A stretch of 42,163 nt of DNA from Calditrichota bacterium (lineage in GTDB: Bacteria; Calditrichota; Calditrichia; JAJRVZ01): contig JAJRVZ010000247.1 in NCBI GenBank assembly GCA_024277055.1, forward strand, positions 1-42,163, given 5' to 3'. Shown one piece after another: positions 1-42,163 of the stretch. Each line of letters begins with the position of its first letter. Within the stretch, counting starts at the first letter, position 1. The notes below the pieces were generated by a model that had not been told where the DNA came from, searched no databases, and saw only the letters and a program-made list of their open reading frames with translations. The translations under genes were made by a program, and so were the position numbers.

Positions 1-2
1 AT

Positions 3-446
3 ATTGTTATGGCCTCGCAGTTCGAATCGCTGGTACATCCGTTCATTATTATTTTTACCATACCGATGGCATTTATCGGCGTGATCCTGTTTCTGTATGT
101 GCTGAATATTTCGGTGAGTGTTGTGGTTTTTCTCGGTGCGATCATGCTGGCGGGAATCGTAGTGAACAACGCCATCGTTCTGGTGGATTACATCAACCAG
201 TTGCGCGGCCGCGGATTGAAGAAGATAGATGCCATCATCACGGCCGGGCGGGTTCGCCTGCGGCCGATTATGATGACGACCTCGACAACGGTGCTGGGCT
301 TGCTGCCCATGGCGCTGGGGCTGGGCGACGGCGCTGAAATCCGTACGCCGATGGCGATCACGGTGATTGTCGGACTGATCACCTCAACGATCTTAACCCT
401 GGTGGTTATCCCCACGGTTTATTACCTGGTGGATCGGAACGATTGA
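3..446 (+). CDS. RND efflux transporter inner-membrane subunit, C-terminal part (5' end outside window)
   Basis: Open from the window edge in this frame; GIVVNNAIVLVDYINQLRGRG...RLRPIMMTTSTTVLGLLPMAL is typical of the AcrB/HAE1 family C-terminal TM bundle. Confidence 0.93.
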   Translation: MVMASQFESLVHPFIIIFTIPMAFIGVILFLYVLNISVSVVVFLGAIMLAGIVVNNAIVLVDYINQLRGRGLKKIDAIITAGRVRLRPIMMTTSTTVLGLLPMALGLGDGAEIRTPMAITVIVGLITSTILTLVVIPTVYYLVDRND

Positions 447-485
447 GAATGAGTCAGGTAAAAAGAATTTCAAAAGGAGCGATAT

Positions 486-3400
486 ATGAAACAAGATAAA
501 TCCAGCCTGTTGCCCCGGTTTGCCGTTAACCGTCCGGTGACGGTTCTGATGAGTCTCGTTGCTCTGCTGGTAGTCGGTTATATCGCTTCTACGCAAATCG
601 CGGTTGAATTGATGCCCGCCGGTTTCAGTCCGCCGTTTCTGGGAGTGTGGACACCCTATCCGAATTCCAATCCGAAAGAAGTTGAAGAGCAGATCGCCAA
701 ACCCATTGAAGAAATGGTGCAGACCATCAGCGGTGTGAAGCGGGTGTACACAAGCAGCAGCAGCAACGGCTGCTGGACCATGCTGCGTTTCGAACAGGAA
801 ACCGACATGGACCTGGCATACAGTCAGCTGCGCGACCGAATGGACCGGGTAAAGTCGGAACTGCCGGATGATATCGAACGCTTGTATGTTCGTAAATGGA
901 GTAACGAAGATGAACCGATCATGTGGGTTGCCCTGATTGAAAAGGAACCGCAGGAAGACGCCTATTTCCTGGTGGAACAACGCATTCAGAAAGTACTGGA
1001 AAGAGTGGACGGGGTGGCCAAAGTAGAGATCTGGGGTGCCGAGGAAAAATCAATTCAGATTTTGATTAACCAGAACAAGGTAAAAAGTTACAGAATCAAC
1101 CTGTATGATGTGATACAAAGATTACGCGCCGATAATTTCAATATATCCAGCGGCTTTGTGGAAGAAGGAAACCGCAAGATATTTGTGCGATCCATCGGAA
1201 AATTTCGTTCGCTGGAAGATATCCGCAATCTGCCCGTACGTGGTACCAACCTGCGTCTGAAAGACCTGGCCGAGGTTACCTATGATGTACCCGAACGTCG
1301 CTGGCGGCAATCGATAGATGGAAAAAAAGCGATCAGTCTCGGCGTATTCAAGGAATCAATGGCCAATACCGTAGCCCTTACCCATGTTCTGAATGAAAAG
1401 TTTGAAAACGAAATCAAAAACGATGCGAAACTGTCCGGCTTTGAAATTGAAATTCTTTTTAACCAGGGTCAGTATATCGAAGAATCGGTTGACAACCTGC
1501 GCAGCGCAGGCATCTGGGGGGGCTTTTTTGCCCTGTCCGTACTTTTTTTCTTTCTGCGCCGTTTTCGAATGACCATCATCGTCAACCTGGCAATACCCCT
1601 GTCGGTACTGATCACCATCACCGTACTGTATTTCATGGGCTGGACGTTAAATGTTATTACGATGATGGGACTGATGATATCGGTTGGAATGGTTGTCGAT
1701 AATTCCATTGTAGTACTGGAAAATATTTACCGCAAGCGGTCGGAAGGCAAGAGCAGCAAAGAAGCTGCGCTGTGGGGCACCAGTGAAGTAGGGCTGGCGG
1801 TGACCATGGCGACCATGACCACCGTGGTGGTGTTTTTACCCCTGATCCTGATGAACGACAGCGCCGGATTCCGGTTCTACATGTTTCGTATCGGTATGCC
1901 GGTTATCATTTCTCTGATTGCTTCGCTCTTTGTAGCCATGATATTCATCCCCCTGGCTGCCACCCGTATCGTCAGCAAAAAAGAAGTTAAGGAACCGCGC
2001 ATTATCACTCGGACAAACAACCTGTATCGCAAAATTTTAGGCTGGTCCGTTACGCATCGGATGGAGACATTCGTAATCCTGATCCTGCTGATGGGTTCGA
2101 TGATTTACGCTTCCGGCAATACTCCTTCGACCGACGACAGTCAGGGCAACATAAACGATTTTCGACTCTGGTTTGAACTGCCGGAAAATTTTACCATCGA
2201 CGATACGAAACGGGTCTTCGATGCGGTGGAAGATACCATTAATGTCAAAAGAGATATTTACAACATCCGGAATATAAATACGCGTTATTCTCACAACTGG
2301 GGGCAAATTCGCGTATTTTTAAAGCCGAATGAAGTCCGGGAATGGTATGATGTGCTTGTGGAGAATATCGCGCTGGTGACCGGCCTCAAGGAAAAGAAAA
2401 TAATGAACCGTAAAGAGGTGGTAGAAGATATTAAAAAACGGTTACCCAAATTTCCCGGAGTTACGATCCGCACCAACTGGCGTCGGGAGGGAAACGATGA
2501 CGCCTCGCTGACCGTCATGCTTTACGGAGACGACACAGGCACCCTGACCACCCTGGCCAGGGAAGTTGAGCGGCGCATGGCTTCTATTGAAGAAATCATC
2601 AGTCTCGAGACCGACGCGGAAAAGGGTGCTGATGAAATTCATCTGCACATCAAACGGGAGCAGGCCAAGAAGTACGGAATATCACCACAGGTAATATCCG
2701 GGACCGTACAATATGCCCTGCGCGGAATTCCGTTACCGAAATACCAGACCGAAGAAAAGGAAATCGACGTACGCATTCAGCTGCGGGAAGATGACCGGCG
2801 TAACCTGTACCAACTGCGCAATCTGACTTTTTTCAGTGAAAACGGCGCGGAGATTCCGCTGGATGCCGTGGCGACTTTTGCGATCAACAAGGGATTCGGG
2901 GAAATTCAGCGAGAGAACGGAAAAACATTTCTTGCCGTGAAAGCCGTTTCCACCATGGAAAATGTTGAGCAACTGAAGGGCAGGGTAACACGCGCCATGC
3001 AGGGCTTTGAAATGCCCTACGGCTATACGTGGAGTCTCGGCGAACGCTCACGGAGAATGGACGAAAGCAATGAGAGTCAACAATTCGCGTTGATTCTTTC
3101 CGGCACGTTCGTTTTCCTGCTCATGGGTATACTATTTGAATCTTTCGTACTGCCGCTTTCGGTTATTGTCTCCATTCCGTTCTCCTTTTTCGGAGCATTC
3201 TGGATTCTGTTTCTGACGGATACACCGGTCGATATCATGAGCCGGATCGGCTTTATAATACTGGTCGGCATCGTAGTGAACAATGCCATCGTATTAATCG
3301 ACCTGGTAAATCGTCTGAGAAGTGAGGGCTATTCGCGTTACGACGCGATCATCGAAGCGGGAAGGCACCGGTTCCGTCCGATTCTGATGACCGCCTTCAC

Positions 3401-3641
3401 GACCATCGGCGGACTGATTCCGATGGCCGTCGGCAATGCAGCCATGATCGGTATCCCCTATGCACCGATGGGGCGTACGATTATCGGCGGCCTGATGACC
3501 TCGACGATGATTTCGCTGGTGGCGGTGCCCTGGGCTTATACGGTTTTTGACGATATGCGCCTGTATTTTAAAAAACTTACGGCACTGTATCTCAGCAAAG
3601 GAGAAGCATCGGCGGAACCTGTTACGCAAAGCGCCGAATAA
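486..3641 (+). CDS. RND family efflux transporter permease (AcrB/MdtB/C-like)
   Basis: 1051 aa; N-terminal VNRPVTVLMSLVALLVVGYIA, GMVVDNSIVVLENIYR (TM4) and VGIVVNNAIVLIDLVNRLR (TM10) motifs; RBS aaaggagc upstream. Confidence 0.95.
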   Translation: MKQDKSSLLPRFAVNRPVTVLMSLVALLVVGYIASTQIAVELMPAGFSPPFLGVWTPYPNSNPKEVEEQIAKPIEEMVQTISGVKRVYTSSSSNGCWTMLRFEQETDMDLAYSQLRDRMDRVKSELPDDIERLYVRKWSNEDEPIMWVALIEKEPQEDAYFLVEQRIQKVLERVDGVAKVEIWGAEEKSIQILINQNKVKSYRINLYDVIQRLRADNFNISSGFVEEGNRKIFVRSIGKFRSLEDIRNLPVRGTNLRLKDLAEVTYDVPERRWRQSIDGKKAISLGVFKESMANTVALTHVLNEKFENEIKNDAKLSGFEIEILFNQGQYIEESVDNLRSAGIWGGFFALSVLFFFLRRFRMTIIVNLAIPLSVLITITVLYFMGWTLNVITMMGLMISVGMVVDNSIVVLENIYRKRSEGKSSKEAALWGTSEVGLAVTMATMTTVVVFLPLILMNDSAGFRFYMFRIGMPVIISLIASLFVAMIFIPLAATRIVSKKEVKEPRIITRTNNLYRKILGWSVTHRMETFVILILLMGSMIYASGNTPSTDDSQGNINDFRLWFELPENFTIDDTKRVFDAVEDTINVKRDIYNIRNINTRYSHNWGQIRVFLKPNEVREWYDVLVENIALVTGLKEKKIMNRKEVVEDIKKRLPKFPGVTIRTNWRREGNDDASLTVMLYGDDTGTLTTLAREVERRMASIEEIISLETDAEKGADEIHLHIKREQAKKYGISPQVISGTVQYALRGIPLPKYQTEEKEIDVRIQLREDDRRNLYQLRNLTFFSENGAEIPLDAVATFAINKGFGEIQRENGKTFLAVKAVSTMENVEQLKGRVTRAMQGFEMPYGYTWSLGERSRRMDESNESQQFALILSGTFVFLLMGILFESFVLPLSVIVSIPFSFFGAFWILFLTDTPVDIMSRIGFIILVGIVVNNAIVLIDLVNRLRSEGYSRYDAIIEAGRHRFRPILMTAFTTIGGLIPMAVGNAAMIGIPYAPMGRTIIGGLMTSTMISLVAVPWAYTVFDDMRLYFKKLTALYLSKGEASAEPVTQSAE

Positions 3642-3654
3642 CTAGGGGAATCAG

Positions 3655-3678
3655 GTATCCGGGTACCGGATTTTTTTT
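3655..3678 (+). terminator. Rho-independent terminator of the RND operon
   Basis: Perfect 6-bp stem ATCCGG-GTA-CCGGAT followed directly by an 8-T tract, 15 nt after the RND stop. Confidence 0.75.
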
Positions 3679-4026
3679 CTGACGGGTGTCGCCCGGGGCA
3701 AAGGGTTTATTGAAGTACGCTTTCCTTCCGTGATGCAAAATCTTCAGGTCTTTATGTGATGCCGTTCCGAGGGTAAGATTTTTACATATAAGGGATTTGC
3801 AAAAAGGGGATTAATTCCCGGTAATCCGGAAACCTGAATCAACAATGTTTCATTAACAAATGAAATATCCCTGCTCAATACTCAAATTCTCATCACCCAT
3901 CACTTTTCACACCTTACATCATAACCGGCACACTTTGCCGGCGTCGATCTCCTTTCTGAGAATTATTTTCCTGAAATCTGCGTTAAGTGACCCCTGGAAG
4001 TAACTATTTCAAAAACGGGGGATGTC

Positions 4027-4614
4027 ATGTCATCGGAAAACTCCAAACAGGGAACGCTTTCGGGAAAGAATTTTTTCTGGTATGTACTTAGCGGCTTGTT
4101 GGTTATTGTAGTCCTTTATACTTTGTTCAAAGGAAATTTGCTTGAAAGTTTTTCCTTTGCCGGAGTCGAGCTGAAATTCAATTCCCCGACATCGAACAAA
4201 GAAATCGCCGGGATCGATTCATCGGTGATAGAGGAAAGGCAACAGCAGCTGCAGCAGGAACTGGCAGATTATGTACAAATGGAAGACTCGTCGCATTATG
4301 ATACGAATTCGGTTTCCGATGATGTGGTAGATGTGAATGTCACCGGGACCTATATTTCCAACGACGGCATGAGTTATATCCTGCAGCAAAACGGTCTGTA
4401 TGTGAATATGCAGGAAATAAGCCCGGTTTACGGCATAACCGCAGCCGGCCAGGGTATGTTTACGGAAGAAGGCTTGCAGATAAACTACAATACAATTCTC
4501 GGAACTCAGGGTACAATGCTGCTTAATCCTGCTGAAAATGGGTTACAACTGGCAGGAAGTTTCGTTGACCATACCTCAGGGGTATCGGGCCGGTTTATTC
4601 TGACACGGCAATAA
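4027..4614 (+). CDS. Uncharacterised membrane-anchored protein (N-terminal TM, C-terminal beta-rich region)
   Basis: 195 aa; one TM (FFWYVLSGLLVIVVLYTLF), then a Gly/Thr/Tyr-rich beta-like repeat region; upstream gggggatgtc may supply an RBS. Confidence 0.7.
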   Translation: MSSENSKQGTLSGKNFFWYVLSGLLVIVVLYTLFKGNLLESFSFAGVELKFNSPTSNKEIAGIDSSVIEERQQQLQQELADYVQMEDSSHYDTNSVSDDVVDVNVTGTYISNDGMSYILQQNGLYVNMQEISPVYGITAAGQGMFTEEGLQINYNTILGTQGTMLLNPAENGLQLAGSFVDHTSGVSGRFILTRQ

Positions 4615-4779
4615 AACAGTGAAGAAGAAAAAGATTCATCCCCCGGTCGTCGTTTTTTGCGGAATACCGGACCTGGGTGTGTTCGTGCAAAATAATCCCG
4701 GAAAAAGAGGTCCGTAACCCCTTGATATATTGCTGCAACTGTTTTAAGCTTACGGCTGTTTTATCATCCGGATTTTGAA

Positions 4780-6738
4780 TTGAAAAAGTCTGCTTTAGTT
4801 ATAAAACTGCTGATAATTTTCCTGCTGCTGTTATCTGCTGCAGCCGTTGCGCAGGAAAAAGAAAAGCCAAAAAAAAAGAGACGGGTTCCAAAAAAGCCGA
4901 AAAAAGAACAGGTGATCCAGGCGCCCGAAGATACCACACAATCTCTATTTGCTACACCGGAAACGCTTAAAACCCAGGCCATCAATTCCGCCGTTTACTG
5001 GTACGATTCCTCAAACCGCATGCACGCGCGCGGGGAAAAAAGCGAGGCTCCGCTTTTTCATCGTTCAGATGAAAAACTGATAAATTATATGGACATGAGC
5101 GACATCTTCCGCACGCAACCCATGTGGCAAGTATTCCATTTTAAAGAAAGGGGCAGACCGGCATATATCGCACCGGTCAATCGCTACCCGCAACAGGCCG
5201 GATTTTTTTTCGGTTCGGTTTTAATGAATGACCTTACCCACGGCATGTACAACAGCCAGCATATTCCACTTAATTTTATTCGAAATATTGAAAGCAGTAT
5301 CGCCGTCGGACAGATGCAGAACCTGGGAATGGGTTCGGCCGCGAGTATATATGTAACGCCGGACAGCCGGCACACGAAAGCCTCGTGGACACGGATAGTG
5401 TACAAACAGGGCAATTTCGGTTATTCGGACCTGGATATTTCCTTTGTTCAGCCTGTCAGTGAATCCTTTGCCGTGCAGCTCGGCGGCATTAACAGCCTGT
5501 ACGACGGCAGCATTCAGGGCGGGAACGCCCAGCATCAGAATTACCGCGGGGAAGTAACCTGGCAATACAATCCGCAATTCTATGTACGCGGTCAGTTCTT
5601 TTTAAACCGGGTTCGTGCCGGCATGACCGCTCTTGACTTTCCGCAGGAAATTGCTTTTCCGCGCCACGTTGAATTGCGGGATGATTATTTTATTGATGCT
5701 ACCTGGATACAAAACGATTCCACCGGGCAACGCGTACATGCTGTTCTTTTTAACAATTATGTTTCCCGCCGATTCAGGGATTCCGGCTCTCCTTACCGCG
5801 TTTATACCAAACAGAAGAAGTGGGGAGCGGATGTCAATTATAACCTGTTTCTAGGAAAAAATGAAATTCTTGTGGGGGCCGGAGCCATCGTGCCGCGTAT
5901 TAACGGAGTGGCATATAAAAAATCACACTATCCGACGGCGGCCAATGCCTACCTGCAACTGCGGATTCCGTTTCTTTCACAAATCGAACTGACAACGCGG
6001 GCACAGCTTGATCTGCACCGTCTGTTTAATCCGCAGCTTTCGACATCGCTGATAGCCGATGTCAAGCCGGCGGAAAATCACGAACTGAAGCTTTCCGCTG
6101 GCCGCAGCGTACGGTTCCCGGTCGTCAACGAACTGTTTTTCAGTTTTGATTCCCTTTTCGGCAATAGCCTGTTAACGCCCGAAGAACATATTTCATTCGC
6201 CGGAGAATACCGAATCGATAACGGTTGGTGGAGTGTCGAAATGAAAGGACAGTATACGCGCATCAACAACGAAATCATTTGGGACAGCACCCGTTTCGTC
6301 AACCGCTTTGAAACCCGGGATTTTGCCGCTTTCGGAATAGCTGCCAACATTCAATTATGGAAATTCCGTCTCGCAGCAGGGGGGCACTATCTGTTCGCTG
6401 ATGAGTATCTCACGCCGCGCAGCAGTGCACATATACAATTGCGTTTCAACGATGTCTGGTTGAAAGGTGCTTTAAAAGTTGACGCAGTTGCCGGCATCTA
6501 CTACTACGACCGCCACACGGCCATAAACTACGAACCGCGTCTGGAACGCTTTTATCCGGGGAAAGACATTACAACCGCCTACAGCATCTTCAATTGGAAA
6601 ATTGTAGGCACAGTACAAACTGCCAGGATTTTCTTTGAAATGGATAATCAGTTTGCCGAAGAATATGAGATAATTAACGGCTACGGAGAACTGTTCCAGC
6701 GCTGGCGGTTCGGGGTAAACTGGGTTCTCTGGGACTGA
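4780..6738 (+). CDS. TonB-dependent receptor-like outer membrane beta-barrel protein
   Basis: 652 aa, TTG start, signal peptide, Lys-rich segment, plug-like region (HIPLNFIRNIESSIAVGQ...LGMGSAASIYV), alternating beta-barrel strands to the C-terminus. Confidence 0.75.
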   Translation: MKKSALVIKLLIIFLLLLSAAAVAQEKEKPKKKRRVPKKPKKEQVIQAPEDTTQSLFATPETLKTQAINSAVYWYDSSNRMHARGEKSEAPLFHRSDEKLINYMDMSDIFRTQPMWQVFHFKERGRPAYIAPVNRYPQQAGFFFGSVLMNDLTHGMYNSQHIPLNFIRNIESSIAVGQMQNLGMGSAASIYVTPDSRHTKASWTRIVYKQGNFGYSDLDISFVQPVSESFAVQLGGINSLYDGSIQGGNAQHQNYRGEVTWQYNPQFYVRGQFFLNRVRAGMTALDFPQEIAFPRHVELRDDYFIDATWIQNDSTGQRVHAVLFNNYVSRRFRDSGSPYRVYTKQKKWGADVNYNLFLGKNEILVGAGAIVPRINGVAYKKSHYPTAANAYLQLRIPFLSQIELTTRAQLDLHRLFNPQLSTSLIADVKPAENHELKLSAGRSVRFPVVNELFFSFDSLFGNSLLTPEEHISFAGEYRIDNGWWSVEMKGQYTRINNEIIWDSTRFVNRFETRDFAAFGIAANIQLWKFRLAAGGHYLFADEYLTPRSSAHIQLRFNDVWLKGALKVDAVAGIYYYDRHTAINYEPRLERFYPGKDITTAYSIFNWKIVGTVQTARIFFEMDNQFAEEYEIINGYGELFQRWRFGVNWVLWD

Positions 6739-7245
6739 TCAGGGGAACAGGGTGCAGCCCTCATGGGATAGCAGCCATCTTTTTACTTCAATTCCACCGC
6801 CATAACCGGTCAGGTTGCCGTTGCTGCCAATGACCCGGTGGCAGGGCACAATGATTGAGATCGGATTACTGCCGTTGGCCAGTCCCACGGCACGACTCAG
6901 TTTTCTTCCCCCCAGCTTTTCGGCGATCCGGCCGTAGGTACATGTCTGCCCAAAGGGAATCTGAAGCAACCGCCGCCACACCTGTATCTGAAAATCAGTG
7001 CCCTGTAAATCCAGCGGAACCGTGAAATCCCTGTTCGTACCCTCAAAATAGGCTTTGATTTCCCCGGTTGCCGTTTTCAATTCTGCGGCGGGAAACTTAT
7101 CTGGTATTTGACCGAATTTACTTTTGAACCAGTGGAAAAAAGCATTGTCATTCGAGTGAAACGTGAGGCTGCACAGCCCCTTTTCGGAAGCGGCCAGGTA
7201 CAGCCGCTTTCCGAAGGGAGCCGTAAAATGATGGTAATTATACAT
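6739..7245 (-). CDS. ogt: Methylated-DNA--[protein]-cysteine S-methyltransferase
   Basis: 168 aa; active-site motif IIVPCHRVIGSNGNLTGYGGG. Confidence 0.96.
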   Translation of the reverse strand: MYNYHHFTAPFGKRLYLAASEKGLCSLTFHSNDNAFFHWFKSKFGQIPDKFPAAELKTATGEIKAYFEGTNRDFTVPLDLQGTDFQIQVWRRLLQIPFGQTCTYGRIAEKLGGRKLSRAVGLANGSNPISIIVPCHRVIGSNGNLTGYGGGIEVKRWLLSHEGCTLFP

Positions 7246-7255
7246 TGTTCGGCGA

Positions 7256-7732
7256 TCAGCTTTCGCTCTTTTCCTTTATAACAACCGAACTGGCCGTAAA
7301 AGAATAGGACGGCTTTTCTTCCTTAACTTCGGCGCCCTGTGCGGCCGTTTCTTCTTCAACATGTTTGTCGGTTTTCGTGCTGAAAATTCCCTGTACGGAA
7401 ACCAGGTTGCCGGCGCCGTCTTTTGGAACGAAAAAAGCATAATCTTTAAACCGTACGGTGATATCATATTCACCTTGTTTCAGTTTCAGCCAGCATCCCT
7501 TTTTCTGGCAAACATCGATTATCTGCCCGTCCAGCCGAACTTCTTTGCCTTCGTACTGTTCCGGGTGCTGGTACAGTTCCGCCAGCGACGTTGCGGCGTT
7601 CATTGTCATTTCCGCACCGTAGGTTTTTACACTGGTCTCGGTTTTCTGCTGTGTTTCCTCCTTTTTTCCACAGGAAAATACCAGCAGAACCGTCAGAATG
7701 AATACACTTGCTGTCATCCATTTTGATTTCAT
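7256..7732 (-). CDS. DUF4920-like lipoprotein
   Basis: 158 aa; lipobox LLVFSCGKK; LAELYQHPEQYEGKEVRLDGQIIDVCQKKGCWLKL typical of DUF4920. Confidence 0.8.
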   Translation of the reverse strand: MKSKWMTASVFILTVLLVFSCGKKEETQQKTETSVKTYGAEMTMNAATSLAELYQHPEQYEGKEVRLDGQIIDVCQKKGCWLKLKQGEYDITVRFKDYAFFVPKDGAGNLVSVQGIFSTKTDKHVEEETAAQGAEVKEEKPSYSFTASSVVIKEKSES

Positions 7733-8142
7733 TTTGTACTCCTTTTTTTAAATTTTGGATTTAAGATAAAAAACATATAAATGCCCGTGACCGACAAAAC
7801 GATCAGGGCCGCGGCGATAAAATCGTAATAATATACGGCATATTCTCCGAAAAAGATACCGGCATGCAGGTCGTACACGACCCATGAAAGGGGAACACTG
7901 CCGCTGTCGTCTTTATAAAGCCCGAGCGTTCCCTGTTGCTTGCGGATTTCGATCAGGCGCTGCTGATAACTGTCCGGCAGCCAGGCGGTACTGATGCGCA
8001 TACGATCCATAAATGAAAAGTCATTTTTATGCTCCAGTAAAATTCCGGTCGCAGAAATAATGATAATAACCAGTGCCGAAAGGGTACTGAGCCAGCGCCA
8101 GTAGCCGAAAGCAAAAATATGAACTTTACGCCATTTTTTCAT
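7729..8142 (-). CDS. PepSY-associated TM helix domain protein
   Basis: Start moved to internal Met (MKKWRKVHIFAFGYWRWLSTLSALVIIIISATGILLEHKNDF); two TM helices; 4-nt overlap with the DUF4920 gene. Confidence 0.7.
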   Translation of the reverse strand: MKKWRKVHIFAFGYWRWLSTLSALVIIIISATGILLEHKNDFSFMDRMRISTAWLPDSYQQRLIEIRKQQGTLGLYKDDSGSVPLSWVVYDLHAGIFFGEYAVYYYDFIAAALIVLSVTGIYMFFILNPKFKKRSTK

Positions 8143-8358
8143 CGTGTATAAATTCCCGGTGGTCAGCAAATTAAAGTCAAAAGACTTAGCCTTTGCAGAT
8201 TTCAAAATCAATAGGTAAAAAAAGGGAACTCTGCATTTGGGAAATTTGAAATTTTTTACTATTTTTTCCATACTTACCCGACTCGAAGAAAATAAACATA
8301 CTTGCCCGATTTTATTGAAACAAAGTAAATGTGCGATTGAAGGGCGGAAACGAAATAA

Positions 8359-9195
8359 ATGGATAAGTCGTTACATGATATAATCGAACGAGCCTTACTG
8401 GAAGACATCGGGCGCGGAGATATTACTACGGACGCGACCATCGATCAGGGGCGGCGGGGCAGCGCCAGAATAATTGCCAAACAGGAGGCGGTTATTGCCG
8501 GGATGGTTGTTGCCGACCAGGTTTTCAGAAATATTGACGGTCAGCTACGAATTAAAAAGAATTTCATGCCGGGTGACCGGGTTACAGCCGGTACGGTGGT
8601 TATGAACCTTTCCGGCCGTGTCGCCTCGATGCTGAAGGCTGAAAGAGTGGCACTGAATTTCCTGGGGCATTTGTCAGGCGTAGCCACACTAACCGCTTAT
8701 TTCGTAAAGCTGATCAAAGGAACCAAAGCGAAAATAACCGACACACGCAAAACCATGCCCCTGCTGCGCGTAATGGAAAAAGAGGCCGTTGTTGCAGGCG
8801 GCGGCGTGAACCATCGCATGGGTTTGTACGACCTGGTGCTGATCAAACAAAACCATATCCGCGCAGCCGGCAGCATCAAAAAAGCCGTTGAACAGACCAG
8901 GCATTTCATGATTCAAACCGGGATTTCCGCCAAAGTTGAAGTGGAGGCGTCAGAACTGAAGGATGTAAAAGACGCCCTGTTGTCAGGGGTTGACCGTATC
9001 ATGCTGACCAACATGGATACGGTACAAATGCATGCAGCGGTAAAACTAATCGACGGTGCAGCGGAAGTGGTGGCGACCGGCGAGGTGCATAGCAAAAACA
9101 TACGCGAAATCGCCGAAACCGGTGTTGATTATATTTCCGTCGACTCCATTACCAATTCGGTACCTTCAATGGAGTTTTCACTTTTGATCGATTGA
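8359..9195 (+). CDS. nadC: Nicotinate-nucleotide diphosphorylase (carboxylating)
   Basis: 278 aa; ALLEDIGRGDITTDA, KITDTRKTMPLLRVMEKEAVVAGGGVNHRMGLYD, VEVEASEL, DRIMLTNM. Confidence 0.97.
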   Translation: MDKSLHDIIERALLEDIGRGDITTDATIDQGRRGSARIIAKQEAVIAGMVVADQVFRNIDGQLRIKKNFMPGDRVTAGTVVMNLSGRVASMLKAERVALNFLGHLSGVATLTAYFVKLIKGTKAKITDTRKTMPLLRVMEKEAVVAGGGVNHRMGLYDLVLIKQNHIRAAGSIKKAVEQTRHFMIQTGISAKVEVEASELKDVKDALLSGVDRIMLTNMDTVQMHAAVKLIDGAAEVVATGEVHSKNIREIAETGVDYISVDSITNSVPSMEFSLLID

Positions 9196-9250
9196 TCTGC
9201 AACTTTCCCGCACGAATTCTGTACTACAATAAAAACACCGGGGATAATAA

Positions 9251-9445
9251 ATGAACGATAAACCGCTGTGGGAAGATATTGTTGAATTTGCACGTAAAAA
9301 GAAGTGGCTGGCTGCAGCACTGATAATTATCGGCTTATTCGGCCTTATTGTACCTGTTATACCCGGTTTACTGCTGATCGGTGTCGCGGTTTTTCTGCTG
9401 AAGCCCGAATGGTGGGATCGATTAAAAAAAAAGGTAGGCATGTAA
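9251..9445 (+). CDS. Small PGPGW-like transmembrane protein
   Basis: 64 aa; WLAAALIIIGLFGLIVPVIPGLLLIGVAVFLLKPEWW, preceded by a ggggataataaatg RBS context. Confidence 0.7.
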   Translation: MNDKPLWEDIVEFARKKKWLAAALIIIGLFGLIVPVIPGLLLIGVAVFLLKPEWWDRLKKKVGM

Positions 9446-9448
9446 CAG

Positions 9449-11101
9449 CTATACGCCGCCTTCGGTGTACTCGCCGAATACTTCACGTAGTTTCCCGGCA
9501 ATTTCGCCCAGTGTGGCGTAGACCTCCACACAGTCAATAATTGCCGGCATCAGGTTTTCGGTTCCTGCAGCTACGCGGGCAAGTGCTGCAAGTTTTTCCG
9601 ATACTTTTTCATTGTCCCGTTCCTGTTTCAGCTGTTTAACCCGCCGGACCTGACGCTCCGTCATTTGCTGATCAATCTTCAGTATATCGGCGGGCGGTTT
9701 CTCCTCGGCCTGATACTTGTTTACCCCGACAATCGTTTTGTCACCGTCTTCAATGGCCTTTTGATAGTTGTAAGCGGAGCGTGTGATTTCATCCTGGTAA
9801 AATCCCTTTTTGATTGCTTCAATGGAGCCGCCCATTTTATCGATAGTGTCGATATATTCCTTCGCACGTTGTTCGATCTCATCGGTTAGTTTTTCGATAA
9901 AGTAGGATCCGGCCAGCGGATCAACGGTATCGGCGGCCCCGCTTTCATGGGCGATGATCTGCTGAGTGCGAAGGGCAACCTGCACCGACTCCTCTGTCGG
10001 CAGCGCCAGCGCTTCATCGAAGGAGTTGGTATGCAGCGATTGCGTACCTCCCAGTACCGCTGCCAGCGCCTGCAGCGTAACCCTTACGATATTGTTTTGC
10101 GGTTGCTGTGCGGTAAGGGTACTGCCCCCGGTCTGGGTGTGAAAACGCAGCAACATGGATTTCACTTTTTTTGCCCCGAAACGCTCTTTCATGATGTGGG
10201 CCCACATGCGCCGTGCCGCCCGGTATTTGGCCACTTCTTCGAACAGGTTATTATGAGCGTTGAAGAAAAACGACAGGCGGGATGCAAAATCATCGACATC
10301 CAATCCCGCATCGATGGCGGCTTCAACGTAGGCAATGGCATTGGAGAGGGTGAAGGCGACTTCCTGAACGGCATCGGAACCGGCTTCGCGGATGTGATAG
10401 CCGGAAATTGAAATCGTGTTCCAGCGCGGAAGGTATTCATTGCAGTATTTAAATATATCGGTGATGATGCGCATGGAAGCATCGGGCGGAAAAATATAGG
10501 TACCCCGGGCGATATACTCTTTCAGGATATCATTTTGAATGGTGCCGCTCAGTTTTTCATCCGCTACCCCTTGCTTGCGGGCGATGGCGATGTACATGGC
10601 CAGCAGAATCGATGCCGTAGAATTAATCGTCATTGATGTGCTGACTTTATCCAGCGGGATGCCGTCCAGCAGGATTTCCATATCCTGCAGCGACGAAATG
10701 GGTACACCGACTTTACCGACTTCGCCCTCGGCCAGCGGGTGGTCGGAATCATACCCGATCTGGGTGGGCAGGTCGAAAGCGACCGAGAGTCCGGTTGTGC
10801 CGCTGTTCAGCAGGTATTTGTAACGAGCATTGGAATCTTCCGCGGTGGCAAATCCGGCGTACTGACGCATGGTCCAGAATTTGCCGCGGTACATGGTCGG
10901 TTGCACCCCCCGCGTGAAAGGAAATTCTCCGGGGAATCCCAGTTTTTGTTCATAATTAAATTCTTCTTCGGCGATGTATAAACGATCGATGGGTATGCCG
11001 GCATCGGTGGAAAAGGTCTTTCTGCGTTCGGGAAAGCGTTCGATTGTATTTTTTACCGTGGATTGTTCCCAGGATTTTTTTCTGGATTTCAGATCAGACA
11101 T
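9449..11101 (-). CDS. Methylmalonyl-CoA mutase large subunit (catalytic domain only)
   Basis: [74 protein letters not shown]; start set at MSDLKSRKK; lacks the C-terminal B12-binding domain. Confidence 0.95.
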
Positions 11102-11200
11102 ATATATTCCCCTTTTCGCCCAAAACACAAATGCGGATTGTGAAAACAAAATCAGCTTTACATACCGGCAGTCGGATTATTTGAAATCGAACCGGGTGAT

Positions 11201-11704
11201 TTATTCGATTAAAATAAGTTTCTGGTCTTTTTCAACGGCAGCGCCTGCTTCAACAAATATCTGCTTTACCTGTCCGTCCGATTCTGCCTTGATTTCATTT
11301 TCCATTTTCATGGCCTCGAGCGTCAGCAGGCTGTCCCCTTTTGAAATCGTTTCCCCTTCCTGAACATTGACTCTGGTTACCAGCCCGGGAATCGGTGCGC
11401 ATATCAGTAAGGTACCGCTTCCTCCGGCAGCAGCGCCGACCAGTTCGCGCAATTGACGCATGCGTTCGTCTTCAACACGGATCGGAAAATACTCTCCGTC
11501 AACATGTATATGATAAAGACCGTTATCACGAATGATCTGAAGGTAGTAGGATTTCCCGTTCACAACCAGAGAGTAGCGGTTATGACCGAGAGCGATAAGT
11601 TCATGTTCCAGAACTTTACCCTCCTGCAGTACTTTCAGCCCCCCATTATCTTCGATCAATTCGAAAACAAAGGTTCTGTCTTTAATATCCGTAAAGACTT
11701 TCAT
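11201..11704 (-). CDS. Biotin carboxyl carrier subunit of an acyl-CoA carboxylase
   Basis: C-terminal biotinyl domain with EAMKMEN; 4-nt overlap with the upstream biotin carboxylase. Confidence 0.93.
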   Translation of the reverse strand: MKVFTDIKDRTFVFELIEDNGGLKVLQEGKVLEHELIALGHNRYSLVVNGKSYYLQIIRDNGLYHIHVDGEYFPIRVEDERMRQLRELVGAAAGGSGTLLICAPIPGLVTRVNVQEGETISKGDSLLTLEAMKMENEIKAESDGQVKQIFVEAGAAVEKDQKLILIE

Positions 11705-13197
11705 CGTACATCCAGCATATTTTTTCGGTGAATCAACTTCCAGTTAATAGTATTTTGTCCATTGGGAGACACGAGTTTTTTGCGTGATTTTTGAACCTGA
11801 TGCAAGAGAAGAGCGGCGAGGGCGGCTACTTTTTCATGGCTGGTTTGGCCGTTGAACAAGCCGGTCTCTTCATTCAGGAAATTGGTCGTAAAATCCCCCC
11901 TGATGAATCTTTTGTGTTGAAATACTTTTTTCAAAAACGGAATAGTCGTGTGAATTCCCTGGATTTCGTATTCGCTGAGTGCTAGAACCATTTTCCGAAT
12001 GGCATGCATCCGGTCCTGATCCCATACGATAAGTTTTGAAATCATCGGATCGTAATAGAGTGAAATCTCGTTGCCGTCGGTAACGCCGCTGTCCTCGCGT
12101 ATACACGGACCGTCCGGCGGAGAAATGTGGTGAATGCGCCCCGGGGAAGGGGCAAAATTGTTTTCAGGGTCCTCCGCATAAATCCGGCATTCAAAAGCGT
12201 GACCCCAGGGCTGTTCTATGCTTGATTGCCGTGTCATCGGCTGGCCGGAGGCGATCAATATCTGTTCACGCACCAGGTCCAGACCCGTCACGAGTTCGGT
12301 GACCGGATGTTCGACCTGCAGGCGGGTGTTCATTTCCAGAAAGTAAAATTTACGGTGTTTATCAACCAGAAACTCAACGGTTCCTGCGTTGCGGTACCCG
12401 CAGGCGGAAGCGGCGCGAATGGCTGCTTCACCCATTTCCCTGCGCAGATTTTCATCCAGCAGGATCGAAGGTGATTCTTCGATGATTTTCTGGTGTCGCC
12501 TTTGAATTGAGCATTCGCGTTCACCGAGGTGAATCACATTTCCTTCTGCATCGGCGAGAATCTGAAATTCAATATGCCTTGGCTCTTCGACATATTTTTC
12601 AATATAAACAGCACTGTCGCCGAAAGCCGAACCGGCCTCGCGCTGCGCTCCTTCCACCGCCGAACGGAAATCGGCAGGATCACTTACCAGGCGCATACCC
12701 TTGCCTCCCCCGCCGGCGGAAGCCTTTACCAGCACCGGGTAGCCTGTTTTTTCCGCAACCCCGGCTGCGTCGTTAATATCTTTGATGGCGGATTCCGTTC
12801 CGGGCACCACCGGTACCCCGGCTTCGATCATAGATTTTCGTGCTCTGGTTTTGTTTCCCATCAGTTCAATCGCTTCCGGCGGCGGACCGATGAACGTGAT
12901 TCCGGCTTTGGACACTTCCCGGGCGAAGTCGGCATTCTCAGCCAGAAAACCGTAGCCGGGATGAATGGCATCCGCTTTACACTTTTTAGCAATTTTGATG
13001 ATTTTTTCCGAGCGCAGGTAGCTTTCCTGTGATGTTTTACCATTTAGGGCAAAGGCTTCATCGGCATGATAAACGAACGGAGCCTTCCGGTCCGGTTCGG
13101 AATAAACCGCAACGGAGGCAATTCCCATTTCTTTACAGGTGCGAATAATGCGCAGGGCGATTTCCCCGCGATTGGCAATAAGTACTTTTTTTATCAT
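11701..13197 (-). CDS. accC: Biotin carboxylase (acetyl/propionyl-CoA carboxylase alpha-type)
   Basis: Start at MIKKVLIANRGEIALRIIRTCKEMGI; GGGGKGMR; RECSIQRRHQKIIEESPS; MNTRLQVEHPVTE. Confidence 0.95.
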   Translation of the reverse strand: MIKKVLIANRGEIALRIIRTCKEMGIASVAVYSEPDRKAPFVYHADEAFALNGKTSQESYLRSEKIIKIAKKCKADAIHPGYGFLAENADFAREVSKAGITFIGPPPEAIELMGNKTRARKSMIEAGVPVVPGTESAIKDINDAAGVAEKTGYPVLVKASAGGGGKGMRLVSDPADFRSAVEGAQREAGSAFGDSAVYIEKYVEEPRHIEFQILADAEGNVIHLGERECSIQRRHQKIIEESPSILLDENLRREMGEAAIRAASACGYRNAGTVEFLVDKHRKFYFLEMNTRLQVEHPVTELVTGLDLVREQILIASGQPMTRQSSIEQPWGHAFECRIYAEDPENNFAPSPGRIHHISPPDGPCIREDSGVTDGNEISLYYDPMISKLIVWDQDRMHAIRKMVLALSEYEIQGIHTTIPFLKKVFQHKRFIRGDFTTNFLNEETGLFNGQTSHEKVAALAALLLHQVQKSRKKLVSPNGQNTINWKLIHRKNMLDVR

Positions 13198-13349
13198 CAG
13201 GTTGTTCTTCAGTAGGATTTGACAATTCCAAAATATAGGAGTAGCAACCGGTATTCGCAAGCTGACATTGTACAAATATCAGAAATAAGTTTGCTTGCCT
13301 GCAAAATCTTTATTCTTTAATTTCAGGTGCAGTTTTGAGAAGGAGCAAA

Positions 13350-14390
13350 ATGAAAACCATTGATCTGCGCAGTGATACGCTGACACGCCCCAGTCGACCG
13401 ATGCGTGAATACATGATGTACGCGGAAGTCGGCGACGATGTATTCGCGGAAGACCCGACGATAAACCAGCTGCAAAGTATGATCGCTGAAATGACCGGCA
13501 AGGAAGCCGCCCTTTTTGTTACCAGCGGCACGCAGGCCAATCAGATTTCGATCAATGCGCATACGCAGCCCGGCGACGAAGTGATCTGTGACTACAATGC
13601 GCACATATTCAACTACGAATCCGGGGCGGCGGGCATGCTTTCCGGGGTTCAGCTGCATCCGGTAACCGGCCGGAACGGACACCCCACCGTTGAACAGATT
13701 GAAGCGGTTATAAGACCCTTTGATGATCATTATCCGCAAACGAAACTGATCTGCCTGGAAAATACGCATAACCGCGCCGGCGGTACCGTATTCCCGATCG
13801 AACAGATTGCGGCCGTTGCAGAACTGGTTGAAAAACATAGGTTAAAAATGCATCTTGACGGTGCCAGACTGTGGAACGCAGCCATTGCCACCGGTTTGAA
13901 AATAGCTGATTATGCACAGTATTTCGATTCGGTTGCTCTTTGCTTTTCAAAAGGGCTCGGCGCTCCGGCCGGTTCGATTATCGCCGGCTCGAAGGAGTTT
14001 ATTAAACGGGCGCATTTTTACCGTAAAGCCTGCGGCGGTGGAATGCGCCAGGCCGGAATCCTGGCGGCAGCGGCCATTTATGCGGTCGAGAATCATTTCG
14101 AATTGCTGAAACGGGATCATGAACACGCGAGGTTGCTGGCGGAGGCGCTGAACGATTGCCCCGGTATTTCAGTGAATATGGAACAGACAAAAACCAATAT
14201 CGTCATTGCCGAATTAACCGACGGTCGAATGACGGCGGAAGAGATGGTTGAAAAACTGGCGGGCGAGGGTATTCTGGTTTTTCCCTTCAGCCCGGTGAAA
14301 GTACGCTTTGTTACCCACCTGGATGTGAGCCGCGCTGCCATTGAAGAGGCGGTGACGATTATTCATAAATTATTCGGGCAGGGAAAATAA
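13350..14390 (+). CDS. ltaE: Low-specificity L-threonine aldolase
   Basis: MKTIDLRSDTLTRPSRPMREYM; LHLDGARLWNA-like PLP region, CFSKGLGAPAGS; RBS aaggag upstream. Confidence 0.95.
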   Translation: MKTIDLRSDTLTRPSRPMREYMMYAEVGDDVFAEDPTINQLQSMIAEMTGKEAALFVTSGTQANQISINAHTQPGDEVICDYNAHIFNYESGAAGMLSGVQLHPVTGRNGHPTVEQIEAVIRPFDDHYPQTKLICLENTHNRAGGTVFPIEQIAAVAELVEKHRLKMHLDGARLWNAAIATGLKIADYAQYFDSVALCFSKGLGAPAGSIIAGSKEFIKRAHFYRKACGGGMRQAGILAAAAIYAVENHFELLKRDHEHARLLAEALNDCPGISVNMEQTKTNIVIAELTDGRMTAEEMVEKLAGEGILVFPFSPVKVRFVTHLDVSRAAIEEAVTIIHKLFGQGK

Positions 14391-15731
14391 TTGTATATCG
14401 TCATCATAGGCGCCGGCGAGGTCGGATATAATCTGGCTAAAATGCTCTCATATGAGCACCACGATATCGTTCTGATCGAAGTGGATCAGGATCGAATTAA
14501 AAGGGCGCAGGAGCATATTGATGCGCAGATCATTCAGGGAGACGGCTGCAGTTTTTCCGTTTTGAAAAGAGCGGGATTGCAGAAAGCGGATATGCTGGTT
14601 GCCGTCAGTAATAAAGATGAGATAAATTTACTGGTATGTCAGATCGCGCACAAATTCGGTGTAAAGAAGAAAATCGCCCGTGTCCGCAATCCGGAGTTCA
14701 CAGCCCCCGATGCTCCTCTATCCGCTGAGGATCTGCACATCGATATGATCATTCATCCCGATTCGGAAGTCGCACACGCCGTGGTGAACCTGCTGAAGCA
14801 AAGTGCGGCCACGGATATTGTCGAATTTGCGGACGGCGGGATCGTACTGGTCGGCATTCAGCTGGACCGGGAGTGCACGATTCTGCGAAAAAAAATGTTG
14901 GATCTGGCCGGGGAGCACCAGGAATTGCAATTCAGGGTAGTGGCCATCCTGCGCCGGGACCGAACCATTATTCCCGGCGGTGATGATATTTTGATGGCCA
15001 ACGATCGTGTGTTTTTCATGACCCGCAAAGAAAATGTCGATGAAGTTGTGCGTCTGGCCGGAAAGGAAAAAGCGACGGTCAACAATGTCATGATTCTCGG
15101 CGGCGGACAGACCGGGGCAACCATTGCCCACGAACTGGAAGATGAATTGAATGTTAAGATTATTGAATCCAATGTGGATAAATCGGACAGGCTGGCTGAA
15201 AACCTGGACCGGGCGCTGGTTATCCGGGGAGACGGCCGCGATTTGAACCTGCTGGCACTGGAAGGTATCATTGATATGGATGCCTTTATCGCCGTAACCG
15301 GCGATGACGAAACCAATATTATCTCATCCCTCATGGCAAAGCATTTACAGGTGCCGAGGATAATCAGTCTGATTAACAAAACCGATTATACACCGATCAT
15401 CCCCACTATCGGAATTGACGCTTATATTTCCAAACAAATGGTTACGGTTGATAATATTCTGAAATTCATCCGCCGCGGATCCATCGTCAGTGTGGCCTCG
15501 ATTCCGGGCATTGCCGCCGAAGCTATCGAGTTTATTGCCGGTGAGCATTCTAAAATTACGCGAAAACCGTTAATGAAACTGGGATTGCCCAAAGGAGCCA
15601 TTCTCGGTGCCGTGCAGCGCAACGGAGATGTTTTTATCCCTGTCGGCAGCACGGTGATCGAAGCCGGTGATAAAGTGGTGACGTTCGTTATACCGGCTTC
15701 GATCCGGGAAATCGAAAAACTGTTTAACTAA
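14391..15731 (+). CDS. trkA: Trk potassium uptake regulatory subunit
   Basis: Two Rossmann RCK-N domains (YIVIIGAGEVGYNLAKML; VMILGGGQTGATIAHEL) with TrkA-C-like segments; TTG start immediately after the ltaE stop. Confidence 0.94.
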   Translation: MYIVIIGAGEVGYNLAKMLSYEHHDIVLIEVDQDRIKRAQEHIDAQIIQGDGCSFSVLKRAGLQKADMLVAVSNKDEINLLVCQIAHKFGVKKKIARVRNPEFTAPDAPLSAEDLHIDMIIHPDSEVAHAVVNLLKQSAATDIVEFADGGIVLVGIQLDRECTILRKKMLDLAGEHQELQFRVVAILRRDRTIIPGGDDILMANDRVFFMTRKENVDEVVRLAGKEKATVNNVMILGGGQTGATIAHELEDELNVKIIESNVDKSDRLAENLDRALVIRGDGRDLNLLALEGIIDMDAFIAVTGDDETNIISSLMAKHLQVPRIISLINKTDYTPIIPTIGIDAYISKQMVTVDNILKFIRRGSIVSVASIPGIAAEAIEFIAGEHSKITRKPLMKLGLPKGAILGAVQRNGDVFIPVGSTVIEAGDKVVTFVIPASIREIEKLFN

Positions 15732-15760
15732 TACCTTCCTTTAAGCCGAAAACAACAATT

Positions 15761-17203
15761 ATGAATATCCGTCTTGTACTGTACATCCTGGGAGCGCTGC
15801 TGATCTTCATGGGATTAAGCCTGCTGGTACCTGCCATGGTTGCCTATATTTATCAGGAGGGTGATCTGAATTCATTTCTGATTACTGCGGGGATCACAAT
15901 TGTAGCCGGCCTGCTGATGATGCTTGTCTTCCGTTCAAAAGAAGAGATCAGGATAAAAGAAGGATTTGCCCTGGTAACGCTGGGCTGGTTGTTTTTTGCG
16001 CTGTTCGGTGCTTTGCCGTTTGTAATTTCGGGGTTTATTCCTTCCTACACCGATGCTTTTTTTGAAACGATGAGCGGTTTTACCACAACGGGAGCGACTA
16101 TTCTGACCGATATTGAAATCCTTCCGCACGGATTGCTTTTCTGGCGTTCTTTCACCCACTGGCTGGGTGGGATGGGTATCATCCTGCTTTCGCTGGCTAT
16201 TTTACCGTTACTGGGTGTAGGCGGCATGCAGCTGTATCGCGCCGAAGTGCCCGGCCCCGAGGCAGACAAACTCAGTCCGAGAATCAAAGATACGGCAAAA
16301 ATACTTTGGGAAGTATATTTGCTGATCAGCGTTATCGAAGCGGTATTGCTGTATGCGGCAGGGATGAATATTTTTGATTCAATTTGCCACACTTTCGGAA
16401 CCATGGCCACCGGGGGCTTCTCGACTAAAAATGCCAGTATCGGATATTATAACAGTGCCCCGATTGATTACATCATTATTATCTTCATGCTGATGGCGGG
16501 AACAAATTTTTCCCTGCATTACAAGGCGTTGCGCGGAAAAGTTTTTGCGTACTGGAAAGATCCCGAAGCCGTTTTTTATATTTTCCTGGTCTATACGGGA
16601 ACCCTGATCATTGGAATCGATATTTTTGTTTTTCGGGACTATGGTTTTTTCGAGGCCATTCAAAAGGGGCTCTTTCAGGCGGTTTCGATAATCACTACTA
16701 CCGGTTTCGGTACGGATGATTACGAGAAATGGGGCGCCTCCGCGCAGGTGATCCTTTTCCTGTTCATGTTTTTCGGCGGCAGTGCGGGTTCGACCGGGGG
16801 CGGAATAAAAATTATAAGGCTGCTGATCCTGGTAAAATTCGGTATCAATGAATTAAAAAGAATGCTTCACCCTTCGGCTGTTCTGCCGGTGCGTATCGGC
16901 AAGCGCACGGTTCCGAAAGAAATCGTAGGTAACATCACCGGCTTTTTTATGTTTTATATGGCATTGTTCGTGGTCGGTGTTATGGTCATGTCATTGCTGG
17001 GACTCGATTTTCTCAGCGCCTTCGGGGCTGTGGCGGCGACTATCGGCAATATCGGTCCCGGACTGGGCAGTGTTGGTCCGACGGACAATTACGCCCATAT
17101 TCCCGTTGTTGGCAAATGGGTGCTGTCGTTCCTGATGCTGGTGGGCCGGTTGGAAATATTTACGGTAATCGTGATTCTGACCCCGGTTTTCTGGCGAAAG
17201 TAA
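15761..17203 (+). CDS. trkH: Trk potassium uptake channel subunit
   Basis: 480 aa polytopic; P-loop motifs ETMSGFTTTGATI, GTMATGGFSTKNAS, SIITTTGFGTDDYE. Confidence 0.95.
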   Translation: MNIRLVLYILGALLIFMGLSLLVPAMVAYIYQEGDLNSFLITAGITIVAGLLMMLVFRSKEEIRIKEGFALVTLGWLFFALFGALPFVISGFIPSYTDAFFETMSGFTTTGATILTDIEILPHGLLFWRSFTHWLGGMGIILLSLAILPLLGVGGMQLYRAEVPGPEADKLSPRIKDTAKILWEVYLLISVIEAVLLYAAGMNIFDSICHTFGTMATGGFSTKNASIGYYNSAPIDYIIIIFMLMAGTNFSLHYKALRGKVFAYWKDPEAVFYIFLVYTGTLIIGIDIFVFRDYGFFEAIQKGLFQAVSIITTTGFGTDDYEKWGASAQVILFLFMFFGGSAGSTGGGIKIIRLLILVKFGINELKRMLHPSAVLPVRIGKRTVPKEIVGNITGFFMFYMALFVVGVMVMSLLGLDFLSAFGAVAATIGNIGPGLGSVGPTDNYAHIPVVGKWVLSFLMLVGRLEIFTVIVILTPVFWRK

Positions 17204-17291
17204 GGCAGGTTTACCGTGATGCATAATGCATCCCGCGAGACCACTGCGTGGTTATGAATGAAGATTTTCAGGTAAATCGAGTTCAATAAAA

Positions 17292-17333
17292 CTGCTCAAC
17301 GCTTAAACTCTTAAACTTTTAAACAAATAAACT
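17292..17333. repeat. Degenerate 8-bp tandem microrepeat (TTAAACtc / TTAAACtt / TTAAACaa / ATAAACtc)
   Basis: TTAAAC at 17303, 17311 and 17319, ATAAAC at 17327: exact 8-nt period. Confidence 0.7.
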
Positions 17334-17405
17334 CCTTAACCGCCGGCCTCCGGTATTCAATTCCCGATTCCATGATAAACCGGATTAACAGTCAGACTTC
17401 CTTGG

Positions 17406-18047
17406 TCAGTTCTCTTCCTGTCCGGCCAGTTTACCGATGCTGTTATGCAGGTTATTAACTTTTTCGGCAATCTCACCGATGGGAATGCCGTCACCGAGAT
17501 TAAGGCTGCCGGAAAAGGCATTAAAGTCGCCTTCCTTTTGGAGCAAAGTGAAATCCTGGTAACGAATAGAACCGGCCAGGCTGGCCTCAGTGATCGATAT
17601 TTCCATAATACAGCCGCTGCGGATTTTCAGAATCGCACCCTTCAAACTGATTTTGAGATCAACATCGAATTGTATCTCGCCGATGGAAATATCATTAATC
17701 GTCGGTCTCAGTTTAGGGTGGAGTTCGGAAACGATGCTGTGTTCCGCAAGCGGTAAAAATATAATATCGTCGTCACCGTATGTTTTCGGATCCATATACT
17801 TGTGCAAATTCCCGCTGGCGTTCCAGGCCTGTAGCAGTATACCCTGAAGATCGATATTCAACAGTGTCCCCAGTTCACGGATTATTTTTTCATACAAAAT
17901 GTCCGGAACGACAAAACTTTTCAGTTCCTTAGAGATTTTTTTCTGGATCGGTTTGAACTGGTCGCTGTCGATCAATGCCGTTATTTGTTCGACAGGCATA
18001 TCACGGATATTAAAAAAATTACCTAGATTCGATGAAATTTGTGACAT
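17406..18047 (-). CDS. Uncharacterised protein
   Basis: 213 aa from MSQISSNLGNFFNIRDMP; gggggaaaa RBS context upstream; lies directly downstream of the Ig-like/HhH protein gene. Confidence 0.65.
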   Translation of the reverse strand: MSQISSNLGNFFNIRDMPVEQITALIDSDQFKPIQKKISKELKSFVVPDILYEKIIRELGTLLNIDLQGILLQAWNASGNLHKYMDPKTYGDDDIIFLPLAEHSIVSELHPKLRPTINDISIGEIQFDVDLKISLKGAILKIRSGCIMEISITEASLAGSIRYQDFTLLQKEGDFNAFSGSLNLGDGIPIGEIAEKVNNLHNSIGKLAGQEEN

Positions 18048-18075
18048 GATTTTCCCCCTTTTCAGTTCCCGCTCT

Positions 18076-20835
18076 TTACGATTTGACTGAACGACCGCCC
18101 TTAAGCCTGCGTTGCAAGGTTTTGAGTTTTGCCCACTTGCCGCCTGACGCCAGACCTGCCTGTCGCGGCCATGTCGCCGGATCGGCAATATATATTTTCG
18201 AACGGTACAATATCCGGTGCAGCTGTTCAGAATCGGTCGCGGCCAGATGCGCATAGGTCGAAATGCCGGCTGCATTCAGCAGAACGGAAATTTTCGGCCC
18301 GATCCCTTCGATTTTTGTCAGATCATCCACACCGATGATATCCCGGTTCCTGCCGGCAATTTCCTGTGGTGCTTTTTCAATTCTGATCTTTTCATGCCGG
18401 AACAGTTTGCCTCTTTTTAATTTGACGGTACTGCTGCCGGGGTCGCGGATCGGTTTCAAACGCAATTCAAACGAACGGCCTGCTTCTTTATTAAGTACTT
18501 TTGTCGTTCCGAAGTCCATCTCCGTTTTGAACTGCACGGTCAGTGCTCCGACTGTTACCGTTCCCGCCGCCGGTGCAGAAGTTGACGCAACCGATCCGGT
18601 GACCGTTTCTCCGGCGGAAATGATCTTGCTAAGAGCCGTGATGCCGGATTTTAACACCGGAACAAGATTCAATCCGTACACCAGTCCGGCGGATAAAACC
18701 GCCACAACAACGAATAATCCGATTGTTTCCCCGGTCGGCCATCCGTAGTCCTTATCAGGATTAAACGGCGCTGCTACCATTGTCGTTGATGCAAAGGTGA
18801 GCCGGGAATCGTTTACGGCAAACATAATCTCCGCGTCATGCCTTCCTGCGGTTTTTGAACGGAAACGAATGATAATCGGCCGGCTTTCACCGGCGGTAAG
18901 CGTGAATGCCCCGGCGGTTTGCAGGCTGTAACCGGATGATATGCTGACCAGGGCGACTGGAAGGTCTTCGGTTCCGTTATTGGTTACAACAATGGTTTTC
19001 ATTGTCGATGAATCCGATTCCAGTATTCCCAGATCGATGGGGATACGCTCTTCGAAAACAACGGGCTGATCATCGATTGAAATGCTGACGGGTGGTAATG
19101 ATTCCCTTCCGCAAAATGCAAAAAATGGTACGGAAAAAATATTACCGTCTATTTTCAGTTTGAATGATCCGCTGAAATCCCCCGTCGAATCGGACGAAAA
19201 TCGCAGTAAAACCCCTTCTTTAGCAAAAGGGGGAATGATTCCGGGAACGAATTCACCGGTGGTTAAAACAGCGGGTAAATCGGCAATCTGCAGTTGCCGC
19301 GGTTCGGAACCGTTATTACTGATCATTAATAATTTTTCGCGGATTTTTCCCGGCGGTATCCGGCCGAAATCAATCGGATTTATCGAAAGGGCATTCGATC
19401 CGTCTGCACTGAATTCAATTACATCTTTTGTGCGGGCCAGCGCCGCTACACGAGCGCGAAGCGGAATGCGGAATGGTTTCATATCAACGTCCAGCACAAG
19501 GTCACCGCCGAATCGGTCAATAATATCCCCGTTGAATTCCACCGTGACCATTGCATTCTCGCCGGGATTAATCCGTTTCGGCGGTTTTTCGAGGAATCGA
19601 AAACCAGGTGGAAGGGCAGTATTGGCAAGTTGGATTATTTTATTGCTGTTGTTCGGAAATACGATGGTTCTTTGCTGCGGCTCGCCGGAAATGATCGCCC
19701 CGAATTCAACAGGGGATATTTTGCCGTTCCGTATTTCCGCGGGACTGATCAGGACGTTGCTTCCGACGACCGCAACCCGGCGGCCAGAAACGGGAATATG
19801 CAGCGATTCCCCGTTCGTCTGAAACGAAATTGTACCCGAAGAAGAATTTCCATCGAATTCAATCGTCAGGCTTGCCGATGTATTGGGTTGAATTTCGAAA
19901 GGAAACGATTCTGCAACGGAAAAGCCTTCCGGAAGCGATACGGATTTAATCTCAACGCTTTTATTTAAAGTGTTTTCGAAGGAAATGGATTTTGTTGAAG
20001 GCAGATCGGTTTCGGATTGCAGAAATTCAAGTGGGTCGGAATTCCGAACGGAAAAATTTTGTGTGCCGGAGGTTATTTTTAAAACCTTTACACGAGGCTT
20101 TAAAACGGTTCCGGTAACTGAAAACCGGAATTGATTGCCATTTGTTTCGGTAATTATTATCTGGCCTCCGTAAGTGCCGGCTTTTGCAGTAGTTAGCTGA
20201 AAATGGAAATAGGAAATGGCACCCTGCGGTAAATGGGAGGGGAATTTTTCCAGCAGTTCAAAACCGTTCGGCATCTGTATGCCGGAAAACCGAAGCATAT
20301 TTTGTCCGGAATTTTTCAATTGGAAGGTGAAAAAATCCTGCAGGCCGTTTTTAACCGTATCCAGTTGAACGTATTTCCATCCGTTTGGAATCCGGCTGTT
20401 TTTATAGGAAATTTCAAGTCCGGTATGCGTGATATCCGGCGACGGCTTTTTCAACAGGAATGATCTGTGTGAGACATGAGTCACCTTCATTTCGATCCCG
20501 TAAGTTCCGGTTGCCAGTTGTTCTGGGGCCAGAACCGTGAGAATTATCTTTTTTTCTGATATAACGGCCGCTTTGATTTGTTCGGCAAAATAGCCGCCGA
20601 TAAATACGGAATCAATGCTCGTTAATTCCGACAGATTACGGCCGAACAACTCAATTTCCGCCTTTTTACCCCGTTTAATCTGGTTTTCCTTTGCACCGGT
20701 AATAACAGGTTGGGCAACCGTCGCAGATATTATTGTCAGCAGGAATATTAAAGTTGACACATATTTTATCGAAAAATACACGGAAATTGACAAACGACCG
20801 GTGGTAAGGGTGCTTCCGGCAGGAATGTTTTGCAT
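18076..20835 (-). CDS. Large secreted/membrane protein: IPT/TIG-like and repeated choice-of-anchor-D-type Ig-like domains, one TM, C-terminal DUF4332-like helix-hairpin-helix
   Basis: Start at MQNIPAGS; repeats VEFGAIISGEPQQRTIVFPNNSNK.., IDFGRIPPGKIREKLLMISNNGSEP.., IDLGILESDSSTMKTIVVTNNGTED..; TM IGLFVVVAVLSAGLVYGL; HhH DLTKIEGIGPKISVLLNAAGISTYAHLA. Confidence 0.8.
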   Translation of the reverse strand: MQNIPAGSTLTTGRLSISVYFSIKYVSTLIFLLTIISATVAQPVITGAKENQIKRGKKAEIELFGRNLSELTSIDSVFIGGYFAEQIKAAVISEKKIILTVLAPEQLATGTYGIEMKVTHVSHRSFLLKKPSPDITHTGLEISYKNSRIPNGWKYVQLDTVKNGLQDFFTFQLKNSGQNMLRFSGIQMPNGFELLEKFPSHLPQGAISYFHFQLTTAKAGTYGGQIIITETNGNQFRFSVTGTVLKPRVKVLKITSGTQNFSVRNSDPLEFLQSETDLPSTKSISFENTLNKSVEIKSVSLPEGFSVAESFPFEIQPNTSASLTIEFDGNSSSGTISFQTNGESLHIPVSGRRVAVVGSNVLISPAEIRNGKISPVEFGAIISGEPQQRTIVFPNNSNKIIQLANTALPPGFRFLEKPPKRINPGENAMVTVEFNGDIIDRFGGDLVLDVDMKPFRIPLRARVAALARTKDVIEFSADGSNALSINPIDFGRIPPGKIREKLLMISNNGSEPRQLQIADLPAVLTTGEFVPGIIPPFAKEGVLLRFSSDSTGDFSGSFKLKIDGNIFSVPFFAFCGRESLPPVSISIDDQPVVFEERIPIDLGILESDSSTMKTIVVTNNGTEDLPVALVSISSGYSLQTAGAFTLTAGESRPIIIRFRSKTAGRHDAEIMFAVNDSRLTFASTTMVAAPFNPDKDYGWPTGETIGLFVVVAVLSAGLVYGLNLVPVLKSGITALSKIISAGETVTGSVASTSAPAAGTVTVGALTVQFKTEMDFGTTKVLNKEAGRSFELRLKPIRDPGSSTVKLKRGKLFRHEKIRIEKAPQEIAGRNRDIIGVDDLTKIEGIGPKISVLLNAAGISTYAHLAATDSEQLHRILYRSKIYIADPATWPRQAGLASGGKWAKLKTLQRRLKGGRSVKS

Positions 20836-21044
20836 GATTTTTCTCCCCCTGTGGCGATCTAAAGAAAGGTTCTTCAAGGCCGGCAAAATGCAGTTGAAAA
20901 ATCAGCCGAATTGCATCTTACCCGCGGTAAAACAGAAATACAGGATGATCTATTCCTGACCGGTAAAACGATTGTGAGGCAGGAACCGCCAATTGAGATT
21001 GAAAACAGGGGGATGCTGTTGCCCGGAGTAGATCAGTTTATAAA

Positions 21045-21185
21045 TTGAGTAGAATCAGGCCGTTCTGCCGTTCAGCAATTCTTCTCTTCTTGCTCTTCGC
21101 CACCGCCTGTTCCCTCCGGGACGCATCACGCAATAGAACCGCATTTTTTGTTAAAAACCGCCTTCCACTATTTTTACAGTTGTAA
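21045..21185 (+). CDS. Possible small lipoprotein (46 aa)
   Basis: TTG-initiated MSRIRPFCRSAILLFLLFATACSLRDASRNRTAFFVKNRLPLFLQL*; Arg-rich n-region, hydrophobic core, FATA-C lipobox; below the ORF-track length cutoff; weak RBS. Confidence 0.35.
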   Translation: MSRIRPFCRSAILLFLLFATACSLRDASRNRTAFFVKNRLPLFLQL

Positions 21186-21241
21186 TTATGCAAAAATATA
21201 TTATATTTTACGACCAATCTTTCTCGGGGATAACCTTAACA

Positions 21242-22039
21242 ATGTTAGACAAAAAACGAATAGAAAAATATTTGAAAGCAAGCATATTCGGTGAATACCT
21301 GTATGTATTCGACGAAATCGAATCGACGAATGATCATGCAAAAAAACTGGCCGCTGAAGGAGCCCCGGAAGGTACCGTGGTTCTTGCCGATTATCAGAAA
21401 GCGGGTCGGGGCAGGCAGGGACGCAGATGGAGTTCCGCCGCGGGTAAAAATATTTTGATGAGCGTGATACTGAGACCGCAATTGCAGGTGGAAACCGTTC
21501 AGCGAATAACATTGGCTACCGCCGATATCCTCATTCAGTCGCTTGAAAAGTATTTTGAAAAAGAAAGGTACAAATCCCCGGAGTTCGTTGTCAAATGGCC
21601 GAATGATATTCTTGTGGGACCGGAAAAACTGGCGGGAATTCTGACCGAAAGCAGTATCCGCGACAAACGGATCGAATATGCCGTGGTCGGACTTGGTATC
21701 AATGTTAACCAGCCGGCGGAGGAATTGCGCAAGGATGTTGAAGAACCCTTGACATCCCTCTGTGATTTAACGCAATGTGAACATGACCGTGAAAAACTGA
21801 TTGCCCGGTTGCTGAATGATCTGGAAGATCATTATTATTATATTGAGCGAACCAATTACGATTCCGTAATTGAGGACTGGAAAAAACATTGCCACCAGTT
21901 CGGCAACGAGATAATTATCGAAACGGCCGTGGGTATCGAAGAAGCTAAATTTCGGGACGTGAATGCGAAGGGATTGCTGGTTTACGAATGCCCCGACGGA
22001 ACGGTCAAGGAACTGATTGCAGGAAGAGTGAGGCGATAG
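21242..22039 (+). CDS. birA: Biotin--[acetyl-CoA carboxylase] ligase lacking the HTH repressor domain
   Basis: FDEIESTNDHAKKLA, YQKAGRGRQGRRWSS, VKWPNDILV, VVGLGINVNQ; longer ORF from 21188 possible. Confidence 0.95.
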   Translation: MLDKKRIEKYLKASIFGEYLYVFDEIESTNDHAKKLAAEGAPEGTVVLADYQKAGRGRQGRRWSSAAGKNILMSVILRPQLQVETVQRITLATADILIQSLEKYFEKERYKSPEFVVKWPNDILVGPEKLAGILTESSIRDKRIEYAVVGLGINVNQPAEELRKDVEEPLTSLCDLTQCEHDREKLIARLLNDLEDHYYYIERTNYDSVIEDWKKHCHQFGNEIIIETAVGIEEAKFRDVNAKGLLVYECPDGTVKELIAGRVRR

Positions 22040-22048
22040 GAAAAGCGA

Positions 22049-22816
22049 ATGGAAATAATGATTGATATTGGCAATACGCACAGCGTAATCGGCCTTTTTG
22101 AAAACCGTGAACTCAAACGGTCGTGGCGGCTGAGCAGTCAAGCGAATCGAACGGAAGACGAGTGCTGGATTGTACTGCGTTCGTTTTTCAAAAGCAGTAA
22201 TCTGGATGCCCTGAAAATAAAAGGTGCCTGTATTTCTTCGGTCGTACCGGAACAGACCCTTATTTTTTCACGGATGATAGAAAAGTATCTCAAAATTATG
22301 CCGTTTATAATATCGGCCGACAGCAAGATGGATATGAATATACTGTACCAGGATCCCCACGCCGTCGGCGCTGACCGTTTGTGCAATGCCGTCGCCGGCA
22401 AAAGTAAATACGGGAGTCCGTTGATCATCCTCGATTTCGGCACGGCTACAACTTTTGATTGTGTGAATAAAAACGGAGATTACCAGGGTGGGGTAATTTC
22501 ACCCGGCCTGGAAAGTGCAGCCGGTATATTGCACCGGAAGGCGGCAAAATTACCTAAAATCGAACTGGTTTTTCCAGCCAACCTTATCGGCAGAAACACG
22601 GAAGAAAGCATGCAAAGTGGAATTATGTTCGGTACGCTGATTATGATTGAGGGTATGATCCGAAAATTGAAGAAAGAATTGGGTGGGGAGCCGAAAGTTA
22701 TTGCCACCGGCGGTTTATCGAAACTGATTGCCGAGCATACCGAACTGATTGATGCGGTGGAACCGGATTTAAATCTCCACGGCATTTACCAGATATACCG
22801 AATGAACAAAGCCTGA
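22049..22816 (+). CDS. coaX: Type III pantothenate kinase
   Basis: MEIMIDIGNTHSVIGLF; DPHAVGADRLCNAVA; ILDFGTATTFD; GGVISPGLE. Confidence 0.96.
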   Translation: MEIMIDIGNTHSVIGLFENRELKRSWRLSSQANRTEDECWIVLRSFFKSSNLDALKIKGACISSVVPEQTLIFSRMIEKYLKIMPFIISADSKMDMNILYQDPHAVGADRLCNAVAGKSKYGSPLIILDFGTATTFDCVNKNGDYQGGVISPGLESAAGILHRKAAKLPKIELVFPANLIGRNTEESMQSGIMFGTLIMIEGMIRKLKKELGGEPKVIATGGLSKLIAEHTELIDAVEPDLNLHGIYQIYRMNKA

Positions 22817-22829
22817 TCAGTTAACAATT

Positions 22830-25800
22830 ATGATACAGAACAGAATCCTGATACTGCATAAAAATCCTGTTATTCTGGAACGCCTGTCGCAATCGTTGCG
22901 GACTGCAGGTTACTCCACCGTTCTTGCCTCGAATGCGGAAGATGCCTACAACCTTTTCAACAGCATGCGTCCGGAAATTGTGTTGTGGGGCGAACCGCTG
23001 ACACAACACAGCAAACAAATGATCAGCAAAATGACTAATTCCGGTACAAATAACGAAGTAGCGATTATTGCCGTTTCGGAGAGCCGTGAACTGTTCGATC
23101 GAATTGCTGCGCAGAAATTCGGTGTGAATGATTTCGTAGCCAGTTTTGAAGACTTCAGTGAACTGAAGGCGCGAATTCGCTTTCACCAGCAGCATTTACA
23201 ACAAATCAGGAAACTTTCAAGAGATTCACACCGCTATCGTCATCTGGCGGAATCCAATTTTAATATGATGTTGTCACAGGACGTATCCAATCTGTGCGAA
23301 ATCCTGTATGAATATCTGGATAACTGCTACACATTGAATTTCGCAATGGTAGCGGTTTATAATTATGCCGGCCGGAATTATGACTATTTCAATTTATTCT
23401 CCCAGAATACGGTGAACGAAAGCATCCTGGAAGATATTGCCCGACAACCGGTCTGGAAACAGGTGTATTTTTCCGAAGGTCCCGTTGAAAGTGAAGAAAT
23501 CAGCCATCCATCGGTGATAAAAACACTGCAGCAGTGGCAACTGGAATTCGACAAGGTTTACCAGTTTCCGATGCAATACCGCAGTAAAAATCTCGGCATA
23601 CTGATCCTGTCTCTTCAACCGGGATCCGAACTGGATGAGCAGGATGAAATACAGATTTCCACCCTGACGCAGGCCCTGGCCTTTCGTATTTCCGAGATCC
23701 GGCGCATGTTCGGGACGCGCCGGGAGGGCAGCTCCGAAACCATGGTGATGCGTGATATTTTTCATCGTTTATCGGAAGATGAGATCTACATTTACCTTTG
23801 CCGTCATCTTTTAAGTATCCTGCAGGCCGACCGTTGCCTCTACATGAATTATCACGAAGGATTTCATTTCCTGTACCCGAAGTATCTGTTCCAGGCGGGA
23901 AGAGACCTGAATCATTTTGAAAATGAAAAACCGCCGGTTCTGCTGGTGCGCGACTATCCGGTTTTCGAAGGTTTAATCAGTGAACGTAAACCGTTGATAC
24001 TTGAGCAACAGGACTCGGAGCGGATGCACGAGGTCCTGTCGCTTCCGGGGCTGCACGGCAAACGTTTCAGGCATACCATCATCCTGCCGTTGATTATGGG
24101 AAACGCCATTCAGGGATTTTTTGTGCTGGCGAAAGAAAGTATTGTTAAAAAATACACGCGCCGTGAAATCGGTGAAGCAGAGCAACTGATCAAACAGGCC
24201 ACCGTATCCCTGAATGAAAACCGCATACTGAAACAGGCCAATCTGACCATAAAACAGCTGGATCGTATCTTCGACCTTGGAACGGAACTCACCCTGGACA
24301 TCCCCCTGAAAAATATTCTGAAAAAGATAGCCACGGCAATCCGGCGTACTCTGGGCTGGAATATTGTTATCCTCGACATGAAACGGCCCTATGAAGATGA
24401 ATTTGAAAATGTGGCTGTGCTGGGACTGAAAGATTCGGATTATCAGAAAATGATCCGTAAAGATGAGTATCCGCCTTTTCGTGATAAACTGGATTACTGC
24501 TTTCGTATGGGAAACAGTTTTTTTTATGATCATCTGCGGGCCTATTCGCAGGACCCGAATGAATCCTGGCAGGAGTTTGCCATGCAGATCGGAGCCGAAT
24601 GGAACGATAACGACTGGCTGTACGTACCCATTGAAAGCCGTGGGGATTTAATGGGAATGATATCACTGAATGATCCCGTCGAACGGCGCAGGCCCAGTGT
24701 TGACCGCGTAAAAGCCATTGAGTATTTTGCCAACCAGGCGGCTGTGGTTATGGAAAACACCCGCTTATTCGAGAGTCTGCGCAGCTCGGAATTGAAATAC
24801 CGGTTGCTGGCCGAGACGATGACCATGGGACTGGTTACCTGCGATTTCAGCGGAAGAATTATTTATGCAAACCAGAGCCTGGCACGGCTGCTGGGCTATT
24901 CCGATCAGAACGAACTGACCGGTACGGTTTTTTATGAATTGTGCAAGGCGCAATCGCTGCCCAAACTGGAAAAAGACGTCACCTCTATCCTGGATGAAGA
25001 AGTTGGAGAGAATGGTCTCCATTCTTCGGACGGACCGCTCGAAATTGAATTGATCAGCAATGAAGGGGAAGAGATACCGTTCATGGTTTATACTTCTCCC
25101 TATTTTGAGCATAATGTGAAGATCGGTTTTTTTGCCGTACTTTCCGATCTGCGTGCCCGCAAACGGCTGGAACGGTTGCGCAGCGATTTTAATTCGATGA
25201 TCGTACACGATTTGCGTTCCCCGTTGAATATTATTCAGGGCTATATTGATATGGTGCGTCAGAAGGTTGCCGGCGAGGTAACCCCGGAGCAGGAAGAATA
25301 TCTTGGGATTGCAAAGGAAAATGTATACAAGGTTTTAAAACTGGTCGATAACTTTCTGACGGCGTCCAAAATTGAAGTGGGGCAGTTCTCCATTGAACCT
25401 GAAGTGGGATCGATAAACGACATAATTGAAGATTTGTATGAGCAGCACCTGGTACTGGTTCGCAAAAAACAGATAAATCTAGAAAAAGAGCTGGATGCTA
25501 ATATTCCGCTTCTGCATTTCGACAAATTCAGAATCGAGCAGGTTCTGACCAATTTCCTCAGCAATGCAATCAAGTTTACACCGGAAGAGGGTAATATCCG
25601 GATCACAAGCAAACTGAAGAAAAAAACCAAAGTGCTGACCGGTGAGAATGAGATGTATGTTGAAATATCGGTGGCTGATTCCGGTGTCGGAATTTCACCG
25701 GAAGAACAGGCCAAAGTATTCAATAAATATGAGCAAACGGAGGCTTCCAAAAACGCTTCGCTGAAAGGTACCGGGCTCGGACTGGCCATTTGCCGGGAAA

Positions 25801-25928
25801 TCATCGAATTGCACAAAGGTGAGATCTGGGTCGAAAGCGAAGTGAATAAAGGCAGTGTGTTTTCCTTCACCCTTCCGATTCAACCGGTAACCATCCTTTC
25901 CGCACTTACCAAATCCGTCGAACAATAA
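22830..25928 (+). CDS. Large sensor histidine kinase: N-terminal receiver-like region, GAF-like modules, PAS, HisKA, HATPase
   Basis: H-box MIVHDLRSPLNIIQGY; N-box LTNFLSNAIKFTP; DSGVGISPEEQAKVF; KGTGLGLAICREIIELHKG; PAS LLAETMTMGLVTCDFSGRIIYANQSLARLLGYS. Confidence 0.93.
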   Translation: MIQNRILILHKNPVILERLSQSLRTAGYSTVLASNAEDAYNLFNSMRPEIVLWGEPLTQHSKQMISKMTNSGTNNEVAIIAVSESRELFDRIAAQKFGVNDFVASFEDFSELKARIRFHQQHLQQIRKLSRDSHRYRHLAESNFNMMLSQDVSNLCEILYEYLDNCYTLNFAMVAVYNYAGRNYDYFNLFSQNTVNESILEDIARQPVWKQVYFSEGPVESEEISHPSVIKTLQQWQLEFDKVYQFPMQYRSKNLGILILSLQPGSELDEQDEIQISTLTQALAFRISEIRRMFGTRREGSSETMVMRDIFHRLSEDEIYIYLCRHLLSILQADRCLYMNYHEGFHFLYPKYLFQAGRDLNHFENEKPPVLLVRDYPVFEGLISERKPLILEQQDSERMHEVLSLPGLHGKRFRHTIILPLIMGNAIQGFFVLAKESIVKKYTRREIGEAEQLIKQATVSLNENRILKQANLTIKQLDRIFDLGTELTLDIPLKNILKKIATAIRRTLGWNIVILDMKRPYEDEFENVAVLGLKDSDYQKMIRKDEYPPFRDKLDYCFRMGNSFFYDHLRAYSQDPNESWQEFAMQIGAEWNDNDWLYVPIESRGDLMGMISLNDPVERRRPSVDRVKAIEYFANQAAVVMENTRLFESLRSSELKYRLLAETMTMGLVTCDFSGRIIYANQSLARLLGYSDQNELTGTVFYELCKAQSLPKLEKDVTSILDEEVGENGLHSSDGPLEIELISNEGEEIPFMVYTSPYFEHNVKIGFFAVLSDLRARKRLERLRSDFNSMIVHDLRSPLNIIQGYIDMVRQKVAGEVTPEQEEYLGIAKENVYKVLKLVDNFLTASKIEVGQFSIEPEVGSINDIIEDLYEQHLVLVRKKQINLEKELDANIPLLHFDKFRIEQVLTNFLSNAIKFTPEEGNIRITSKLKKKTKVLTGENEMYVEISVADSGVGISPEEQAKVFNKYEQTEASKNASLKGTGLGLAICREIIELHKGEIWVESEVNKGSVFSFTLPIQPVTILSALTKSVEQ

Positions 25929-26136
25929 AAACCGTTTTCCTGCTGTTTTCCCGTCGCCCCGGTGCAATAACTCTATCCGGTAAACTCAGAATACGCTGAG
26001 AACCGAACGATTATTATTCCGAATAATCTGCAGTCAAAGAAATTGATGTTACAACCCCGCAGGTCCGGCCGTTATTTCTCCCAAAGCATATTCCGCAAAC
26101 ATAAAACAATAAGGCCGGAAATTATGCAATCAATAT

Positions 26137-26167
26137 TTTGTTTCAACAGTCCAATCTGTTAAATTTA
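26137..26167 (+). promoter_or_regulatory. Candidate mutS promoter (TTTG-N19-TAAATTTA)
   Basis: TTTG 26137-26140, TAAATTTA 26160-26167, upstream of the mutS ATG at 26199. Confidence 0.45.
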
Positions 26168-26198
26168 GCGGCACTTTAAAACGAACTTCGCGGAGAAT

Positions 26199-28823
26199 AT
26201 GGCCGGAAAAAAAAGTAAAACCACACCCCTGATGGAACAGTATCTGAAAATCAAATCCGATCACCGGGATGCTGTTCTGCTGTATCGAATGGGTGATTTC
26301 TATGAAACCTTTTACGATGATGCGAAAATCATCTCCAGGGTTCTCGGCATTGCGCTTACGAAAAGAGCACACGGGAAATCAGCCCAGGTACCGCTCGCCG
26401 GGTTTCCCTTTCACGCACTGGATAATCATTTACACAAGCTGGTAAGGGCCGGTTACCGGGTGGCGATTTGCGAGCAGGTGGAAGACCCGAAACTGGCAAA
26501 AGGAGTGGTAAAACGGGAAGTGATTGAAATTGTTACTCCCGGCGCAACGCTTTCGGAAAGACTGCTCGATCACAAAACGAACAACTACCTGGGAGCCGTA
26601 TTTATTGAAGGTGATCAGGCCGGGCTGGCTTTTGCGGATGTTTCGACGGGTGAATTCATCGCGACGTCGATTTCCGGGCAGGAACTGCGGGAACAACTGC
26701 TGTCTTTTCAGCCGCGGGAAATTCTGCTGGCGGAAAGTCAATTTGAAGCGTTGCAGAATCGCATCGCAACCACAACCGACCTGATGTTTACCCGCCGTGA
26801 CGACTGGGTGTTCAGTACCGATTACGGGCGGGAAATATTATTGAATCATTTTCACACGCATTCGCTGAAAGGATTCGGAGTAGAGGATAACCCGCTGATG
26901 GTGATGGTCGCGGGTGCGGTGCTTAATTATCTGCAGGAAAATTATAAAAACAGTCTGGAACATATCCGCGAATTGCGCCTGCTGAATCTTTCCGATTACA
27001 TGGTTCTGGATGATTCGACGAGGCGCAACCTGGAAATATCCAATACCTTGCGGGAGAATATCGGCGGGAATACGCTGCTATCCGTGCTGGATGAGACCTG
27101 TACGCCGATGGGCGGGAGATTGCTGCGCAACTGGATGACCCGGCCCCTGCGTAATGTAGCGGCCATTCAACAGCGGCTGGACCTGGTCGAAGAATTATTC
27201 TCAGCGGAGGAAACGAGAAGCGAATTACGGAAAATTTTGAAATCCTGTTCCGATCTTGAGCGCCTGACAGGAAAAATTGCGACAGGGCGGGCAAACGGTC
27301 GCGATCTTATCCATCTGCGAAACTCGCTGCAGATCATACCGGACCTGCAAACCGCCATCGGCGACAGCGGTCTGAAAAATCTGCAGAAGGCCTTTGCGGA
27401 CCTGTCCACCGTTCCGCAGGTTTCTGAACTGATTACGAAATCCATTGTTGATGAACCGCCGCCGACAATTAAAGAAGGGGGGCTGTTAAAATCCGGTTTC
27501 AACAGCGAACTGGACGAATTGAAGGAAATCGCCAGCGGGGGGAAAAAATGGCTGGCGGAGTTGCAGGAGAAGGAACGGAAACGTACCGGAATTCAGACTC
27601 TTAAAGTCAATTTTAATAAGGTTTTCGGATATTATATCGAAATCACAAAAGCGAATTATGACAAAATACCTGAAGATTATATCCGCAAACAGACACTCGT
27701 GAACGCTGAACGGTTCATAACCCCGGAACTGAAGGAAAAAGAGGAAAAGATTCTCGGAGCCGAAGAGAAACTGAAATCAATGGAATATGAATTGTTCCAG
27801 CGGGTACGCGAGGAAATTACCCGGTATACGGAAACCATTCAGCAAAGCAGCCGGCTGATTGCCCGTCTCGATTGCCTGTGCAGCCTGGCCGCCGTCGCTG
27901 TTGAAAATAATTATCAACGACCACAGGTGGATGAGAGCCGCAAACTGCTGATCAAGGAAGGACGTCATCCGGTAGTTGAAAAATTTATGGCTCCCGGCGA
28001 GGAATTTGTCAGCAATGATACCGAATTGGATCCCGAGGAAGAGCAGCTATGGATCATTACCGGTCCGAATATGGCCGGAAAATCTACTTTTCTGCGGCAG
28101 GTCGGGCTGATTGTTTTTATGGCGCAGATCGGCAGTTTCGTCCCGGCAAAGCAGGCACGGGTCGGGGTTGTGGACAGAATTTTTACGCGTGTAGGCGCAT
28201 CCGACAATCTCGCCAGCGGTGAAAGCACTTTTCTGGTGGAAATGAACGAAACCGCGAATATTCTGAATAACGCCAGTGACCGGAGTCTTATTCTGCTGGA
28301 CGAGATCGGGCGGGGTACCAGCACCTTCGACGGCTTATCCATCGCCTGGGCGGTGGCTGAACACCTGCACCAGGAAAAACGCATCCGGGCAAAAACTCTG
28401 TTCGCCACCCATTACCATGAATTAACCGAACTGGCGCTTTTGTTCCCGCGCATCAGAAATTACAATGTTGCCGTCGAGGAATGGGATGATCAGATCATTT
28501 TTGTTCGTAAAATAGTCCCCGGGGGAACGGACAACTCCTACGGAATTCATGTGGCGCAGATGGCCGGGTTGCCGCAGCAGGTAATCGAACGGGCACGGGA
28601 AATACTCTCCAATCTTGAGGCCAATGAACTGACGCCGAATCGGTTGCCGAAACTGGCACGAAAACAACACGGACGTCAAACCGATGTCAATCAACTTTCC
28701 TTGTTTACACCTCAGAAACCATCCGTTGTGGAACAAAAACTGAAAAGTATCGATATTAATAAATTGACTCCCGTCGATGCTTTGGTGCGTTTAAATGAAC
28801 TTAAAAAAATGGTTGACAGTTAG
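26199..28823 (+). CDS. mutS: DNA mismatch repair protein MutS
   Basis: TPLMEQYLKIKSDHRDAVLLYRMGDFYETFYDDA; ITGPNMAGKSTFLRQ; LDEIGRGTSTFDGLSIAWA. Confidence 0.98.
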   Translation: MAGKKSKTTPLMEQYLKIKSDHRDAVLLYRMGDFYETFYDDAKIISRVLGIALTKRAHGKSAQVPLAGFPFHALDNHLHKLVRAGYRVAICEQVEDPKLAKGVVKREVIEIVTPGATLSERLLDHKTNNYLGAVFIEGDQAGLAFADVSTGEFIATSISGQELREQLLSFQPREILLAESQFEALQNRIATTTDLMFTRRDDWVFSTDYGREILLNHFHTHSLKGFGVEDNPLMVMVAGAVLNYLQENYKNSLEHIRELRLLNLSDYMVLDDSTRRNLEISNTLRENIGGNTLLSVLDETCTPMGGRLLRNWMTRPLRNVAAIQQRLDLVEELFSAEETRSELRKILKSCSDLERLTGKIATGRANGRDLIHLRNSLQIIPDLQTAIGDSGLKNLQKAFADLSTVPQVSELITKSIVDEPPPTIKEGGLLKSGFNSELDELKEIASGGKKWLAELQEKERKRTGIQTLKVNFNKVFGYYIEITKANYDKIPEDYIRKQTLVNAERFITPELKEKEEKILGAEEKLKSMEYELFQRVREEITRYTETIQQSSRLIARLDCLCSLAAVAVENNYQRPQVDESRKLLIKEGRHPVVEKFMAPGEEFVSNDTELDPEEEQLWIITGPNMAGKSTFLRQVGLIVFMAQIGSFVPAKQARVGVVDRIFTRVGASDNLASGESTFLVEMNETANILNNASDRSLILLDEIGRGTSTFDGLSIAWAVAEHLHQEKRIRAKTLFATHYHELTELALLFPRIRNYNVAVEEWDDQIIFVRKIVPGGTDNSYGIHVAQMAGLPQQVIERAREILSNLEANELTPNRLPKLARKQHGRQTDVNQLSLFTPQKPSVVEQKLKSIDINKLTPVDALVRLNELKKMVDS

Positions 28824-30786
28824 GCTTTTCCTCTACCTGCTTTTTGCGGGCGCTTCAATTTCCGTGCAGGCGCAGTCCTTCCAATTACTGACCGGTGATG
28901 ATTCGATTCCAATTCTGAATGAAGACGAGGTAAACAAGCTGACCCGAAAATTACGTTTTTCCCGCGGCAAACCACAGGATTATCTGAATGCCGCCCAGGG
29001 TCAGATCAACAAAGGAACGATTTACGGCCGTCAGGCGGCAAAAAAGTTGCTGAACAAAGCGGTTCTTTATTACCCTGACGACGCACGGCTGCAAACCGCG
29101 CTGGCAATGCTTCTTTACCACCAGGGATACCGGGGCATGGCGGCCGATCATCTGGAGGAAATGGTGGAAAAAGGCAGGGCCGACGGACAGGCCTGGTTTT
29201 TGCTGGGAACCATTTTTCAGTCCAAAATGGAAAAACTGCATCATCAGGTATCTTCCGTTTCTTCGGCCATTACCTATGAGAAATATGCCCTGGAATATTA
29301 TGACAAAGCGCGTGTCGCCTACGAACATTGCCTGGAAAGCGGTTTCGGAGCCGATTCGCTGCGACGAAAACTTTTCTGGTTGTACGCGGATATGAATGAA
29401 TACCGGCGTGCCGTAAATGCACTGGGGGAGCTTTCTAACAACACAAGCTGGAAAAACAACCGGCTCGCCGGATTGGGGTTTTATTTCATGAAAAATTACG
29501 AGCGCTCGCAGGTGTTTTTCGAGCGTGAACAAAAAACCTGGCCGCAACAGGAAGCCTGGGCTTACCAGCAGTCGTTGCAGTATTTACAAAAGGATGATGA
29601 GCAACCGGTGCAGGGAATTCTCGCCAGCCGCGATCCGCTTTTAATCACAAAGGTGAATGAACGGGAAGTGGAACACCGGGCGCGGTTTACCTACGCGCAG
29701 GAGCGTTTTACGATTCCGAAACTGGATGTCCAGGGCTGGAAAAGTGATCGCGGACAGATACTCATCCGTTACGGTTTTCCAAAACATATTCTGAAAAACA
29801 GAGCGGAAATGGAAAGCGGCGATGTGTACCTGCCCATGTTATACTGGTTTTATCCCGGGTTTGAAATGGTGTTTTCAGACGATTTTATGAACGGTAATTA
29901 TCGTTTTTCCGAACAGGACCTGCTGGGTACTTCCAGTTTCAAGTCACGCGCTCCGGGATCCTATTCCCTGCACGCCGAAAACCTGGCCAATCGCAATCCC
30001 GATCTATTTACCCTGGAAACCGCAGGGGGCACTCCCGATTTGTATTATGAACTGCTTGACATGCGTGATCTGGAGCGGCGAGGAAAGCTGGACCTGGTAT
30101 GGGCGATAAAAACGGAATTTCCAAAGGACAGTTTACCGGGCTGGGATTTCAGGCTGTTCAGGACGGATAGCGGTCGCGTCGATCCCCTGGAATTCAGTCG
30201 CGGTTTAAAAATATGGCAACGTGATTCGTTGTTTTATTTATTTACCGGTTTGCAACTGGCGGATGCACGGGATGAGGCTGCGAAGGAATTGCGATTCGAA
30301 GGGTATAACCGCAAAACGCGGGAATATTTCCTGCAAAAAATTCCCCTGAATCTGAAATCCCTTCTAGCGGACAGCTTAATCATCAGTGGCATGCGACTGT
30401 CTTTTTACCATCCGTCCGGAAAGGAAACACCAACGCCGCTGCACCGCTTTCATCCATGGGAACGCATGTCGGTTCGATTCAACCTGTCCAACCTTACCTA
30501 TCGGGGATCGCCGGATGACATTGTTATCGCCAGTTACAGAATTTTGTGGATTGAACCGCCGCGAACGATCTGGAAACAGATCGGTGAACTGTTTTCACCG
30601 GACGATGAAAGGAAACCGCGGCTGGAGCTGTCCAATGAATACCAGGTACGTTCGGAAAAAGAACAGGTACAAATGATATTTGATATGCGGACATTACCGC
30701 CCGGGCAGTATGAATTCAGTGTTAAAATAACGGAACCGGCCAGCGATCGGCAGGCAATCCGTAAAACAAAATTGGAAATACAATAA
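28795..30786 (+). CDS. GWxTD domain-containing secreted protein
   Basis: Signal peptide ending SVQAQ; TPR-like N-terminal half; GWKSDRGQILIRYGFPKHI resembles the GWxTD motif; overlaps the mutS 3' end by 29 nt. Confidence 0.75.
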   Translation: MNLKKWLTVRLFLYLLFAGASISVQAQSFQLLTGDDSIPILNEDEVNKLTRKLRFSRGKPQDYLNAAQGQINKGTIYGRQAAKKLLNKAVLYYPDDARLQTALAMLLYHQGYRGMAADHLEEMVEKGRADGQAWFLLGTIFQSKMEKLHHQVSSVSSAITYEKYALEYYDKARVAYEHCLESGFGADSLRRKLFWLYADMNEYRRAVNALGELSNNTSWKNNRLAGLGFYFMKNYERSQVFFEREQKTWPQQEAWAYQQSLQYLQKDDEQPVQGILASRDPLLITKVNEREVEHRARFTYAQERFTIPKLDVQGWKSDRGQILIRYGFPKHILKNRAEMESGDVYLPMLYWFYPGFEMVFSDDFMNGNYRFSEQDLLGTSSFKSRAPGSYSLHAENLANRNPDLFTLETAGGTPDLYYELLDMRDLERRGKLDLVWAIKTEFPKDSLPGWDFRLFRTDSGRVDPLEFSRGLKIWQRDSLFYLFTGLQLADARDEAAKELRFEGYNRKTREYFLQKIPLNLKSLLADSLIISGMRLSFYHPSGKETPTPLHRFHPWERMSVRFNLSNLTYRGSPDDIVIASYRILWIEPPRTIWKQIGELFSPDDERKPRLELSNEYQVRSEKEQVQMIFDMRTLPPGQYEFSVKITEPASDRQAIRKTKLEIQ

Positions 30787-30848
30787 AGCCTTTGCAGGAA
30801 AAACAAGCCATAACTCTAATATATATTGAAGATAATTTACTTTTTTTC

Positions 30849-30877
30849 TTGCATTAATTTTGATTCTACCTTAGATT
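30849..30877 (+). promoter_or_regulatory. Candidate promoter of the HU-like gene (TTGCAT-N17-TAGATT)
   Basis: TTG 30849-30851, TAGATT 30872-30877, about 50 nt upstream of the start codon in an AT-rich intergenic region. Confidence 0.5.
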
Positions 30878-30929
30878 AAAAATCGTAATTACTAATTAAG
30901 CCTGCTTTTCGTATTTGGGAGGACCTCGT

Positions 30930-31247
30930 ATGGAAACCGTAACGAAGAAAGATGTTGCCAAACGAACTGCGAAAGAGTTAAATGAGAAGATCTACACTAC
31001 CGAACGGTTCGTCGATGCGATATTCAAAGTTCTTCGTGAAATCTTAGCCGAAGCAAATCCGGAAGTTCGTATCGAAATTCGTGATTTCGGGGTCTTTGAA
31101 GTAAAAAAGACGAAACCCAAACCAAAGGCCCGTAATCCGCGTTCGGGAGAAATTATTTATGTTCCCGCCCGCCGGAAAACCCATTTCAAAGCCGGCAAAT
31201 TGTTAAAGGATGTATTGAAAACCCCCCTGCCTGCGGAAGAGGAATAA
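30930..31247 (+). CDS. HU/IHF-family DNA-binding protein
   Basis: METVTKKDVAKRTAKELNEKIY...IRDFGVFEVKKTKPKPKARNPRSGEIIYVPARRKTHFKAGKLLKD; RBS gggagg. Confidence 0.95.
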   Translation: METVTKKDVAKRTAKELNEKIYTTERFVDAIFKVLREILAEANPEVRIEIRDFGVFEVKKTKPKPKARNPRSGEIIYVPARRKTHFKAGKLLKDVLKTPLPAEEE

Positions 31248-31285
31248 CCGGTTGGTCCTTTTATAACACACACAATTTTCTTCAT

Positions 31286-31316
31286 TTGATTTAACCGCAT
31301 TTATTAAATAAATTTG
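31286..31316 (+). promoter_or_regulatory. Candidate ruvX promoter (TTG-N20-TAAATTTG)
   Basis: TTG 31286-31288 and TAAATTTG 31309-31316, an exact match to the Bacteroidota -7 consensus TAnnTTTG. Confidence 0.5.
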
Positions 31317-31338
31317 CGCCTGTTAATCAACGGCATAT

Positions 31339-31758
31339 ATGTATCGAATTCTGGCAGTAGATATCGGTGAAAAGCGTATCGGAATCGCAATTTCTGATCT
31401 GATGCAGATAATTGCCCAACCGCTCGAAACCTGGAAATGGACGGGCTACAGACCGTTCCTTGATCACCTGAAGCAGGTTGTTCGTGAGCAGGATGTGAAA
31501 ATTCTCGTGGTGGGGATACCCTATCGCATGCGCGGAGGCAATTCAGGCAAGACGGATGAAATTTTGAAACTGATCGATCGGCTTAAAAAAGACCTTGACA
31601 TCCGAATAGAAGGTCAGGATGAACGTTTAACGACCGTGATGGCCGAGCGCAGTTTGAGAGAAATGGGCCGGGAACCGAGCCGCGAAAGGGATAAGATCGA
31701 TCAGATTGCGGCCGTTCACATTCTTCAGGCCTGGCTGGAAAAACAAAAACCAAATTAA
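31339..31758 (+). CDS. ruvX: Putative Holliday junction resolvase / pre-16S rRNA nuclease YqgF
   Basis: ILAVDIGEKRIGIAISD; VVGIPYRMRGG; DERLTTVMAERSL; KIDQIAAVHILQAWL. Confidence 0.95.
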   Translation: MYRILAVDIGEKRIGIAISDLMQIIAQPLETWKWTGYRPFLDHLKQVVREQDVKILVVGIPYRMRGGNSGKTDEILKLIDRLKKDLDIRIEGQDERLTTVMAERSLREMGREPSRERDKIDQIAAVHILQAWLEKQKPN

Positions 31759-31772
31759 GAAAGAATCCAATT

Positions 31773-32786
31773 ATGGTAATTACAATAGAGCCGGAAACCC
31801 CGGAACAACAGATAGAAGCGGTTATAAAAAAACTGAATGAAATGGGGTTCGATGTTCACCGTTCCACGGGTGTTAACCGCACCGTGCTGGGTGTTATCGG
31901 CAATACGGCCGCTATCGATATTCGTGACCTGAAGATAATGCCGGGTGTTGCGGATGCCTATCGCATCACCGAACCGTACAAACTGGCGTCGAGATCCTAT
32001 CATCATGAAAACACCGTGCTCCAAATAAAAGATATCGAGATCGGCGGCGAAGAAATCATTATTATCGCCGGACCGTGCTCGGTGGAATCCCGCGAGCAAA
32101 CCATGGAGATTGCGGAGCAGGTCAGCGCCAAAGGAGCCAGGGCACTGCGCGGAGGGGCGTTCAAACCGCGTACTTCACCCTATGCCTTTCAGGGCCTTGG
32201 CGAAGAGGGATTAAAATACCTGCGCGAGGCCGCGGATAAATTCGGTATGCTGGTAATCACCGAGGTGATGGATAAGGACCAGATCGAGCTGGTCAGTGAA
32301 TATGCCGATATTCTGCAGGTCGGCGCGCGCAATATGCAGAATTTTACCTTTATCCGTGAACTGGGAAAGGCAAAACGGCCGGTGTTTCTGAAACGAGGCA
32401 TGTCCGCTACGATTCAGGAGTGGCTGATGGCGGCTGAATATGTTCTTTCCGGCGGGAATCATAATGTAATTCTTTGCGAACGCGGCATTCGTACGTTTGA
32501 AACCTACACCCGTAATACACTGGATATCAGTGCCATTCCCGTGGTTAAAAAACTGAGTCACCTGCCGGTATTTGCAGATCCGTCGCACGGTACCGGCATC
32601 CGCGATAAAGTAATTCCGATGGCCCGTGCATCCATCGCCGCCGGTGCGGACGGTATTATGGTGGAAGTTCATAATGATCCCGATCATGCCCAGTCGGACG
32701 GGGCGCAATCGCTGTATCCGGAGCAGTTCGCGGAACTTATGGTTCAATTGAAAACGATTGCCGGTGTAATCGGGCGTAAATTATAG
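31773..32786 (+). CDS. 3-deoxy-7-phosphoheptulonate synthase with N-terminal ferredoxin-like regulatory domain
   Basis: IIAGPCSVESREQTMEIAE; ALRGGAFKPRTSPYAFQGLGEEGLKYL; ILCERGIRTFE; FADPSHGTGIRDKV. Confidence 0.96.
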   Translation: MVITIEPETPEQQIEAVIKKLNEMGFDVHRSTGVNRTVLGVIGNTAAIDIRDLKIMPGVADAYRITEPYKLASRSYHHENTVLQIKDIEIGGEEIIIIAGPCSVESREQTMEIAEQVSAKGARALRGGAFKPRTSPYAFQGLGEEGLKYLREAADKFGMLVITEVMDKDQIELVSEYADILQVGARNMQNFTFIRELGKAKRPVFLKRGMSATIQEWLMAAEYVLSGGNHNVILCERGIRTFETYTRNTLDISAIPVVKKLSHLPVFADPSHGTGIRDKVIPMARASIAAGADGIMVEVHNDPDHAQSDGAQSLYPEQFAELMVQLKTIAGVIGRKL

Positions 32787-32838
32787 AAGGCAGTTGACCG
32801 GGGTAATCCCGTACTCATAAAAATACGAAACGCATTCC

Positions 32839-33909
32839 ATGAAAATTGTTATCGCCGGCCTGGGGCTGATGGGCGGTTCGCTGGCCCTGGCTCTCTCCCG
32901 TCAAAAAAATAAACACCGGATAATCGGTTGGGATTTTCCACCGATACTTGAACAGGCAGTAAAGAACGGCGTAGTTGGCGAGGCCGTTAAAAACTGGCCG
33001 CAGGATTGTGCCGGCGCCGATGTTGTTTTTCTGGCCACACCTGTTTCGGTTATCAAACAGCAGATGCGGGAATTGAACGGTGTTGTGGACAAGTCAACGG
33101 TTGTCAGTGACCTGGGCAGCACCAAATCGGAAGTACTGGAGGAAGTGGAGCGCATTGAATTTACCGGAACATTTGTTGGCGGGCATCCGCTGGCCGGTTC
33201 GGAAAAAAGCGGTCTGCAGGCGGCAGATACCCTGCTGATGGAAAACGCTATCTATGTACTTTGCAATGCGACGTTTGACACTCCGCCCCTGCCGGATAAA
33301 CTGGTGCAATTGCTGGAATCGCTCAAAGCGCGTCTGTTGCATTTGCCGGCAGTGGAACATGACCGTATTGTCGCCTATATCAGCCATTTGCCGCAAATTA
33401 TATCGGTGGCATTGATGAATCTGGTCGGTGGTAAAAACGAATCCAATCCGTTATATGTGAAGATGGCCGCCGGCGGTTTCCGGGATCTGACGCGTATCGC
33501 CTCCAGCCCGTACAGTATGTGGAAGGACATCGTTGACAGCAATGCGAAGAATATATCGAAAGCTGTGAACGAATTCAGTAAACAGCTGGATCAACTGGCA
33601 CAACGGCAGGCTGATCTCGAAAAGGGTTTTAACCGAGCCAATCAATACCGGTCGGAAATCCCGCGCAGTCACAAAGGATTTATCTCCCCGTTGATCGATG
33701 TATTGGTTAAGGTGCGCGATGAAGTGGGGGTGATTGCAAAAATCTCCAATGCGCTGTTCAATGAAGCGGTGGATATCCGTGATATCGAACTGATAAAAAT
33801 GCGCGAGGGAGAGGGTGGTATTTTCCGGTTGTCGTTCGCATCGGAACACGACGCTGAAAGAGCGGTGGGTATTTTAAATTCATTAAATTTTGAAGCCTAT
33901 ATCAGGTAA
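32839..33909 (+). CDS. tyrA: Prephenate dehydrogenase with C-terminal ACT-like domain
   Basis: IVIAGLGLMGGSLALAL; VSDLGSTKSEV; FVGGHPLAGSEKSG; C-terminal GVIAKISNALFNEAVDIRDIELIKMREGEGGIFRLSF. Confidence 0.95.
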   Translation: MKIVIAGLGLMGGSLALALSRQKNKHRIIGWDFPPILEQAVKNGVVGEAVKNWPQDCAGADVVFLATPVSVIKQQMRELNGVVDKSTVVSDLGSTKSEVLEEVERIEFTGTFVGGHPLAGSEKSGLQAADTLLMENAIYVLCNATFDTPPLPDKLVQLLESLKARLLHLPAVEHDRIVAYISHLPQIISVALMNLVGGKNESNPLYVKMAAGGFRDLTRIASSPYSMWKDIVDSNAKNISKAVNEFSKQLDQLAQRQADLEKGFNRANQYRSEIPRSHKGFISPLIDVLVKVRDEVGVIAKISNALFNEAVDIRDIELIKMREGEGGIFRLSFASEHDAERAVGILNSLNFEAYIR

Positions 33910-33921
33910 AAGGGAGAGACG

Positions 33922-34932
33922 ATGGAAAAAGTAAAGATCGCGCTGGTCGGAATCGGCGGTATTTCCCAGGTGGTGCGCATCCCCATGCTCAAAAAAAATG
34001 AGGCGGTGGACCTGGTCGCGCTCTGCGATATTGATGCTTCCAAGGTCAGTTTCGTCGCCGATAAATACGATGTCCCCCATGTTTATTATGATATTCAGAA
34101 TTTATTGAAAAAAGAAGAACTGGACGGCATCCTGATCTGTACACCGAATAATCTGCACTATCCGATGGCACTTGCGGCGCTGGGCAAAGGGGTGCACACC
34201 ATGGTGGAAAAACCGATAGCCCTGAATGCCGTGCAGGCGCAGCGCATGGTGGATAAAGCAAAAGACAACAGGGTGAATCTTATTTGCGGAATGAACAACC
34301 GTTTCCGCGATGATGCGGTTATCCTGCGCGATTTTATTGCCAACAATGAACTGGGCAAACCGTTTTACGCCAAGTGCGGCTGGCTGAAACGCTGGGGCCG
34401 GCGTGCACAGCAAAACTGGATCAGCGATTCGAAAATTGCCGGCGGCGGAGTTGTAATGGACCTGGGCATTCAGCTGATCGACCTGGCACTGTGGCTCCTG
34501 GGCAAGCCGAAGGTTACCGGTGTAAAATCCTATTTCTATAACCTGTTCGGCAGCGGTGATGTGGAAGATTCCGCGCTGGTGGTGATCGAAACGGCGGATG
34601 GCGTGGCGATCACTATCGAGGTGTCCTGGCGTTTGCACCTGCAAAAAGATCTTGTGTACACCCATGTCTTCGGAAATGAAGGCGGGGCGTTTCTCAACCC
34701 GCTCAGTCTGAACAAAGAACTGCACGGCAATCTGGTCAACGTCTCTCCCATGCAGGTCGACGCCAACGCCGATATGTTCAAGAAAGCCTATGAATCGGAG
34801 ATTAAAAATTTCGTGGATGTGATCCGAGGAGAAGCGGAGCCGGTCACGCCCGGAGAAGATGCCGTTTATCTGATGAAAATAATGGATGCCGTTTACGAAT
34901 CGGGCAAAACAGCTAAAGCTGTTGAGCTTTAG
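33922..34932 (+). CDS. Gfo/Idh/MocA family oxidoreductase
   Basis: KIALVGIGGISQVVRIPMLKK; CTPNNLHYPMALAALGKGVHTMVEKPIA; GGGVVMDLGIQLIDLALWLLG. Confidence 0.94.
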   Translation: MEKVKIALVGIGGISQVVRIPMLKKNEAVDLVALCDIDASKVSFVADKYDVPHVYYDIQNLLKKEELDGILICTPNNLHYPMALAALGKGVHTMVEKPIALNAVQAQRMVDKAKDNRVNLICGMNNRFRDDAVILRDFIANNELGKPFYAKCGWLKRWGRRAQQNWISDSKIAGGGVVMDLGIQLIDLALWLLGKPKVTGVKSYFYNLFGSGDVEDSALVVIETADGVAITIEVSWRLHLQKDLVYTHVFGNEGGAFLNPLSLNKELHGNLVNVSPMQVDANADMFKKAYESEIKNFVDVIRGEAEPVTPGEDAVYLMKIMDAVYESGKTAKAVEL

Positions 34933-34941
34933 ACGTTTGCA

Positions 34942-36402
34942 ATGACAACCGAGCGCAAACTGTGGCTGGCCGTGCTGTCCGCCCTGCTGACAGCCATCTC
35001 CTATCCGCCGTCGCCGTTCGCTTTCCTGATTTTTATCGCTTTCATTCCACTGCTGCGTTTGCTGCGATACTGCAATCCGGCCGAGGGGTTCCTGTTTGCC
35101 TGGATCAGCGGGTTGCTGGTAAATCTTGTTCAGTTGCACTGGATATTTCCCTATCGACAGGAAGGCTACTGGATCATTTCGCTGCTCAATCCGCTGCAGT
35201 TTGCATTTTTCGGATTGCTGTTTGCCTGTCTTTTGCGCCGCTTTAATTCAAAATCCCTGTGGTTTTTTCCTTTCATCTGGACGGCATTGGCTTTTATCCG
35301 CCAGTACAGTGACATCGCTTTCACCTGGCTTAGCATCAGCCATACGATGAGCGGTTATCCGCTGCTGGTACAGTTCGCTGATATCACCGGCGCCTACGGA
35401 ATCGTTTTCTGGATTTGTGTTGTTAACCTGCTGTTGTACCGGATGGGCGATACTTTTTCGGCCGAACAAAGAAAATGGTTGTCAATTTCGCTGGCGGTAA
35501 TTTTTTTCCTGCCGCTCTTCTACGGCTGGTTCAGCGTTTCACGAACGGAAAAAGGAAGGGAGATTTCCGTAGCGGTTGTGCAACCGAATATTGATTCCCG
35601 GCGCAAATGGCAGCCGGATTTTCTGCCGCGCAACATTGTGCTGCTGGACAGCCTGACACGTGCCGGGATTTACCGCCCGGTGGACCTGATTGTCTGGCCG
35701 GAAACGGCAATTCCTTATTCCATCCCGCAGGATTCGGCGGCAATGCGGATACTGCGCAATCTGGCTGCGGAATTCGATTGTGCCCTAATGACCGGATTTC
35801 TGGAAGAGAGCGAAGGGGGACGATTCAATTCGGTTCTGATTCTGCCGGGGGATACGGCATCCGTGCAGGTTTACCGCAAAAGGCAACTGGTACCGTTCGA
35901 GGAAGGTATTCCGTTCAGCGATTTTTTCGGAATTAACGCAGAAAACTTTCTGACCGGCGGGCAGGATGCCGTACCGCTGGTTTTCCGCGTGGGGCGGAAT
36001 TCGGTGAAAACAGCTGCAGCGATCTGTTATGAATCGATCTTTCCGAACCTGGTACGGGACAGCTTCGGACAGGGGGCGCAGCTGCTGTGTGTTCTCACCA
36101 ACGACGGCTGGTTTGCGCCGACGGTGCAGTCTTTCCAGCACATGCTGATCTCACGCTTGCGGGCCATCGAACACCGGGCGCCGGTAATCCACTGCGGCAA
36201 TGACGGCGTTTCGGCGCTGATTGATGAAAAGGGCCGGGTATTGCAGAAACTGGCGAGGGGCGGCCGGGGAGTGATAATTGGTGTAATTAATTTGCGTCGC
36301 CAACCATCGGTATATTCGCGGGTGGGAGACTGGCCGGGAATTTTTTCTGTTTTTGTAACATTAGCCGCTTTAACAGTAGCCATTTTGAAAAAAAACCGCT
36401 AA
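34942..36402 (+). CDS. lnt: Apolipoprotein N-acyltransferase
   Basis: Polytopic N-terminus plus nitrilase-like domain: VVQPNID, LIVWPETAIP, CYESIFPNLVR, LTNDGWFAPT, QHMLISRLRAIEHRAPV. Confidence 0.94.
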   Translation: MTTERKLWLAVLSALLTAISYPPSPFAFLIFIAFIPLLRLLRYCNPAEGFLFAWISGLLVNLVQLHWIFPYRQEGYWIISLLNPLQFAFFGLLFACLLRRFNSKSLWFFPFIWTALAFIRQYSDIAFTWLSISHTMSGYPLLVQFADITGAYGIVFWICVVNLLLYRMGDTFSAEQRKWLSISLAVIFFLPLFYGWFSVSRTEKGREISVAVVQPNIDSRRKWQPDFLPRNIVLLDSLTRAGIYRPVDLIVWPETAIPYSIPQDSAAMRILRNLAAEFDCALMTGFLEESEGGRFNSVLILPGDTASVQVYRKRQLVPFEEGIPFSDFFGINAENFLTGGQDAVPLVFRVGRNSVKTAAAICYESIFPNLVRDSFGQGAQLLCVLTNDGWFAPTVQSFQHMLISRLRAIEHRAPVIHCGNDGVSALIDEKGRVLQKLARGGRGVIIGVINLRRQPSVYSRVGDWPGIFSVFVTLAALTVAILKKNR

Positions 36403-36411
36403 TTTACCCGG

Positions 36412-37083
36412 TTGCCGATGAAAGATTCACAAAAGCGAATGATAAAATTGACAATAAATGACAGGCTGGTTAAATTTTGCGCCTTTTTTGTACTGATCGG
36501 ATGGCAAAGTTTATTTGCCGTTGAAAACAACCAGACGGTTGTCGAAAAATTATTGCGCGAAGCTGCTGCAACGCTTGACCGGCAGTTGAAAGAGGCGGGA
36601 AGTACCGGCGCCGTTGCCCTTCGCACCATCGGGCTGGACTATATGACCGCTTCTTTCATGCAACAGCAGATGGGCAACGAACTGCACCGATCGGGCCGGA
36701 AAGTGATCAGAAACTTTACGACCGATTCAACGTTTGAGGGGGCGGTTGTCGAACTGACGGCGCTCGATGTCGTCATCGTCTATTCGCGGCCGCAAAGCAG
36801 CGGCTTTTTTTCGGACGATTCGGTTCAGCGGCGTATCGTGGTTCAGGTGGAAGGGCAGGTGTTCGCGCAACCCGGCGGTAAAGTGCTGGCCGCCGTAAAA
36901 ATTGAACAGGCGCAGGAAGACCGCATAAAATATAAAGAAATAGTTGAACTGGAACAGTCGCCCTATTCATTCAGTAAAGGGGTGCGTGCCGGTTTGAGCA
37001 GTATGGATAAAATTATTGAACCGGCCCTGATCGTTTCCGGTCTGGCCGTGATTTTTTACTTGTTTTTTTCACAACGGGGATAA
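36412..37083 (+). CDS. Uncharacterised envelope protein (N-terminal signal, C-terminal TM)
   Basis: 223 aa; candidate signal FCAFFVLIGWQSLFA; C-terminal LIVSGLAVIFYLFF; start may be internal (MIKLTIN). Confidence 0.6.
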   Translation: MPMKDSQKRMIKLTINDRLVKFCAFFVLIGWQSLFAVENNQTVVEKLLREAAATLDRQLKEAGSTGAVALRTIGLDYMTASFMQQQMGNELHRSGRKVIRNFTTDSTFEGAVVELTALDVVIVYSRPQSSGFFSDDSVQRRIVVQVEGQVFAQPGGKVLAAVKIEQAQEDRIKYKEIVELEQSPYSFSKGVRAGLSSMDKIIEPALIVSGLAVIFYLFFSQRG

Positions 37084-37091
37084 TATAACGC

Positions 37092-37874
37092 ATGATGCGA
37101 TATTTGAAACTATTATTGTTTGCAGTTACAGCCATTACGTTACTCAGCAGTTGTTCGGGAGTGAAACCGCAACCGGACTGGACGGCGGAAGAATACTATA
37201 AATATGCCAAAGCCAAGTTTGACGATGAAAATTATCTGGAAGCGGTCAACGATTTTACGGTAGTTGTGCTGCGGTTTGCCGGCAGTTCGGTTGCCGACAG
37301 CGCCCAGTTCTACCTGGCATATTGCCATTATAATATGGATGAATACATCATTGCTGCCGCGGAATTCGGTAAGATTGTCACGGATATGCCGCAGAGTCCT
37401 CTGGTACCGATGAGCCAGTACATGCTGGCCGAAAGCTACTATCAGATGTCGCCCCGTGCGGAGCTGGACCAAGAATACACCCTGAAGGCCCTGAAACAGT
37501 TTCAGATTTTTCTTGAAGATTATCCGACCCACGAGAAGAAAGAGGAAGTTGAAAAAAAGATACTGGAATTACGTAATAAACTGGCGGAAAAGCAGCTGCG
37601 CAATGCCGATATCTATCGTCTCATGCGCCGATACAAAGCCGCTCTGATCTACTACGACATTGTGCTGAGTAAGTATTACGACAGTGATTATGCCGATGAT
37701 GCACAATACGGCAAAGCCCTGACCTATTACGAAAAAGAGGACTGGTTGAACGCGAAAGAGCAACTGTTGATTTTCAAAGAAAAATTTCCGGATTCGGAAT
37801 ATCTTTCGGCGGTTGAGGAAATGCTTCGGGAGGTGATGAATATTCCCGATGTCGAAATGCGTGCATCCAATTAA
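37092..37874 (+). CDS. bamD: Outer membrane protein assembly factor BamD
   Basis: Lipobox LLSSC; TAEEYYKYAKAKFDDENYLEAVNDFTVVVLRF...AQFYLAYCHYNMDEYIIAAAEF TPRs. Confidence 0.9.
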   Translation: MMRYLKLLLFAVTAITLLSSCSGVKPQPDWTAEEYYKYAKAKFDDENYLEAVNDFTVVVLRFAGSSVADSAQFYLAYCHYNMDEYIIAAAEFGKIVTDMPQSPLVPMSQYMLAESYYQMSPRAELDQEYTLKALKQFQIFLEDYPTHEKKEEVEKKILELRNKLAEKQLRNADIYRLMRRYKAALIYYDIVLSKYYDSDYADDAQYGKALTYYEKEDWLNAKEQLLIFKEKFPDSEYLSAVEEMLREVMNIPDVEMRASN

Positions 37875-37915
37875 TTGACCGGCCGTACCGATAACCGTTT
37901 GAACGGAAAAAAAAC

Positions 37916-38503
37916 ATGCAAAAAATAGGATTGTACGGCGGTACATTTGATCCCATTCACATCGGTCACCTGCTGCTGGCCGAGTGGGCCCAGCAGGACC
38001 TTGGTCTGGACCGCGTTTATTTTATCCCCGCTTCCATCCATGCTTTCAAAAGAAACGGTGAACTCAGCGACAGTAAACTGCGTTTCAGACTGGTACAAAC
38101 CGCGATAAGAGATTTTCCCGGATTTTCCGTGAGTCGTATCGAACTGGACCGGGACGGCATATCCTACGCGGTCGATACGGTAACAGACTTTCGCCGCTAC
38201 GAACAGGTGGAAGGAGCTGATTTGTATTACCTGATGGGTATGGATAATCTGAAGGATTTTCACCGCTGGAAACAACCGGATGAAATTATGAAACAGGCAC
38301 AAATAACCGTATTCGCCCGTCCCGGCTATGAGCAGCAGGAAATTCATGAACGCTACAAAGATTCGGTTCTGTTTCTTAATTCCCCGGTACTTGATCTCTC
38401 CGCTTCGGGGATTCGCAGCCGCATCGCCGCCGGAAAAAGTGTGCGAGGTATGGTGACGCCCGCCGTGTATGAAATTATCAATGCAATGAATCTTTATCGT
38501 TAA
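37916..38503 (+). CDS. nadD: Nicotinate-nucleotide adenylyltransferase
   Basis: IGLYGGTFDPIHIGHLLLAEWAQ; YLMGMDNLKDFHRWK; DLSASGIRSRIAAGKSVRGMVTPAVYEII. Confidence 0.96.
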   Translation: MQKIGLYGGTFDPIHIGHLLLAEWAQQDLGLDRVYFIPASIHAFKRNGELSDSKLRFRLVQTAIRDFPGFSVSRIELDRDGISYAVDTVTDFRRYEQVEGADLYYLMGMDNLKDFHRWKQPDEIMKQAQITVFARPGYEQQEIHERYKDSVLFLNSPVLDLSASGIRSRIAAGKSVRGMVTPAVYEIINAMNLYR

Positions 38504-38539
38504 TTTGAGAACAACAAATCCACGTTTCTGTCGGCCTGA

Positions 38540-38647
38540 AGTTACAATGCCACGGTTTATACCGGGAAGTTGTCAAGTGGAATCTACGGTTACCAGTTAA
38601 ACGCCGGAGAATTTAAAGCCGTGAAATGTATGCTGCTGATCAAATAA
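38540..38647 (+). pseudogene. Remnant of a C-terminal T9SS type A-like sorting domain
   Basis: Between in-frame stops (TGA 38537-38539, TAA 38645-38647): SYNATVYTGKLSSGIYGYQLNAGEFKAVKCMLLIK*; no start and no upstream coding continuation. Confidence 0.6.
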
Positions 38648-38800
38648 AGTTGAAAGAGCCCGTTTTACGGAACGGCGGATATTTAAAAATTTAAATGTGG
38701 GCTGCACACAGTAATTCACATTCCGACCCAGGGGCCGGTGTTTTATCTGCCGTAAAAAACAGCGCTATTCCGTCCGCTAAAATCTATACGCACTTATTGC

Positions 38801-38831
38801 TTGCATGAAAAGCCGCTGAATGATAAATTTT
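38801..38831 (+). promoter_or_regulatory. Candidate BMC operon promoter (TTGCAT-N17-TAAATT)
   Basis: TTG 38801-38803 and TAAATT 38824-38829, about 26 nt before the TTG start of the EutN-like gene. Confidence 0.45.
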
Positions 38832-38855
38832 TGCTCATTTAGCCGGAGATGCCAT

Positions 38856-39158
38856 TTGTTTTTAGGAAAAGTGATCGGGACGGTCTGGGCCACAAAAAAA
38901 TCCGATACCTGCGCCAACCTGCGCTTTCTCGTCGTTCATCCCCTTAATCTCAAAAAGGCGCCGTCCACCGATGTAGTGATCTGTGCCGACACGCTGGGCG
39001 CCGGTCCCGGCGAAACGGTGATCTGCGCTTACGGACACGCCGCACGCAAGGCCATTCACCCGGACGCCCCGGCGGAACTCAGCATCGAAGCGGCGGTTAT
39101 CGGTATCGTCGACCGCGTGGATATCGACGAGGACGCCTCGGACGGCAAAATAACATGA
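38856..39158 (+). CDS. eutN: EutN/CcmL-family BMC vertex (pentamer) protein
   Basis: TTG start with GGAG RBS 7 nt upstream: MFLGKVIGTVWATKKSDTCANLRFLVVHPLNLKK...VVICADTLGAGPGETVICAYGHAARKA...AAVIGIVDRVDI. Confidence 0.92.
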   Translation: MFLGKVIGTVWATKKSDTCANLRFLVVHPLNLKKAPSTDVVICADTLGAGPGETVICAYGHAARKAIHPDAPAELSIEAAVIGIVDRVDIDEDASDGKIT

Positions 39159-40465
39159 TTGATAGAATACGCAACGGGGGGGTTGTCGGTGCGGGAGGGG
39201 CCGGTTTTCCAACGCATATCAAACTGGATAATAAAGTTGATACGGTCATCGCCAATGGTGTGGAATGCGAACCGTTGCTGGCTAACGATAAATACCTGAT
39301 GACGCATCATGCCCGGGATATTATCGAAGGTCTGCTTCTGGCTCAACAGCAGACGGGGGCTGATCGGGCCGTTTTGGCCATTAAGGAAAAATATACCGCA
39401 GTAGAAGATAAACTCGAAGTTATTCTGCAGGAAGTCGGCGTCGATCTTTTTCTGATGCCCGATTATTATCCCGCCGGGGATGAACTGGAGATCATTTACG
39501 AAGTTACGAACCGCATCGTTCCGGCCGGCGGAATACCGGTGCAGGCAGGGGTGCTGGTACAGAACGTGGAAACACTGTTCAACAGTGCCCGCGCAGTGAA
39601 CGATGAACCGGTTACTCACCGCTTTTTAACCGTAAACGGGGCGGTGGAGGAGGGCGCTGTTGTACGTGCACCGATCGGCATCTCCTGCCGTGAAGTGCTG
39701 AATCAATTGTATCCCGGCAAGAGTTTTGATGGTTTGACCGTCACCACCGGCGGCGTGATGATGGGCGCCATCCACCGCGATTTTGATTTTCCGGTTACGA
39801 AAACCACGGGGGCGTTGCTGCTGCTGCCGGAGCATCACACCGTCGTGCTGCAGAAAAGCAGGCGCATTCGCAACGTCGTGCAGCAGGCCATGGCGTACTG
39901 TACTCAGTGCACCAAATGCAGCGATGCCTGTCCGCGCGATATGTTGGGACACACGGTAAAACCCCATCTGTCCATGCGCCGCGTGGCTAGTGGACTGAAT
40001 TACGAGGGGCAACCGTCCATCAACGCCTATGCCTGTTCGGAATGCGGCATCTGCGACCTGTACGCCTGTCCCATGGGATTGTACCCCCGGCGCGTCAACC
40101 GGGAACTGAAAGAAATAATGCGCGGGCAGGACGTACCGTTCGAAATCCAGCAAAAAGAATACCGTGTGCATCCGCTGCGAGAGAGCGCAAAGATTCCTTC
40201 CTACAATCTGAAAAAGAAATTGCAGTTACTGGATTATGACCGGGAAGTAACCCGTTTCGAAGATCTGAAAGCAAAAGAAGTTACCATTCCGCTGAAACAG
40301 CATATCGGTGCAGCGGCCAAATGTGTGGTAAAAGCCGGACAGAAAGTTGAAAAAGGTGAAAGGATTGGCGAAATTCGGGAAAATGAAATCGGCTCTACCA
40401 TTCATGCGTCCATCAGCGGCAGGGTGAAAGAGATTACGGGGGCTGCAGTACGGATTGTGGCATAG
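39155..40465 (+). CDS. pduS: PduS/RnfC-like Fe-S flavoprotein (SLBB, two 4Fe-4S clusters)
   Basis: GGVVGAGGAGFPTHIKL; ANGVECEPLLANDKYLM; CTQCTKCSDACP and CSECGICDLYACP; ATGA overlap with the eutN-like gene. Confidence 0.9.
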   Translation: MIDRIRNGGVVGAGGAGFPTHIKLDNKVDTVIANGVECEPLLANDKYLMTHHARDIIEGLLLAQQQTGADRAVLAIKEKYTAVEDKLEVILQEVGVDLFLMPDYYPAGDELEIIYEVTNRIVPAGGIPVQAGVLVQNVETLFNSARAVNDEPVTHRFLTVNGAVEEGAVVRAPIGISCREVLNQLYPGKSFDGLTVTTGGVMMGAIHRDFDFPVTKTTGALLLLPEHHTVVLQKSRRIRNVVQQAMAYCTQCTKCSDACPRDMLGHTVKPHLSMRRVASGLNYEGQPSINAYACSECGICDLYACPMGLYPRRVNRELKEIMRGQDVPFEIQQKEYRVHPLRESAKIPSYNLKKKLQLLDYDREVTRFEDLKAKEVTIPLKQHIGAAAKCVVKAGQKVEKGERIGEIRENEIGSTIHASISGRVKEITGAAVRIVA

Positions 40466-40523
40466 GTCGGTTAAATCCCGGGGAAGTTCGGAAGTCCACG
40501 GGGATTGACAACGAGGAGATTTA

Positions 40524-41069
40524 ATGCAGGCAATAGGATTACTGGAATACAACAGCATCGCCGCGGGAATCGAAGCGACCGATGAAATGATGAAAGCGGC
40601 ACAGGTGGACCTGCTGTTTGCCAAAGTGGTTTGTCCGGGAAAGTTTATCGGGCTGGTTGCCGGTGAAGTGGCTGCCGTAAAAAGCAGTATAGATGCCGGA
40701 AAAAAAACGGGCGGTATGTACGTGGTTGATGAATTCGTGCTGCCCAATCCGCACCCGGAAATTATCCCGGCCATGAATGCGGCTACGGTCATTGAGCAAT
40801 ACCAGGCACTGGGTGTAATCGAAACTTTTTCCGTGGCTTCAACCATCGTTGCCAGCGACGCTGCGGCTAAAACCGGGCTGGTAAACCTGATTGAAGTACG
40901 CCTTGCGGTGGGCATGGGCGGAAAGTCTTTTGTAACCATGACCGGGGAAGTGGCTTCCGTGCGCTCGGCGGTGGAAGCCGGCAATGCGGAGGCGAGCAGC
41001 CGCGGATTCCTGGTAAAATCCGTCGTCATCCCGCACCCGACCCGCGAACTGATTGAAGGATTAGTGTAG
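40524..41069 (+). CDS. pduT: PduT-like tandem-domain BMC shell protein (BMC-T) with candidate Fe-S ligand Cys
   Basis: Two BMC domains (AIGLLEYNSIAAGIEATDEMMKAAQVDLL; ALGVIETFSVASTIVASDAAAK); KVVCPGKFIGLVAGEV matches the PduT CPGK region. Confidence 0.93.
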   Translation: MQAIGLLEYNSIAAGIEATDEMMKAAQVDLLFAKVVCPGKFIGLVAGEVAAVKSSIDAGKKTGGMYVVDEFVLPNPHPEIIPAMNAATVIEQYQALGVIETFSVASTIVASDAAAKTGLVNLIEVRLAVGMGGKSFVTMTGEVASVRSAVEAGNAEASSRGFLVKSVVIPHPTRELIEGLV

Positions 41070-41073
41070 GTGC

Positions 41074-41104
41074 TTTGACAGGTTAACAGGATTAACCGGA
41101 TAAA
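41074..41104 (+). promoter_or_regulatory. GGATTAAC-type microrepeat with embedded -35-like TTGACA
   Basis: TTTGACAGGTTAACAGGATTAACCGGATAAAA between pduT-like and ACT genes; TTGACA-N18-GATAAA possible internal promoter. Confidence 0.3.
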
Positions 41105-41239
41105 AGATGAAAAACGAATCCCGGCTTTCAGGCAGGGATCACGATAAACGATAATAACCAACCCGGGGACTTCTCTCCGGGAACAGGTGTAGCTGATAAA
41201 ATCATGCGGACTTAGTCCACTAATGTAATTGAGGAAAAA

Positions 41240-41704
41240 ATGCCGGAACTATCAACCGAAAAAATCCGCGAGCTGGCCCGTGAGGCCGTTAAACAGCTGG
41301 GGCCGAAAGCCACGCCGGAGCTGGTGAATCGAGTAGTGCGCGAGGCCATGAAAAAGGTAAATGCAGAGCAGCAGCAACAGCCGGAAATTGACGAACACCA
41401 TCTTCCGAGTAATGAATCGCTGCGCGGCGGGGGTACCCGCATCATCGTAACCGCGTTCGGGAAAAACCACCCCGGAATATTGGCCGGAATTACCGGCGTG
41501 CTGGCCGATCATGACTGTGATATACTCGACCTGACACAGAAAATGCTGCAGGATTTCTTCACCATGATGCTGCTGGTTGACATCGGGAAGAGTTCCTGCA
41601 CCTTCGAAGAGCTGAAGCAGCGGATTATCGACCGCGGAGAAGAACTGGATCTGAAGGTCATCGTACAGCATGAAGAACTGTTTAACGCCATGCACCGGGT
41701 GTAG
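41240..41704 (+). CDS. ACT-domain protein (UPF0237-like) with N-terminal BMC encapsulation-peptide-like extension
   Basis: Residues about 66-154 TRIIVTAFGKNHPGILAGITGVLADHDCDILDLTQKMLQDFFTMMLLV...LFNAMHRV; extension LSTEKIRELAREAVKQLGPKATPELVNRVVREAMKKV plus Gln/Gly-rich linker; RBS gagg. Confidence 0.88.
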   Translation: MPELSTEKIRELAREAVKQLGPKATPELVNRVVREAMKKVNAEQQQQPEIDEHHLPSNESLRGGGTRIIVTAFGKNHPGILAGITGVLADHDCDILDLTQKMLQDFFTMMLLVDIGKSSCTFEELKQRIIDRGEELDLKVIVQHEELFNAMHRV

Positions 41705-41706
41705 CC

Positions 41707-42163
41707 ATGCCGTTTACCATTGAAGAAATTCTCGATACCATCCGCATGACCGAGGTGGAGCATTTTGACATTCGCACAACGACGCTCGGAATAAACCTCA
41801 AGGATTGTGTAAGTGACGATTTTAAAAAACTGCGCGCCAAGATTTACGATAAAGTATGCCGTGTCGCCGAAAAGCATGTAAAAGCAGCCGAGCAGGTGGA
41901 AATGGAATACGGTATTTACATTGCCAACAAGCGTATTTCAATCACCCCGCTGGCGCTGGTAGCCGATCACTGCTCGCAGAGCGAATTCGTCCGTCTGGCT
42001 GAAACGCTGGACGCCGCCGCCGATGAAGTCGGCGTGGATTTTCTGGCCGGGTTCAGTGCGCTGGTACAGAAGGGTTTCTCCAAAGGGGACCGGAATCTTA
42101 TCCGCGCAATTCCCGAAGCGCTGGCGGCAACCGAGCACATCTGTTCATCGGTAAACGTGGCCA
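41707..42163 (+). CDS. DUF711/UPF0210 family protein, N-terminal part (3' end outside window)
   Basis: ATG 3 nt after the ACT stop, open to the window end: EILDTIRMTEVEHFDIRTTTLGINLKDC...NKRISITPLALVADHC...EVGVDFLAGFSALVQKGFSKGDRNLIRAIPEALAATEHICSSVNVA; absent from the ORF track because no stop lies in the window. Confidence 0.88.
   Translation, partial: MPFTIEEILDTIRMTEVEHFDIRTTTLGINLKDCVSDDFKKLRAKIYDKVCRVAEKHVKAAEQVEMEYGIYIANKRISITPLALVADHCSQSEFVRLAETLDAAADEVGVDFLAGFSALVQKGFSKGDRNLIRAIPEALAATEHICSSVNVA

Follow-up and report, generated by a model that had tools for sequence, protein, structure and literature searches.

The operon that closes the analysed stretch of Calditrichota DNA is probably a satellite locus of a dispersed DeoC/aldehyde dehydrogenase (AldDH) metabolosome, to which it would add an ACT-DUF711 pair as accessory cargo. 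The pair is probably an overlooked cargo of this bacterial microcompartment (BMC), and not its main enzyme. The stretch (hereafter the window; 42,163 nucleotides) is the entire contig C192, one of the 386 contigs of a Calditrichota MAG that is 88.8% complete.

Gene content of the operon

The initial annotation described five contiguous, co-oriented genes, and all five open reading frames were recovered in place on the plus strand with Pfam matches above the curated cut-offs. The first (38856..39158) encodes a EutN/CcmL-type BMC-P vertex protein, a locus-specific paralogue (PF03319, 77.7 bits), which starts at the TTG at 38856 or possibly at an ATG at 38820. It is followed by a PduS-like flavin/Fe-S electron-transfer protein (39155..40465) with Complex1_51K, RnfC_N and Fer4 domains and the motif CTQCTKCSDAC, which is 39-42% identical to PduS of Calditrichota and Ignavibacteria BMC loci. 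The third gene (40524..41069) encodes a BMC-T shell protein of the PduT type, which has two BMC domains in tandem (153.6 bits) and shows 45-52% identity to PduT proteins; its CPG motif is also present in two of three relatives.

The ACT protein consists of an N-terminal extension (residues 1-45, 41240..41374), a linker (residues about 46-65, 41375..41434) and a UPF0237-type ACT domain (41435..41704), as evident from the ACT_6 (55 bits) and PRK00194 (93.6 bits, above cut-off) matches and from the related PDB entry 1ZPV. The last gene encodes DUF711/UPF0210, annotated as 'PFL family protein' (PF05167, 161.5 bits), of which the window holds only the first 152 codons (41707..42163), because C192 stops at 42163. 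As noted initially, diol dehydratase, ethanolamine lyase and aldehyde dehydrogenase are all missing from what can be seen of the operon.

The expected continuation of the operon past 42163 was found on contig C77 (2507 bp), which carries the rest of DUF711 (profile positions 175-412, at 1796-2506), a carbon-nitrogen (CN) hydrolase and the biotin carrier gene accB. The two DUF711 pieces score 161.5 and 378 bits, against about 600 bits for full-length relatives, and are separated by a gap of ~35 profile positions. The order DUF711-CN hydrolase-AccB is shared by relatives, which supports C192 and C77 as neighbours. There is also an in-frame TAG within DUF711 at the C77 edge (minus strand, near 2477), possibly an assembly-edge error.

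Conservation in Calditrichota and Ignavibacteria

A full-length match to the ACT protein, extension included, was obtained in 22 of 41 Calditrichota genomes, and DUF711 has the identical distribution, being confined to these 22. EutN lies upstream of ACT in every one of them (22/22), the CN hydrolase lies 3' of DUF711 in most of the 22 loci, and in many the locus is placed between nadD and accB. The EutN of this locus forms a separate clade with a support of 1.000 in a small tree. An accidental neighbourhood created by misassembly was rejected, as the gene order is repeated across 22 genomes. The window genome alone has PduS and PduT within the EutN-ACT-DUF711 operon; in the three relatives examined (G001, G010 and G021) the two genes lie outside it, and either adjoin AldDH or form a separate locus. 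The presence of PduS/PduT inside the window operon is a second, independent link of ACT-DUF711 to BMC genes.

Nine Calditrichota genomes have BMC-domain genes and no DUF711, one of them (G014, 76% complete) from a DUF711-bearing family. In G024, which is devoid of DUF711, the DeoC match falls inside a 471-residue ORF with an RpiB-like start (L128, 3704-5119), an apparent RpiB-DeoC fusion. In most of the other BMC-bearing genomes without DUF711, the DeoC match likewise falls in a long frame, the fusion having been read directly in G024 only. These long DeoC frames suggest two BMC types in Calditrichota, one of which is accompanied by DUF711. In G006 (98% complete), EutN, DeoC, ACT and DUF711 were found (L131, L132 and L041), and a search of the same genome returned no BMC-domain gene and no EutE-like AldDH.

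Of 149 sampled genomes of the class Ignavibacteria, 21 carry DUF711 and 56 carry BMC domains, and every DUF711-bearing genome belongs to the 56 (Fisher test without phylogenetic correction, p 7e-11). The Ignavibacteria ACT protein has a comparable N-terminal extension; neither EutN nor other shell genes adjoin the pair there, and EutN linkage as a universal rule is therefore ruled out. The co-occurrence of DUF711 with BMC may partly reflect common descent, and all ACT extensions constitute one homologous family. AldDH was recovered in 52 of the 56 BMC-bearing Ignavibacteria genomes, divergent in most of them. The divergent proteins are about 525-585 residues long (L239-L263), and most of those read end in a linker and a GISEEEVERIIREF-like helix, the form of a C-terminal tag.

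N-terminal extension of the ACT protein

The extension of ~45 residues is modelled by AlphaFold as two helices (6-23 and 26-45), followed by a low-confidence linker (pLDDT <50 at residues 46-51 and 54-57, with variable columns in alignment A1) and the ACT fold. In Firmicutes, the ACT proteins paired with DUF711 have an annotated length of 87-90 residues and no such extension.

The likeness of the extension to encapsulation peptides (EP) was scored with a profile of 19 AldDH N-terminal tags, applied to the N-terminal 60 residues of each of 1460 non-redundant ORFs from several genomes, the AldDH and DeoC families being left out. ACT proteins took ranks 2-16, which count as one family-level observation because one homologous family is counted many times. 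Rank 1 was an unassigned 125-residue ORF of G034 with the AldDH-like tag SKLSEEQIQQIARRVAENLG, probably an AldDH fragment. Many ACT proteins also ranked high with a DeoC-tag profile, though the separation was poorer than with the AldDH profile (AUC 0.943 vs 0.957). When the 66 ORFs on the examined contigs of the window genome were scored with 16 AldDH tags, none of them from that genome, its ACT protein was the best (15.9 bits), followed by DeoC (10.0) and the next ORF (6.5); the ACT score was reached by 0 of 2000 shuffles.

Taken together, the AlphaFold model and the profile score give the ACT N-terminus the form of an encapsulation peptide, i.e., a terminal amphipathic helix of 15-20 residues attached through a flexible linker. 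The extension is thus probably an encapsulation peptide, helical likeness over 20 residues not being proof. No tag was detected by the AldDH-EP profile on DUF711 or the CN hydrolase, and loading of DUF711 would therefore rest on a putative ACT-DUF711 contact. The earlier view that the pair is no accidental neighbour of the shell genes is upheld by the dedicated EutN paralogue that accompanies the pair in each of the 22 Calditrichota genomes, by BMC genes in 21/21 DUF711-bearing Ignavibacteria and by this encapsulation-peptide-like N-terminus.

Fold and distribution of DUF711

The likeness of DUF711 to a ribonucleotide reductase (RNR)-type barrel, noted in the initial annotation, was confirmed by a Foldseek search of its model, which retrieved 2HA9, with class III RNR next (E 1.8e-6), i.e., the ten-stranded α/β barrel of the RNR/glycyl-radical superfamily. 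Over 42 sequences, three cysteines are invariant (C33, C145 and C358, SP0239 numbering), and the list of conserved residues includes an RGG stretch near the C-terminus. DUF711 resembles class III RNR and glycyl-radical enzymes in fold, but differs in sequence (about 9% identity), and in SP0239 a radical glycine is not recognised (PMC4390871).

DUF711 shares 56-60% identity with the free-standing pneumococcal SP0239, and hence looks, on sequence grounds, recruited and not invented for the BMC. The Streptococcus pneumoniae pair SP0238/SP0239 (PDB 1ZPV, 2HA9) comprises homologous ACT and DUF711 proteins, the latter about 56% identical and with the same three cysteines; the pneumococcal ACT, unlike the one described here, is without the N-terminal extension. 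DUF711 is also present in 5 of 14 control genomes, all Gram-positive or archaeal, and a search of these five returned no BMC domains.

The rest of the compartment

The BMC genes of the window genome are spread over four contigs (C192, C9, C107 and C261). There are four BMC-domain matches, namely two BMC-H on C261 and the one two-domain BMC-T of the window, and four EutN genes, on C9, C107 (a pair) and C192; the genome has both the PF00936 and the PF03319 shell proteins that mark a shell-forming genome. No BMC-P triplet was found in this incomplete assembly, in which two EutN genes are paired on C107 and C9 and C192 have one each.

Contig C9 (3914 bp) carries, in order, a phosphomutase, EutN, DeoC and a pyrimidine nucleoside phosphorylase. 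DeoC (PF01791, 75.6 bits) adjoins EutN and has the N-terminus MSSITKEIIEDIITQVLRES, a tag-like helix. On C107, a DeoB-like phosphopentomutase (Pfam Metalloenzyme) lies beside the two EutN genes. No RpiB (pfam02502) was detected on the examined stretches of C9 (only 3914 bp), C107, C192 and C261. After the BMC-H pair on C261 come genes for a VWA protein and for an AAA ATPase with a weak AAA_5 match (L008, 4929-8482), an arrangement that may parallel the CbbO/CbbQ pair of carboxysomes. The second BMC-H (L008, 5262-5756) has a C-terminal extension of ~80 residues, and a similar extended BMC-H occurs beside a plain BMC-H in Ignavibacteria.

In relatives, the core BMC locus comprises BMC-H, a ParA-like ATPase, a EutQ-like protein, Pta, a second BMC-H, a tagged EutE-like AldDH, EutJ, PduS and PduT. 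Within one such locus (L115), the ParA-like ATPase is encoded at 7488-8258 and the small EutQ-like protein, with a helix-loop-helix tail, at 8277-8606. A EutE-like AldDH is present in 26 of the 41 Calditrichota genomes. In the window genome no EutE-like (acylating) AldDH was recovered at E<=1e-60, and with the genome 88.8% complete, its BMC may be without the enzyme or have a divergent one, or the assembly may have missed it.

Proposed role of ACT-DUF711

The following scheme would account for these observations. EutN and PduT as shell proteins, and PduS in electron transfer, would serve a BMC whose other parts are encoded on C261, C107 and C9. In this compartment, DeoC would cleave deoxyribose-5-phosphate to give glyceraldehyde-3-phosphate and acetaldehyde, and aldehyde dehydrogenase together with Pta would convert the acetaldehyde to acetyl phosphate. 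ACT-DUF711 may be an older two-gene unit of enzyme and regulator, free-standing in Firmicutes and recruited here as accessory cargo. The N-terminal helices of ACT would act as the encapsulation peptide and bring DUF711 into the lumen, where its RNR-like barrel with three invariant cysteines would carry out a putative cysteine-dependent step, and ACT would putatively sense a small ligand. Tentatively, and with some doubt, a small regulatory ACT protein may thus serve as a tagged adaptor through which an enzyme of RNR fold is loaded, which would represent a new cargo class and, for the MIC/FRAG BMCs in Calditrichota and Ignavibacteria, a new chemistry.

It is conceivable, if unlikely, that ACT-DUF711 is cytosolic, with its N-terminal helices binding DUF711 or another protein, and that EutN is in the operon only through a shared growth-state need. 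The closeness of DUF711 to its free-standing pneumococcal homologue, the retention of the ACT extension in Ignavibacteria without shell-gene neighbours, and the housekeeping neighbours NadD and AccB are all consistent with such an arrangement. However, the free-standing DUF711 of Firmicutes has partners without the extension, which is therefore not needed for ACT-DUF711 pairing in general; the likeness of the extension to AldDH encapsulation peptides exceeds that of nearly all other ORFs, and BMC genes accompany DUF711 in all 21 of the Ignavibacteria genomes sampled that carry it.

The initial annotation took the pair as the metabolic core of an undescribed BMC, and with the CN hydrolase included it would be the signature cargo. 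The strict link to a dedicated EutN, the tag-like N-terminus and the failure of a search at E<=1e-60 to find AldDH in the window genome speak for this assignment, which is nevertheless very improbable. The window genome encodes the tagged DeoC beside another EutN on C9, and the single locus of relatives combines the tagged EutE-like AldDH with Pta, EutJ, PduS and PduT, so that DUF711 as metabolic core is rejected; the wide occurrence of the DUF711 family without a BMC link in the control genomes argues in the same direction. Least probable of all is shared ancestry as the sole cause of the co-occurrence (an ancestor with BMC and ACT-DUF711, both then retained or lost together by chance), which fits the sampling of two related lineages and Fisher tests that ignore phylogeny, but leaves aside the 22/22 EutN linkage, the placement of PduS/PduT and the tag-like sequence, all independent of the presence/absence pattern.

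Relation to described microcompartments

A satellite locus with accessory ACT-DUF711 cargo can be set against three described BMC types. The MIC locus of Caldithrix abyssi, with AldDH, pta and PduS, is called a metabolosome with an incomplete core in the available text of Axen et al. 2014 (PMC4207490). It belongs to the same phylum, and the core loci of the relatives studied here carry the same genes; in contrast, a tagged DeoC and EutN-ACT-DUF711 are tied to the BMC here and go unmentioned for MIC in that text, and the window genome has PduS/PduT in the ACT-DUF711 operon.

The SPU BMC, as far as described in the available text of Sutter et al. 2021 (PMC8217296), is similar in the DeoC-type pfam01791 aldolase of the window genome and the AldDH of its relatives. 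It differs in that the window genome has dispersed loci and ACT-DUF711, with no RpiB partner detected on the stretches examined; the RpiB-DeoC-like ORF of G024 is nearer to a true SPU. The same text describes FRAG BMCs of Ignavibacteriae and related phyla as having scattered shell genes and no obvious signature enzyme. The window genome likewise has shell genes at several places, but it has a EutN pair and single EutNs instead of a BMC-P triplet, with ACT-DUF711 added as candidate cargo. A literature search, confined to texts without their supplements, returned no mention of DUF711/PF05167 or of an ACT domain together with microcompartments.

Significance

In the available text of both catalogues (PMC4207490, PMC8217296), no signature enzyme is listed for the BMCs of Caldithrix or for the FRAG type of Ignavibacteria, which makes a cargo hypothesis for them testable. 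Two candidates are nominated here, the tagged DeoC for Calditrichota and the tagged ACT-DUF711 pair for both groups. The pair also offers a first cellular context for DUF711, a widespread family and a structural cousin of the anaerobic ribonucleotide reductase. Caldithrix abyssi is in culture, and both cargo nominations and the proposed context of DUF711 are therefore open to experiment.
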